From Lophium mytilinum (Eukaryota; Ascomycota; Dothideomycetes; Mytilinidiales; Mytilinidiaceae), in assembly GCA_010093605.1 (NCBI GenBank), contig MU004198.1, positions 502,456 to 566,455 on the forward strand: a stretch of DNA of 64,000 nucleotides, in the 5' to 3' direction. This document shows positions 1 through 64,000 of the stretch, piece after piece; position 1 is the stretch's first letter, and every line of letters begins with the position of its first letter. A program made the translations under genes and the position numbers. Under the pieces are notes generated by a model. The model searched no databases. It saw nothing but the letters and a program-made list of their open reading frames with translations, and had not been told where the DNA came from.

Positions 1-379
1 CCATCTTACTCCAAGCAGCACCTCTAAGCAGGTAGAAGAATCTCTTAAACGTTAAAATCTCTATGCTCAGACCCTTGACCGTGTGGGGAGGAACCTATTG
101 TGTGGAATATCACATATCACGTGATCTTGCGATACTGCCCCACTTAGACCAAAAGTAGGTACCCGGGTTGGAAAATCCATGACACCAATTGTATTTGAAA
201 GAAAGAATTCAAGGGTATCACGTCCATTATATCTCTTTGTATCAGCATTTCTTCATCTGGTAGAACCAAGTCAGCATAAGAAGCAGTCATTTTGGTTTCG
301 AAAAAGAGGTGAAATAAGCTTGAAAGCAGTTTCAGCATTGAGAGGTCCAAGAAACTAGAAGCAAAATCTCTCTCATCAT
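1..379. other. Left-edge non-coding stretch
   Basis: No convincing gene. Short open frames here lack domain signatures or splice structure. The segment lies 3' of the SDR gene at 380-1213 (minus strand) and probably holds its terminator region; no clear polyadenylation signal was identified. Confidence 0.4.
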
Positions 380-1213
380 CTACCACGGCACTTCCGTCAT
401 TCCATTCCCTTCATTTTCCCAAAGAGCACTCTTATACATCCCCCTCTCGCTCAGTGCCAATTCAACCGCAACCTCCGCCCCTTCTACCGGATCCCTCGGT
501 CCACGGAACCCATTGAACGCGGTCTTGCAATGTCCAGGACTCACTACGTAGAACAACATCTCCGGTTCTGCTTCCGCTATTTCCATCGTCAACATGTTCA
601 GCGCCGCTTTTGACACGCAATACGGAATGGAGATCGTCTTGGGCATTACTTTCGCCGTCAACCGCGTAATGGATCCTCTTGCCGACGAAATGTTGATGAC
701 TCTCGGATCTTCTGATTTCTTCAGAAGGGGGAGGAATGCATAGGTAACGGCTGCAACTGAAGTGACGTTGACGGACAGAACATTGTCGTATACTTGCCGG
801 ATATCCGAGTTATCTGGCTTGGGAACGCCAGCAGTGGCGGCATTGTTTACTAATACTAACCTCAGTCAGCCGGAGACGCTCCGTTTGGAAACTTAGCTTA
901 TACTCACGATCAAGCTTTCCGAACTTTTCGCCTACCCGGGCGGCCGCTCCTGCAATTTGGGCATCGTCTGTGACATCCATCAGGATACCTTCGAGTCTCG
1001 ACGTGATACCGAGTTCTCGCAGTTTGCGTATGGCTTGATGACCAAAATCGAGGGATCGTACTGCGAGAATGTATGTGTGCTCAGGGGCACGTTGAGAGAG
1101 CGCTTGAACTATGGCGAAACCGATGCCTTCCCTTCGTCAGTGACTGAAGTTTCAGCTGTTTCCAAGGACAAACCTTGGTTAGATCCCGTCACCAGGATCA
1201 CCTTTCCTGTCAT
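380..1213 (-). CDS. Short-chain dehydrogenase/reductase (SDR), three exons
   Basis: A classical NAD(P)-dependent oxidoreductase with Rossmann fold; substrate not predictable. Translation from the ATG at 1213 begins MTGKVILVTGSNQG and, after a 47-base intron (1127-1173), continues GIGFAIVQAL, giving the TGxxxGIG cofactor motif. A second intron near 850-905 separates GKLD from LLVNNAATAG, the NNAG-like motif. The catalytic serine lies in INISSARGS and the YxxxK pair in YCVSKAAL. The frame then runs unbroken to the stop at 380-382. Total length, about 240-245 residues, is normal for a small cytosolic SDR. Exon joins are inferred from GT-AG sites and frame. The motif set makes the family call firm; related fungal proteins are often called carbonyl reductase-like. 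Confidence 0.85.
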
Positions 1214-1819
1214 TTTGGGATATATGCTGGAGTATTTTAGACTACCTATTTGGGAAAGTTGGGAAACTAGATGGAGTTAGATGTGGACCGGCAATTGACG
1301 GAATATTTCGGTGATAATCAGAGTCTGTAAGTGCTGGAGTAAGAAAAGGTTTGAAGCACAAAACAATGCCCCATCGTCTTTATATATTCAGAAGTGTATG
1401 AACCGGCGAAGTGCGGAGTTAACTTAACTCCCGCTGACCACAACCCTAACGGTGCGCTACCGAAAGGACAATATGTTTTATCCAATCTTGAAGCCCGTTA
1501 GAAATGATACCATTTTCAGGACTACCAATGCGGCTGCTGAGAGGGACTGATGCACACCATTCTTGAAGGTCACGTCAGCGTCACGTGGTGATAAGAGCTG
1601 ATAACTCGGCATCAGGTGCTCCCCAATATCGCGAATCCGCATTGATGCATTTGTCAACTCTCCAACGTCTTTCACTATCCATCCTCCTCATGAGCCTGCT
1701 CGCAGCTACCATCCGACAAAGCTCGCGTTATCTATCTAAGCAACTAGTCACACGGGTAAGAAGGAATCCCGAAACGAAGCTTCGGAGTTAACGTTCATCA
1801 GCCCTCACTCGCACGCGCC
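1214..1819. other. Divergent intergenic region between SDR and GLO2
   Basis: This 606-base stretch separates the minus-strand SDR start from the plus-strand glyoxalase II start, so it must carry both promoters. Open frames inside it (for example around 1478-1791) have no recognisable domains and overlap each other on opposite strands. No clear TATA box or repeat was recognised. Confidence 0.4.
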
Positions 1820-3012
1820 ATGCATATTCAATCAATCCCCATGTGTATTTAAGCCGCAATCTGATTCCTGGGACGTATGCTGATCATTTGGACAGGGGAG
1901 GGGACGGGAAATAACTACGCATATCTGGTCGTCGACGACAAGACGAAAGAAGCCGTGATCATCGATCCCGCCCATCCTCCCGAGTACGCAACACACTCTA
2001 CTCCCTCATCGCGCGAGCATCAAGCTAAGACGAAAGCTCTACAGAGTCCTCCCAGTCCTCAAGAAGCAGACAGAAGACGGATCGATCAAGCTCACCCAAA
2101 TAATAAACACACATCAGTATGCTCCCCGCTCCATCACCCCTCACCTTGGTTGAGCGCATTCTGACATCTTGACAGCCATGGTGACCACGCGGGTGGTAAC
2201 TCCGAAATCGTACGCTCAAGCTCCCATACCTTCTTTCTAAGCTGACAATACAGCTCGAACAATTCAAACTTCCCATCATCGGCGGCAAAGACTGCGACAA
2301 GGTCACGAATACCCCCGCACACAACTCTACCTTCTTGATTGGCGAGAGCATAAAGGTCACCGCGCTTCACACACCATGTCACACGCAGGATAGTATATGC
2401 TACTTCTTCGAGGACGGTGCGGATAAAGCGGTGTTCACTGGAGACACGCTATTCATTGGTGGTACGTTATGTTGGCTGTGCAAGCTTGAGAAAGCTCGGA
2501 AAAATGAAGCTAAGGCTATTAGGATGCGGACGCTTCTTCGAAGGCAACGCGGCTGAGATGCACAAGGCCCTTAACGAGGTGCTAGCATCGCTCCCGGATG
2601 ACACCAAAGTCTACGTATGTCTCGACCAATCTCCGGTCAGGAGTGTACTAACAAGACTCTGATAGCCCGGTCATGAGTACACTAAAGGCAACGTCCGTTT
2701 TGCGAAGCGAGTTTTGCAGAACGATGCTATCAAGAAGCTAGAGGAATTCACACAGAACAACAAGGAGACACAGGGGAAGTTCACGATTGGCGACGAAAAG
2801 GTATGGTTCCCGCAGATCTTTCCGGTTATATCTGCTAACACTATACTAGAAACACAACGTATTTATGAGAGTCAATGTACGTAGAGACTGCATTTGTTCG
2901 AATATGGCAGTACTAACTAGTGTCGCAGGATCCTGCCATCCAAGCGCTCGTGGGCCACACAGAACCCGTTCAGGTCATGAAGACGCTGCGAGAGATGAAG
3001 GATAGGGCTTGA
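1820..3012 (+). CDS. Hydroxyacylglutathione hydrolase (glyoxalase II)
   Basis: Hydrolyses S-lactoylglutathione to lactate and glutathione, the second step of methylglyoxal detoxification; metallo-beta-lactamase fold. The ATG at 1820 starts [10 protein letters not shown] first intron (GTATTT...ACAG) joins this to [19 protein letters not shown]. Further short introns separate [13 protein letters not shown]...INTH, the metal-binding [95 protein letters not shown] and the final [20 protein letters not shown]. All metal-ligand motifs (THxHxDH, the GDT aspartate, the GHEYT histidine) are present. The protein is about 255 residues, as expected for cytosolic GLO2. At least six small introns, unusually many for its size, but each restores the frame exactly. 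It is convergent with the synthetase gene downstream. Confidence 0.93.
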
Positions 3013-3321
3013 AGCTTGACGCGTAAGCAAATGAATCGAGAACAGTGCTGCGGAAGACCCATCTGAACCGCAAAATCAAAATAACAAAAGAATTCTAAAT
3101 TTGAAGCCAACTCCCTCATGCAAAAGCGGCCAGCGCCACCATAACTACTATGAAACCTTTCCTTCTAAGTCTCCCGCCCGGTATTCATACTTGCGTATCG
3201 TTTATACTCTAGCAGCTGCTCCCATCAATCCGCGAAGCGTCCTGATATGTTTCCCTTCGGTATGGCGACGCCGACCATCATCATCCCCCTGCGAAGCGCG
3301 GGTCGAAACCTTACTGATTCC
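3013..3321. other. Convergent intergenic region (GLO2 / AACS)
   Basis: A 309-base spacer between two converging stop codons. It should hold both transcription terminators. Nothing else was seen; the open frames crossing it are continuations of frames antisense to the synthetase. Confidence 0.4.
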
Positions 3322-5516
3322 TCAAGCGTGTGTCTTCGCCCAATCCCGATACCAGTCAAGGCACTCCGCATTCGCCACCGACGCGCTAGTCTTCACATTC
3401 AACCCACAAAGAATCTGCTTAACAGCTCCTTCCACCCTAGAATCTCGTTAGCCATCTGTCCCCGCCTAAGCCAAAACCAGGAAACTCACTTCTTCCCGTT
3501 CGTCGTAATCGGAATCTCGGGGCACGCCTCAATAATACCAGGCACGTGTCTCGCACTCAGCCCCTTCCTTACCGCCGCTTTAATCCTCTCCACGAGCTTC
3601 TCATCACACTCCTTCCCCTCCGCCATCTTCAAAAACAGCACCACAGTCTCGTCGATATCCTCTCCACGCCGGCGGCCGATACATAGCGCATCCGCCACCT
3701 CATCCGTGAAATGCTCAAGGAGGACGTTATAGATCTCCGCGCTCCCGAAGCGCACGCCGCCGGGCTTGAGGATCCCATCGCTCCGCCCGAGCATGAAGAC
3801 CCCGCCAGTCTTAGGGTTGAACCGCACGAAATCCCCATGGTGCCACACGCACTTATCTGAAAACGCCTCGAAGTAGCTGGAGCGGTACTTCGCGTCCCCA
3901 GTCGGACCCCAGAACGCTACTGGCTGGCAGGGAAATGCTTTAGTACAGACGAGATCGCCCGCCTCGCCGGTGGTCGTGATGTCCGTGCCAGTGTAGTCCC
4001 AGGCTGCGATCGCCATGCCAAGCCCCGACACTTGGATCTCGCCGATGTGCACGGGGTTGAGGGGGGAGGGCGCGCCGAAGAGGGAGATTATGTCGGTGCC
4101 GCCGGTTATGCTGCCGAGGTTTATGGTAGAGGGGAAGGCGGAGTAGATGTAGGAGAAGGTGGAGGGGGCGAGGGGGGAGCCGGTGCTGTAGATAGCTTTG
4201 AGTGTCTTTAGGGATACGGTTCTTGTCGGTATTAGGGCCTTTTGCTCGAGCACGGAGAGGTACTTTGCTGAGGTGCCGAAGTGGGTTATGCCGACTTCTT
4301 CGATGAGGAGGGGCATCGCGAGGTCGTTTGGTATTGAGGTCGATGGGTCGGTGGGCGAGATGGTGCGGAAGGGCGAGCCGTCGTACAGGACGAGGGTTGC
4401 GCCGCTTGCTAGTCCGGAGACGAGCCAGTGCCACATCATCCAGGTGCAAGTCGTATAGTAGAAGAGGCGAGAGCCAGGGGTTATCGAGCAGTGGAGAAGA
4501 TGCTCCTTTTTGTGTTGGAGGAGAGTACCAATGGCACCGTGGACGATGCATTTCGGTGCCCCTGTTGTCCCGCTGCTGTAGAGAATATAGACGGGGTGAT
4601 CCGGGGGTAGTTGTTTGAAAGTGAGGACTGATGGGGGAGTCTGGAGACGTTTGAACGCGTCGTAGGTGTATGCTTTCCCGGAAGCCACTGCTATAGAGCT
4701 CAGATCTGTTTCAACGGATGCCACCGTGGGGAAAACAACTGCAGCCTGGAGTGTTGGGAGTCCTGCGACTATCTCCACCACTTTCGGAAGAACAGGGTGA
4801 CTCCGACCATTGTAGAATGCTGCGTTATCCGTGAATAGCAGCACTGGCTCAATCTGCCGTAGCCTCTCAAGCACAGCGTGCACGCCTGTATCAGGGCTCA
4901 CGGCCGTCCATATGCCTCCCAACGACGTAGCTGCGAGCATTGCTACCAAAGCATTGGTGTGGTTCGCAACGTATCCCGCGACTCGGTCTCCAGCTTTTAG
5001 CCCTATGGCCAGCATCCCAGCCTGGCATTCTTTCACTTGTTGTCTCAGCTCCGCCCAGCTGACCGTCTCACGTGTCGTCTCTGTTGCTGCTATAACCGCA
5101 GGACTGTTCGGGTCAACGTCTTGAGTAGGAAAGAGGAGGTTCTCCGCGAAATTAAGCTCGGCTCCTGAGAAGAAAGGTGGTCGCGGGTACATAGGCAAGC
5201 TTTCATCGACAACCTATCACACCATCAGCATTTGAGTCATATTACATGTGTGTGTATACAGACCAAGGACACTGGTGCTCAGACTGACCTCTGTATACGG
5301 TTTCGACGCTCTCACACCCGTGTATTGCCATACCTCGCCCCAGAAATCCGCGATGTGGCTGATACTCCATGCGTGGAGATCTTCATAGCTGTTCAATCGC
5401 ACGTTGTGCTTTTTGTTGACAGTAAGCAGGAAGTCCCACATGGGCGTTGATTTCGGGGATGGGTGCTTCCAGAGCTGCGTGCTACGTTTTGCCGTGCCAT
5501 TGGTAAGGATAGCCAT
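3322..5516 (-). CDS. Acetoacetyl-CoA synthetase
   Basis: An ANL-superfamily adenylating enzyme that activates acetoacetate to acetoacetyl-CoA in the cytosol. Exon 1 starts at 5516 (MAILTNGTAKRSTQLWKHP), includes the family N-terminal region with HAWSISHIADFWGEVWQYTG, and splices at 5214-5288 to VDESLPMYPRPPFFSG. The large exon carries LNFAENLLF, the AMP-binding P-loop YILYSSGTTGAPKCIVHG, the ACS-type STGSPL and GGTDIISLFG, and the hinge region HHGDFVRF with GRSDGILKPGGVRFG. The TGA at 3486 that seems to end it overlaps a GTGAGT donor. Splicing to about 3434 restores KKVEGAVKQILCGL and a stop at 3322-3324, the expected C-terminal tail after TTNGKK. Length near 680 residues matches the family. 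An upstream in-frame extension to 5705 exists, but the first conserved residues begin just after 5516. Confidence 0.92.
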
Positions 5517-7004
5517 GATTGAGTTCTGTATAAAGGATATAAGGGCTGCGTATGGAGGACAATGAGCATATATCGTAGCGTGCGGTTGGTGTCGGTCTTT
5601 ATCCCAGGATTGCTGAGCTGCATGGATCCTTGCGTCGATCATCGCAATCGGCCCCGCTCGGGAACTTTCGGACCTCGTGGCTGTGCGGGGGGTTCTCCGA
5701 TTCATTCCCTTGCCTTGGCTTAACGGTGGGAGGGGGAATTATGCGTTGACTTCGGGCTGTCTTCGAATCATCTTTGATGGTTTTATAGAAGCTTTTTCTA
5801 TTACGGGGTGATTCATAGACCGGGAACTGTTTCAGGAATGCCGCGTCCTGTCGGAGGTGGCTTCTGTTAGACCTGCCAAGTCAGATATCACTTGAAGTCG
5901 TGCTTGCAGCTTGGGGGTAGAGTCAGATTATCGTCATCCTTATTCGTGTTCCTGCGTAGTCATTGGATTCAAGTACTGATTTCCTGGGAAATGATTGGGG
6001 CCCAGCATGTGATTTGGGGGAAGAAGATGTGAGTCTGCAATCTGACGACCATATCAGAGTGAATTCAACTCGCTTCGAGGTCTTTTGCCAATCATAGCAG
6101 CGGAACCTTAAATTAAACCTTTGGTCAATGCGTAGAGATTCACACCTTGTTTCAGAAGTGAATGTAACGTTGAGAGCTCTGCCCGAGGCTCGATCTCATG
6201 ACTGGGAATAAAGTCACAAGTATGATCAAGCTAGCCTGGTAAGTAACCACCAAGTCAACCTAACGTGACATGTGATCCTGAAACAGCTTCTCACGCTTTG
6301 ACCTCGCCCAACAGCTCTTGTCACCCTGTACTAGAAGAATCCACGTGATGCTCACGTGATCTTTTGCTGGCAAGAAACTATGTACCGGTTGCACTTCCTA
6401 GAGGAAATACTTAGTTGAGGCTCTTATCACTTCCCCTCTGTACATTCCAATTGAAACAATGAAATAGATTAAGCGAGGACTGTTACCAGAATAATTTGGG
6501 TGACATCCATCTCAGGTCTAGTCAATACGCTAGTATTTCTCCATACCTCATCCCGACGTTCTTCAAACCCCATCTCCTTTCTATCTCGCCGATCTTCCTG
6601 CCAGCCATGATGGACCAGGCTGAGCTCAACGTCATTATATTGATGCTTTTCCACACCGTGGCGCGGACGTGATGTCTGATTGGTCTGCAGCTGCTGCAGG
6701 CAGACCTCAGCCTTCCAAGACCCCTCCCCAAGAAAGAGATGCAACCATACGAGTCTCGATGCTTCCCTTCCGGCCAGGCTGGAGAAGTGGCTCAACAGAC
6801 GCCACCATGCCTCGTTCAGAGCAGAGCGCGTGATCAAGATAAGGGGGCTTGGTTACCAAGACGCAAGGCTGACTCCGTTGTGATCTATAGCGAAGGTTGG
6901 GTAGTAGAGTGAGGCTTGCGCGGCCTTGCTACGTAGAGCACTTCATGTCACCTTCTCTTCTTGTCCTCTAAACAATCCAAGTGTGTTCTGTTTTGCTCTC
7001 ATTC
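5517..7004. other. Long intergenic region upstream of the ankyrin gene
   Basis: About 1.5 kb between the divergent synthetase promoter and the ankyrin gene. A minus-strand frame at 6469-6837 (122 residues, beginning MITRSALNEAWW) has no recognisable motif or splice partner, and I do not call it a gene. The last 100 bases are pyrimidine-rich (CTTCTCTTCTTGTCCTC), as in fungal promoters. No repeat or mobile element was recognised. Confidence 0.35.
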
Positions 7005-9426
7005 AAATATGGATCCATTGTCCGCATTCACGGGAGTCGTCGGCCTATTGGATGTTGCTACTCGAGCATCTACAAAAGCATGGCACCTAATCGAGGAATA
7101 GCGGAACGCACCAGCGCGGATGCTAGACCTCTCAGAGGAGATTCGAACCGCAAGAGAAGTTGCCTCGCAGCTGCAAGCGGCGTGTGAAGCTATATAGACT
7201 GATTCTGAGTCCACGGGTCCGTTTGTCGAGGCCATCGCTTCTCAAATGGAAATTGCACGCACAACATGTAAAGATCTGGAGCTGATCCTATCCTCGGTCA
7301 TAGTGACCTCTACTACTTCTCGCCGTAAATTTCGCAAAGAGAAGTGGATCCAGGCGAAGTCAAGAATAGCCGACCTTCGAAGCCAGCTTGGGAAGGTTCG
7401 ATCTAATATCATGCTGTTTTTGTGTATTCATTCAGCGTATGTTTATTAAGTCTGGCCATCTTCTACACAACCTAACATTTTCAGGCTCCGTGGGGTACAA
7501 CTTGAGTCTCTTCTTCGAAGCCAGCACGAGATAATCTCAAGTCGGCTCGATCAGAGGACTGAGACCACCGTTATGATCGCCGGGCCAGTCATTCTTAACG
7601 ACCCTAATAAGGAAGGAGATTGGGAGAACAGCTCGTCAGACTCCGAGATTGCGTTCCCGCAGTCTGGAAGTAATGTAGCCGGCTTCGCAATACGAAATCG
7701 AGTAATCTGCAAGAGCACCTGCTACTGTAAATGCCATCTTTCTCCTTACTATCGCCGCTTTCGCCTGACCGGATTCGGACACGTCATCGGATCTGTCACA
7801 ATGAAGTATTCGGCCGGTGGATTTTTCACTCACGAACATTCTTGTCGGAGGGCGAAGTCTCGATCTTTTGAATTATCCTATTCGTTCCCGCCTTGGCTCT
7901 TCAATTTATCCGTCCTTACAATCATATCTATGTTTCAAGGACTTCCCACCGTCGGCCTTACCGTCCGGCGTCGAATACCAAATAACGAATGGGACCTTTC
8001 TCAAAGCGTGGTGGGACGTACCAAGAATGGAGACTCTATGGGAGTAAGGGCATTACTTGAAACGCACGAAGCTTTAGTACACGACTTAGACCTACAGACC
8101 GGAAACACCGCCTTGCACTACGCCGTTTACATGGGTGATGTCGCTTGCATCAAAATCGTTCTTTCTGCGGGAGCTGACCCTTTCCTGGAACATGACGACG
8201 GCCATTCGGCGATCGGTCGCGCAGAGCGCTGGATAACCGGTGGCTACCGGAGTCCATCGATTGGCCAAGAGATGAAAAGACTACTGCCGTGGTCTAAATA
8301 TCTCGACGACATGGACCTCCCGCATCTTCACAGAGTCGTCACTGGGATGCGGCCTATCTCCCTACAAGACGAACTGAGAAAGGCGGTGAATCGTGCCCAA
8401 ATTAATGCCACGGACAATACCGGACGTACGCCTCTCCACTGGGCTGTACACCAGCGTGACGCTGAGGCAATTCAAGAGCTTGTGGATGCTGGTGCGGACC
8501 CAAATATGAAGAGAACGGGTCATTCCGACGGCTCAACGCCCCTAATGGATGCTTGTAGAGCCGACTCCGTCTCCTGCGTCAAAGTACTCTTAGATGCGGG
8601 TGCGGATGTGAGTGGACGCCGGCGCATGGATGGCCAGCAACCTATTCACTACGCATCAGAATGGGGAAGTATCGATACCCTCGCTCTGGTGGTCTCCGCT
8701 GGAGCAGACGTCGATGACGCGGAAAATACCTGGAGGTCGGCACCACTCGCAGCCGCCGCCCGCAGCGGCGTTGCACAGAACATCGCTTTCTTGCTAGCTC
8801 ATGGTGCGGATATCAACCACGCTGATCGAGACGGCGATACGGCGCTTACCGAAGCTATCTACAACAATTCGGTTGAGTCCATCGAGGCATTGCTCGCCAG
8901 CGGTGCCAGATACAACGATGCTAGTTCCACGGATGTAAACGAGAACGGTTTCACGATTCTGCACCAAGTAGCCTTGTATGGTGAGGCGAAGACGGCAAAC
9001 GCCCTTGTAGCAGCCGGGCTGGTGGGGCTTGATCGAAACGCGAGAGATGCCAAGGGGAAGACGGCGCGGGAACTCTTGGATGAACGGCCGGGGGTTTCTG
9101 ATGAGTTTTTGCAGGCGTTTAATGCGCTTGCGATGAGTATATCGAAGAACGTGGTCCTTCCCAATGATGTGAAACAGAAGGGTAACCGTGAAGCTGGGGT
9201 CACAGCTGTGCCCGAGAGCCGAGCGACGCGGTCTATGAGTGCGCATTTCCGTATATCGTCGACGAGCTCTCGACTTCGATTTTCGTTGACTCGAAACAGT
9301 CGTTATCGACTCTATCTTGTGAGTTTTACTTTGGTGGTAGCGATTTTGTTTTTTATTTTGAGTCACGTTGACTTGTTGCGGAGTCTATGGCGTCAATGGG
9401 AATTTCCTATGAAACCTTCGCTATGA
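7005..9426 (+). pseudogene. Ankyrin-repeat membrane protein with amber-interrupted N-terminal domain
   Basis: From the ATG at 7005 the frame reads MDPLSAFTGVVGLLDVATRA, the style of the N-terminal domain found ahead of fungal NACHT, ankyrin and HET-type receptors. Helical sequence continues in the same frame through two TAG codons (about 7098 and 7195) with coding-like residues on both sides, then reaches a normal intron at about 7439-7485 (GTATGT...TTTCAG). It then joins a 617-residue frame open from 7573 to 9426. That part holds a CKCHLSPYY segment, at least five ankyrin repeats from about residue 170 (GNTALHYAVYMGD, GRTPLHWAVHQRD, GSTPLMDACRAD, QPIHYASEWG), and one C-terminal hydrophobic helix (YLVSFTLVVAILFFILSHV). 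Either the gene is decayed at its 5' end, or a shorter protein starts at an internal ATG (7246 or 7573). Both ambers could come from CAG by a C-to-T change. No NACHT ATPase is visible. Confidence 0.6.
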
Positions 9427-9864
9427 CTTATTATCGGAAGAATGTAGTATGTACCACCTCTCAATCTCTCCTCGATGTGCTGTGTCATCGATTGTCCTTG
9501 CAAGATACGTATACCGATCATAGCAGTGATTTTCAAGTCTGTGTTCCTCTTCACGTGGCGCTCAAGAGTCTTCTCAATACCATCATCGTTTGAGTGTCAT
9601 GATAACGTTACTTCAACGTGAAACGCGCTTTCATATAGTCATAGTGCGATCAGACACCTCTTCCTCCGCAGTCAGCGAATCTTGGCAAGCGTATATATGG
9701 GGTTTCTCAAGTTGCCTAACGGTCAATATTTTCTCATTACAACACAACCTCGAAATCAATTTCTACGAACCAGCACCGATACCAACCCCTAAATTTCACA
9801 AACTCGAAATCTTACTTTCGTCTCTGTACTACCAATTTGAAGCCCACCTTCACAACCCACAGCA
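9427..9864 (+). promoter_or_regulatory. Promoter and 5' leader of Met-Cys paralogue 1
   Basis: The 438-base gap holds a TATATAT at 9692-9698, about 167 bases before the ATG at 9865. The pyrimidine- and CAAC-rich leader between them resembles the leaders of paralogues 2-4. The two overlapping short frames here are not credible genes. The TATA-to-ATG distance is close to those of paralogues 3 and 4 (183 and 177). Confidence 0.5.
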
Positions 9865-11181
9865 ATGTGCCGCGCAAGATACTTCCAAGTCTCGTCAGAT
9901 GCGTCGAATTGCGACAACCCCACCGCGCACCGACACAATGTCGAGATCAAACCCTGCTCCGACAACGCGCCTGCCATGGAAAAATTCAAGCTTGAAAAAG
10001 ACAGATACTGTGTGCTCACCAGCGTGACGAAGTCATCATCCTCTTCCAACCAGTGGGGAATGAATGTCGTCAATTACAAATACCAATTCCACCTTGAGCA
10101 GCAGGCTGATCTTGAGCCCTGCCCGCAGTGGCAGAAGAGCGGCGAAGAAATGTTCCAGAAGAGTAAGCGGGCGGGGGGTCGAACCCACTACACTTCTACC
10201 CCTCCTCGGTATGAGGTTGAGCACAAGTGTCTCTCTTGCAGCCTTGAGAGAAAGGCTGCGAAAAATGCGAGAAAGGCTGCGAAGAACGTCAGTAGTGCTA
10301 CGAATGGAGGTGGAGAAAATATCCCACGAGCGGGCAGTAAGCCTGGCACTGCTTCTGCAGGAAAGAGTCCGGATATGGCGGCGGAGCTCGATGGTACGGC
10401 CGTGAACGCTGATGACGGGAAAATCCAACATGTTTCGGCAATGTACGCGGAGATGAAGCTGGAGACAGCCCCACAGACGAAGCCGGAGACGAAGCCACAG
10501 GCGAAGGTAGAGACAGCTCCAGCGAAAGCCCCAGAGATAGCTCCAGTAAAAGCCCCAGAGATAGCTCCAGTAAAAGCCCCAGAGAACACCCTGGAGAAAG
10601 CCCCAGAGGCGAAGTTAGAGGCAAACCCAGAGGCAGCCCCAGAACAAGCTCCAGAGAAAGCGCCAGAAAAGGCTCCAGAGATATCCCTAGAGTCGAAGCC
10701 AGAGGAAACTCCAAAGATAGCTGCCGAAGCAGCCCTAGAGACAGCCCCAGAGTCGAAGCCGGAGACGAAGCAGATAGCTCTAGAAGAACCCCCAGAGAAA
10801 ACCCTAGAGGCGAAGCCAGACGCTGCCCTAGAACAAGCGGCTGCACAAGTGCCAGAAAAAAGTCCAGGAAAAGCCTTGAAGACAAAGCCAGAGACAGCTC
10901 CACAGATAGCTCCAGAGCAAGCTCCAATGGTAGCCCCTGAGATGCAGCCGGAGACGAAGGCGGAGTCAACTCCAGAGAAAGTTCTAGAGACGAAGCCAGA
11001 AACGCCAGAGGCAGTCCTAGAGACATCATCGGAGGGGAATTTAGAGGCAGCTCCAGAGAAAGCTCTAGAGACGACGCCAGAGGCGAAACTAGAGGTAGCG
11101 TTAGAAACGAAGCTAGAATCGGAGACTACGAGCACTACGACGACGCCTCCTGAGCCAGACAAAGAGCCTGCTAAGGAATGA
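9865..11181 (+). CDS. Met-Cys family paralogue 1, with long Pro/Glu-rich repeat tail
   Basis: Single exon, 438 residues, function unknown. The first 125 residues form a Cys/His-rich head shared with three downstream genes: MCRARYF, a Cys at about residue 16, HRHNVEIKPC, a Cys-Pro at about 86, and a CxxC (HKCLSC). The spacing suggests a zinc-binding fold, but I do not recognise a named domain. From about residue 185 to 430 the protein is a degenerate repeat of units like KAPE, TKPE and LETAPE (for example KAPEIAPV twice in succession), strongly charged and predicted disordered. No signal peptide or membrane helix is visible, so it is probably intracellular. The repeat also opens a long antisense frame (10188-11186), which I treat as an artefact. 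Head homology to neighbours supports the start at 9865. Confidence 0.75.
   Translation: MCRARYFQVSSDASNCDNPTAHRHNVEIKPCSDNAPAMEKFKLEKDRYCVLTSVTKSSSSSNQWGMNVVNYKYQFHLEQQADLEPCPQWQKSGEEMFQKSKRAGGRTHYTSTPPRYEVEHKCLSCSLERKAAKNARKAAKNVSSATNGGGENIPRAGSKPGTASAGKSPDMAAELDGTAVNADDGKIQHVSAMYAEMKLETAPQTKPETKPQAKVETAPAKAPEIAPVKAPEIAPVKAPENTLEKAPEAKLEANPEAAPEQAPEKAPEKAPEISLESKPEETPKIAAEAALETAPESKPETKQIALEEPPEKTLEAKPDAALEQAAAQVPEKSPGKALKTKPETAPQIAPEQAPMVAPEMQPETKAESTPEKVLETKPETPEAVLETSSEGNLEAAPEKALETTPEAKLEVALETKLESETTSTTTTPPEPDKEPAKE
10440..11150 (+). repeat. Coding minisatellite for Pro/Glu/Lys/Ala-rich tail
   Basis: Imperfect repeats built on CCAGAG and GAAGCCAGAG hexamer- and 18-base-like units. The clearest pair is two exact adjacent copies around 10531-10580 (GATAGCTCCAGTAAAAGCCC). 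Units stay multiples of three, so the frame is preserved throughout. Slippage-prone; length polymorphism between strains is likely (inference). Confidence 0.75.
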
Positions 11182-11902
11182 GGCAAAACCCTGTTCCCGG
11201 CTTGTAGTTGGCGTGTAGGATTGTTTTAGGTTTTAGATATCGTGCTGGCTTTTGGCTTCTGGTTCTTTCCTACTCTTTGAATTCTTGGATTGGCTTATGA
11301 CTTGCAAGTACGGTTGTTTAGGGCTGTGGACTATTATTAGACTTTCTACTTCGGTTTATTGCATTCTTAGATTCTTTGGTAATGCTTGTAATTTGCGTGA
11401 AAGACAGTTTTGGGTTCTGTCTTAAATTATATTCTTTGGGCTTCTCTTGTCTCTGTACTCTTGTGTACAAGTTCTCAACGGATGCGATATAGACATCAAC
11501 GTGGCCGCTAGCCACTAGTCGTTCTAGATTACAATATGTTATATCTAATAAAACGGCTTGTTAACCTGGTCTACACTCTGCTTTGTATTCAAGAACTCGG
11601 GTACTATTGCAACTCGTCATCAAACTTTGAGTATGACTACATATCACCACTCTTGAGCAATATAGCATCTTAGCTTTAACATGAAACATGACTCTTCACT
11701 AGTCACGACCTGAGGGTTTCAGTCACGACCTGAGGGTTTCAGTCATTCTCGCAGTCATCATATCTTAGGAGCAGAGTATATGAAGTTGCTCAAACGCCAG
11801 CCAATCTGAACCTTCAAACCCATCACTCGACAGCCCTCTTACTTCACAAACCTGTATCTTTACAACGTTCTTCTTAGCACTCAAACCCGTAACTTCACCA
11901 CC
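11182..11902. repeat. Duplicated 3' flank of paralogue 1 and promoter of paralogue 2
   Basis: Non-coding. The stretch near 11480-11625 (GATGCGATATAGACATCAAC ... CGGCTTGTTAACCTGGTCTA) matches the 3' flanks of paralogue 2 (about 12935-13075) and paralogue 4 (about 15265-15395). The stretch 11631-11700 (TATGACTACATATCACCAC ... TTTAACATGAAACATGACTC) matches the upstream blocks of paralogues 3 (13189-13260) and 4 (13983-14050). A TATATGA lies at 11777-11783, 120 bases before the ATG. Each gene was therefore duplicated with its flanks. Confidence 0.65.
11701..11740 (+). repeat. Perfect 20-base tandem duplication in promoter 2
   Basis: AGTCACGACCTGAGGGTTTC occurs twice, head to tail, at 11701-11720 and 11721-11740, followed by AGTCATTC. 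It sits between the conserved upstream block and the TATA-like element of paralogue 2. It is absent from the equivalent positions of paralogues 3 and 4, so it is a recent local duplication. Confidence 0.9.
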
Positions 11903-12349
11903 ATGTGCACCGCAGAATTCTACCTCATGCCAAAAAACCCCCCGTGCCGCGACCCCGCCAACCACAGCCACTTTGTCAGAATGTTCCCCTGCAAAACCAA
12001 ACATATGCGCCGTGCCCTCGGCTCCACCAACGGCTTCTCCGTCTGGGTCCTACTCGCGGACGTCACTCAAGGCGCCGACTCGCACTACGACTTCAGGTTC
12101 CTACAAGAGGACGCTCTGAAGCAATGCTTCGCTTACTCCAGGAGATCTTTCGAGGCAACGCGCTTCGCAGAGGAGAAGCACGAGTTCATTTCCGCCGCAG
12201 TCGGGACACGGAAGACGCGAGATCGGGCTATGGTTTGGAAGAGAAGCTGTCCGCTGTGCGAGGGCGGGAATACGGTGGAGAAGGCGGATGGGACTGTGTT
12301 GGATGTGGGTATACAAAAGCCGGTGGTACGCAAAGACGCGGAAGAGTGA
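11903..12349 (+). CDS. Met-Cys family paralogue 2
   Basis: Single exon, 148 residues, unknown function. The head aligns with its three tandem relatives: MCTAEFY, a Cys at about 15, a His-rich segment NHSHFVRMFPC, the conserved hydrophobic segment VWVLLADVTQ, DFRFLQEDALKQC, and a closing CPLC near residue 118. The tail (VEKADGTVLDVG..., ending KDAEE) is short and mildly acidic. No secretion signal. The start is set by the family MC start and a CACC context before the ATG at 11903. It is closest in layout to paralogue 4, with which it also shares the RAMV segment just before the CPLC. Confidence 0.75.
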   Translation: MCTAEFYLMPKNPPCRDPANHSHFVRMFPCKTKHMRRALGSTNGFSVWVLLADVTQGADSHYDFRFLQEDALKQCFAYSRRSFEATRFAEEKHEFISAAVGTRKTRDRAMVWKRSCPLCEGGNTVEKADGTVLDVGIQKPVVRKDAEE

Positions 12350-13505
12350 GAGGGCGCGCTGAGGAGGGATTATGTATACGTAGGACTCAGTCAATACGTG
12401 TACGGCTACAGACGCTGGTAGTGGGGAGAGAAAAGATAGATTTGAGATGGACGAGGAGATTTATGTGCGGCGGCGGGGATAGCTGGCTCTGGAATCTTAG
12501 GTCTGGGTGTCTAAGTTACCGTGAATCTCTACGTTGAGTTCAGTTTGGACGTGGCGAAGGATGCCGGTAGCTTAGAGAAAGAGGGCAGCGGAATGAGGCA
12601 CCTAGTGACTTAATTCCAGCGGCAGGGCCGACTTGTGTCTTACTTGTTTCATAGTTTTGCAATCCTGCTGGTTTTTCTCTTTTGGAATTCCTGTCATTTC
12701 TGTAATGTTATTCTCGTATTGCTTGGCTTGGCTTGTAACGGGCGTAGATCATTGTCTTGGGCTGTAGATAACGTGCTGAATATTCTCCTTTAGTTTCTCT
12801 TCATTCCTTCTTTTATGTAGCTTGACTAGTCATTCGAGGATATATTGTTTAGGTTTTGAATTACGCGTCAAATGCTTTCTTTGCATTTATCTTGTTCCTG
12901 TGTACTAGGCTCAACGTGGCGTGCAAGTCATTAGCGGCTACGATGTAAGCATTAACGTAGCAATCAGCTATTAGTTAATCATAGTACACCATCTTCAATA
13001 ATACCACTTATTAAACGCGATCTATTTGTTAATTCGTATTGAAGAGATCAGATACTAACGCACCACTTCAGTCCGTAATGGCTAACTGTTGGATGATAAA
13101 GCACGCCTCGCCTAAGATTAGGGGGTCCGGAAAATAAGCGACATTATATACTCCAACACTAACCCTAAACTCGCCCTCATCACCTGCGTATGACTGCATA
13201 TTATGATTATTCAAGCAACACAGTATCCTAGCTTTGACCTAAAATATGACTGTTCGCATAGTAGTAGTGCAAGTTAAAACCAGTTATTCCAGTAGTTAAT
13301 AAGTTCTAACCGAAGTATATAAACACCTCCTCCAACCGTTAAACCCATTTCTCTATCAACACAAATTCGCTTCTCAACTACAACCCATAAACTACAACGA
13401 AAGACAGCCATTCTCTACTCTCAAGCCATCTCTTTACAAATCTCCATCTTTAAAAACCACAATAGAAAAAATCTTCCAACCCCTCAACCCCACAACCTCA
13501 CCACC
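12350..13505. repeat. Duplicated 3' flank of paralogue 2 and promoter of paralogue 3
   Basis: About 1.15 kb, non-coding. The 3' flank block lies near 12935-13075 (GGCTACGATGTAAGCATTAA ...). The upstream block at 13189-13260 matches those before paralogues 2 and 4. TATATAAA at 13316-13323 is followed by a leader (CCGTTAAACCCATTTCTCT, then ATCAACACAAAT) nearly identical to that of paralogue 4. No additional gene is supported. Confidence 0.65.
13316..13323 (+). promoter_or_regulatory. TATA box of paralogue 3
   Basis: TATATAAA followed by CACCTCCTCCAACCGTTAAA and CCATTTCTCTATCAACACAA. The same string, with few changes, follows the TATA box of paralogue 4, at nearly the same distance from the ATG. 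Confidence 0.7.
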
Positions 13506-13907
13506 ATGTGCCGCGCAGAACCCTACCACATCCTCAACGCTACCACCTGCTTCCACCCCCCCTCCCACGCCCACTTCATCAAAATCAAGCTCTGCTCCCA
13601 CCCCAAAACACTTCAAGCCCTCAAAGCTACAGCCGGAACGAACATCTGGGACCGCGCCGAGCAAGTCACGAAATACGAAAACGGTCGCTACAGCTTCAGC
13701 TTCCGCCTCGAGCCCGCTCTGAAGCTGTGTGACGCGTATAACAAGACAAAGCTGGCGGCGACTAGAGTCGAGGAGGGCGCTAAACCAGACCCGGGCCAAG
13801 AGTGTATTGTTAAGAACGTTTGCCCGCGTTGCGCTACGCCATCGGAGCGGGAGAAGGAGAAGAAGTGGGAGAAGGAGAAGAAGCGGGAGAGGAGGGTGCG
13901 AGGGTAG
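13506..13907 (+). CDS. Met-Cys family paralogue 3, basic tail
   Basis: Single exon, 133 residues, unknown function. Head: MCRAEPYHILN, Cys at about 15, PPSHAHFIKIKLC, a central aromatic SFSFRLEPALKLC, and CPRC near residue 110. The tail is a Lys/Glu/Arg run (EREKEKKWEKEKKRERRVRG), opposite in charge character to the acidic tails of its relatives. The Cys and His columns are kept while most other residues differ, which argues for a structural, probably metal-binding, core. It lies only 76 bases upstream of the conserved block that precedes paralogue 4, so its own 3' flank was lost or overwritten in the duplication. Confidence 0.72.
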   Translation: MCRAEPYHILNATTCFHPPSHAHFIKIKLCSHPKTLQALKATAGTNIWDRAEQVTKYENGRYSFSFRLEPALKLCDAYNKTKLAATRVEEGAKPDPGQECIVKNVCPRCATPSEREKEKKWEKEKKRERRVRG

Positions 13908-14112
13908 TGGAGAGGAATAGGATGTTTTCGACATGGAGACGGAGATAGAGATGGGATGATAGATTGACACTCATCCCCTGTGTATGACTCCGTATCATGA
14001 TTCCTCAAGTAATATAGCATCTCAGCGTTAACATAAAACATGACTCTATATATTGTCACAGTGTTTAGAGCAAACACCAGTCATTCCAGCAATCCATGAG
14101 TCTTGATAGCAG

Positions 14113-14120
14113 TATATAAA
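14113..14120 (+). promoter_or_regulatory. TATA box of paralogue 4
   Basis: TATATAAA at 14113-14120, then CACTTCCGTCAACCGTCAAA and CCTATTTCTCTATCAACACA, matching the paralogue 3 promoter almost base for base. The ATG lies 177 bases further on (183 in paralogue 3). The upstream block with ATGATTCCTCAAGTAATATA and CATCTCAGCGTTAACATAAA lies at 13983-14050. Confidence 0.7.
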
Positions 14121-14296
14121 CACTTCCGTCAACCGTCAAACCTATTTCTCTATCAACACAAATCTACTTCCGAACCACTTCCTACGTACTATAAAAGCCA
14201 GCCAGTCCAAACCTCAAGCCCATCACTTTACAGATCCCCATCTTCAAGGACCCTAACAGCACTCAATCTTCCAAACCCTCAACCCACAATCTCACC

Positions 14297-14758
14297 ATGT
14301 GCATCGCAGAATACTACCGCATCCTCAACCCTTCTTACTGCCATGACCGCCCCAACCACGGCCACTTCGTCCGGATCACATTCTGTAGCATAAAAATGCG
14401 CAACAACCTCGACATCGGCTGCACCGATCCAACCTCTCTCTGGATCCTGCTCGAAGACGTCACGCAAAACGAGGCCAACTCCTACTACAACTTCGACTTC
14501 CCGCAAGGGGACGCATTAGCGAATGGTTGCAATAACTACGATCCGGAAGTTTTCAAGAACACGAGGTTCGAGAAGGCGCAGTATAACACCCACGGAGAGA
14601 AAGAGACGAATCGGGCGATGGTTCGACCTTACTGTCCGCTCTGTTCTGCGGCAAAGGCTGCTGCGGCAAAGGCTGTTGCGGATGCTGCTGCGGAAGACGC
14701 TGCTGCGGAAGATGCTGCAGCTTGGAGCGATGGGGAGGATACGGCGGAGGAAGAATGA
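14297..14758 (+). CDS. Met-Cys family paralogue 4, Ala/Asp/Glu tail
   Basis: Single exon, 153 residues, unknown function. Head: MCIAEYYRILN (shared YxILN with paralogue 3), Cys at about 15, PNHGHFVRITFC, LWILLEDVTQ (compare VWVLLADVTQ in paralogue 2), YYNFDFPQGDALANGC, RAMVRPYCPLC. After the CPLC comes an alanine-rich, acidic low-complexity tail (AAAKAVADAAAEDAAAEDAA ... TAEEE). No signal peptide. With its three relatives it forms a head-to-tail array, all on the plus strand and all intronless, unlike nearly every other gene in this window. Confidence 0.75.
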   Translation: MCIAEYYRILNPSYCHDRPNHGHFVRITFCSIKMRNNLDIGCTDPTSLWILLEDVTQNEANSYYNFDFPQGDALANGCNNYDPEVFKNTRFEKAQYNTHGEKETNRAMVRPYCPLCSAAKAAAAKAVADAAAEDAAAEDAAAWSDGEDTAEEE

Positions 14759-15518
14759 CAGACTCCTCCCGCATCCTCAACATCACCCTCTCTCTTAACC
14801 TCCCTTTCAACTCTTTTTACCAACCTCCTCCTCCGCCTCCTCGTCCTCAGCCTATCTCTTTACTTCCACACCTCCCTCTCCTTCGGTCCCACCTCCCCGC
14901 CCGCTCTGCTCCTCCGTTTCCTGTTCATAACCTGTACGACGTGGTCAACGAGCGGGATGCTCTGGCTAGCCGAAATCGGGCGGCGAGTGCGGCTGTGGTG
15001 GGTGGGATGACCTGTTTCTTGCGTGTACGATAGGTATAGATTTCTTGCTTATTTTCCTCTTTTGGTTCGGGTTGGTCTTTGTGGACTTGCGGTGGGGGGC
15101 GTGGTGTGTAATGTTTTTGTTTGACGGTGGCGGTGATGGGGAACTGGCTTTTGTTTTGCTTGGATGGGAGATGTAGACTATGCGCTGGATTTTTGCTTTA
15201 GAGTGTTATGGATTCTTGTACCTATGCTTTGATTACCGAATAGCCTGTTTTGAACATCCTGAATCGGCCGTCGGCTACGATATAATATCAGCGTAGAGAT
15301 CAGACATCACACTCCAATCCGCAAAACACCCTCATCAATATCACTAATCCTTAATCTGGTCTACTCACACTTCATATCTGAATCCCCAGACACGAATGCA
15401 CCATCCCGTTTTTAACTCGAGCCTATCCGAACCACTAAAGCCAACCCAACCCCTTCCCAATGCCGCTTACCCGTCCCCACCCCCCTAAACCTCAAACCCG
15501 CCCCCCAACCTTACCCTT
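14759..15518. other. 3' flank of paralogue 4
   Basis: Contains the third copy of the family 3' flank (about 15265-15395: GGCTACGATATAATATCAGC ... AATCTGGTCTACTCACACTT). A frame spanning 14722-15033 begins inside paralogue 4 and has no independent support. The last 130 bases are C-rich and lead into the 3' end of CAND1, which is convergent with the array. Confidence 0.5.
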
Positions 15519-18500
15519 TCAACGATCCTTCTCCTTCAACTCCTCCTCCGCCACCTTCAACATCCCCTGCAAATCCTTCTTCACCCAATCCCAATAAACC
15601 CCCCACGCCCTCACCCTCGCATCCTCCGCACCCCCATCCGCCGCAAACCGCTTATTCAGCGCCACACTAACCTTCAACACCCCCTTCTGTCCCTCCGCCA
15701 GCTTCTCTACCTCCTGCTTAACCGCGTTCTCCTTCAGCTTCGTCGCCAGCACAGCGCGGAAGTTCTCCGCAATCGCCTCGAGGCGCGCGAGGGTCGCGTC
15801 GGGGGCGAGCGCTATGAGTTTCGTGAGCATGAGGTTGCAGAGGATGCGGATGTCGTGCTCGTCGGCGATGCCCGCGACGATGCGGTCGAAGCAGTCGGCC
15901 AGGTCGGTGGGGTTGAGGCGGGCGAAGGCGGTTTCGAGGAGGGCGTAGAGGGTTTCGTAGGCGCTCTGTGCGGTAATATTAGTATTTGAAATGGACGGAT
16001 GGATGAAAGAGGGGGGGGTGGCATCTACCTTTCGGATCTCGAGCCCGTCGTCGACCTTGTGCTTGAACGGGCCCATCTGGACTTCGCGGACGAGTTCGGG
16101 CTTGATGACCGTCTCCTTCATCGCGAGCGGTAGCAGCTGGTCTAGTGCCGGGAGGATAATCTCGGGCTTGTTGTGCATGGCTGAGTTGAAGGTCGTTAGG
16201 GCTAGACGGCGGTTCTCGAGATCGGGCTCGCTTAGCATTTGCATGAGCATGGGCACGACGATGGGCCGGAGATAGTCGTCGTAGGTCTCGTCGGTGTCTG
16301 CCAGAGTGTAGCGTAGCGCGGATATGACCATGCCGCGGACACTTGATGTGCGATCGTTGAGAAAGGCCTGTTTCGGGTTAGTTGGGTTACAAGGGTGAAG
16401 AGGAAGTGAGGACGTACTTGAAGCTGGGGCAGATAAGTCTTCGGGTCGATGATGGCAAGACGGCCAATGCACTCTGCGCCAATTGCCTTGTTGTCTTCGG
16501 TCAGAGAAGCCGCAACGAGGTTCTGCCACAGGAGGCCAGCAAACGGAATGATAGCCGATTCAGTGCTTGGTTGTTGAAGGATCTCCTTGACGGAGTGCAG
16601 GAGCAGGTATTGGGGACTCGAAGGTTGACCCATGGTCTGCAAAATGACCGGCAAGTATTTTTCAACATTGCCAGCACCTGCACGACCAAGCGCAACAGCA
16701 GCTGCTAATGGCACTTGATCTGACTTGACCGTGAAGTACTGGATGAAAAGCCCAGGTTCCAATGGAGACTGGGCACCAAAACGGAGAGATGCTTCTCCAA
16801 GCACAGCCAGAGCAAGGCACTTCCGCTTCTCGTCGCTAGCAGTCTGTAGCTCCTGGATGAAATCTTCAAGCCGCACACCAACGGTCTTGCCACCGTAGAC
16901 TAGCAGAGTTCCAATGACTTTGCCGACGACCTCTGGGCTTCCTGCTACACCCACATCTTTTAATAGTGACTGCATCAGAGCTTTTCCAGCACCCTGCTCA
17001 CCGACGGACTTGACAAGAGCGAGTAGAGCTTCAAGGGGGCTCCCAACGAGAGATGTGATGACGACTGCACAGACAGCCTTGTTGAGGTCGTCATTGACGA
17101 CGGCGCTCGCATCGTCCTTGACGAAAGTCGCTAATATCACAAGCGCAGGACCAAGAAGGTGTAGATCGACGTTGATCAAAAGCGGCAGCAAGAGGTCGAC
17201 AATGCTCTTCTTCGTCTTTTTGTCGAGCTGCTTTCGTGAGACGGGGTTGAGCGTAAGGGTTCGCAATGAGCTCAAGCTAGCACCCCGCAGGGATCGGCTT
17301 GCTTTCCGCAACTGAGCACCAAGTTCCAATGCAACGCTTCGAACCCAAGTGGCCGTCAACTCATTCTCTGCCTGGGTGAGGGATAGAATAGTCTCAATGG
17401 CTCGCACTGACGCAAGTCGCGTGAGCTCGTTCCGTAGTCGCTCCGCGAGCAAGTCCAATCCAGCTGTTCGCTTGTCGGGAGATATCAAGCCTTGCGTGCC
17501 CGAACTCCGCCCTAGGAGAAGACCTAATACGTGAATAGCTCGTTGTCGTACCTCAAGATCGGCATCGTTGGCAGCAATGCGGTTAACCAAGGCACTGTAA
17601 AGCTGGTCCAGATACTGCTGGTTCTGTACTCCTGAGTCAACGGAACGTGGAGGCGTGAGTGCCATGATCAGTTTCTCAGTGGCGGTCAAAGCCTCTATTG
17701 AAAGTTTGCTATACTTGTCCTGTGCGCCACTGATCAATGCGGGTATGATCTTGGATAGATATGGTTGAATAGACTTCGAGGCGTGGGTGTCGGCAATAGC
17801 TCCGATGAGTTGCAGAGCCTGAACACGAAGTCCATGAGCAGCTGCAGAAGATGCTCCGCTTGACGAGGCAGATCCGGACGCTTTTGCTGCATCGACGACG
17901 GGTGTGAAGATTTGGTCTAGATAGTCTTGTAAGCCTCCTCGCTGCGTGATAACAATGTCCTTGAGAAGGACGATTGAGGCTTGTTTTGTCGCCGGGGGTC
18001 CAGTCTTGAGGAGTTGAGATACTCCGCGCACGATGTCCGGACTCAACTTAGCAAGACTAGCATACGGTCCGGTTGTGGGTACAGCTGTAGGTCCGGAGTA
18101 GCCGTGGGACAGGGATGAATTTGCATGAGCATCAAACATGCTCGCATCGCTGCCACCTCGCCTCCGCTTACGGCTAGGAGGTGGTCCCATCGCGCCGTTC
18201 TCCTCAGTCGACCCAAATGCGGAACTGGAGCCAGTCCCCGTGTTTCGAACAAGACGTGAAAGGGTCGCAAGAACTTCCAGTCGAACGTTCTCTTCTCGTT
18301 CTTTGAAACGCGAAATTAGAGCAGGCGCAACCTTTGCATACAGAGTACCGTCTTCAAGCAAGTCTCCATTACTACGGGTTGCGATGATGGTGTATAGAAC
18401 CTTGGCGGCGCATCGGCGGACCTTCCAGCTGGCGTCGTCTTCATCGTCAAATCCACCTTCTTCCTCGAAGTCTTCGTCCGAGAGTGCATCGTCCTCATCT

Positions 18501-19633
18501 TCTTCAGCATCCATATCATCATCGTCGTCATCCTGGGCCAGATTTGGATCGTACTTGAGGAATCGTGAGGCAGCATTGATACAGTCATCCGTGTATAAAC
18601 GCATGTCGTTGGAGCATGACGCAAGGAAACCCTCGATGGCGACAAGCGCAGCCTCTCGAACTTCGTCAACTTCGGGGTCCCTATCTCCCTCGTCGTCAGA
18701 CGTGTCCATCTCTTCTTCTAACTCTTCTGCGCTCAGAGCGCTAAAGACGAACGGTGCGAGAGTCTTCAAGTAAGGCCCAAACTTCCTAGGAATCGATCTA
18801 GCCATTGATCCAAGGATGGTGATGTACAGCTTTCGCTTGCTCCGAGTCAAATGTGAGTCTCTTAAATATTCGATGAGGCGAGAGATGAAGTTGCTCAGTA
18901 GAGTATCGGAGAAATAGCTCGCGAGGGTTGAGATAGCAATAACGGACTTCTTCTTCAAAACAGAGCCTGCACGGTCATTCTCCAGTATCTCCAAGGTGAT
19001 CTTCTGTAGGGCGTGGACCTCGGCGTCCTGGAGCATGGGCCCGAAGCAACGGGCAACTTCAGTGAGCACATCGATAGCATTGCTATCGGTCCCAGTTTCT
19101 AGATCCACTTGCAGCATGCCCTTAGGTGGGGAGCTCTGATGCTTCTGCGACGAGTGAAGCACATTGTATCCGACCAGACGCGGTATCAAGACCTTGCTGA
19201 TGGCTGTATATGCATCCAGTACCGACTTCGAACGAGGAACTCCAGTAACAGGTCTTGGCAGTGAGACCACGACCTCTCGCAGGGCCAACGCAGGAATAGA
19301 GTTGTCCACAGTGTTGTCCGTCTGGAGGTTTGACAGCTTCTCGATCATGGGACACAGGATGGTCTCGGGGACTTTGTTGACGAAGGGACCCAGGCACTTG
19401 ATGGCCATGTTCTGAACCTCGCCATTGGTGTCATTGAGGGTATTGAGCAGCCCATCCACAGTCTTTGCACTCGTAGTATAGTCGTGGTCGAGGAATTTCG
19501 CGTGGGCGGCGAGGAGGATGCCCTGCAGGTCGTTCAAGGCCATGAAGCGGAAGTCTGGATCCTCATCGTGCAATTTGGGGAGGAGATGGGCGACGTTGTG
19601 GGAGGTCGGGTTGACCGGCACGCTGGAGGCCAT
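15519..19633 (-). CDS. CAND1/TIP120 cullin-exchange factor
   Basis: HEAT-repeat protein that binds unneddylated cullin-RBX1 and exchanges substrate receptors of SCF-type ubiquitin ligases. The ATG at 19633 (MASSVPVNPTSHNVAHLLPK, LHDEDPDFRFMALNDL) opens a long exon; an in-frame ATG 15 bases upstream is less likely. HEAT repeats run throughout (IKCLGPFVNKVPE, RLVGYNVL, KLYITILGSMAR), with the CAND1 acidic loop near residues 310-400 (DDDDDDMDAEEDEDDALSDE). Introns at about 16370-16419 and 15970-16028 join QLQ to AFLNDRTSSVRGMVISAL, and GPFKHKVDDGLEIRK to SAYETLYALLETAF. This is the TIP120 C-terminal domain, ending in the stop at 15519. Length of about 1,330 residues is slightly above the human protein (1,230). 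The family call is strong from the C-terminal signature. Confidence 0.92.
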
Positions 19634-20353
19634 GGTGAGCAAGCACACCAGAAGAGGTGCTCGCGGTCGGGAAGGTGTAGGTAGCTAGACGGTGGTGTTG
19701 ACAGCGCCGCCGGAGGTGTCTTGGTGGGGTGGTTGTGGGGTCAGAATGCGGGCGAGGTTGGCGAGAGAAGAAGAGGTGGTGAGAGGGCGAAGAGAGGCGG
19801 CAGTTTTGTAGCCAGGCAGGCTGCACGCTGTGCCTCGTAGAATGGAGTCTGGGCGAGGTGAATTAGAAGAACCAGACCTGCTGCCTGCCGTGATATTGAC
19901 AGTGCCAGCGCGAACGTGAGGCATCAAGAAGCACGGACACCAAACTACTAGGAAAGTACGGCCGACTGGGCTGGATATAAAGTGGCAGTCGAGTTTGATT
20001 CCGTCTGGGGTGGCCCAGAGGGCTACCAGCCTTGTCAAAACTGTCGTTTTCAAGCATTTGATAACGTATCAAAGGGCTTCATGCTGTACTAAGTCAGTGT
20101 ACATACATATAGAGTAGAAAAGATCAAGACTTCTGGGAGTAATTAAATCGTTGTTGACTGCCACTTTCTGTTCAAGGACCCCTGCTCGGCAGCTCTGCAG
20201 CTCTCCAAGTTGGTGCGGTCATTTGCGGTCATGCCATTGCTTCCTTCGGCCCAACCACCGCGAACCTCTTCATCTCCACTTCTCACTCCCCGCCGTGCCA
20301 TCTCGCCGTCAATTGCGCCCATCAGAGCCAATTGCCCTTCCTACAGCTTCACA
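19634..20353. other. Divergent intergenic region between CAND1 and a mitochondrial protein gene
   Basis: A 720-base region shared by two divergent genes. Frames in it on the minus strand (for example 19685-20072) lack motifs. An in-frame ATG at 20230 could extend the downstream protein N-terminally (MPLLPSAQPPRTSSSPLL), so the true leader of that gene may begin earlier. Confidence 0.4.
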
Positions 20354-21400
20354 ATGGTCCTCATACGGCCCGCCGCCTTCAGGGCGCCGCTCGCACGCTT
20401 TGCTCGCCCGGCCACAAGGGCTTCCCCGTGGCAGCAGTCGTTCCAGCGCACAGCCCGCCGAGGATACGCCTCTGCCTCCGATGTGACGGCGAAGGCGTCG
20501 AGCGACTTGCCATGGTATGAATATTTCATTTAAGGATATCCGTCTACGCCGACGCGACGTCTGCCGGCTTGCCGAATACTCTCGACTGGCACTGCAATAC
20601 GCCATTCCCGAATCACAGCTGACGCAATTTGCTCGTCCAGGATAGCAGTCGGAACCATCATCACCGTACCCTCAGTCTACTACATTCTAAGCTCGATTGA
20701 AACGGGAGGTCACCACGCCGAGGGCCACGGTGAAGAGCATCACGAGGAGGGGGAGAACGAAGCCGAGTCGGAATCCAAGGACGAACCGGAGGCCAAGGAG
20801 GAGGATAGTAAATCGGACGACTCTGAGGACAAGGGAGAGTCCAAAGAGTCGGGCGACGATGAGAAGCCTGCTGATGACAAGGAAGACGAGAATGCACACG
20901 CGAACGCCGACAAGGTCAGTGCTGAAACATAAAGCATTGATTTGCCGAACACACAATTCCTCGCACCAGTTTACGTACATTTGTTGGCCATTCATTGGGC
21001 TTTGATACGTTTTGCAAATAGTCTTAGCACTTGCTTTGCGCGTCCTCGTTTTTGAAAGCGTTGAGGCGATGCAAATTGCAGCCTACAAGTACCCCCGAAA
21101 AGCGAGTATGTCTAACGCAGAACAGCCCGACGCGCGAAAGGAGCCCGTGAAGCATGGCATGTCCGACAAGCAACAAGGAATCAGCAACGCCGATACCAAG
21201 CACTCTACAGACACGCACGATGGCTCAAAGAGCACCAAGGGAGAAGGAGTAGCAGAGACGGCTAAGCTTAAGGGCACCGTCCAGTCCGACAGGCCTGGTG
21301 TAGGTTCCTCAGTGTCCCTATCCGACGGCACAGAACGCTAACTTCAAAGCAGGCCGAGAGCGCGCAGAAAGGCCAGGCGAACCAGGACAAGAGCAAGTAA
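20354..21400 (+). CDS. Predicted mitochondrial membrane-anchored acidic protein
   Basis: Unknown function. The N terminus is an arginine-rich, acid-free presequence (MVLIRPAAFRAPLARFARPA ... RRGYASAS), typical of mitochondrial import. Splicing a long first intron (GTATGA ... GTCCAG, 20519-20641) gives SSDLPW-IAVGTIITVPSVYYILSS, a single membrane segment. A strongly acidic, disordered stretch follows (EGHGEEHHEEGENEAESESK ...). Two more introns (about 20915-21088 and 21299-21354) lead to a polar Ser/Thr/Lys region and the end KGQANQDKSK at 21398-21400. Total near 240 residues. Most likely an inner-membrane protein with a large disordered domain on one side; I cannot name it. The ATG at 20354 is preferred because the presequence begins there; 20230 is the alternative. 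Confidence 0.7.
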
Positions 21401-22685
21401 TCAGGCATCTGCATTCCATAATGTCGAGTTCAGCGTGTCAAAGGTGGCAGCAAAAAGCAGTCCGTCCAGCTGTAGTCTACCGTGTACAATTCTGGATAAA
21501 AGCAATCCGCATAATATATATATTAAATTCTAAGCTTCGTCCACAACTTCACACCACGCTTTGCCTCATCACATGTCTATCACGAGGTCTACACCCCATT
21601 TCCGCCCCCAGATCTAGAAGTACATGACAGCACCTGAGAAACGCATGTGGGAACATCTGCAGATGCACGATTGGAACATGTCTGCGGCAAGAGAACCAAT
21701 GCCACGATGTCGATGGTCTGAATTCTTCGTCGTTTCCCTCTGCTGCACCAACCAGAGCCAAGTCCAACAGCTGTGGCACCATCATAACGTGAACTGGCGG
21801 GTTCCTGCGGCCACCAACAGGCTGGTACCGCCATACTGCGCTTTTCATGACGACCAAGATCGACAAGCATTTATATATACCAAGGGCTGAGATAGGGCTT
21901 GGTGTCCGTTAACCGCATGCGGATAGCCGGCGTCAACGGGCTGCGCCGGGCGAATTGAGGCGTGGCAGACCCCGGATCCAACTCGTTGCTGTGTGTTTCA
22001 AGCGTCGGGTGTGCGCAGGGGAACGCAGCGACTTGGTGGTGCGTCGAGTGCCTGGTTCCTGGAGTCTTTTTAAGCGCCCGTTTGGCCGCCAGCCGGGCCG
22101 TCACAGGTGCTGATAGCGCGCATTGGTGTGAGCACTGGTGAAGCTGCGCCGCACGAGGGTCGTCATGCAGCATCCGACGAAGTCACAGCAGCAAATGGAC
22201 GCCTCCGGAAGCGCACACGCCTCTCATACGCCTGATACGCCGCCGGAAAGCTCGGCCAGCGCTGCCGCTGTGACGGGCGAGGGTCCAAGCGGTGGAGGGG
22301 GATAATTCCCAGCCAACCACCACCCAAGCCAGGGCGTCGACAAGACCTCTAGCCGTTGCGCATACGACCCTTTTTCTTCGTCTCCTGCAGCCCACAAGTC
22401 TTCTTCACAACATCCGCACTCCTCTCCTGCCTGTCTGCATTTCCTGGCCTCCAGATCTTGTCGCGTGTTGGTTTTCTTTAAGACGAAACAGAGCTCCATC
22501 TCATTGCATCCGAGCTGCATATCTGCCCACATCCATGCTTACTTTCTCGTAAACCGGCGACAGACATCTTTCCAGCGTCAAATCACCATTCTTGAGCTTT
22601 GCGAATTCATTTTCTGTGAGGCAATTCTTGCTTCCGTTGCTCGACCTTCAAATCCTACAGATATCGCCGAAAAGCACACACCGCC
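21401..22685. other. Intergenic region upstream of the PLAC8 gene
   Basis: About 1.3 kb. Overlapping frames on both strands at 21549-21890 and 21871-22173 have no motif and contradict each other. The last 250 bases are rich in CTTCTTC and CATCCGCA tracts and probably form the promoter and long 5' leader of the PLAC8 gene. No repeat or RNA gene was recognised. Confidence 0.35.
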
Positions 22686-24325
22686 ATGTATCCCGGACAG
22701 CCCCCACAGCAGAACCCCCGCCAAAATCGACCTCAGCAACCTCGTCTCCAGCTCCCAGACCGACAACACAAACGCTTTTCATGGCAGGCCTCGACCGAGG
22801 ACGTCTCGAAGCCGGCAAATGGCCACCGTGCCACTGGATCTATGGACAGTCAGTGGTCATACGAAGACACTCCAATTCACATGAAGGGTGGCCATCCTAG
22901 GGATCCCATCCAACGACTCGCACGCGAACCCGATATGTCGACTATTGCTCAATCACCCGTCACCCCCATTGACACACGACCTCAGTCTATCTTCAACGCA
23001 CAGATACCTCAGACGGTGACGGTACCGGTACTTTACGCTGCGAACGAATACCCGCCCGAGAAGTCTGGGTCAGCGTTCCAAGGACCTCCTCCACCACAGG
23101 CACCGCATCCACCACAATCGCCCGTAAGCCCACTGCCAATTGGGTATCCCCAGGAGAAGCCCTCCTCTCCCTACAATGTCCCGCCTCCTTCGCAAACACA
23201 TCCAGCAATGTACGCACCAGTCGCCGAATCTAGGACCCCGGTATCGCCGCTCCCCCAACACCAAAGAGCATCTCAGTACGCACCCGTCGCAGAACCCAGG
23301 ACACCCGTATCGCCACTCCCACAGCCAGAGCGAGCATCTCAGTATGCCCAACCACAGCAACCGCGAGCATCCCAATACGCCCAAGAGCCTTCCCACCAAA
23401 GCATACGCCCCCAAAACATCCCGCGCCAAAGCCTCCCCTTTATGCCCACTCCAATCCAAATCCCCTCCTACACCCGTCAACGCACCCCAAACCAGACTCC
23501 CATCTCCCCTAGCCGCATCCCAGACCTCCCCAAAACCCCCCTATCCGCCCACTCCGCCGCCCCCTACTCTCGCACCCCCGTCTCGCCGCCTCACTCCCCC
23601 GGCGCCCTCCCACTCAAGAACCCAATCGACTTCGACCTCCCCTCACCGACCTTTATGAACCGCCAGCGCCCCCTCTCCTCCCACACCGACGCCCCGTACT
23701 CCCCCACCTCCGCTCTCTCGCCACAAGTCCCCGTGTTCTCGCCGAACGCGCCGACGGGGCCGAATGGACTGGAGCTGGAGCGGCACCAGCCAGGGCAGAT
23801 TGCACACCCGAATATGGATTTGAGTGCAAGAGGAGAGTCGCATGAGTGGAAGCATGGGCTGTGTGAGTGCGGCAGCGACGTAGGGACGTGTATGACAGGG
23901 CTGTTTTGTCCATGTGTGCTTTATGGGCGCACGGCGTACAGGCTCTCTCAAAGAAGCCAGAAGAAGGATCCTACGGAGTTGTTGGGGTTCAGTGCGTTTA
24001 ATGGGCAGTGTGGGGTTATGGCTAGTGCATGTGGGATTTGGTGTAAGTCATCCCTCCTTGAGCGCTAGAGGAAAGAGACGCTAATTGTTGTAAAGGCTTG
24101 TTCCCGCTAGTCCAGCGGACACGCATCCGACATCTCTACAAACTCACCGGCTCCCTCTTCTCCGACATCGGAAAGGCATGCTGCTGCTGCTGTTGCGTCG
24201 CCATCCAGAACGAGAGGGAGATTAGAGATCGAGAGGAGAGCTCGAGACGGTGGGCCGGCCCGGCGAATGCGGAGACGTACAGTGCGCCGGGACAGATGGT
24301 GTACGCGCCGCCGCCAAGGGGATAA
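22686..24325 (+). CDS. PLAC8-family Cys-rich protein with long proline-rich N terminus
   Basis: PLAC8 (DUF614) proteins are small Cys-rich membrane-associated proteins linked to metal resistance and cell-size control in plants. The C-terminal domain reads WKHGLCECGSDVGTCMTGLF, CPCVLYGRTAYRL, then GVMASACGIW. A 53-base intron (24043-24096) follows, then CLFPLVQRTRIRHLY and KACCCCCCVAIQNEREIRDRE, the second Cys cluster and the NERE signature. The first 380 residues are a Pro/Gln/Ser-rich, probably disordered extension. It carries repeats such as APVAEPRTPVSPLPQ and RASQYAQ that are not part of the usual family, whose members are often under 200 residues. Stop TAA at 24323-24325. The protein, about 530 residues, is likely anchored at the plasma membrane by hydrophobic segments inside the Cys-rich domain (inference). 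Confidence 0.88.
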
Positions 24326-24784
24326 AACCCTCAACTCTGGTTTCGGAGTTGAGAATATGCGAAAGAAGAAAAGAGTATGATCGAATGCAAAGAAGACGAG
24401 GGTAAGAGGAGAGAGATGTTACTATTGTTGATACCCATTTTCTGTGCTACATATCCTTCGGCCACGTTTTGTTACTGTAACGACTTTATGTATTATGAGT
24501 CCTCTTCTTCGTTTCCTTTGTTAGATAAGGTGTGTAGTGTAGCGTACTGAATTGGCAAATGTCTATACCCCTTCGCACTTTTATTTCTCTTGTGTGCTGA
24601 CGATGATCGCTCGGGATCAATGTCGGGAAACACAATTTCCTTACTGGCGATGGTCATCGGTTGCTATCAAGTGTCACGCAACATGATGTATAGCAGCACT
24701 TTCTACACCCCTATCCACCAGCATCGTTCAAAGATTCTCTTCCTCATCATCATCACCACGTAAATCCACTCTTCTCCGCCCCAT
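24326..24784. other. 3' region of the PLAC8 gene
   Basis: About 460 bases with no gene. TATGTATTATGAG and TTTATTTCTCTTG stretches may serve as 3'-end signals. The left edge of the block-and-spacer array is ragged and begins within or just after this segment. Confidence 0.4.
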
Positions 24785-27700
24785 ATCACGGTGTTCACTC
24801 TGAATTGCACCTCCATCATGAATCTTGCAAGTCTGTTTTGTTCTCTACCGACCCATGGCGCATCGTCGTACGCCCTGTCCAGCGCACCGCCCACACACCC
24901 CCCTCCAACTCCATTGCATCCAAGTCAACAGTCGTTGATCTCCCACCGAACACCATATACCTTGGAGCAGTTCCGTGTTGATCAAACCACCCACAGCCTC
25001 CGACGACTCTATCAATATTGAGCCGTTGTGTTGTTGATCCCATGGCACCCTCTCGGTCGAAGATTTTGATCGAACTTCCCACACCCCTCTCCACCCATGA
25101 GTTTCGAAGAAAGAGGTTTTGCAATCTCCAACGACTCCATGTTTCTTTATGTCCTCTCTGATTTCAATGCAAGGAGCCGAATCTCTTCCAACTCCATTGC
25201 GAATAGGTGCCGGTAATTCCAAACTCTCCAACAACTTCATAAGCGAATTCCTTCATCTAGTTTCGATGAAACAAGCCAATACTTCTCCAACTCCATGTTA
25301 GCGATAGATAGTGAGTTTTGTTTCGAACTCTCCAGCGCATCCATATTTTTCTTCCAATTTCTGATTTCGATGCAACGAGCCAAATCTCCTCCATGCGGAC
25401 TATTCTAAGCAGGGTATGTGTCGGGCTCCCCAACGCCTCCATAGGCATACCTCACTTTCCGAGTTCGATGCGACGAGCGAACGCTTCAGCGTCCCTCCGA
25501 CTCCATAGCCCTCTAGAATGAGAGTGTTCACACCCTCCTCCGACTCCATGAAGGTTAGTGTAAATGGCTATTTGATCTCCCAACAACTCCATTAGTGTGT
25601 TACGAGAGGTTTGTTGATCAAATCCCCCAAACCTCTCTCCCAACCATTCCAAGTAGGAGATCGATTTCTCAATCCACAACGACTCCATTATTCGCTTTTT
25701 TTACTGATCTTGATGAAAGTATAGACAGCTTCTCCCAACTCCATGCAAGGAGGGAACGAGCGGTTTGAACCCTCCAACGACTCCATCGCATACTTTTGTT
25801 CAACTTTTAATGCAACGGGCAAACCCTCCGGCGTCCCTCCGACTCCATTGGCTTTCCTTTCTGGACGATTTGGCACCCTCCACCAACTCCATCGGTATCA
25901 AACCTAGGTCTTTTTATGCGACGAGCCAAAACGCCCTCTGACTCCATGTACTTTTCGTAGTTTTGTTTCGATCTCTCCAACAACTCCATATCGATGTAAC
26001 TGGTTGTGATTTCGATGCAACGAGCAAACGCTCCTACATCGCTCTGGCTATTGAATAGTTTGCTCGGTTGATTTGACCCACTCCACCGACTCCATAGTTG
26101 ATGGCAGCGGGAGATTTTGACGGAACGAGCGAATGCTCTGGCGTCCCTCCATACCATGATGGATTGGGCTAGGTTGAGCTCACACCCTCCACTGCCTCCA
26201 TGGGGCGTAGCATATGTACAAGATGTTTTAACGCGGCGAGCCAACCCTCTTCGAACTCCATTTCAGGCTGTGGAAACCCTATTTGAACCTTCCAACAATC
26301 CATCGGTTGCCGCGTCTTGACGTTTTGAAGTAACCTTACACCCCCCTCCAACTCCATAAGTCTACTCCCAGACTTGTTTCGAACTCTCCACTCACTCCAT
26401 TAAGTCACACAAGGCACAGGCTTGATGCAATGAGCGAACGCTTCAGCCTCCCTCCGACTCCATGAAGTTGTATCCATAGTCAATTTGACACCCTCCACCT
26501 CTTCCATAAATAGTGTTGTCTGAATAGGATGTTTTGACACAAAGAGCCAACCCTCTTCCAACTCTATGCACGATTGCATCAACGGCAATTTGAACTCTCC
26601 ACCGACTCCATCAATCGGCAACTTGACTTATGTTGATGCCACGAGCCAACACGTCTTCCCACTGCATAATTCTTTTTCTTGTGCCAATTTGATATCCTCC
26701 ACCGACTCCATGAACGTGTGTAGTATTGGTGATGTTGATGCCACGAGCCAACACCTCCTCCGACTCCATATGTCTGATTTCTGTAGCGGTTTGACACACT
26801 CCACCGACTCCATGAAACTATGGGATCGGAATGTTTTAATGCCACAAACTAATCTCCGACTCCATAAGTGGTTTCATCTGCCAATTCGACACACTCCACC
26901 AACTTCATGGAAGGTGGCATCAGGCTAGGATGTTTTGACACAACGAGCCAACAAGTCCTCCAACTCCATTCTGCGAACTGGACGTTTTGGTGCGATGAGC
27001 CAACACGTCTTCCGACTCCATGAGTGGATAACCTCGTGCCGATTTGAGAGACTGACACACTCCACCAACTCCATGGGTTTTCGGATTGGGAGCTTTTGAT
27101 GCGACGAGCCCAACCTCTTCCACCTCCATGCAAGTTCTGGCTTTGATTTCAAATCCTCCGCCAACTCCATTAGTGGTTCTCCATCTTTTTTTGATGCGAC
27201 AAGTCCAACGCTCCAACTCCATAGTTCATACCAGCAAGCGCAATTTGACCCTCCACCGACTCCATGAGTCGTATATACACTTGTTTAATGCAACAGGCCC
27301 ACAAGTCCACCAACTCCATAAATCGATATTCTTGTACCGACTTAACACCCTCCACCACCTCCATTGAAGTCTAGGGTCGGGTGCTTAGAATGCAACAAGC
27401 CCGACCTCTTCCAACTCCATGGTAGCAGCGTACGCCTTAGTTTTCAAACTCTCCACCAACTCCATGTTACACCATCTGGTCGACTTTGATGCGACGAGTC
27501 CAACACTCCAACTCCATACGACACCGGTGAATGCCATTCGAACTCTTCGCCGACTCCATAAGCCGTAAGGTTATGAGTGATGCAACGACCCAACCCTCTT
27601 CCCGACTCCATATCCGCTTTCTTGCACCAAGTTGACTCACTCCCACCGACTCCATGAGACATGGGTTCGGACTATTTTGACACAACGAGCCAGCCCTCCT

Positions 27701-28002
27701 CCAACTCCATCGGTCTCTCAATTGTATCGATTTGACACCCTCCACCTGCTCCATCACATATAAAATGTGGTGCTTTGACACAACGAGCCCAACCTCTTCC
27801 AACTCCCTAAACTATGCCGGTGAATGTATTTTGAACCCTCCACCGACTCCATGCGTCGGAAAGTGATTTGTTCAATGAACGGACCCAAGCGTCCTCGGAC
27901 ACCATGCACCAGTCGTACAACATGGTTTGATCTCCCACCCCGACGCCATGGGTAGCCCGGTTGTTCGTTTTGATCCACCCAGCCAACCTCCCAACTTCCC
28001 AT
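24785..28002 (-). repeat. Alternating block-and-spacer tandem array, about 60 half-units
   Basis: Seen on the plus strand, each half-unit ends in a conserved CTCCAxCTCCAT. Two block types alternate. Type A (35-40 bases) carries GATGCAACGAGCCAACA then CTTCCAACTCCAT. Type B (about 24 bases) carries TTTGACAC then CCTCCACCGACTCCAT. Between blocks lie 16-21-base spacers that are mostly unlike one another. Half-units are about 43 and 57-64 bases long, about 100 bases per A+B pair. I read 33 consecutive blocks from 26357 to 28002, with one break in the alternation (two A blocks near 26920-27020). A longer A subtype (GAACGCTTCAGCGTCCCTCC) ends at 25506, 25848, 26155 and 26462, a higher-order spacing of 307-342 bases. 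On the minus strand every half-unit starts ATGGAGT, but unit lengths are not multiples of three and no long frame survives. I know no matching family. Confidence 0.85.
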
Positions 28003-28258
28003 GAGAAAGAAGGTCTGAGACGCTGAGGGATTGGGGTTATATAGGAGAAAAGAAGTGACGGACGCAGGGGTTAGTCAGCACGCGTGTGACACCTGCGATG
28101 ACATGGCAAGATACCACCGCACTGATCACAAGAGCAAGATCGGGAAACATCGGAACGAACATCTCACATGCCGGGATGATACGCCTGCTAACGTACTACA
28201 CTTTTACCCCTCACCGCTCCTCCTCCCCCTATCAATCCCCCCCTATCAACCCCCCCTA
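28003..28258. other. Spacer between array and RRP5
   Basis: About 255 bases between the right end of the array and the RRP5 stop codon. It contains the TATATAA (minus strand) at 28038-28044 and C-rich sequence near the RRP5 3' end. The plus-strand frames here are antisense to RRP5. Confidence 0.4.
28038..28044 (-). promoter_or_regulatory. TATA-like element at the right end of the array
   Basis: The plus strand reads GGGGTTATATAGGAG, so the minus strand reads CTATATAACCCC. It lies 36-42 bases upstream of the first minus-strand half-unit (ATG at 28002), the direction in which every half-unit begins ATGGAGT. It is a plausible core promoter for array transcription; this is inference from position only. 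Confidence 0.35.
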
Positions 28259-31200
28259 CTACTCCCCCTCCCCCTCCCCTTCCGCCTCCCTCCTCTCCAT
28301 CCACTCCCTCTCCACCGCCCTCACCCTCTCCACCCCCTTCCCACCCTCCTCCCCCTCCTCAAACTCCACCCACCGTCTAAACACCACCCCCGCCCGCCTC
28401 CTCTTCACCCTCCCCTTGACCATCCTCTCAAACAACCCCCTCACATACCCCCTCTCCCCATGCGCCCGCTCCAACTCCACATACACATCCCACGTATCCC
28501 ACTTCCTCGGCTGCGCCGCGACTAACCCCTCGAAAATCGTGCGCCCGCGCTCCGCATCCCCGTTCGGGGACTTGTACTCCAGCGCCGCGAACTTGGTCGT
28601 CAGCTGGCGGTGCAGAGCCGCGGGGACGGACTGGGTAGCGCGTTGGAGGAGGGCGCGGGCGCGGGTGGGCGATGGGGGCGTGAGGGTGGTCATGAGGAAG
28701 GTGGCGTAGGAGAGCCAGAGGGTGGGGGAGGGGGTGAAGGATTTGTTCTTGATCATGGCTTGGTAGAGGGAGTCTGCTTTCTGTAACGGGATCTCTGTTA
28801 GTTGATGTTTACTTACGTGAGGGAGATATGTGGAAAGGGGGGCTTACATCAAGCTTCCCAGACGAGATATAGATCTTGATCAAGCGGTCATGCATCTCCT
28901 GCGCGTTATTATACTGGCACGCCTCCTTAAACACCTCGTCAACGGCGTCGGCGCTGCTGAAGTCGTTCTCGAGATGTAGCAGCGCGGTCCACACGTCCAG
29001 CTTCGCGGCTTCTTCGCGGGGGAAGATGGAGGAGAGGGCGCGCCGGGCGATTTGGCGCGCTTTTTCGATCTCGTTGAGTTCGCGCTGGAAGACCATGTAG
29101 CGGACCCACAGCTCGGCGGAGTTGGGCTGGCCCATTAGGAGGCGCTCGAAGTCGGCGACGGATTGGGGGCCGTTCTTGTCGAGGTCGCCTGTGCGGTCGA
29201 TCTTGATCTCAGGTTTACGGTGCTTTTTCTTCTTTTTCGTGGCGTCCGCGGAGGAGTCGGAGTCTGATCCTGCGGCGTTGTTGTTGAAGCCGAGGTCGGT
29301 GCTGTTCCAGTCGAAGCCGGATGTGCTGAGACCGAGGACGGCTTTCGTGGAAGGCTTTTCGTCAATTTCCATTTCGTCGGCGGCATCAGACTCCTCGTCT
29401 GATACGTCATGGACATCTCTCGTGTCGGCGTCGTCTTCTGAGGCTTCGCTTTCGGAGTCGGCGTCTGACACTCCTTCCATGAGATCCACGCCACCGATCT
29501 CACCATCCGAATCACTCCCTGCGGCGTCCTCTGAGCTACTCTTAAAATAAGAGTACTTTAGGCCTAAACTGATTCTTCGCAACTTGCTGTCAACCTTTAG
29601 AATCTTGGCCTTGACTGCATCACCCTCTTTGTATAAGGATGCGAGGTCCTCGACTTTCTCATCGGCAACCTCACTGTGATGACATAGACCACTGACGTTG
29701 TTCGAATTATCGACGACAATGAAGACACCGAATTTCTCGACTTTCCGGACTTTGCCTGTGACGATGTCGCCCTTATTCAGATCGTTGAACTCGACAGGAG
29801 GGACATAGTCTTCCACCAGAACAGAAGCTTTCAAACTCATTGAGATTTGCTTCTTCTTGCTGTCAATTGAAGTGATTCTGCCAGTGACAAGCTGATCAAT
29901 CTCGTATAAACTCTTCCAATCCTTGATATAAGCATCAGAAAGGTCGGAGACACGGGCATATCCGACGATGTCGAGACCCAAGAAGATGAATAATCCACTG
30001 TCAGCAACCCTCTTTACAAAACCTCGTACAACTTGGTTGGCCGTTAGTTGAGAGAACTCTGTGATTTGCGGATCCTTGACGGGGAGAGAAGAGCTGAGAA
30101 CGTTTGAAGGCCTCGTGGAGAGTACGACCTTCTTGTTCGGTACATCCACGTCGACAACGCAAACTCGAATGATATCTCCTCTCGCATGAACGGTCGGATT
30201 TGCTTGAGAGTAGTCGTCGGCGAGTTCGGTAAGGAAGACACGTCCTACAATATTTTCGTTGATTTGAACAAGAACAGTAGACTCTGTCACTTTTAGAACG
30301 AGTCCTCCTACCACCATCCCCTTGTTGAGGTCTTTCAATGTAAGTTTGTTCTGCGAGGATTCGACGGCAAGATCTAGTCGGTTGGATGCAACATCAACAG
30401 CTTTGACAGAGACCTGGAGAGCGGTGCCGATTGGGAAGTTCTTCTCGACATCTGCAAGCAACGACACATCATCGGACAGATCCATGAACTCGATTCTGCC
30501 ACGCACGACAGGCGTCAAATTGACCCAGAGGTAGGTTTCTCCGATATGGTTGACGAACGCTGTCCATTTGGATCCGACAGTTACATTTTCCAAGGTAGGG
30601 ATTTCTTCTGCCGAAGCCAATTTTGGGAGTTTCTTGGCACTGAGTTCGTAGACTGGATTCCTCCCCTGCCGATGAGAGATTGGCAAGAACCTGTGATTTT
30701 TCGCGTCGTGGAATCCTATTATCCTCACTTGAACAATCTGATTGGCATGGAACTGTCGAAGCGGGCGCTTCTTATCTCTGATTTCGTCCCAAGTATCGAA
30801 CGCCTCGGTGGCATATATCCTGCCGTGAATGTTCTCGGAGACTTGAACATTCACTTGCGTGCTCTTCACTGATTTGACGCGAACAGAAATCGTCTTTCCG
30901 AATTGCAAATCTGTGACCGCCTTGATGGAGGAGTCTACAGCCTCGACGATCTTTAGCTCTTCCTTGACAGGCGTCGGGGGAATCGCCTCGGCTACATCGT
31001 CTTTACTCTTCATGGTGAGCAAAAATTGACGCTTGCTCTCGTCTATATCAAGTACTCGGGTCGTGATGGACTGATATTGACGAAGACCAAAATCCGGAAG
31101 CTGGGCCATCTCGCTGGTCATTTGAGACTTCAACAACAGGCCAACCATTCCGCCAGCGAATTCGACGAAGACTCTTCCTGCTTCGATCGCCCGAACAAAA

Positions 31201-33762
31201 CCATGAGCCTTTTGACCTTTTACAACGTCTTCAAACTGTGTAATTAACTTCTTTGCTCGTGCGTCCTTGACAAGGCTAGGTTTATTTGTGAGGCCCACAA
31301 TTGGCTTCTTATGGTTTTTCGATAGAACCACCAAGTCTCGTAACGGACGGCCAACTTCTACGCGCTCTAGTGCGGACTTGTTCTTCTTTTCAGAGCCGTC
31401 TGAAAGCTGTGCGAGCCTGATGATGCCCCTGATTCCGTCTCCAAGGTCAACAGTCACCGAGTCTGCTGACTTCTCCTTGACATTGCCACCAACGAGATCT
31501 CCAAGTGAGATCTTTTCGAAAGCAGTCTGACGCTCAACATCCGCAGACTCCGGATCTTTGCAAGAGACGACCAGCTTCTGGTCTTCGCCTTTCAACTCAT
31601 TCGAGAGCACTCGAACGTTCACCACCTGCCCGACCCGGAAGTGTATGGTAGGGTCATCGATGTAGGCTTCGCTCATTTCGGATATGGGCAACCAGGCCTT
31701 GATTTCGCCATAGAATTGAACAACAGCTCCAGCGCTCGTGACTTTCATCAGCGTACCTGGAGACTTCATGCCAGAGGTGATTTTGTCGTAATCCGTCCAT
31801 GGCTGTGCTTCTGAGTTGACCAATGATTTCTTCAGAGTAAGCCGTATTTTTCGTCTGCTGAGATCGACGGCAAGAACTCTTGCTGTGACTGATACACCTT
31901 CTCTAAACTTCCGGTCGGGGTGTGATAGATGAACGTCAGCAAGGTGCATTTCTGGAACGACACCTGTAATTCCTTCTGCTAGGTTGACGATAACAGCCGA
32001 TCGTCCTTCTCCAGTGGCAATCAACTTTTCGACTTTACCCTTAACGATCTGACCAACCTGCACGTCCTCGTGGCGGAAGAACGGCTGGTCCAGGACACTC
32101 GTTTCTAGAGAGACCAAATATAGCCCATCCATAGGGTTGTAACCAATGACGCGAGCCCGGTGTTTCGACTCAAGTTTGTAAGGACCTGACGAGTCAGTCA
32201 AAGACTCGATTTTCTCGTTACTGATTCTTGATATGTGAGCAAAGGCCCGAAGGCCCTTGACGCCGACGTCAAGAAAAAGCCCTGTAGTAGGCTCGACCTT
32301 GGTCACCCTGGCGTCTTCAACAATGGAAGATATCTGGAGAGCATCTAACGGGTCCTTGAGGTCCTTCTTCTCCGTGCGAGGGGCCAATGCGATGACATGA
32401 TCTAGCAAGGAGACACCAACCTTCCTGGGCTCGCTGTCCGGAAAGGTGCATATGACTCTAGCGCGACACTTTGATCCGATCTTGTACTTGTCAGAGAGAT
32501 TGGCTTTGCTCACAGCTGCGCCAGATTGGAAAAGATCCGCAGTGGCATCTAAAAGGCCCATCAGCTTGCCAGTAACTCCTTCGGTCGATGTGTCAGTAAT
32601 GAGCACTTCGACGGCTGTTCCGGGTAGGAAGAGGTCGATATTAGGGGCCTGTCCTAGGAAGGCAAACTTTTTGGGGTTGGCGGCTTTTTCGTGATCTGCT
32701 GACAGTTTGATGATTCTGCCGTCGGAGCTGAGGCCAGTAACCAAGCACAAGAAGACTGCACCCTCCTGTACTAGAGAATGGTCTATTTGTGAACCCAACT
32801 CTTTTGACGACATAAATCCCCTGACAGTCTGGTCTTCCAACCCGATATCCATGACCAGTCCATGTTCTTCATTGCTAAGCACAGACGCCTGTAGCATGCT
32901 GTTCTTCACGATGTCGGACTTCGAGATGCCTCGGTTGACCAGCGTAGGATTGGTGGAGAGCTCTATTCGTTTCTTGCTTCTGGCAATCCCCTTCTTGTTT
33001 TGCGCCCTCTCCGTTGCTGTAACATAGGCTCGCAAGTATTGACCCACACGAAAGATCTCCTTTAGATCAATGTCGTCTTCTTTATCAGAGCCAGCAGCGT
33101 CCTCGTCTCCCTCGTCTTTTTCCAAGAGCTGCTCTATCCTGCTGGTGAACTTGTCGGATATAGCGGTGAGGGGAATGAATCCGGAGAGATTGTTCGGGAG
33201 CGCGAGAACAACATCTCGAGAGGTAATCTGTGTAACCTGTCCAAGGACCATAGATCCAATAACGAGTTTCTGCGACTAGTCAGTAGTGTTCAAGTCGTCG
33301 GCGCAAACTGCTCACTTTGTAGCTCAGCCCCTCAATCTTCAACACAGGCTCTTCCGGCAACTGTGCGTCGGCCTTCTTGTCCGCCTTCGATTTCTTGTGC
33401 TTCTTGCCCCTTCGTACTTCTGGTTTTGGTTCACCATCATCTTCATCCTCGCTGTCCTGGCCTTTTGTGGTCTTTTTCTTCGCAGATTGCTCGAACAGGA
33501 CGTCCTGGGTCGCCTCGATCTGAATCTGCTTGTGTTCCAAGGGGGTAAGAACACTAGCGCCACCTCGAGGGAAGGATGTCTCCTCGCTCTTCAAAATCGT
33601 GTTCTTTGGTAAGTTTCGTACGTCCGACGTTGGCTTCGCTTTGCTTTCGTCGGCGGTCGATTCGACTTTGCGCTGTCGCTTCGAAGCGCGATTGTCGGAC
33701 GAATGCTTGATTTTCTTTGCCTCGGAGCTTTCGCTATCCGCGCCTCGTTTCAAGGGCGCCAT
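28259..33762 (-). CDS. RRP5-like rRNA processing factor
   Basis: Large nucleolar protein needed for both small- and large-subunit pre-rRNA cleavage. The start at 33762 (MAPLKRGADSESSEAKKIK) opens a basic/acidic N terminus with EDEDDGEPKPEVRRGKKHKK. A short intron (GTGAGC...CGCAG, about 33267-33316) joins SYK to KLVIGSMVLGQVTQI, the first S1 RNA-binding domain. About a dozen S1 domains follow (GIRGIIRLAQL, GLFLDVGVKGLRAFAHISRI, GVFIVVDNSNNVSGLCHHSE). Then come an acidic linker, a Lys-rich stretch (TKKKKKHRKPEIK), and C-terminal HAT/TPR repeats starting DFERLLMGQPNSAELWVRYM. A second intron (about 28772-28847) leads to KADSLYQAMIKNKSF and WDVYVELERAHGE. Stop at 28259. Length near 1,790 residues agrees with yeast Rrp5 (1,729). 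Confidence 0.95.
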
Positions 33763-34025
33763 GTTGGGAGAAATGTTGCTGCTCGAGCTTCGAGAAAAAA
33801 GTTTAGAGATTGGAAAATATGGGGCGGGGTGGGAGTTTTTCCGGGGCCGTGCATCTGGTCCGTGCACATCCCTGCGCACGGGCTAAAAAGTCACGACCTC
33901 ACTCGCTGCTCTGACCGTGATGACTTTCTCCCACATCTTTCTGTTCCCTATTTATACCTCTGGAACAGATGTATCGTTAGTAGTACCTACTCGTTGTTCG
34001 GGGAGCCTTTGCTGGAGCGGATGCC
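33763..34025. promoter_or_regulatory. Short bidirectional promoter, RRP5 / BRE4-like gene
   Basis: Only 263 bases separate the two divergent start codons, so promoter elements must be shared or overlap. It contains a G-rich GGGGCGGGGTGGG around 33820-33832. Confidence 0.5.
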
Positions 34026-37000
34026 ATGGCAGGATCACCTGCGGAAGACTCTGTGAAGGGTCAAAGCCTCCCACAGAATTCTTTCTCCAAACTCCGCAAT
34101 GCCTGGAATTGGCTGGACATCGATTTGCAAGCCTTTCTGCAAATGGTAAAGTTTGCTTTCCCGCCAACTATTGGTCTATGCATCTTCCAGTCGGACAGTA
34201 TCTCAAGTACCTTCACGACCGTAGGATACTTGATTGCTGTCGCTGGCGTTCTGGCCTCAACTTTGACTCCACGAGCCGCCTTCATTCAAAACATCATTGT
34301 AGACGTCTTCGCAATTTCATTGGCTACCGCGGTCGCTTTGCTAGCAATGTGGAGTGCAATTCAGGCTCGGAAACATACTACAGCTCCAGGGGCGCCTTTG
34401 ACTGATTATAACTCGTCAGCCGCTGCCGTCGTTGGTGTATGGCTTTTCGCTACGGTATATTTTATCAATGTACGTCACTTTTGTGTGTTTCGTTCTTTTG
34501 TACCATTACCCATCGACTAAATCCTGTTCAGTGTCTAAAATCAGCAATGCCGCAATTCAGGTTTGCCTACGTCATGGCCTCGATAATCACTGTCGTTACT
34601 TTGGCTTCTGCTCCTCAGATGACCGAAATAGGCGCAGCGCTCAGGGTTGCTAGACAGCTGTTCGGGGCTTTGCTGCTCGGCCTTGCTATTGCTACTGGTA
34701 TCTCTCTTCTCTTCCGTCCATCGACTTCGCGGAAGCTAGTTCTTCGGAATATCACCGACTATTTGGACAGCATACGGAAGGTTCTCGAAGCACAGTCCAC
34801 ATTCTTGAGAAGTATAGAGAACAAAAACATGTTTCATTCATCTTCAGAGTCGAATTCGCTCCGCAGTGAACTCAAGAAGCTTCGACTGGTCAACAATAAG
34901 CTGTTCTCTGACATGAAATTCGCCAAGAAAGAAGTAGCATACGGCTATCTCGATGCCAAAGATTTGTCAGAAATACATCGCTTGCTCCGTGCTGTGTTTC
35001 TTCCCATTGCTGGTATGAATCAGATGATTGACATTTTCGAAAGGTTGGCCAAAATGCATGGATGGAGTACCCTTTCCCGAGACGAACGAGCAGCTCCTGA
35101 AACGGAGAGCGAGCGAATCATCATGGGAGAGTACGAGGGTATGATGCAAGCTCTCCACAGCCCGATCGGAGATATCTCCAATTCTATGTACGAAGCTATC
35201 GACCACGTCTCGACTGTCCTGAAGCTTGCAAAGCCCGCTTCACAGCCCGCTGACGAAGAGGCTAACTCGACTTCTTCGCCAGGTCATGACAATTTCTCGC
35301 AATATCTACAAGGACAGATTGATGTGTTTGACGAGAAACGCAGGAGTATTTTGAAATTCTGGGTTGACGACACAAGCGTCACCCTTTCGCCAGTCAAGAC
35401 AAGAAACAGTATGTGGCCAGACACATCCATTGAAAATGACGATCTTTTCGCAACACACAAACAACGACAGCTTTTCGTACTACTTTACGTAAGTCTCATT
35501 TCATTAGGTCATACCCAGTTCACACCCGAATATCGAGACATATGTTTGTGTATGCTATAGTGCTTCTATGAAAGTATTCAAAAGAGTTCGAAAGCGAGAA
35601 GACTCTGTTTGGAGACGCTCCGCTGGGTAGACGGTCACCAGAAAGCGTTCAAGCGCCATCCCAACTCCGGTGATATTGAGTGCCACACATCGTCTGTAGC
35701 TTTAAGATATGCATCACAGTGCTTTGAGTTTGGAAATCCGGGTACACTGGAATAATTTCGCAAAAGTCTAGATGTATTCCTGCTAATGAGTAACGATTCG
35801 TACAGATCCTCTATCTATATTGGGCATCAAGCCAAGCCTTGCTTAAGCTTGCCCAGTTTGCCGACGCTCGATTAAAGAACGGAACCATGTCTAAAAAACG
35901 GTTTCTTTTCCCAGGCCGCAAAAATTTGAAGAAATTTCTGAGACTCTCGTCAACAGTCACCAAAGATGAAAATGACGATTGTGAATCAGCGCCCGACCCA
36001 ATCCACGATCTAGGGGAAGCATTTAACTCTCGTAAAGATCCAGAACACCTTGCTGCCGAGGGCTGGCTGCAAGAAATCGGAGAGGTCCTGCGAGCCATCG
36101 CCAACATGCTCCGATCTAAACATTCCTCATTCGGGTTCCGAGTGGCATGTGCAATTATGTCCGTTGCCATCATGTCCCTCATACGAGAAACTCAGCATTT
36201 CTACGTTGAGCAACGTATATTCTGGGGAGCAATCTACTGTGCCCTATCCATGGTCCGAACGGCGGGCCAGTCGATGTTCATCTTCTTCCTCCGTGCCTGT
36301 GGCATTCTTGTCGGAGCAGCCGCTGCATACCCGGTGTTCTATATCGCCGATGGCCATAGTCCGGGAGTCCTCGTAATTTACTTCCTTTGTGTAACAATGT
36401 TCGCCTATATTCCAGTCAAAGCACCACGGTTTGCTCTAGTAGGTATCATGGCTACCGTGACTACCACCATCATCATTGGTTACGAGCTGCAAGTAAAGAA
36501 GATCGGACAGACTGTGGCAACATCTAACGACCAAAAATATTACCCGCTCTATCTTCTGGCCCCGTACCGAGCAGTAGTATGCCTTGGTGGCATCGCAGTC
36601 GCCTTCATATTTACAGGCTTTCCGTTTCCGATTTCCGAGCGTTCTGAGGTCAGAAAGTACCTCGGCAGCGCACTTTACCTTGGAGCCCGTCATCACGCGG
36701 TGGTGCAAGCTACGATAGCGGCACGCATCCGTGGCGATGAAGGCGACATGAAGCTGAAATCGAGCCCCGGGCGCAGACTGGAAACGGAGCGAACAAAACT
36801 GTTCACGAAACAGTTGATACTAGTATCCAGATTGAGAGAGCTCTCAGACTTTACAAAATGGCAAGTTCCTCTAGACGCCAGATTTCCGAAGGAAACTTAC
36901 GACTCAATCATCAACGTATTCGAAAACCTATGTACTTACACAGCTCTTATTGGATATGCCTCGACTTCGTTCGTAATTCCACAGGAGGGACTATCAGAGG

Positions 37001-37462
37001 AGCATTCGGCTTGGCAAACGACGCTCACGAACCTGCTCAAGAGCCTTCAGCATACCGCCGACGACGTATCAAGCGTGTTGTGCCTCCTATCCTCGAGTAT
37101 TCTCAACGCACAGCCGCTCCCACCGCATCTCCGCTTGCCACGGCCTTACGAACTTGTCAAGCGTCTGCAGACCATGGACAGGGATGTGCTCGATGTGGAA
37201 CATGTTACGGAGCCAGCGTATTCGGGGTTTGCAATTATGCAAATTGCGAGCAAGGCTGTGATTGCGGACTTGCGCACACTTACTGAGTGAGTTGGTGATC
37301 TTATGACGTTCAATTATGTTTGACATCACAGCTATAATTATGGGCCCTTTAACTAACACACATAGTCTTGTTAGGGAGCTCGTGGGAGAACTTGACTTCT
37401 CTTACCGCTATAACGGGCCATGGTCGGATGCAGAAAGTCAGGAAAAGGGAAAAAGGTCTTAA
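34026..37462 (+). CDS. BRE4/ArAE-2-type multi-pass membrane protein
   Basis: Belongs to the fungal aromatic-acid-exporter-like family related to the fission-yeast brefeldin-A-sensitivity protein; a putative ER or plasma-membrane transporter. Exon 1 (34026-34469) begins MAGSPAEDSVKG and contains FLQMVKFAFPPTIGLCIF and several membrane helices. Exon 2 (34532-35488) has more helices (FGALLLGLAIATGISLLF) and a long cytosolic loop. The next exon starts at 35561 (CFYESIQKSSKAR). Its 3' boundary is uncertain, because the obvious donor at 35742 does not keep frame, whereas one near 35697 does. The large exon from about 35816 holds the second membrane domain (WGAIYCALSMVRTAGQSMFI, FLRACGILVGAAAAYPVF). 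A GTGAGT donor overlaps the apparent stop at 37288; splicing to about 37374 adds LVRELVGELDFSYRYNGPW and ends at 37462. Total about 1,030-1,060 residues. Confidence 0.8.
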
Positions 37463-38104
37463 ATGATTTCGACGAACTTACCGGGGCTGGGCTGGTTCGA
37501 TATCCCGATTCCTCCTCCGTCACCGGGAAGAGTGAAGGATGGGTGGCACATCCCGCAATAACCATCTCATGACATCTATCGTTGCCATCTTTGTTGTTCT
37601 TGGAACCTTTCGATGCTGTACCATCAGAAGTGTTGGCATCTATGTAAGCTGTATGATATTTCCATCGCTCTAGAAGTCTGCTGACGCCCCTGCGGGCCCG
37701 TCCAGCAATGCTGCATACCAGTCACCAGAAGCGACTTTAACACCTTCAAGCCAACGGGCATTCAGCTTGTCAAGGACGTAGTTTGGGTCTTGTATACAGA
37801 GAGGCTTCTAGTGCTGATGAAGTGGGCAGGATCCTTCGATGAAGATGCTTGCATAGGGAGTCGAAGATTGAGCCATGGCAGAATAGCAAAAATGGCATTT
37901 ACTTATATACAGAAGCAGTCTCTAGCGTTTGCGAAGCGGCCTTGGCGTCCGCGGATAGCAAAACAATCCGCCGCCCCTGCGCCTCGCTTTGCACCTCATC
38001 TTCCTTGACCGCGCTCTTGATTGCACGACACCCTACTTCACATAGTACCTACAGTCTCGTCAAGTGTAGATGATATTCCTATCGGAATATTCTCTCTTGG
38101 TAAG
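37463..38104. other. Intergenic region 3' of the BRE4-like gene
   Basis: No gene supported. Short plus-strand frames around 37790-38073 show no motif. Confidence 0.35.
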
Positions 38105-38570
38105 ATGGTGAGCGAAAGGGCCCACAAAAATATCGCTGCCGCCATTAAAGCGCAGAATGCGAGAAACGCGATCAACAACGCCAGGATGCTCGCGCGGAGG
38201 GCCGCGGAGTTGGCCGAGCGTAACGCTGCAGCTGGAGCGTCATCGACAGCTGTCGCAGGGACGCTCATCAAGAAGGAAGAAACGCATGCGGAGCCAGCTA
38301 GTTCGATCACTCCTCGATACGGGGATGGGCATGTTTCGTGAGCTACAAAAAAAGCTCATCGCCTTGAGAGACACAATCGATGATCTCGAAGCAGCGGTCC
38401 AAGCAACTGACACCCAACTCAGCGGGTCCAGCAAAGCTTCGGAAGCGTGCAAGGACGTTTTCAAATTTGAAGGCATGCTGGAAGCTATCTCCATATCAGT
38501 GGAGAGCTTTGACACGAGCCTCATTGAAAGTACGAAAGCTCTCAATCGTTTGACGACGTCGGACGAGTAA
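38105..38570 (+). pseudogene. Small frame-broken helical ORF, unknown
   Basis: From the ATG at 38105, MVSERAHKNIAAAIKAQNAR and NAINNARMLARRAAELAERN look like a charged alpha-helix, but the frame stops at 38339-38341. Starting a few bases earlier in another frame, MFRELQKKLIALRDTIDDLE ... ALNRLTTSDE runs to 38570 and also looks helical and coding-like. The two halves do not join by any evident GT-AG intron. Either a frameshift has broken a small host gene of about 150 residues, or the junction uses an intron I could not recognise. No homology recognised; no neighbour gives context. Confidence 0.3.
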
Positions 38571-40047
38571 AGCTCGTACCTCACAGTCACTCTGTCTCAG
38601 CTAGGTAATACTTTTTCCTACAGGCAGATTTGTCCGCAAAGCTTCTCTGCGCCTGTGCAGCTTACGCGTGGCTGCTCATGGCATTTCCTTCTCTCTTCTA
38701 CAATCTAAATGTCGGAGAAGCCTTTTTGCGCCCGTGCAGTTTGCTCGCGGCGTTCTCTTCTTTGGCAGCTCATGTCATTTTCCTTTACTTCTTCAACGAC
38801 AGCTATGTCGGCGAGGCGTCTCTGCGCCCGCGCACTCTACGCGTGGCTGCTTGAGTAACGTTCGTTGGACGAAAGAGTCTACGAACACATCCTGTGCATT
38901 AACATGCACCAAGCTACTACATCGAATAATGAAGTGGTATTTATGGCGACGTTTCCTTTACTTCTTTACGGATTCATGTCCGCGAAGTCTCTACGCACCC
39001 GCGTATTTCGCGCATGGTTGCTTGAGTAACTTTCTTCAGACGAAAGAGTCGACGAACACATCGTTTGCATTGAAATGCACGAAGCTATTACATCGAATGA
39101 TGAAGTAGTCTTCACGTCGACGAATGTCGTCCTTTGCGCTTTGCTAACAGCAAAGCGCATTAAACTTCAGTGAATTGCTTGCACTTCTACGTAGTGCTGA
39201 GGATCATTAACCTGTTAAGGGTGAAGCTAAGTCAAGCAATCCGATAAGGAATACTCCCATCGCAATACAGAACTCTTTTGACAGCTCACGCGGATAGATT
39301 CTGAAACCGCAATTTCAAATTACCGGTACCCTCGTCCCAGTTCTACGACAAGACAGTGGTGCCGATGATGGATTTACACAGGATCGAAGGAAGGATGATA
39401 CTGAAACATCATCTGATGATGGCATGGGGGTGATGTTGGGAGACCTAGCATAAGCGGAAATGTACGACCGGCGCAATGCTCGCATTTCCGGACGTATCCC
39501 TCGCATCGTTCATACGCTTTTGCTATTATCCTGCTGAACGTGCTGCATAAGCTTGTTGATCAATATCTGAGAGATCGGTCATAGGTCACGGGAGCTAGCT
39601 ACGGACCCTTTCCTCCTTTGTCTCCAGATGGCGCCGGTCCACCTGGAAAGGCGCACTTCATCAAATCTTGAATCCCTGCGGACACTGATGCCAAATAACG
39701 TTCATCTATATTTCCCGCTACCTTTGGGTAAGCTTAGCGTACACATGGCGGGCACCAATTGGAAATCGACTTCCGAACGTGAACGTTCCCTTCCCGCGCC
39801 ATCACGGCGGATGCAGTTACCGTTTTCCTGAACTACTCGCTAATCTCCACTTGCAGCACCTACCCTAACCTAGGAAGCTTTTGGGAGACGCAAAACATAT
39901 CTAGTTTGTTGGGCTATCCGGCGCCAATTGATATACTTTGCTCCGTGGAATTGAGCTTCTTCTGATAGCCCTCAAAGTGTTAACATATAACTCAAGAGGC
40001 AGGGGACTCCTTCACCTTCCAAGTGAAAGGATCTGTCTCATCTAGAA
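38571..40047. other. Gene-poor region with degenerate repeat
   Basis: Apart from the tandem repeat at 38628-39122, nothing convincing was found. A pair of short frames at 39315-39506 (minus) and 39628-39831 (plus) lack motifs. The last 150 bases are probably the promoter of the SDR gene at 40048. Confidence 0.35.
38628..39122 (+). repeat. Degenerate tandem repeat, four core copies
   Basis: A core of about 50 bases resembling TCCGCGAAGTCTCTACGCAC and CCGCGCACTCTACGCGTGGC recurs at about 38630, 38708, 38808 and 38980. The last two copies are longer (about 145 bases) and share TTGCTTGAGTAAC, GACGAAAGAGTC, ACGAACACATC and ACATCGAATGATGAAGT, with a 172-base period. Frames opened by the repeat carry stops and are not genes. 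Confidence 0.7.
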
Positions 40048-41127
40048 ATGTCTCATCTTGAAGCTGGAAATCTGTTCAATGTCAAAGACATGGTGTTCGT
40101 GGTCACCGGTGGAGGGACCGGAATCGGTGCAATGTTTGCAAGAGCTCTGGATATCAACGGCGCCGCAAAGGTCTATATCATCGGCCGTCGGCTCGACAAG
40201 CTCCAGGAAGTTGCGCAATCAGCGGTATGGACATTCTCTATTATCCGCTTGGCGCCAGCTTCTCTATTTCGGTCGTTGCTTGTAACCTCTAGTTGATGGA
40301 TCCAATGCAGACAAATCAAACCATTATTCCCATCCAGGGCGATATCACTTCCAAAGAATCCCTCACAACCATCGCTGAGCGGATCACCTCCGAAGTTAGT
40401 TTCGTCAACGCCGTAATCGCGAACTCGGGCGCCGCGGGCCCTAGACTCGACGCTCTTCCGAAGTCACCACCACCTTCTCTTGCAGATCTTCATGCTTTCC
40501 TCTGGGCGACACCCCCTGCTGAATTCAACGAGACCTTCTTTGTTAACACCACCGCGGCATTTTACACACTGCTTGCGTTCCTCCCACTCCTCGACGCAGG
40601 CAACAAAGACGCAAGAAGCCCCACGGTCCGAGATGGAGGTAGTGTAAAGAGCCAGTTCGTTGCAACGAGCAGTATTGGTGGGTTTAGTCGCAGACCGGGA
40701 ATGGGGTATGCGTATGCAGCGAGTAAAGCTGCGATCATTCATCTGGTGAAGCAGATGAGCACGTGCTTGGCAGACTACCACATCAGGTGCAACAGCTTCT
40801 GTCCCGGCATCTATCCCAGTGATATGAGCCAAGTGAGATGTTATCGGTCATTCGAGTAAGAACTAGCTAATGATTTTATCTAGGGTATGATAGGTAAAGA
40901 TGACCGCACAGCAATGGGCTCGGTCAGTGGAGATATCGTTCCACTTACTAGAATTGGTAATGATGAGGTAGGTTCCGCTCTGCGATCGCTGAAGTCTTCC
41001 GGGCTAATGTCTATAGGACGCCGCTGGGGCGCTGCTGTTTCTTTGCAGTCGGGCTGGCGCGTATATCAATGGGAATATCTTGATCTCAGACGGCGGTAGG
41101 ATGTCAATTGTACCGGCTACCTACTGA
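40048..41127 (+). CDS. Short-chain dehydrogenase/reductase, cluster gene 1
   Basis: NAD(P)-dependent oxidoreductase of the classical SDR fold. The start at 40048 gives MSHLEAGNLFNVKDMVFVVT followed by the cofactor motif GGGTGIGAMFARAL. Introns (40228-40293, about 40829-40882, about 40967-41015) join QSA to LMDPMQTNQTIIPIQGDITS; SDMSQ to GMIGKDDRTAMGSV; and GNDE to DAAGALLFLCSRAGAYINGN. The NNAG motif is the variant ANSGAAG, the active site ATSSIGGFSR with YAYAASKAAI, and the C terminus ILISDGGRMSIVPATY, the usual SDR end. About 300 residues. First gene of a strand-alternating metabolic cluster; convergent with the MFS transporter, 227 bases away. Confidence 0.88.
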
Positions 41128-41354
41128 GCCTACGAAAATCTGGTTGTTGCAAGCATCTAACCGACTTGAAGAGGTCTCGTAGCCGAAGTCCTTAGTGCAC
41201 TAGAAACTCGATTCTATTCTACAAGATCAACCCTCTTGATTCAAATCAAGCATCTGAAGCCATGAGAATCAAACATAGAAGATATTCCGCATAGAGCATT
41301 TAATTAGTACGTTATTAGACTATCCTTAAGTCTCCCCATCGACAAGATAAACGA

Positions 41355-43530
41355 TTACAGGTGTGTCTCCTCGATATGTTTACGATGATACTTCTCGCCT
41401 ACAGTCTCCTCATCCCCCTTCCGTCCCTGCAGAGTTGCAGCCACAGACCGCGTCATCAATTTATCAATGTCGGCGATGAAGAAGGAGACAATAATAGCCA
41501 GCCCTCCGAAGGCAATCGACACGAGGAATATCGTTCGATACGCATCCATGTATGCGTGTTGGTACGCCTTCCCGCCTGCTACAAGGACTTGAGGTGTGAG
41601 GCCTTTCACGGCGGCAAGGAGCTTGGGCGAGCCCCCAGCTGCAATTGCGGTCCTTGAAGAATGATTAGTCTAACTCGGGTGGAACGAGTGGTGCAGCAGG
41701 GCGATAGGATTTAGGTCTTACATGTAGTCGAGAACCGACGTGGCTGGTAAGCCTGCCTTGATGACAGCCGCCGGGACTTGGGCGGGAATGGTCTTCCCGA
41801 CTCGAGTAGCAAGTACGACGCTGTAGATGGTGCTAGCGACCGTGCTGATGGCGCTACGAGAGGATCCCGCAATACCGGCAGCGGTACCAATCTCCTGCTG
41901 ATCGGTGATGACGATGGTGCAGATAGGTAGGACCAGAGCCTCGTTCCAGCCGACGAAAATGGTCGCGATGAAGACAATTCCCATGGCGGTTCCAGGGGTT
42001 TCGGGCGTGCACACAGCCATCAGACCCAACAGAAGGGTGCCGAGGGAAATCACGGTGATACATTGGTATTTCCTGTGGACGTTAGTAGAGCTCACTGCCA
42101 AGGCTGTATAATCAAAGGTAAGCTTACCAGAATCCGAGATTCTTTGCGATACTTCCTATATCACCATCAAATTAGCATCACTCCAAAGACCATAAACAGT
42201 CAATACACAAACGTACCGCCGATGATCTCTCCGACTGTTATACCAACACCGACAAGGCATGATACAATTCCAACCCAGGAGGTCCGGCCGTTGCCGTATA
42301 CAGATGCTGCCATCTGAGGCCAGATGATTGCTTGCGAGTAGTAGACACTAGCGCCGAGAGAGAGAGACAACATCGCTGGGGTAAAGCCCTTGGTCCGGAA
42401 AATGTGCATTGGGAGCAAAGGCTCCTTGAGATCGACAAGAGTCTCGTAGAGGAAAAGTGCCACGAGGGATAGGAAGCCCACAACAATGAACGAGATGGTT
42501 TTCGGGTCTGTCCATGGGTAGAGACTGTCACCACCTGATGAGAGACCCAGAATGAACTGCGTTGAGGATTGCTGTTAGTCTTGTCTCTCCTTCGAGGTTA
42601 CGTATGAAGGTATAACTTACTAGGATCAGGCCTGCAGTGTACAGGAGAAGACCGATATAATCGAAGTTCTTTATATATTGCATCTTGGAATCTGTACCGT
42701 GCTTTTGGTGGAAGTTTGGCGGGAAGTAGAATATGCCATATAGGATTGCCGTTAGGCCGTTAAGGATGATCAAGAGGTAATAGCACCACCTCCATCCGGG
42801 ACCAGTTTTGGTAATGAGCGATGTGGAAATAGCAGCACCGAATCCAGCAGTAGGCAAACTGAAGATGAAGATGATGGCGTTGGCGATGAAACGATGTCGA
42901 ACTGGCACGATCTCCCCACTGATGAATGAATAGGAGTAACCCGTGCAAGCGGACAACCCGACGAGTGTTTGTCCGCCAATGAGCACAGGAATGGTTTTGG
43001 CTGTGGCTGCGATGATGGCACCGATGAGGCCCAGGATCGTTCCTCCTATGAAGAACCAACGGCGACCGAATATGTCCTATTGTCGGATATTAGCATATTG
43101 GAGACGAAAACTATTCGGTACAAGCCGAGTTTGGATGATGAAGATTCAACTTACAGATAACCGGCCGACGAGGAGTAAGCCAACAGCGAGACCAATTGTA
43201 TACACGAGTGCGAGCCAGATGATGCTACTGGAAGGACCCAAAGCTACACTGATATCGCCAAGAACTGGTGCGATCAATGCAAAACCAGCAGTCGAGGCCT
43301 GTGAAAACGTCAATTAGCTTCGAATTCGAGGACGACGACAAGTCACTTACCGCCAAGTTCATTCCAATGGCCAGGAAAGTTCCTATAAAATACGGCGATC
43401 GCCAATAACCCGCGGGCAACTCTTCAGACTCGACGGCGAAGCCATGGGCAGCGATAGTATCTTCGCGTTGCAACTCGTTGCTGTTGTTGACGTGCTCGAT
43501 AGCTTCGGAGTGCTGCTTTTCGACTTCCAT
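41355..43530 (-). CDS. MFS transporter, TRI12-like (14-TM)
   Basis: Predicted proton-coupled exporter or importer of small molecules in the plasma membrane, related to the fungal trichothecene efflux pump and siderophore transporters. From 43530: MEVEKQHSEAIEHVNNS, then GYWRSPYFIGTFLAIGMNLA. Introns lead to GFALIAPVLGDISVALGPS, then VGLLLVGRLSDIFGRRW (the MFS loop 2-3 motif), then GGTILGLIGAIIAATAKTIP, then the long central exon with GYSYSFISGEIVPVRHRF. Later exons supply DLKEPLLPMHIFRTKGFTPA, GTAAGIAGSSRSAISTVAST and the cytosolic end at 41355. At least six introns. Cargo cannot be deduced; its place in the cluster suggests the pathway's substrate or product. It shares a 997-base divergent promoter with the aldo-keto reductase. 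Confidence 0.88.
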
Positions 43531-44527
43531 GATGACCTGTCGTTTAGGCTTGGTTGAGGGATGCAAGTTACAAGAATGATACAAATTGGACTTGATATGG
43601 CAATATATCACCAAGTCACCGGAACTTAAGTCACAAGGACGTGGTCACCGGATTTCCGCGGATGTTAAATACTTGACCGACTCTGGCAGGCATTCTAAGC
43701 GCGGAGCATCCATTGTCTTGGAACTCTGAACCGTCTACCAATTTGTCGGGACGGCATAGCCGCGATCAGGGGTGGTCTTCATTCTGGACATGCTGGGTCG
43801 AGATCGATCCATTCCGTGCGCCGCAGATTGATGCTATTGCCCGAGAGAGACCGAAACAACACCATTCTCGAATGACAGGATATGGATGGGAGACCGTGAG
43901 AGGACTGAGAGAAAGTGGCGTCAAGCCTCGCGCTGACCTTTCCACAAGCTACCCCAGACATAGGTCCCACTTACCCCAGGTGTGGGACCGGTGTTGCGGA
44001 TAATCTGGGGACTAATTTAAAGCGTGCGGGGGTGGGTCATGAGTTGCCGTTAGCTCAGATATGACCCTCCGCGGGCGGCTTCAGTGCGGCTGAAGCCATG
44101 CTCAGCAGAGAAAAAGCATCTAAGTGCTACTGCAACTATCTTGCAGATTGCTCCATTTCAGGTCATATCCAGCCAAACGATAAAGGCTTCCGTGAATAGA
44201 GTTAGTACGTCTCGGACGGTCCAAACGACCGGACGTAAGCCTTTTGCGGAGCTATTATTGCGAAGTCGTGGTGTGATTGTTTTCCGAATGGCGGAAAAGT
44301 GTACCCGACTCAACACTATGCACGTCCCTATCGAGGATGTTCTGTTCGGGTTAGGAACATTTTTGTGACGCGTTTGTACCCAGGCGGTCTATGGTGCTTC
44401 AATCCATATGCAGGGGCATGTGTCAAATCTAATGGAATACTTTTATTCGTTTCAAGTCTAAGTCAACAAGGCAACGTAATCAGTCCTCTCAAAGCACCTC
44501 TTTCGATTCGATTCTAAGTCTGTAGCC
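43531..44527. promoter_or_regulatory. Divergent promoter D1 (MFS / AKR)
   Basis: Contains a palindromic CCGCGG at 43656-43661 and another at 44069-44074. GTGCGGGGGT at 44024-44033 includes the GCGGGG core seen in the other cluster promoters, but not the full TATGCGGGGT. No credible gene lies inside; the short frames at 43713-44003 and 44084-44368 lack motifs. Confidence 0.5.
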
Positions 44528-45714
44528 ATGTCTACGCTGCCACTCCGTCGTCTTGGGACAAATGGTCCTCTGGTATCCGCCATAGGCTTCGGCGCCATGG
44601 GCCTAAGCGTCTCATACGGCAAGGTTGACGAAAACAGCTCACGCTTCGAGGTTCTAGACAAGGCCTTGGAGCTCGGCTCGACTTTTTGGGACACTTCAGA
44701 CGTGTGTTAGTATTTGCAGACATGACCCCTGGTGTAGATTACCGAAGCTGAGTGTTGCTAGATGGAGATAGTGAGGATCTTCTTCGGCTGTGGTTTGAGC
44801 GTACAGGAAAACGTGACAGTGTATTCCTGGCCACCAAGTTCGCAGTCACCAAAGATGCAGACGGCAAGGCTACGGTCAGGTCCGATGCGGAGTTTGTCAT
44901 GCAGGCTTGCGAAAAAAGCTTGAAGAGGCTTGGAGTTGAAAATATCGATCTTTACTACTGCCATCGCGTGGATAAGACTACACCGATAGAGAAGACAGTC
45001 GCAGCGATGGCTGTACTCAAGAAGTATACCACCCTTCTTATCTTTGACTAGTCATCATGATGCTAACTTGCTAAGGCAGGGCAAAATTAGGGCGATAGGA
45101 CTGAGCGAAGTCTCTGCTGCCACTATCCGGCGTGCGGAGAAGGTCCACCATATCGACGCGGTACAGCTTGAGTACAGCCCATTCATGCTGGACATTGAGT
45201 CCCCTGAAATTGATGTCATGCGCACCTGTCGGGAGCTGGGAATTGCAATTGTAGCATACAGTCCTCTCGGAAGAGGCTTTCTGACTGGTCAAATCAAGTC
45301 ACCGGATGATTTTGAAGAAGGAGATTTCCGAAAGCATGCACCGAGATACAGCAAAGAGAACTTCCCGAAGAACTTGCGGCTCGTGGAAAATCTTCAGAAA
45401 ATAGCAAAAGGGAAGAAGTGCACTCCTGGGCAGTTGACTCTTGCATGGATCTTGGCTCAGGGAGAAGACGTCATCCCAATTCCGTAAGTGAACACTCACT
45501 TCAGAGTAAACGTTTTGAATAACCATTGTATAGTGGGACAAAGAAGGTGAAGTATCTGGAAGAGAACGTCAATGCAGCCAAGGTCAAGTTGTCGCCTACC
45601 GAAGTTCAAAACATTCGAGATGAGATTGAGAAAGTTGAAGTCGTGGGCGACAGGTATCCCGCTTTCTTTCAACAATACAGCTTTGGAGACACGCCACCTC
45701 TCGAGGGGACATAG
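44528..45714 (+). CDS. Aldo-keto reductase, cluster gene
   Basis: NADPH-dependent (alpha/beta)8-barrel oxidoreductase, similar to the fungal YakC/pyridoxal-reductase-like group. [20 protein letters not shown] and [11 protein letters not shown] open exon 1. Splicing after DTSDV (intron about 44708-44760) restores DTSDVYGDSEDL, giving the catalytic Asp and Tyr. The Lys is in FLATKFAV and the His in YYCHRVD, so the tetrad is complete. A second intron (about 45028-45078) joins VLKK to [12 protein letters not shown]. The cofactor region is [15 protein letters not shown] last intron (45485-45533) joins VIPIP to [15 protein letters not shown], the NADP-binding loop. Stop at 45712-45714, total about 340 residues. 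It probably reduces an aldehyde or ketone intermediate. Confidence 0.9.
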
Positions 45715-45928
45715 GCTAGTCCGAAGTGCTTAAGGATGTTTGATGGATGATAGTGTGTAGAGAGTTTCTTTTTCCCACTGGGTACCTAATAGCAGGGCGA
45801 CTTCTGACAGTGAGTATGATTGTGGTGAAGCAGTGGTATACCAGTGTGCCCAAACGTACGATCTATTGCTGTACCTCAAGATGAGCCGTGATTGAGCTTT
45901 ACAATGCGTTTGTTGGTACATGTATCTA

Positions 45929-46739
45929 CTAGCATACCCATCCGCCGTCAATTATCTGTACAGTACCAGTGATGTATTGCGTCTCATCACAAAGCAACCA
46001 CGTAATCAACGACGCGACTTCCTGCGGCAGTCCTTTCCTCATAATCTGACATTTCCAGACCTGTTCTCCGCCTCTCGCAGCCACAGATTTCTGCTGCATT
46101 GGACCCTCAATCATGCCACTAGCTAGAATTAGATTCCATTGCAGATAGATGTCAATGTACAACTTACGGTGCGATACAGTTGATCCTAATTTCTCTCTCT
46201 CCAACTTCTTTCGCCGCCGTCCTGCTCAACCCAATTACCGCGTGCTTACTCGCCGTGTATGCCGCATTCTTCGGAAACCCAATCACCCCACAAATACTCG
46301 CCGCGTTGACCATACTCCCCTTATCCTTCATCTGCGCCAGCTGAGCCCGCATGCAATACATAACCCCATGCAGGTTAACATCGAGGACGAAGTTCCAGTC
46401 CTCGTCGTTCAGATCCTGAACTCGTTCCTTGTTGATGACTTTGGGAACCACCCCGGCTAGGTTGACAGCGCCATCTAGCTGGCCGAATGCTTCGACTGTC
46501 TTCGCGATCCAGGAGTTGACTGCGGCGCTAGAGCGCACGTCTACGACCGTGGAGAGGACTTTGCCGGTGCTGACGGCTTCGATCTCTTTCGTCTTTTCGG
46601 CGAGCGCGTCGGCGGAAATGTCGCAGATTGAGAGGTGAGTTCCTTGCCGGGCGAGTAAGAGGGCGGTTTGGAAGCCGATGCCTGAGGCGCCGCCTGTGAG
46701 GGCAATGACTTTGCCTTTGATGTCGTAGTCGACAGGCAT
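45929..46739 (-). CDS. Short-chain dehydrogenase/reductase, cluster gene 4
   Basis: Classical SDR. The ATG at 46739 begins MPVDYDIKGKVIALTGGASG; a 90-base upstream in-frame extension (to 46829) looks like leader. Cofactor motif TGGASGIG, then the NNAG position as NLAGVV, active-site AASICGVIGF with YTASKHAVIG, and RINCIAP. One 45-base intron (about 46121-46165) leads to ASGMIEGPMQQKSVAARGG, and the C terminus ends YITGTVQIIDGGWVC. About 255 residues. The NLAG variant is common in fungal pathway SDRs. Convergent with the aldo-keto reductase (214 bases) and divergent from the alcohol dehydrogenase. Confidence 0.9.
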
Positions 46740-47506
46740 GATGATGAGACTGTTTGGAGTGGCAAAAAGAGCTCTTGGAAGGTACGAATGTGATAAAATT
46801 GACGTCGGGAAGCTATCGGATAGTAGCAAGATAAAAAGTGGTGGCCTTCAAAACAGCATTATGTCAAACAAAGCTGATTATTCTCTGCATCAGGCTACCG
46901 TAATCGGACAACCCGCAGTACTCCTAATTCCAAGCTCTCGCGTCCTATCTTCCACATCAGCCGGAAAAGCTGATACGTATTGTGTGGAGAAGTACACCCG
47001 CACAGCCAGGCACCTCCGCATGTCTCCTTTGCCGCAACTCTCCCGTCCAGACTTCCAGGAGGAACGGAGGGGCCGAAGTCATGAGTTCTGTTGGACGCGT
47101 AGGAGGGGTTTATGAAGCAGTCATGAGTTGAAAGCATATGCGGGGTTAATGCAAGGCTCCACAATTCAAGCTAGCGCTAGTGTCTACTGTAGTGTAGATC
47201 TAGTGAACGTGTTATCGATAGCCGTTCGTAGAGTGTGGGGTAGCGGGGAAGTGGATCGCGAGGCTGACTTACCCCTGTCTCTCACGTTGGAGAATGATAT
47301 CCGGCATAAAGGGGCTGGGAGCGAGTGGGGGCAATATTGGAGTAGCCCAGACCAAGGCGCATGTGAGGCGCCGACCAATTCACGGGGAGCATCCTAGCAT
47401 ATCCGCCTTTAGCATTCGTTCCTAGCCCGTAGGTAATTTACACCATGCGTCCGTAACATGAACTGAGAAGGCTCTACGCAATTTACCCTACGATTGATAT
47501 TTCAGG
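46740..47506. promoter_or_regulatory. Divergent promoter D2 (SDR / ADH)
   Basis: A 767-base bidirectional promoter. No gene supported within it. Contains the shared cluster element listed separately at 47137-47147. Confidence 0.5.
47137..47147 (+). promoter_or_regulatory. Candidate Mig1/CreA-like site in D2
   Basis: TATGCGGGGTT, identical over 11 bases to a site in promoter D4 and over 10 bases to a site in D3. GCGGGG fits the CreA consensus SYGGRG; the preceding CATAT is mostly A/T, as in Mig1 sites (WWWWTSYGGGG). Confidence 0.5.
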
Positions 47507-48659
47507 ATGATGAAAGCAGCGCAATGGGATCCGGTTCGCTTCCCTTCACTGAGTCAATACGAATTCCTATTAACACTCGCTGCAGTCCCAGAAAAAGGTC
47601 GTAGTCAACTCGATTCCAATACCCTCGCCGGCAGATAACCAATTTCTTGTAAAGATTGGATCTGCCTCGTTATGCCACAGCGATTTCATGTCTATGGCTA
47701 TGCCGCACAAGGAGCCCATCACTATCGGCCATGAAGGTGCTGGATACATCGACAAGCTACACCCATCCGCTGAGAACAAAGGCTTCAAAGTTGGCGACGC
47801 TATTGGCTTTACATATATCATTGATTGTTGCTTTGAATGTGAGGGCTGCAAGGTCCATAACAACCACTGCCTGGTACAAGAGAGCCACACGCAAGGGTTC
47901 ACTGCACCGGGACTATTCGCGGAGTATGCGCTGGTGGACTATCATAGTGCGATTCTACTACCTGATTCTCTCTCTGTGAAGACGGCGTCCCCTATGTTCT
48001 GCGCGGGCATCACAGGTACTGATTCTCTCATTGAATGTCAACAAGAAACCTCGAAAGATGCAATGCTGATATTCTATATAGCATTCCATTGCGTCGACTC
48101 TTGCCACCTCCAACCAGGCCAATGGCTCGTCATCATCGGCTGCGGTGGTCTCGGGCAACTAGCAACTCAATACGCAAAAGCGATGGGTATTCGCGTCGTC
48201 GGCGTCGACATCAACGATGACATCCTCGCAACAGTGAAGCGGCAAGGTGCGGACGCAGTCTTCAATTCCATCACGAACCCAAACTACGTAGACGAAGTGA
48301 AAGCATTCATGGACCGGGGCCCGAATAAGGGCGCTGATGCTGTGGCAGTTTTCTCCGCTGCAGATGCCGCCTACAGGAGCGCTCCGCCGCTGGTGAAGCT
48401 GGGAGGTATGATCATGGTTGTGGGTTTGCCAAAGAACGGAGTAACGTTTGATGCTCTGGATATTGCGAGAGGCACTTTCCAAGTCAGAGGAGATAGTACG
48501 GGAACTCCAGACCGGATGAAGAAGGCGATAGACTTCTCGGCGAAGCATGGCATCGCGTCAGAAGTGGAAGTATATCCTAGTTTAGAGAGCGTGAATGATA
48601 TGGTGGAAAAGATGAGAAGAGGAGAGAGCACGAAGAGGATGGTAGTTTCATTTGATTAG
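47507..48659 (+). CDS. Zinc-dependent alcohol dehydrogenase (MDR family)
   Basis: Medium-chain dehydrogenase oxidising or reducing an alcohol/aldehyde with NAD(P). Exon 1 is tiny: MMKAAQWDP (a second ATG at 47510 is possible). A 52-base intron follows, then SQKKVVVNSIPIPSPADNQF and SASLCHSDFMSM, with the catalytic-zinc Cys; the GHEGAG motif supplies His and Glu. The structural-zinc lobe is CFECEGCKVHNNHC. A second intron (about 48017-48080) joins CAGIT to AFHCVDSCHLQPGQWL. The nucleotide-binding loop is GCGGLGQLATQYAKAMG, ending VVGVD. The frame ends at 48657-48659 with KRMVVSFD. About 340 residues, close to yeast ADH. Convergent with the P450, only 78 bases between stops. Confidence 0.92.
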
Positions 48660-48737
48660 ACTATAACAAGACATGTCTATATTCCGCCTAGATGAAATGA
48701 GTGCTGCGTTTCTCGTGCTTCAACATTGACCAATGCT

Positions 48738-50771
48738 CTAAAATGTCCTTGGCCTTAACTTCAACTTCAGCGATGGCTTGATCCAGTTATTGTACACCAC
48801 CATGTTCTTGTAATCGCCCACTGGGTTCCAGATCTCGTTCTTCCCGTACATTTCCACGTCGTTATGCCACAGAAGCTTACCCACTAGACTTATTAGCAAA
48901 CGGACATGAATAGAGCGTCAAAAATAACTCACTGATTAGTCTCATTTCCATGTACGATAGACTAAAGGGAAGCAGTCAGTGATTGATCAAAAGTCGTTGA
49001 CAAGGGACAGTGACGTACTTTCGCCCGATGCACCCTCTAGGCCCCAGTGAAAATGCATTACTTGCTCCCAACTTATCTGTAGGATTCTCTCTATCAAACC
49101 AGCGCTCCGGGCGGAAGACATATGGGTCTTTGAAGTTTCTTTCAGAGTGTGTCGCCGCCCAATTGCAGACAGAAACGGTTGTCTTTTGAAGTGAAAGTCA
49201 GCATAATGCCGTTCAAGCTCACGACCAAGATGAAAGGAAGGAAACACTCACTCCTTCAGGAATGAAGTGCCCACAAATGGTATCACCTCCCGCTGGTACC
49301 GTTCTCACGAATCCGATCGGGGCTGACGGAAACATTCTGAGGCCTTCGTCGATCACGGCTGTCATATAGGGCAGTTTGACGAGGTCTTCGAAGTTGAGGT
49401 CGCCGTCGGACTTGAAGTTTGATCGAATTTCATCCGTTAGCGTGTGTAGGATGTGCCGATTCTCCGGGCGTGTTATGAGATTGAAGAGACCTGTGAGGAA
49501 GCCAGCGGTGGTTTCCGTTCCAGCAATACTGCAAGTATGTGAGACTATGAAGCTTTGCATAGGATGCCGACTTACATGAACAGCGCGCCATTCACAATCA
49601 CCTCGTTGAGATTCAGTTCACCCTTATCTTGTTGTTTCATTACATAGTACAAGAAGTCCTTGTTTGGGTTATTTGTTTGCTCTATGCGTCTGCAAAGCCG
49701 CGATGGTCAGTAAAGCCTCACCATTCACGAATCACGGTGTTCCACTCACTTCAAGATTTTCTCTCGACTAGTATCCAGATGCTTTTGCCTCGTCTCGCTG
49801 ATTCGGCCAGGTATGCAAGACTGGAGGAATGTCTGCAGCGGACTACCGGCCGTTGCGACTCTCCGGGTGGCTTGCTCAATTGCTCCAGCCTTGATTGATT
49901 CACTGATGAGGGGAACCCAGTATCTGAAGTCCTCTACACCACATTAATTACTGAAGAACAGTCATCTCAAAGGAAACTTACTATTTGTAAGGCAGCCAAA
50001 AGGTTCGCCCAACGCCAGTTCTCCGATGACATCGAAAGTGGTGTACGCGAACCAATTCGTTACATCTACGATCCCGTCCTTGGCTGCAAATTCTTTCATC
50101 TTGTCTGAGAAGATGTTGATGTACTTCATGACGAGATACTCCTGCTCTAGCAAAGCTTTGGTCGAGAAAGCATGAGACAAGGCCCGTCGTTGGCGGGCGT
50201 GATCTACATCATTCGCCATTGTTATGGAAGAGACGCCCGGGACCGCTGCTATGGATCCAACGTGGATAGGATCTGATTTAGTATTAGGTATGGAACCTGT
50301 CGCTGATAGTTTTGATATCCGCACCTTTGTGAAAATTTTTATGGCCTGGACGGCTGCCGTAGATGTCCTTCCATGCCGCTTCTTCGTCAAAGCAGAGTTC
50401 ATTCGGCGACACGCGGACTATAGGGCCAAAGTTGTCATGCGCAGATTTCATGAAGAATGGTATGCGGCCGCGGAGAAGGCTGATTGTGATTGGAATCTGC
50501 CATGCATCATTAACATCTTTTTGGGACTGAGCTGCGAGCTGGCACGTTTTGCGGTACTCACTGGAGAGATTCGTGCTAAGAAAGGACCTGGATATTTCGC
50601 AAGGGGATGAAAATAGAGCCGGTATATTACAACTACAGCATAATACACGAAGACCTGATCTGAATCAGCTTAAATTATTCTTATTCGGAGAGTTGAACTC
50701 ACACAGCTGCCAAATAATATTGCAAGAGTGTTACCGAAAGGCGCATTTTCCGTTTCACTCAAGACCGCCAT
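48738..50771 (-). CDS. Cytochrome P450 monooxygenase, ten exons
   Basis: ER-anchored haem monooxygenase; family not assigned. The ATG at 50771 lies on a small first exon (MAVLSETENAPFGNTLAILF); an intron then leads to VFVYYAVVVIYRLYFHPLAK and YPGPFLARIS, together giving the membrane anchor and proline-rich hinge. Further exons read FFMKSAHDNFGPIVRVSPNE, HVGSIAAVPGVSSITMAND, DVTNWFAYTTFDVIGELALG and KDFRYWVPLISESIKAGA. The I-helix is IAGTETTAGF, the ExxR motif is in DEGLRMFPSAP, PERW is in VFRPERWFD, and the haem Cys is in FSLGPRGCIGRN. The last exon ends SLKLKLRPRTF with the stop at 48738. I traced nine short introns, each frame-preserving, so the gene looks intact, about 490-500 residues. 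Divergent from the EthD gene. Confidence 0.92.
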
Positions 50772-51230
50772 GGTATGAAAACTTCCGAAGGATTGACTTT
50801 GGAAAGAAATCTGGCTAAGGAAATGGTTCTCTAAGATATATGCTATTTAATTAGAAATATCCGATCTTGAGTAAGTTGTAATGAACTATAAAAGAAGCCC
50901 GCACTACCACTACATTCTTGACGGCCAACAATGTCAATAAGTTCAGAAAACAACGACTACGTGAAATAAAGTCGGAAGACTGCCGAGCTTCCCCGTTGCC
51001 CCAGTGGGGACCCCGCATATTGTTGGAAGTCACACTTCCGGAAATAGTTCTCCACTCCAGCCGTGCCAGGGCGCATAATCATTCTGACCAATCAAGTGCG
51101 CCTACCTTTGATGGCCAATGACTACTACTTTACGGGCATATCACTTTTGCATGCGAATATTGATTGCAAGGACTTTGAAGCTTCCGTCGAGATCGTACGA
51201 AATCTAAACTTGCGCGAAATATTCACTACA
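50772..51230. promoter_or_regulatory. Divergent promoter D3 (P450 / EthD)
   Basis: A 459-base bidirectional promoter with the shared element on the minus strand at 51010-51019. Frames within it are short and motif-free. Confidence 0.5.
51010..51019 (-). promoter_or_regulatory. Candidate Mig1/CreA-like site in D3
   Basis: On the minus strand AATATGCGGGGTCC; the core TATGCGGGGT is the same 10-mer as in D2 and D4. With AATAT ahead of GCGGGG it fits the Mig1 consensus WWWWTSYGGGG exactly. Confidence 0.5.
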
Positions 51231-51771
51231 ATGACTACCTCTCAACCACCGAAGTACATAAAAGTTTCTCTCATGCTCAAGAAGAGAGATGAAGTGACGG
51301 ATGAATTCTTTCACCAGTATTGGCGGGGCAATCATGTTGACCTCGCTATGGCAAATCAGAAATTCATGGAGAAGGTGGTTCGATACAATCAGGTGAACTT
51401 TCTCTTAGCTCTTCGATTCCTACTCGAGACAGGTCGACTAAACAACCGGTCCCTGGCTAATCTGGAGTCCATTATAGTGGCACACAAGCCCTGACCTGAA
51501 GAAACAAGCCGCAGCATTTGGGATCCCAGTGCCTGACTATGACGGGATAGCGGAGGTCTGGGTCAAAAGCATAGAGGATTGGGTAGAAATAGTATCGGAC
51601 CCCGCTTTTATTGAGACGATTGCACGTAAGTACTCGGTCTCTTGCTCATTCGCAGGCTTCTTGCAATTTCTAACGTCCTGGAAAGCGGATGAAGCGGTGT
51701 TCATAAAGGCGCCGATTAGCATAGCCTTAGGCTACGATGAAACTGTGATTGGGGAGAAAGCACCTCAATGA
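51231..51771 (+). CDS. EthD-domain protein (dimeric alpha/beta barrel)
   Basis: Small protein of the EthD family; fungal relatives include dehydratases and decarboxylase-like tailoring enzymes of polyketide and anthraquinone pathways. ATG at 51231: MTTSQPPKYIKVSLMLKKRD, then EFFHQYWRGNHVDLAMANQK, the EthD start with its conserved Trp, His and Asp. An intron (about 51393-51477) joins RYNQ to WHTSPDLKKQAAAFGIPVP, then DGIAEVWVKSIEDWVEIVSD. A second intron (51628-51690) restores FIETIAPDEAVFIKAPISIA and the end GYDETVIGEKAPQ. About 130 residues, right for a single EthD unit. Its role in this pathway is unknown. Confidence 0.85.
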
Positions 51772-52064
51772 ATGGCCTAATTTCCACTATGCATAAACTT
51801 ATGCGTTCTGTCTGTTCTCAAAGACCTCGGAGAGTTCCCCAAGTAGCGGCAAATCCATGTGCCTATGCCTTTGACTAAGTGCTGTATCTAGTGATGTGAA
51901 ATCAGTTAGATTAGTCCCGATGAAAGGAAATTCCAGCAGGGCTTACATTTACGATGGAGGCACTCTCACTTGATGTTTGCTAGCCAAATCGTGCTAACAT
52001 GGTTATATATTTCCCATCCTCGAAACGTGATCAATAGGTGCGTTACTACCGCTAGAAGTCCCCT

Positions 52065-52862
52065 TTACCTATCATAAGCTGCCAAAATTTCGTCAAAATA
52101 CTGCTTCGTGCGATCCTTGAGGTCTGGGTGCGTAGCCACCCACGCCGCGTCCTCCTTTACTCCCCTAACAATCTTCTCTGCAACCTCACTCGGTGGGATC
52201 CTTCTCGCCTCTCTTTTCTTGACCTCCACAGCAAGCGGCTCTCCGAACCTCTCGGGTCGACTCCTCTCGCTCTTCATAATATCCGTCTGCGTCCCAGCCA
52301 CGATGACCGTCGTGACACCAACACCATGGCCAGCAGCTTCTGGCCTCATGGCTGACCCAAGAGCATGTACCGCCGCTTTGGCGGACGTATACGGGCCATG
52401 TTGCGTGACCCAATTCGGCACCAGACCTGCCTGTGAGCCTGTGAGGACAATATGCCCGCTGCCGCGCTTGACCATGTCCGGGTAGAAAAGTTGGATACAA
52501 TTCGTAGTGCCGTCCAGAACCACTCCATACACCCATTTCCAGTCTCCCTCCCGATGCAAGTGGAAGTCCCCACTCGTGGTCACGCCGGCGTTGCAAACCA
52601 GCAAGTCGACAGCACCCAATGCTTTCGTAATTTCGGCGTGGAGATCTTTGACAGATGCTAGATCGGAAACGTCGCATACGAGAGGCAGAACTTCTGGAGA
52701 ACCTGCTGAGCGGACTTGGGTGGCAGCAGCTTCTAGGCGGTCCATGTTGGTGGAGGCGAGGACGATTTTCATGCCTTCGGCAGCCAGTTGGAGGGCTAGG
52801 GCTAGACCAATGCCGGTGGCACCGCCCGTGATTAGAGCGACTTTGCCTTTGAGGTCTTTCAT
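52065..52862 (-). CDS. Short-chain dehydrogenase/reductase, cluster gene 8
   Basis: Single exon, 265 residues. MKDLKGKVALITGGATGIGL gives the TGxxxGIG motif, CDVSDLASVKDLHAEIT the Asp pair, LLVCNAGVTTSGDF the NAG motif, and HIVLTGSQAG with GPYTSAKAAVHAL the active-site Ser, Tyr and Lys. The C-terminal VEVKKREARRIPPSEVAEKI resembles SDRs of the 3-oxoacyl reductase/YqjQ-like type. The lack of introns contrasts with the other SDRs of the cluster. Convergent with the EthD gene (293 bases) and divergent from the gene at 53394. Confidence 0.92.
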   Translation of the reverse strand: MKDLKGKVALITGGATGIGLALALQLAAEGMKIVLASTNMDRLEAAATQVRSAGSPEVLPLVCDVSDLASVKDLHAEITKALGAVDLLVCNAGVTTSGDFHLHREGDWKWVYGVVLDGTTNCIQLFYPDMVKRGSGHIVLTGSQAGLVPNWVTQHGPYTSAKAAVHALGSAMRPEAAGHGVGVTTVIVAGTQTDIMKSERSRPERFGEPLAVEVKKREARRIPPSEVAEKIVRGVKEDAAWVATHPDLKDRTKQYFDEILAAYDR

Positions 52863-53393
52863 GGTATTAGGAATGAAGACGAAGAAGTGGGAATGATAAA
52901 TGTGACAGCGTTAGAATGATTGAAAGTTTGTGATTGTTGATGACGAGACGTGTCTCGCGCGTCTAAGAACTCATTAGAATACACATGCATATCGACCTAC
53001 AACCGAATCTAGCATGCTGTCGAAGTGGAAATCGACAGCCGAACCCCACCATGTTGACATCCTATCCGAATCTGTTAGAAGACCAGCATTTCGAGTGTCG
53101 ATGGTCAGGAGTTCGACGGAAGGAGGCCGGATTAAAATGAGGAGCGCTAAATATTTATGCGGGGTTGAAGAGCTCCACTTAAACTTGCCAGCCTCTCCTA
53201 TCTCCAGCACGTGTTGGCAAAACATACCCGCGGGTCGACGTTCCGCTGTCATTCTTTGAGTACTCGCGGGTTATGAATCTCTTCATCTCAGACGCGTTCC
53301 CGCGTATATATCAAAGGTCATTCATTCCGTCGAACCTGCATTGGCATCACTGTACGACTCTATTCATCAGCAAACACTCACCCAAAGCCCACC
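52863..53393. promoter_or_regulatory. Divergent promoter D4 (SDR / barrel protein)
   Basis: A 531-base bidirectional promoter holding the shared element at 53156-53166 and a palindrome CCCGCGGG at 53227-53234. No gene supported inside. Confidence 0.5.
53156..53166 (+). promoter_or_regulatory. Candidate Mig1/CreA-like site in D4
   Basis: ATATTTATGCGGGGTTGAAG: TATGCGGGGTT preceded by an A/T tract. TTTATGCGGGG fits the Mig1 consensus WWWWTSYGGGG exactly, and the 11-mer equals that in D2. Confidence 0.55.
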
Positions 53394-54252
53394 ATGGCCG
53401 ATCCAGCCGTAGTCAAAGGCCCAGGCATGCTCTGGGTCATGTCTTCAATTTCACGCCCAGATATCATGGATGAGAAGACCTACATGAAGTGGTATGACGA
53501 AGACCACATTGCGGAGATCATGGAAACCAGCGGCATTCAGACCGCGTATCGCTACAAAGACGTGGACATCGGCAAAGTCGACAAGCCATATCTGGCATTT
53601 TATCCGATGAAAGACTTGGCCTTCACAACAGGGGAAGATTTCAAGAAGATCAGAGTGAAGAGCGACCTTTTACCAGGTTCGAGACTCTGCTACGATCTTG
53701 CGGACATCGATGTGAGGTATGTGGGCCTGGTTGGGAAGACCGAGTACGCGGTGCCAAAGAAAGGTGAGAATCTGCTATGTGCAACACGTTCTGGAAGAGT
53801 ATACTTATTATTGTCTAGAAAGCGCACCGTACGTCCTTCTTGCGGGCATATACCCGTCAGACGACACCCCAGAGTCAGAAGTCGAGAAGTATTACGACGA
53901 GGTATTTATCATAGCTTGATCGACTCCATGCAGGATTTGACATTTCATTCTGTAGCAAATCAAGGAGCTGTCAAAAGCAAAAGGCTACATGCGCAGCACT
54001 CGCTTCAAGTTGCTCTACGCAAGGTCTAATGCTCAGTCAAGAGCACTCAAAGGTCTTCCTACGACCGATACGCCACCACCAGAGCCACCAACCAGGATGG
54101 TTCTACACGAGTTTTCCGAAGAGCCAGATTCTGGGATCAGAGACAAGCTACGGACGGATAAGTCCAATAAGATTGTAGCCGATGCAAAAGAGACGGAGGC
54201 GATTCTCTACAAGTTGGTCGTCGCTCATGGTCGGAAAAACTTCTTTGAATGA
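53394..54252 (+). CDS. EthD-like/stress-type barrel protein, cluster gene 9
   Basis: Unnamed fungal protein with the look of a duplicated dimeric alpha/beta barrel. From 53394: MADPAVVKGPGMLWVMSSIS, then TYMKWYDEDHIAEIMETSGI, whose WYDEDHI segment recalls EthD and related barrels. Introns (about 53764-53819 and 53904-53955) join AVPKK to ESAPYVLLAGIYPSDDTPES, and KYYDE to QIKELSKAKGYMRSTRFKLL. The C-terminal tail is polar, ending LVVAHGRKNFFE at 54252. About 250 residues. I infer a small-molecule isomerase, lyase or decarboxylase role from fold and context only. Last member of the strictly alternating set. Confidence 0.75.
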
Positions 54253-55320
54253 AATCTCGGCCTTCGTTGCACGCTTTTCTTCCTTTCTTCGAAGTAGGAT
54301 GCTACTATGTGAAATTGTTAGTGCGTTTCATCTTCTTCTCCGTATCGAGCTCTCCAACGAAGGACTTTGCCGTAATCTCATTCACGGTCGGCGAGCGGAG
54401 CTTCTAGATCCGCAAAGTCGGCAGAGCCATGGTCAAAGGTTCTAGATAAGTGAGATCATATTCAACTCAAAGTTTAGCTTACTCGTCATGACCTGGACAA
54501 CTAATCTTTGCGATCCCGATCGGTGTTTAACCTCATTAGTACCTAAGAGTGGAGATGGAAGGACCATTGAGCACCAGCCCGAAGCTAGAGAGTACTAGTA
54601 CGGCTCCCTGCGTATATTTTGCTTACCATGTCACTAGTTCCTGGTTGTAAAAATTTCAACGAGGTCATAGAGACCCTTCTTATGTCATGCTACGTCCGAA
54701 ATTGAACGAATCATCTTCCGCATCATAGTTTCAATTCTAAGAAACCTGTTTCGAGATGAAACTCACGCTTACCAACACCTCGACCGAAAATTGAACCATC
54801 AGTCGTGATTGTGGGGTATGTGGGGCGCACGAGGGTCGGGCTGCGGTCTGGCTATGGAGCCTAACGAGACCCTATTTTATCTACACCCCCCTCTTTTGCA
54901 CGTGAGCTACTACTCAGGAACTTTGTTGATCAGCGCAGAAAACTTTGTGGGACGATTCTCCTTCTTTTGGGCATTCATCCACGAACTTCTCTTCTCATTC
55001 AAATTATTTTCATCGCCGAGCAGAGAAACTAAGAGGATAGCTTTATGGCAGGGCCCAGCAATTTTAGCCCAGGTAATATGTCCAGGGCTTCTATCGAAGA
55101 TCAAAAAGCGTAGTACCATTTGTGTGGCATAGCTTTAACGTCATGATATCTTCTAGTCCCACGGTAGTCCGCTCATATCAAGCTTCGTCATTTGCCCGCC
55201 CTGGAGCTGTGATGTGGGCCATGATATCTCATATGCTTTCAACTTATTTACTTCCGAGAGTCCCGCAGGCTCGATCTTCTCTATCTCGTTGACTGGTTTC
55301 GCTCCCAAAGCATCGGCAGC
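54253..55320. other. Intergenic region upstream of the DHA1 transporter
   Basis: About 1.07 kb. A plus-strand frame at 54809-55132 (107 residues) has no motif and is not called. No shared cluster element was found here, which weakens the case that the DHA1 transporter is co-regulated. Confidence 0.35.
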
Positions 55321-57169
55321 ATGTCATACAGAAACGGGTCAGCAACGAAAGATGCACGAGCATCGTTAGCAAGCTCGCAAGACACAAGAGAAGTCGAAAT
55401 CAAACGTGAGAGGCAGGAGGTTGAGATACACACGTGGAGCGGGCCCGACGACCCCGGAAATCCGTGAGTACATATAGGTCGAGTCGTCATTTTCACGGCT
55501 AACCTAAATAGCTTCAATTGGTCGTTCAAGCGTAAATGGATCCTTACGGTGACCATTTGCTTCATATCGATATTGACCGGTATTCCGGCGGGAGCCTACA
55601 GTTCTGGCAATGAGGAGATGTCCGCTCGGTTCCATGTGCAGAATGTACCCTTCCCCAATCTGTCATGGGCTACCTGTAGCTGGAACATGGGCGCTGCATT
55701 CTTCCCCCTGATATTCGTTCCGTTGACTGAAAATACTGGGCGCATGCCCGGATACTTTGTAAGTGTTTTCCGTCGAGCAAAGAACTATCTTTTAACTCTT
55801 TGCTCGTGCAGTTCGCGTACATCATTTTGGAGCTTTTCTTTTTCGGATCAGCCTTTGCCCAAAACTTCGGGACCCTCGTCGTAACCAGGTTTTTCGGCGG
55901 CGGAGCTTCATCCGTATCAATCAACATCGTCGGCGGAAGCATCAGCGATGTATGGAAAGGAGACAAGGCCCGAAGTCTTCCGATGTCTCTTTTTGGTTTT
56001 ACCAGTGTCGCTGGTATTGCGCTAGGTCCTTTTGTGGGCGATGCCATCGTTCAAATCAGAAACCGGTCTGGTGACTTGGATGCGCCATGGCGATGGTAAG
56101 CTGGGGGTCTCTTGCATCAGTTCATGTGTTCACTTTGTGTCTTTCGCCTTTCCTTTGGCTTTACTACCCCATGTAAAGCTAGTCCCAGATTTAGCTTCTA
56201 AGCACGCACTGACGCGACCGAAACAGGATCTACTACATACAGATGATCTACAACGCTGCCCTTATACCCGTTTTCTATCTAATCCTCCAAGAGACTCGAG
56301 GCGATGTCATCCTAGCCAAACGCGCGAAGAACCTCCGCAAGCTAACCGGCCGCCCAATCTACGCCGAGGCCGAGCTAACTCAGCCTCCTGTCCTCGAGCT
56401 TCTCAAGATCTCGTTCCAGCGACCAGTCAAGATGCTGCTCACCGAGCCTGTAGTCATATTTTTCACTCTCTGGGTCAGCTTCGCGTGGGGAATCCTCTTC
56501 CTCTTTTTTTCTTCCGTACCCCAAACCTTCGGCGCCAACTACGGATTCACGACTTTCCAAAACGGCCTCGTCATGCTCGCTATCAGCGTTGGTGCACTCG
56601 TCGGTACAGTCGTAAATCCATTCCAGGACTGGCTCTATCTTAGAAGCGCTGTAAGAAATATCGAGCGGCCAGGTAAACCAATCCCGGAAGCACGGCTTTA
56701 CACGAGCATACCCGGTAGCCTACTCTTCACTGGCGGCCTCTTCATGTATGGATGGAGTTCGCAACCAGACATCCACTGGATCGCGCCCACCATCTCTGTC
56801 GGAATTATCGGTGTGGGAGTCTACTCCATCTATATGGGCGTGGTCAACTACCTCACTGATGCATATGAGCTGTACGCTGCGTCTGCGTTATCTGCTGCTT
56901 CACTCGGACGCAACGTCTTTGGCGCTTTCCTGCCTTTAGCGTCCTACCAGCTCTTTTCGACGCTTGGATATGGCTGGGCAGGAAGCTTGCTTGGCTTCAT
57001 TGGGCTGGCGCTAAGCATTGTGCCAGTTGTGTTGATGATTAAGGGCAGAGAGATCCGGCGGAGCAGTCCGTTCATGCTGGAGTCTACGTTCTCTGTGGAG
57101 GAGGCTGTGGAGCGAAGGGAGTCGCTGAATATGGGGTCTACTGGAAGAGGCATTGTCTATGAGGTTTGA
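55321..57169 (+). CDS. MFS drug:H+ antiporter, DHA1 family (12-TM)
   Basis: Predicted plasma-membrane exporter of the Flr1/polyamine-transporter type. The cytosolic N terminus (MSYRNGSATKDARASLASSQ) ends with the DHA1 hallmark WSGPDDPGNP, spliced by a 48-base intron to FNWSFKRKWILTV. Two more introns (about 55759-55811 and 56096-56225) join MPGYF to FAYIILELFFFGSAFAQNFG, and APWRW to IYYIQMIYNAALIPVFYLI. The domain continues through ILFLFFSSVPQTFGANYGF and ends with the cytosolic tail RGIVYEV. FGGGASSVSINIVGGSISDV matches the TM5 motif region of DHA1 antiporters. About 540 residues. Adjacent to the cluster and same strand as the upstream barrel gene. Confidence 0.9.
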
Positions 57170-57815
57170 TAGAATTATGATGTTTCAGGTGAGATGCCGG
57201 AATCGTGATATGGGAGAAGTAATGCTCTGGGTGAGATAAGAAAACTTCGGCGTTGTCCAAGGGATGAAAGATTGGAAGAAGCAATGTTCAATATATTGTC
57301 GCTTTTTTGATGTAGTATCTCTACAATCTTTTACCCAGATACCACTGCTTTTCCGAAATCAAATGGCCCGTGTCTGGTGCAATCCGCTTTCGGAAGTCTA
57401 CCAACCACTCTTTGCATGCGTCACCGTCTCCACTTGTCTGAACTCCTGACCAACGGAAGTCGATAGCCATGGGCCCGAAAGCTTGAAGGGAGCTACGCAT
57501 GGTTCCCGTGAGTCCGTCAAGGGTATGCATTAGTGTTTCTCCCCACGTTGCGGGGAATACGTTCTAGGAAATGCATTTCCTGGACGCCACATAAACAAAA
57601 AACATGAAAGAAAATATCCATATGAAAGCCGTAAATGAATACCGATATGGCAAGCACTGCGAGGACGAGTCGGAACAAGATTACCCAGAAAAGCATCATT
57701 CATCGTCCAACAGCAGTAGTAGTGTGTTTCATCCAAAGCTCCAAATTCATCTTAAGAGGACTTTAGAACTCAGTATCGACAAATTCTACTTACTTCAAAA
57801 CCAATTGACCTCATC
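57170..57815. other. Intergenic region upstream of the VOC protein
   Basis: About 650 bases. A minus-strand frame at 57321-57530 looks faintly coding (SSLQAFGPMAIDFRWSGVQT) but has no start, partner exon or recognisable domain. TTGCGGGGA at 57549-57557 is one more partial GCGGGG match. Nothing else seen. Confidence 0.35.
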
Positions 57816-58418
57816 ATGTCTCCTGTCAGTTACTTCCTTTAGTCTAAAGATTCTCCCACAGTGAACATACCCATCTAACCTTCCCAGCCTATCCACAACC
57901 ACGTCTTCAACCACGTCGCTATCTCCGTCGCCAACTGCGACGAAGCCGTAGAATGGTACAGCGAAGTCTTCGGCTTCCGACGAATCCGGTATTCTAAACC
58001 CCCTCCCACCCCTCCCTCCCTTCTCTAACCACCCCCACCCAGCAACGACCGCACAACCACCCGCACCGAAACCCCCTCCGGCCCCATCTTCAAAATCTAC
58101 GGCGGCACCCTCCACGCCGTGAAAATCGCCTGGCTGGGCACGGGCAACAGCGTTGGGTTCGAGATCTTCGAGTTCATCGACCCGCCGCACGAGCCAGCGC
58201 CCTCGTTCCAGTACAACCGCGCGGGATTCTTCCATATTGCGGTGACGGCGCCGGATCCGGATGAGACGTGTGCAAGGGCGGTGAAGGAGGGGGGGAAGCA
58301 GGTGGGCGAGACGATCGCGATGGGGAAGGAGAAGGCGTTATATTTGACGGATCCGTGGGGGAATGTGGTGGAGGTGCTGAGTTGTAGTTTTGAGCATTTG
58401 ATGGCGAATGTTGGGTAA
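57816..58418 (+). CDS. VOC/glyoxalase-fold protein
   Basis: Vicinal-oxygen-chelate superfamily; members include lactoylglutathione lyases, extradiol dioxygenases and isomerases. Exon 1 is only MSP (ATG at 57816). An intron (about 57825-57884) leads to PIHNHVFNHVAISVANCDEA and VEWYSEVFGFRRIR, giving the first metal-ligand His in NHVAISV. A second intron (about 57988-58043) joins to NDRTTTRTETPSGPIFK, then NSVGFEIFEFIDPPHE (likely Glu ligand), GFFHIAVTAPDPDETCARAV and the end YLTDPWGNVVEVLSCSFEHL. About 160 residues. It may act with the cluster on a ring or aldehyde intermediate, but could be independent. Confidence 0.82.
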
Positions 58419-58643
58419 GATGGTTTTGGGCATATGGGGTTGTGTTAGGGGGATATGAGATGAATGAAAGTCGCCACCGTGTATCAACCTTTTTCTTGTA
58501 TCCGCCGAAGTCTTCTTAATCCATTACTACTATCTACCTATCAGTTTCGGGGTGCGCAGACCTTTCTTGAACTAGCGTGTTGGATTGCTCGACCACCGCG
58601 TTATTACATTACCACCCTTCGGCCAAGAACACGACTCGCCGTA
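58419..58643. other. Convergent spacer (VOC / GPI-type protein)
   Basis: A 225-base stretch between converging stops. The plus-strand frame at 58464-58790 is antisense to the next gene's 3' end. Confidence 0.4.
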
Positions 58644-59886
58644 CTACCCGACCACGCCCACGATAATCCCAACCATGACTGCCCATATACCCACTCCGGA
58701 AGTACGCACGTGAAATCTAGGCCTTGCTGCATTTGGCGTCGAGGTCGGTTTCGCACTTTCAGTAACTCCCCTCGTCGTCGATGCTACTAAAGTCGCTGCT
58801 CCTGTCGAGGACTTCGTTCCAGAGTGCTGAGAGAAAGAGTAAGTCACCAAGGTGCCAATGGTACCGAATGGAGAGAAAGATGTCGTGGTAGTTCCATTTC
58901 CAGCAGAAGGATAGGGCGCGAGTGCGGTCGAGAAAGCGTATCCCAACGCCGTGGAACTGGATCCTGTCACTGCTACCGAAGCAGAATAGGGCAAGCCGGC
59001 CGAAGTTGAATAAGGCACCCCGGTAGGCAACACCGTCGCTAAGAAGGTGTATCCAGATTCCCCAAATGGAATTGATGAGGGTTGTGGTACAGCAGTTTCT
59101 CCTGGTGCGAGGGTCGAATGTTGCACTCCCGACGCTGGTGCAACATAGCCGCTAGTACTCCCCGTTGCCTCATTACCAGCAACGGCCACCGACGCTGGTG
59201 TTCCCGGGGCGATAGGAGCAGCTGTATTGCCTTGTTGATGATTTGGGATAAGAGCAGCGGTCGATGGCGCGTTTACGTTCTGAACTGGCGTCGCGGTAGT
59301 TGCTACGGGCGCTGGTGCTACGACTGAATCACCACCGCCATTCCCACCTCCACCTCCACCGGCACTTGGAGATACCACGGGGGCCGGATCGATCTGGACC
59401 GGGTTGGCTGGTTCGCTTTGGATCGCGGATGGCGTTGAAGCAGGCGGCGCAGCAGCAGGAGCGCTGGAAGATGCAGGGACTAACCAGGGTTCGGTATGCA
59501 CCGCGATCGGGGCTACAGGAGTGTTGCCAGATGGGTGGTTAATGCCCCCTATGCTTGGTTTTACCCTGGAGGAAGTGGGTGTGATGGAAGTCGATGCCGG
59601 CGCGGGTACAAATGCCGCGCTTTGCACTGCTTCAGGATGCTGAGGGCTTATGTGTGCATGGATAGACCTTGAGGTTGCTACGACAGCGGAGGAGATGGTT
59701 TTAGATGTGGGAAAAGCGAGCAAAGTGATGGTCCCAGAAGCGTTTGTTGCTGTTGCGACGTTAGCACTACTGTTAATAGAATAGTAGGGCATAGTCCAAA
59801 CCTGCAGAAGTTGCATGAGGAACGAAAGCAGTGAGGATCTGTAAAGACAGTGTTGCGACCCTGAAACGGGCGCTGGACATTAGCAT
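58644..59886 (-). CDS. Ser/Thr/Pro/Ala-rich secreted protein, probable GPI anchor
   Basis: No enzymatic domain. The best start is the ATG at 59886 (or 59880), giving a signal peptide MLMSSARFRVATLSLQILTA, FVPHATSA. A 52-base intron (GTTTGG...CAACAG, about 59747-59798) restores frame into ATNASGTITLLAFPTSKTIS. The body is a 350-residue disordered region of Ser, Thr, Ala, Pro and Gly (for example SAGGGGGGNGGGDS, TSTPSAIQ-like runs) suited to O-mannosylation. The C terminus ends with a hydrophobic stretch SGVGIWAVMVGIIVGVVG and no tail, as in GPI-anchor signals. An alternative without the intron starts at 59816 but lacks a signal peptide. A cell-wall or surface role is inferred. Confidence 0.7.
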
Positions 59887-60800
59887 CGTTGCTAATAATT
59901 GAAGCCTTTGCAAACGCGAGGAAGAGTTCAAAATGAGCGACTGGTAAGCATAGCCCCAAAGTCTGGGACTAGCAATCCTTTAGCATTATCAACACCGCAA
60001 ACATTCAGCTGAACAACCCGCTTCCGCATGAATGCATACAGTATCACGTTCGAATTTCCGATATTTGAGTATCCCCATGTCAGCGTAACTTGCTTTTCCC
60101 GAAATAAGATAGCCGAGGACGGCGGGTCAGCTATTGTGCTTGGCCCCCACCGGGAACCAACCAGCAACCCTGGCAAGACTGGCAAGATCATTCGTTGCGT
60201 AGGGCCGAGAGGGTGTTGATACCTTGAAATTAATATCAGTGCCGCTCTACTAGTACGGCGATGGTGTCCAACGCGTGTTGTTCTGTCGCTCGACGCGTCT
60301 GTAGAAATTGCGCCACACGGGACGACGATCTTACTATCGAGAATCCATGTAATTATGTGCAGGTACAAGACGCAGGTAAAAAGGTGCTGCGGTAGAGATT
60401 CCAGGTTCAGGCGACACGCATCGCAGATCGAGCTCTGAGAAGGTAAGCAGGACTAAGTAAAAAGAGAGGTTCATTGATTACAAAGGTGCAGCTAACTATC
60501 TGGGGCAAAAACGAGAACAAGATAAGAGATATGTTTTTGACTTTCGCTTTCTTTACTACAAGTGTTTTTTGACTTCTTGGTGAAATATGGATAACGATGA
60601 ATGACAGCGCTTCAAGGTGCACAGAGGAGAGTGATGATGACAAGCAAAATGGAAGTCTCCACGAATGTTTACAAGGATAGTAATGAACCTCGTAAAGAGC
60701 AAAAGGTAGAAGGCGGTCATGGGCTAGCGTACTGAGAAAGCGCAATTGGGTCATCCATTTCAAACATCAGGGAAAAGACGTGGCAGCTCAGGAAGACTCG
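59887..60800. other. Intergenic region with possible KNH-like exon
   Basis: Within 59928-60368 on the minus strand, PPSSAILFREKQVTLTWGYS and NIGNSNVILYAFMRKRVVQL resemble the KRE9/KNH-type beta domain of Ser/Thr-rich GPI proteins. It lies just upstream of such a gene. It could be an extra 5' exon or a relic, but I found no convincing start or splice path. The rest (60407-60800) shows nothing convincing; it is the 3' side of the zinc-finger gene. Confidence 0.25.
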
Positions 60801-62873
60801 CTAGTCGCATGATGGATGTCGAAACATTCCAGGCGTGCGGTTAGGTTGATGGCGGCTTTGGGCTGCTCTAGCACTCAGGAACGCAACTCTGGTACAAACG
60901 TCAGTGTTACATCTAAGGCAATAGATAGATAAATCATGATACTCACCAACTGTATCATGGCTATAAAGCTCGCTTTGGTATTTGATTGGCTTGATGTCAT
61001 AGAAGACAGGGTGCGCCTTAAACTCAGGATAGACGCGGAGGATCTCTCTCCTGACTTGCCTGATCTCCGAGCAGTCTTCGAGAGCTTTCAGATAATGGTC
61101 CACATAGAAAAAAGAATCCTTTGCCCGGCGCTCAGTGACTAATTTGCCGATTCGACTACTACAGACGGGACAGATTGCATGCTCTAGGACGCGCACTAGA
61201 TCTGGGGAAGTGTTCCTAGAGATGCTCCAGACTTTCCAGCTATCTCGCGGTAGATCAGGCATACGGCCTTCGGGAAGAATGCTCTTCATGTAGCTCGAGA
61301 AGGCGATGGCATGCTCGTTGCCTTTAGCTCCGTGTGACTCCATATGCAGGGCAAAAGCCTCATGGTCAACCGACTTGGAAGAGCAAACTGGGCAAAGAAC
61401 GTCGCAAGCCCTTGCATCATAGCCCATTCTTTTGAGGACAGATATTTGCTCGAGACGCTCTTTGCCTGTGTGTCCCCGGAGATGTTCCTGCATTTCTCCG
61501 ATGGGAAGCCATTTTTCGCAATTTCCAAAGAGGCATTGGCGTGAAGTGTTCTGTGCATTGAGAAACGCTCTAGTTCGATTGTCTAGATACTTTGGCATTG
61601 TCCTGTCGTGGCGATCCATGTGCACTTTGGCGAGATCAAATGACATGGTGCCCGCTTGACACCCGGATTCATAGCACTGCCATCGATCGTCGTCTGTATG
61701 TGCTGTCTTTAGGTGGTTGGTCAACTTGTCAAGGCGATAGAAAGCTCCACTTCCCGTTTTGTCACATAGTTCAACTGGACACGAGAACATTCTTTTACCT
61801 GTGTGCTTTTTCATGTGCCTTTGAAGCTCGTACTTGCGTTTGAACGTGCGCCCTGAACCGCAACCGGGATGTTCGCATCGGAACGCATTGGCATTCGGAG
61901 AAGTTCTGATTTTATTAGCACTGTTGCATGGGTAAGAGGCTGGAGGGGCGATGATACTTTTCTTTGGTCGGTTTGGTCTGGCTCTCCCCAATGATTATGC
62001 CTTGGCTTACGAACTGGAAACCCGTGTCGTCACCGAGAGTGATGTTCCTTCGAGGCAAAATAGACTTGTTCAAGTGTGGTGTCTCTAAATCATTAGACTC
62101 CGGCGTCGCATCTCCGGAAGGACCATCGCCATTATCGCTCAAGCTCTGAGGTGGTGGTGTTGACTCATGAGACTGAGTAGAGTAGCTGCCGTTCATGATC
62201 TGCCCAGAGTTTGGAAAGGGTGGCAATGAGAGTGCTTCATTGGCATCGCCAGACGGCGCACCAAATGCTGCAAGAAGCGGGTTTAGATACGGATACTGGA
62301 TATCGAGCCTTTGCTCTACGAAGGGAGTGTTTTGCAAAGATTGGCTGGCTTCGTGAGAGCCATCAGTAACATAGGCAAACCCCTGAAATGGTGGGATGGG
62401 AGCACTGAGTGTCATGAGCAAGTTTCCATAGGCGCTCTGGTCATACTCCGGGCGGGACCAAAACGAGGCTGTGTCGCTGCGACTGCCTAGCCAAGCTCTC
62501 AAAGGTGTCGTAGTCGAGTTCGAATCCGCATAAGGAAAGCCGAATGCTTGCTCTACAGTACGAGATACTCCTAGAGATTGGTCGGTACCATGGCAACATG
62601 AAAGGTTGCTAAGATCCCAAGGCTGTGCTTCATATGCCGAGGGGCCTCCTAGTGGAAATTGGAAGCTTGCGGGATTCTGTTGAGCCTCAGACGGGAAGTT
62701 GGGTGCAGCCTCAGGAATCCTTTTTGCCCTTTGTTAGCCCCTGTCTTTTTTTTTAGCGCTTACCCGCTTCCAGCGGATGCATCGCCCTGGACTTCGCCCT
62801 CTCCTCGACCCCCTGCCAGCAGCTGCTCCCAGAAGGCAGGATCTTCCTGGAAGAAGTCGATGAAGTCGCTCAT
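60801..62873 (-). CDS. C2H2 zinc-finger protein (putative transcription factor)
   Basis: Putative nuclear regulator. The ATG at 62873 begins MSDFIDFFQEDPAFWEQLLA, acidic and aromatic like an activation segment. A 46-base intron (about 62721-62766) joins AGSG to IPEAAPNFPSEAQQNP, followed by a long polar region. A second intron near 61914-62014 removes the stop at the exon end and gives TSPNANAFRCEHPGCGSGRT. At least three C2H2 fingers follow: CEHPGC-FKRKYELQRHMKKH, CPVELC-RLDKLTNHLKTAH, CYESGC-DLAKVHMDRH, then CLFGNC-MQEHLRGH and two CPVC pairs. The 3' end is ambiguous. Without splicing it stops at 60801; a GTGAGT donor near 60946 with an acceptor near 60889 would instead end at 60875. Between 590 and 630 residues. 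Target genes unknown. Confidence 0.8.
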
Positions 62874-63576
62874 GATTCGTCGGTCGAGAATGAGGCGCCT
62901 GCAGGGCTACGTGGAAGGGCAAAAGCGGTCAAGCTGAGAAGGCTGAGAATGCCAAGAAACCGAGGTGACGGCGAGTCTGATTGGTGAACGAGGAGAAACG
63001 GCGGGAACGATGGGCTCGGGGATCGAGCTGCCTTTGAGTTCTGCAGAAGCGACAGGGCGGTCTGCTAGGCCTGTCTGCCTTGATCGGTGCTGGCAGGGGG
63101 TGCTTTGCCCTTGATGATGTGGTGGCTTGGGTGACTTCAGGTAGCTTTTTGGAGTCGCACAGTCTGCAGAGGCGATGACGGTGACCGAAATTTCGGATGC
63201 GGAGACTATGCTCTCATGAAACTAGGCGTAGTCGAGCTGGAGCCTGAGAAAATGTATGAGTTTTTCGTAAGACAAGACAAGGCAAGAAATTTACCACGCG
63301 TTATCCCCACCAGCCTAGGTACATCAAGTCCACAGCGAGCAGCTAGAATGCTTCGTATAAGGAACACAGCCCGTTCGTCTTAGCAATACGAGAGCAACGG
63401 GACGTTTGCAATGCAAAATGTAATGATATGATATATGCAAGTGTATTCATGTTAACTCACTCACATTACCTTGGCCGCAATCGGACACCGTCCCACCCAA
63501 CCAGTCAAACACCTTTCCCCTGCATATTGCAGGTCACAGTACCGCTAAACGCGCGAAGGGTATATGAAGAGAAAAA
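62874..63576. other. Upstream region of the zinc-finger gene
   Basis: About 700 bases, non-coding as far as I can see. It holds the zinc-finger promoter and the 3' end of the Cdt2-like gene, both on the minus strand. No repeat recognised. Confidence 0.4.
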
Positions 63577-64000
63577 CTACTCATCGTCATCGAAGCCACC
63601 GACCACATCAGCCCACCCCGACGCCCATCGTTGGCCGCCCGTCTCTCCACTCAGCCTCAACTCTCGTGCTCGAGGTCCTTCCCGCCAGCACCTAGAGGTG
63701 AAGTCATCTCCAACACTAACTAAAGAGCCTTCTGTGGTCCATGCCACGTTTGTGACTTCTTTTTCATGCCCTCGGATGAGAGGTGTGCCATGCTGGTACA
63801 TCGGGATGGTGTCCCGTGATGATGGAGATCCCGATCCGCTAGAAGCCATCGTCAGACTAGGTGCAGAAGACAAGGAACGCGAGCTCGATCTTGTCCGAGG
63901 TAGTTCGTCCGCATCCTCGTCTTGATACTGTGGTTCCCGTTGAAGGAATGACTCATCAGTAGGGAAGAGAATGGGTGAGCCTTTCGAGCTCCCAACAGCC
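63577..64000 (-). CDS. Cdt2/DTL-like WD40 protein, 3' end only
   Basis: Partial gene running off the right edge. The frame from 64000 reads AVGSSKGSPILFPTDESFLQ, then a Ser/Arg-rich linker, then the last WD40 blade HGTPLIRGHEKEVTNVAWTT, EGSLVSVGDDFTSRCWRE. It ends VGGFDDDE at 63577. The pattern of a blade with SVGDD and CWRE near the C terminus recalls Cdt2, the substrate receptor of CRL4 that targets Cdt1 and Spd1-type proteins in S phase. Only two blades are visible, so another WD40 protein is possible. Confidence 0.55.
   Translation of the reverse strand, partial: AVGSSKGSPILFPTDESFLQREPQYQDEDADELPRTRSSSRSLSSAPSLTMASSGSGSPSSRDTIPMYQHGTPLIRGHEKEVTNVAWTTEGSLVSVGDDFTSRCWREGPRARELRLSGETGGQRWASGWADVVGGFDDDE

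Follow-up and report, generated by a model that had tools for sequence, protein, structure and literature searches.

A block-spacer array in Lophium mytilinum that looks like an expanded member of a scattered, apparently non-coding repeat family

What keeps short blocks alike in a tandem array whose intervening sequence has drifted close to saturation? The question is raised by a locus in a 64-kb window (the whole 64,000-nucleotide stretch of DNA analysed here), for which a preliminary description had reported about 60 half-units at 24785..28002, with two repeat types alternating almost without error between mostly dissimilar spacers. The array has proved real, with ∼55 half-units of two alternating block types, A and B. 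We have placed it at 24896..28002 on the minus strand, in whose orientation a half-unit consists of ATGGnG, a G-rich linker, TCAAA and ∼20 unconserved bases. The right border at 28002 has been retained, and the stretch 24785–24896 is doubtful as array, because the matches at 24896–24916 are weak (5–6 bits) and the first strong one occurs at 25099. The preliminary description lacked further features of the locus, namely its reading on the minus strand, a TATA box where the array ends on the right, spacers of fixed length and a family spread over the genome.

Block structure and history of the array

Profile models, which were trained on hand-picked copies and then found the same copies, have returned, inside 25099–27951, 24 matches of type A at E ≤ 1e-4 and 28 of type B at E ≤ 0.05, while the best match outside the array in the 64-kb window has reached 6.3 bits. 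The independent word TCCRACTCCAT has been found 16 times in the window (expected 0.08), always in the array and always on the plus strand, and all 13 matches of the A block in the 43.2-Mb genome (≤3 mismatches in 21) are located inside the array. When 54 pieces are typed by score, the ABAB order is kept except in four runs (BBB, BB, BBB and AA). Long pieces of 96 and 106 bp, probably with a further A inside, occur in two of these runs. The reported alternation has thus survived with four exceptions, at a slightly lower count of half-units. Read on the plus strand, the majority blocks are TTTTGATGCAACGAGCCAACCCTCCTCCAACTCCAT for A and TTT(C/G)ACACCCTCCACCGACTCCAT for B. TTTGA...CTCCNACTCCAT is common to both, with ∼12 extra bases in A, and the two types represent versions of a single unit. 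The step from A to B measures 44.5 ± 2.6 bp and that from B to A 56.3 ± 3.8 bp (23 each). Regular A-B dimers of ∼100 bp make up the right half (26508..27949, minus strand), in which a higher-order repeat of six half-units (∼295 bp) is clearest, and the left half (25141..26507, minus strand) shows the same layout less regularly, with an A subtype carrying ∼8 extra bases (ends at 25506, 25848 and 26463).

Conservation is concentrated in the blocks. With two pieces of more than 70 bp left out of the count, the information content amounts to 42.6 bits in the A block and 27.7 bits in the B block, compared with 3.1 and 1.1 bits in the respective spacers of 19 columns each (25 rows for A, 27 for B). 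The copies have been anchored on ACTCCAT, which favours that end; a sum by hand places ∼27 of the 42.6 bits of A before the last ten columns. Same-type pairs of the right half, compared at lags of 2–16, are 67–80% identical in their blocks and 43–56% in their spacers, as against 52% for shuffled spacers, the pieces here being typed by length, which has counted at least one long B as A. Both the alternation of two conserved blocks with diverged spacers and the near saturation of the latter have accordingly been borne out, and the uniform divergence along the unit that had been named as the observation to set against this picture is not what the alignment shows, either in bits or in identities. 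Block conservation next to nearly saturated spacers argues for constraint on the blocks. Mantel tests, run four times (r −0.06 to 0.13, p 0.05–0.68), have shown no clear decay of block similarity with distance, and local conversion is therefore not needed.

The dissimilarity of the spacers among each other holds insofar as they lie near the shuffled level, but it is incomplete. At a distance of six half-units (∼295 bp), spacers resemble each other more than permuted ones do (z 3.6 for the whole array, 4.4 for the right half), and in neither case has any of 2000 permutations come as high. Since spacers are alike in this higher-order register, some at least have been inherited by duplication and have then drifted, and the array appears to have grown by the copying of a ∼295-bp piece with drift following outside the blocks. 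The suggestion that spacers were acquired or replaced is unsupported so far, given this kinship and the outcome of the search against the genome that had been proposed along with it: three array spacers, allowed ≤2 mismatches, have matched only themselves and, for two of them, one further place with two mismatches, and controls give at least as many, so that no target has emerged above control level. Within the 267 kb compared, 65 family spacers and 18 array spacers have one 14-mer match elsewhere. RIP indices of the spacers (0.90 and 1.01) have been unproductive on so little sequence. The spacers of 25141–27949 are poor in TTA (9, expected 17.7) and TAA (8, expected 14.2) under a first-order model. 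An apparent rarity of stop codons in the spacers (34 vs. 49 on the minus strand) is mainly due to TTA and, with TAA rare too, has been set aside; a wobble-like change on one strand has been rejected, as its p of 0.0007 by cells becomes 0.20 by columns.

Fixed gap, scattered family and promoter

A single rule governs the array in minus-strand orientation, namely [ATGGnG, variable-length G-rich linker, (G)ATCAAA], ∼20 unconserved bases and the next ATGG. The gap from TCAAA to ATGG amounts to 19, 20 and 21 in 5, 9 and 4 pairs of the array (18/26). Among family pieces, gaps of 19, 20, 21 and 22 have been observed in 11, 40, 14 and 5 of 165 pairs (65/165 at 19–21), as counted over 38 pieces, some of them overlapping, on both strands and for gaps of 0–60 with duplicates removed. 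The background, which serves for gap and promoter alike, is formed by the rest of the window, three other 10-kb pieces and seven other loci, and there gaps of 19–21 have been seen in 1/37, 0/13 and 0/12 pairs, respectively. Permutation has yielded 240 motif pairs with a median tallest bin of 3, and the eight that reach the highest values (10–50) all share or shift the real motifs. The gap itself is not conserved: the first base is A in 35/40 family spacers of length 20, later columns carry ≤0.16 bit, and spacers fold no better than shuffles, alone or in context. The linkers joining successive elements vary from 12 to 65 (32 cases). Two short motifs across an unconserved fixed gap are known from the V(D)J recombination signals, which resemble the array in this respect and differ from it in their gap of 12 or 23 and in not being tandem.

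The family has been reached through two block-word matches on another contig (843 kb on C1) with starts 58 bases apart. Among eight block-word loci besides the array, only this one resembled a member, and its surroundings (L098 and L119) contain several like-styled units that are oriented as on the window's minus strand and adjoin TATA boxes. The pattern ATGGAGN{3,33}GATCAAAA occurs exactly at 40 places in the genome, compared with 5 for the reversed control; three of the 40 lie at the C1 place and none in the window array. Family loci have been picked by this unit pattern, and promoter and gap have played no part in the choice. In family orientation a unit reads ATGGnG, G-rich linker, GATCAAA(A), with a linker composition of 45% G and 13% C over 30 fetched loci. 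Further units are found 28 times on the same strand vs. 10 times on the opposite one (23 vs. 4 if three rows of one place are omitted). Fixed-gap sites on the better strand number at least one in 21/30 loci and at least two in 15/30, and the 9/30 loci where none is present may be chance matches. The array contains no exact pattern match and, before its TATA box, no exact CACGTG; what makes it a member is the gap rule, together with its TATA box and the style of its units. Because fixed gap, orientation and scattered module are shared, we consider the array a family member rather than a lone minisatellite, apparently an overgrown one in a family of scattered and seemingly non-coding units. An old functionless minisatellite, with blocks kept alike by short conversion tracts, has next to no chance of being the explanation: tandem duplication is indeed shown by the higher-order repeat and the degenerate array edges, but other loci, of unrelated sequence and with a phased promoter, show the same element and gap, block similarity lacks a clear distance decay, divergence along the unit is uneven and the family extends over many loci. 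The example shows that an odd tandem array, seemingly alone, can belong to a dispersed family as its overgrown member. BLAST with the array and with the C1 locus has found only these themselves (one candidate scored per search), the family has been detected here neither by BLAST nor by Rfam, and no description of such arrays has been found in the open-access PMC literature, outside which subscription papers and preprints mostly lie. At another locus (L140, contig C9 of G000, ∼1360300), eight fixed-gap sites within 3 kb, with neighbouring units that look alike, constitute a second tandem array of the family, well suited as a test case.

A TATATAA box at 28037..28043 (minus strand) reads into the array, and the first ATGG starts 41 nt after the first base of the box. 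The first unit after it (27968..28002, minus strand) is near the genome-wide consensus (ATGGGAAG...GGATCAAAA), and the second (27926..27949, minus strand) is ATGGCGTCGGGGTGGGAGATCAAA. Among the 39 TATA-like sites listed for the window, this box is the only one with downstream units. At 28079..28086 (minus strand), 43 bp before the TATA box as counted by hand, CACGCGTG represents a variant of the family's CACGTG, which we take to be an E-box. In the family pieces, CACGTG is present ≤110 bp upstream of 29/61 strict TATA sites and downstream of 1. Of 37 upstream distances, 29 belong to three classes, 24–25 (7), 33–37 (13) and 42–46 (9), which have been named after the data were seen; the remainder are 31, 59, 63, 64, 89, 105, 106 and 108, and the distance of CACGCGTG at the array is in phase with the 42–46 class. 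Within 60 bp upstream of strict TATA sites, 29/31 distances fall into the three classes, corresponding to the helical period, and a Rayleigh test at period 10 has given p ∼1e-7 (37 distances, looser TATA set). The farthest CACGTG of each promoter belongs to the three classes in 4, 13 and 8 cases with none between (25/25 promoters), in a set where only distances of 24–50 are visible. No conserved bases have been found upstream of CACGTG in these 25 promoters.

The promoter stands in a consistent orientation to the units. CACGTG-TATA within 450 nt on the same strand lies upstream in 10/30 loci (two sharing one promoter) and downstream in 0/30; on the opposite strand it appears in 6/30 upstream and 2/30 downstream regions, and in the window in 0/280 tiles. 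A unit obeying the strict rule follows within 500 nt at 15/31 E-box TATA sites vs. 10/62 other TATA sites (Fisher p 0.002), the other 16/31 E-box TATA sites having none within that distance. After the family TATA, a C/T-rich stretch is followed by G-runs from ∼+40. GC skew over 26 promoters is ∼0 before TATA, +0.19 to +0.30 over five bins of 50 nt starting at +50, and below zero beyond +400, a profile that is partly due to promoters facing each other. Six convergent pairs of E-box promoters are 648, 670, 776, 795, 856 and 1459 bp apart (the last enclosing others), and five divergent pairs 147, 147, 175, 190 and 475 bp. Four E-box promoters within 1.8 kb at L119:4667–6465 form two convergent pairs back to back. 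The spacing of five of the six convergent pairs at 648–856 bp is reminiscent of a two-ended element, and the family might represent remains of non-autonomous transposons with inward promoters and subterminal transposase-binding repeats. This is very improbable, given that inverted pairs in five convergent regions are confined to the sites of the TATA boxes, a single short unit match and a weak pair of 20 nt (75%), that no terminal inverted repeat has been identified in those regions or, as conserved bases, upstream of CACGTG in the 25 promoters, and that the array and the C1 locus each retrieve just themselves by BLAST, with one candidate scored each.

Least credible of all is a protein-coding gene with repeated exons. 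Every unit starts with ATGG, and the first ATG that follows the array's TATA box begins a frame of 82 codons (27757–28002, minus strand); against this, dimer lengths modulo 3 are even (7, 7 and 9 of 23), no frame is kept across units, the 82-codon frame is without homologue, and first-ATG frames after 31 E-box TATA sites span 2–101 codons and are mostly short (middle value 20). Splice signals are not enriched at family promoters (2 downstream, 2 upstream). One family unit (L098:1209–1254) encloses GTAAGT...TTACAG, a possible fungal intron.

Candidate roles of the element

The explanation that we prefer, tentatively and at not quite an even chance, is that the array would be an expanded member of a family of non-coding RNA polymerase II transcripts that are multivalent for a protein. 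A typical member would carry a promoter of CACGTG and then TATA in helical phase, with tandem elements from ∼+40, each having as its constant part GATCAAAA, ∼19 unconserved bases and ATGG, and with variable-length G-rich linkers between elements. The family promoter, probably served by RNA polymerase II, would make the elements into RNA, and this RNA may act as a multivalent platform, of which the array would offer many sites. One RNA-binding protein or complex would then contact UCAAAA and AUGG over the measured 19–20-nt gap, comparable to the repeated sites of NORAD or meiRNA for one protein. Of the promoter that such a multivalent long non-coding RNA would need, the TATA box at the array and the phased E-box at family loci are candidate parts. 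RNA is favoured because the orientation downstream of the promoter is consistent. The strict 20-base gap favours B-DNA or a measured RNA product; that such a gap suits B-DNA no less than it suits flexible RNA counts against the platform. Against it also stand the array's want of an exact pattern match and of exact CACGTG, the CACGTG-TATA found on the opposite strand, the loci without fixed-gap sites, the E-box TATA sites without a strict-rule unit, the unenriched splice signals and the missing RNA structure.

One may alternatively postulate that the element acts as DNA, with a protein or dimer on CCAT and TTTTGATC contacting one helix face at sites about two turns apart. The arrays would in that case be clustered operators or barriers just inside transcription units, feeding back on promoters, polymerase or fork passage. 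We regard this as possible, if somewhat unlikely. A gap of 20 ± 1 without sequence preference is as found at two-contact DNA sites, the CACGTG-TATA spacing also has a helical period and no RNA structure has been found, but the consistent orientation to the promoter is unneeded for DNA operators, linkers between elements are not fixed, and the A-block core on its own, at 8 sites of which 3 belong to the array, has not proved commoner than its control at 7. A protein-binding array and a non-coding RNA precursor, both put forward at the outset, have stayed the leading readings of conserved blocks between near-saturated spacers.

The measured gap would also suit a small-RNA or guide precursor, in which cuts near UCAAAA and AUGG free RNAs of ∼19–20 nt, one per spacer. 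Fixed spacer length, unconserved spacers, constant flanks and the orientation downstream of promoters agree with such a precursor; the shared ancestry of array spacers in a higher-order register, the lack of a genome-wide target above control level for the three array spacers at ≤2 mismatches and the missing folding signal do not, and we consider it improbable. Rated a shade lower is a eukaryotic repeat-spacer system of co-regulated transcripts, in which constant signals would frame active hypervariable segments of 19–20 nt, serving as small RNAs or addresses. Constant parts alternating with unrelated spacers of fixed length are also a feature of CRISPR arrays, to which the preliminary description had noted a superficial resemblance. 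Spacer length is fixed here as well, and the differences are that the host is a eukaryote, that the repeats vary in length, that array spacers have a duplication ancestry seen at a lag of six, and that the three searched in the genome have shown no target above control level. For CTCCACCGACTCCAT, 82 stretches of viral contigs have been counted, the 80 listed having one match each, and a phage collection has given four weak matches; both have been discarded.

Several other identities have been set aside. No consensus RNA structure has been found on either strand of the array, folding shows no excess over shuffles and Rfam has no match for the array; tRNA and known structured RNA families have been dropped. 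Transcription of the whole array by polymerase III has been rejected because, of the only two minus-strand TTTT stretches (25928 and 27762), the one at 27762 would stop it after 250–280 nt. An enrichment of B-boxes (6 vs. 1.0 on the minus strand) is by eye a block subtype. Two-tier G-quadruplexes are numerous on the minus strand (43 vs. 24.7 ± 8.1), yet absent from some copies; four GG runs are present in 14/30 family units.

Should the family be transcribed, it would form a class of fungal non-coding genes that are co-regulated and carry a ruler of their own; changes of gap length make the reader molecule of this ruler testable. The family would be defined by its grammar alone, that is, a phased E-box and TATA, then a motif, 19–20 free bases and a second motif.

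Known systems and the neighbourhood of the array

Among described systems, the mammalian lncRNA NORAD has a ∼3.5 kb core of ancient tandem units of ∼300 nt that have diverged except for short Pumilio-bound motifs (PMC4947167). The array, with ∼3.1 kb and a repeat of ∼295 bp, is similar in size and in presenting short motifs in tandem in otherwise diverged sequence. NORAD units contain a structured stem-loop and known Pumilio sites (PMC4947167), whereas the array and its family have no structure found, a putative protein, a fixed gap, a promoter rule and many loci. The non-coding meiRNA of fission yeast (sme2) lures the RNA-binding protein Mmi1 by many copies of a short motif (PMC4077057). The likeness is one of concept, a repeated short motif in a fungus, here known from DNA alone; the meiRNA motif is UNAAAC, and the cited excerpt mentions no paired second motif or fixed gap (PMC4077057). 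On the minus strand of the array TNAAAC is counted 7 times vs. 3.0 ± 1.8, short of a clear enrichment. Region B of the fission yeast fork barrier RTS1 comprises four repeats of a protein-binding motif over ∼450 bp at one locus (PMC10473836). It resembles the array as repeats of a protein-binding motif, RTS1's own, in fungal DNA and differs in that no promoter family is reported for RTS1 in the passages considered. Satellites of Meloidogyne likewise keep conserved short boxes in otherwise diverged tandem repeats with higher-order repeats, and they are satellite families for which the passages at hand give no promoter or fixed gap (PMC3694981).

The RRP5 gene (28259..33275, minus strand; main ORF 28809–33275, C-terminal part 28259–28843) sits before the array's TATA box in the same direction, and its ORF is 100% identical to a Lophium mytilinum protein and 89% to one of Mytilinidion resinicola, which makes Lophium (Dothideomycetes) almost certainly the host. 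Farther away in the window, an ORF at 60801–61994 (minus strand) has a C2H2 zinc-finger match below the curated cut-off, and tandem repeats of 12 and 24 bases at 10471–10942 lie inside a long ORF (9841–11181, plus strand) without Pfam match. On the other side of the array, a PLAC8-domain ORF (22620..24068, plus strand) points towards it and contains repeats of 66 and 33 bases at 23210–23384.
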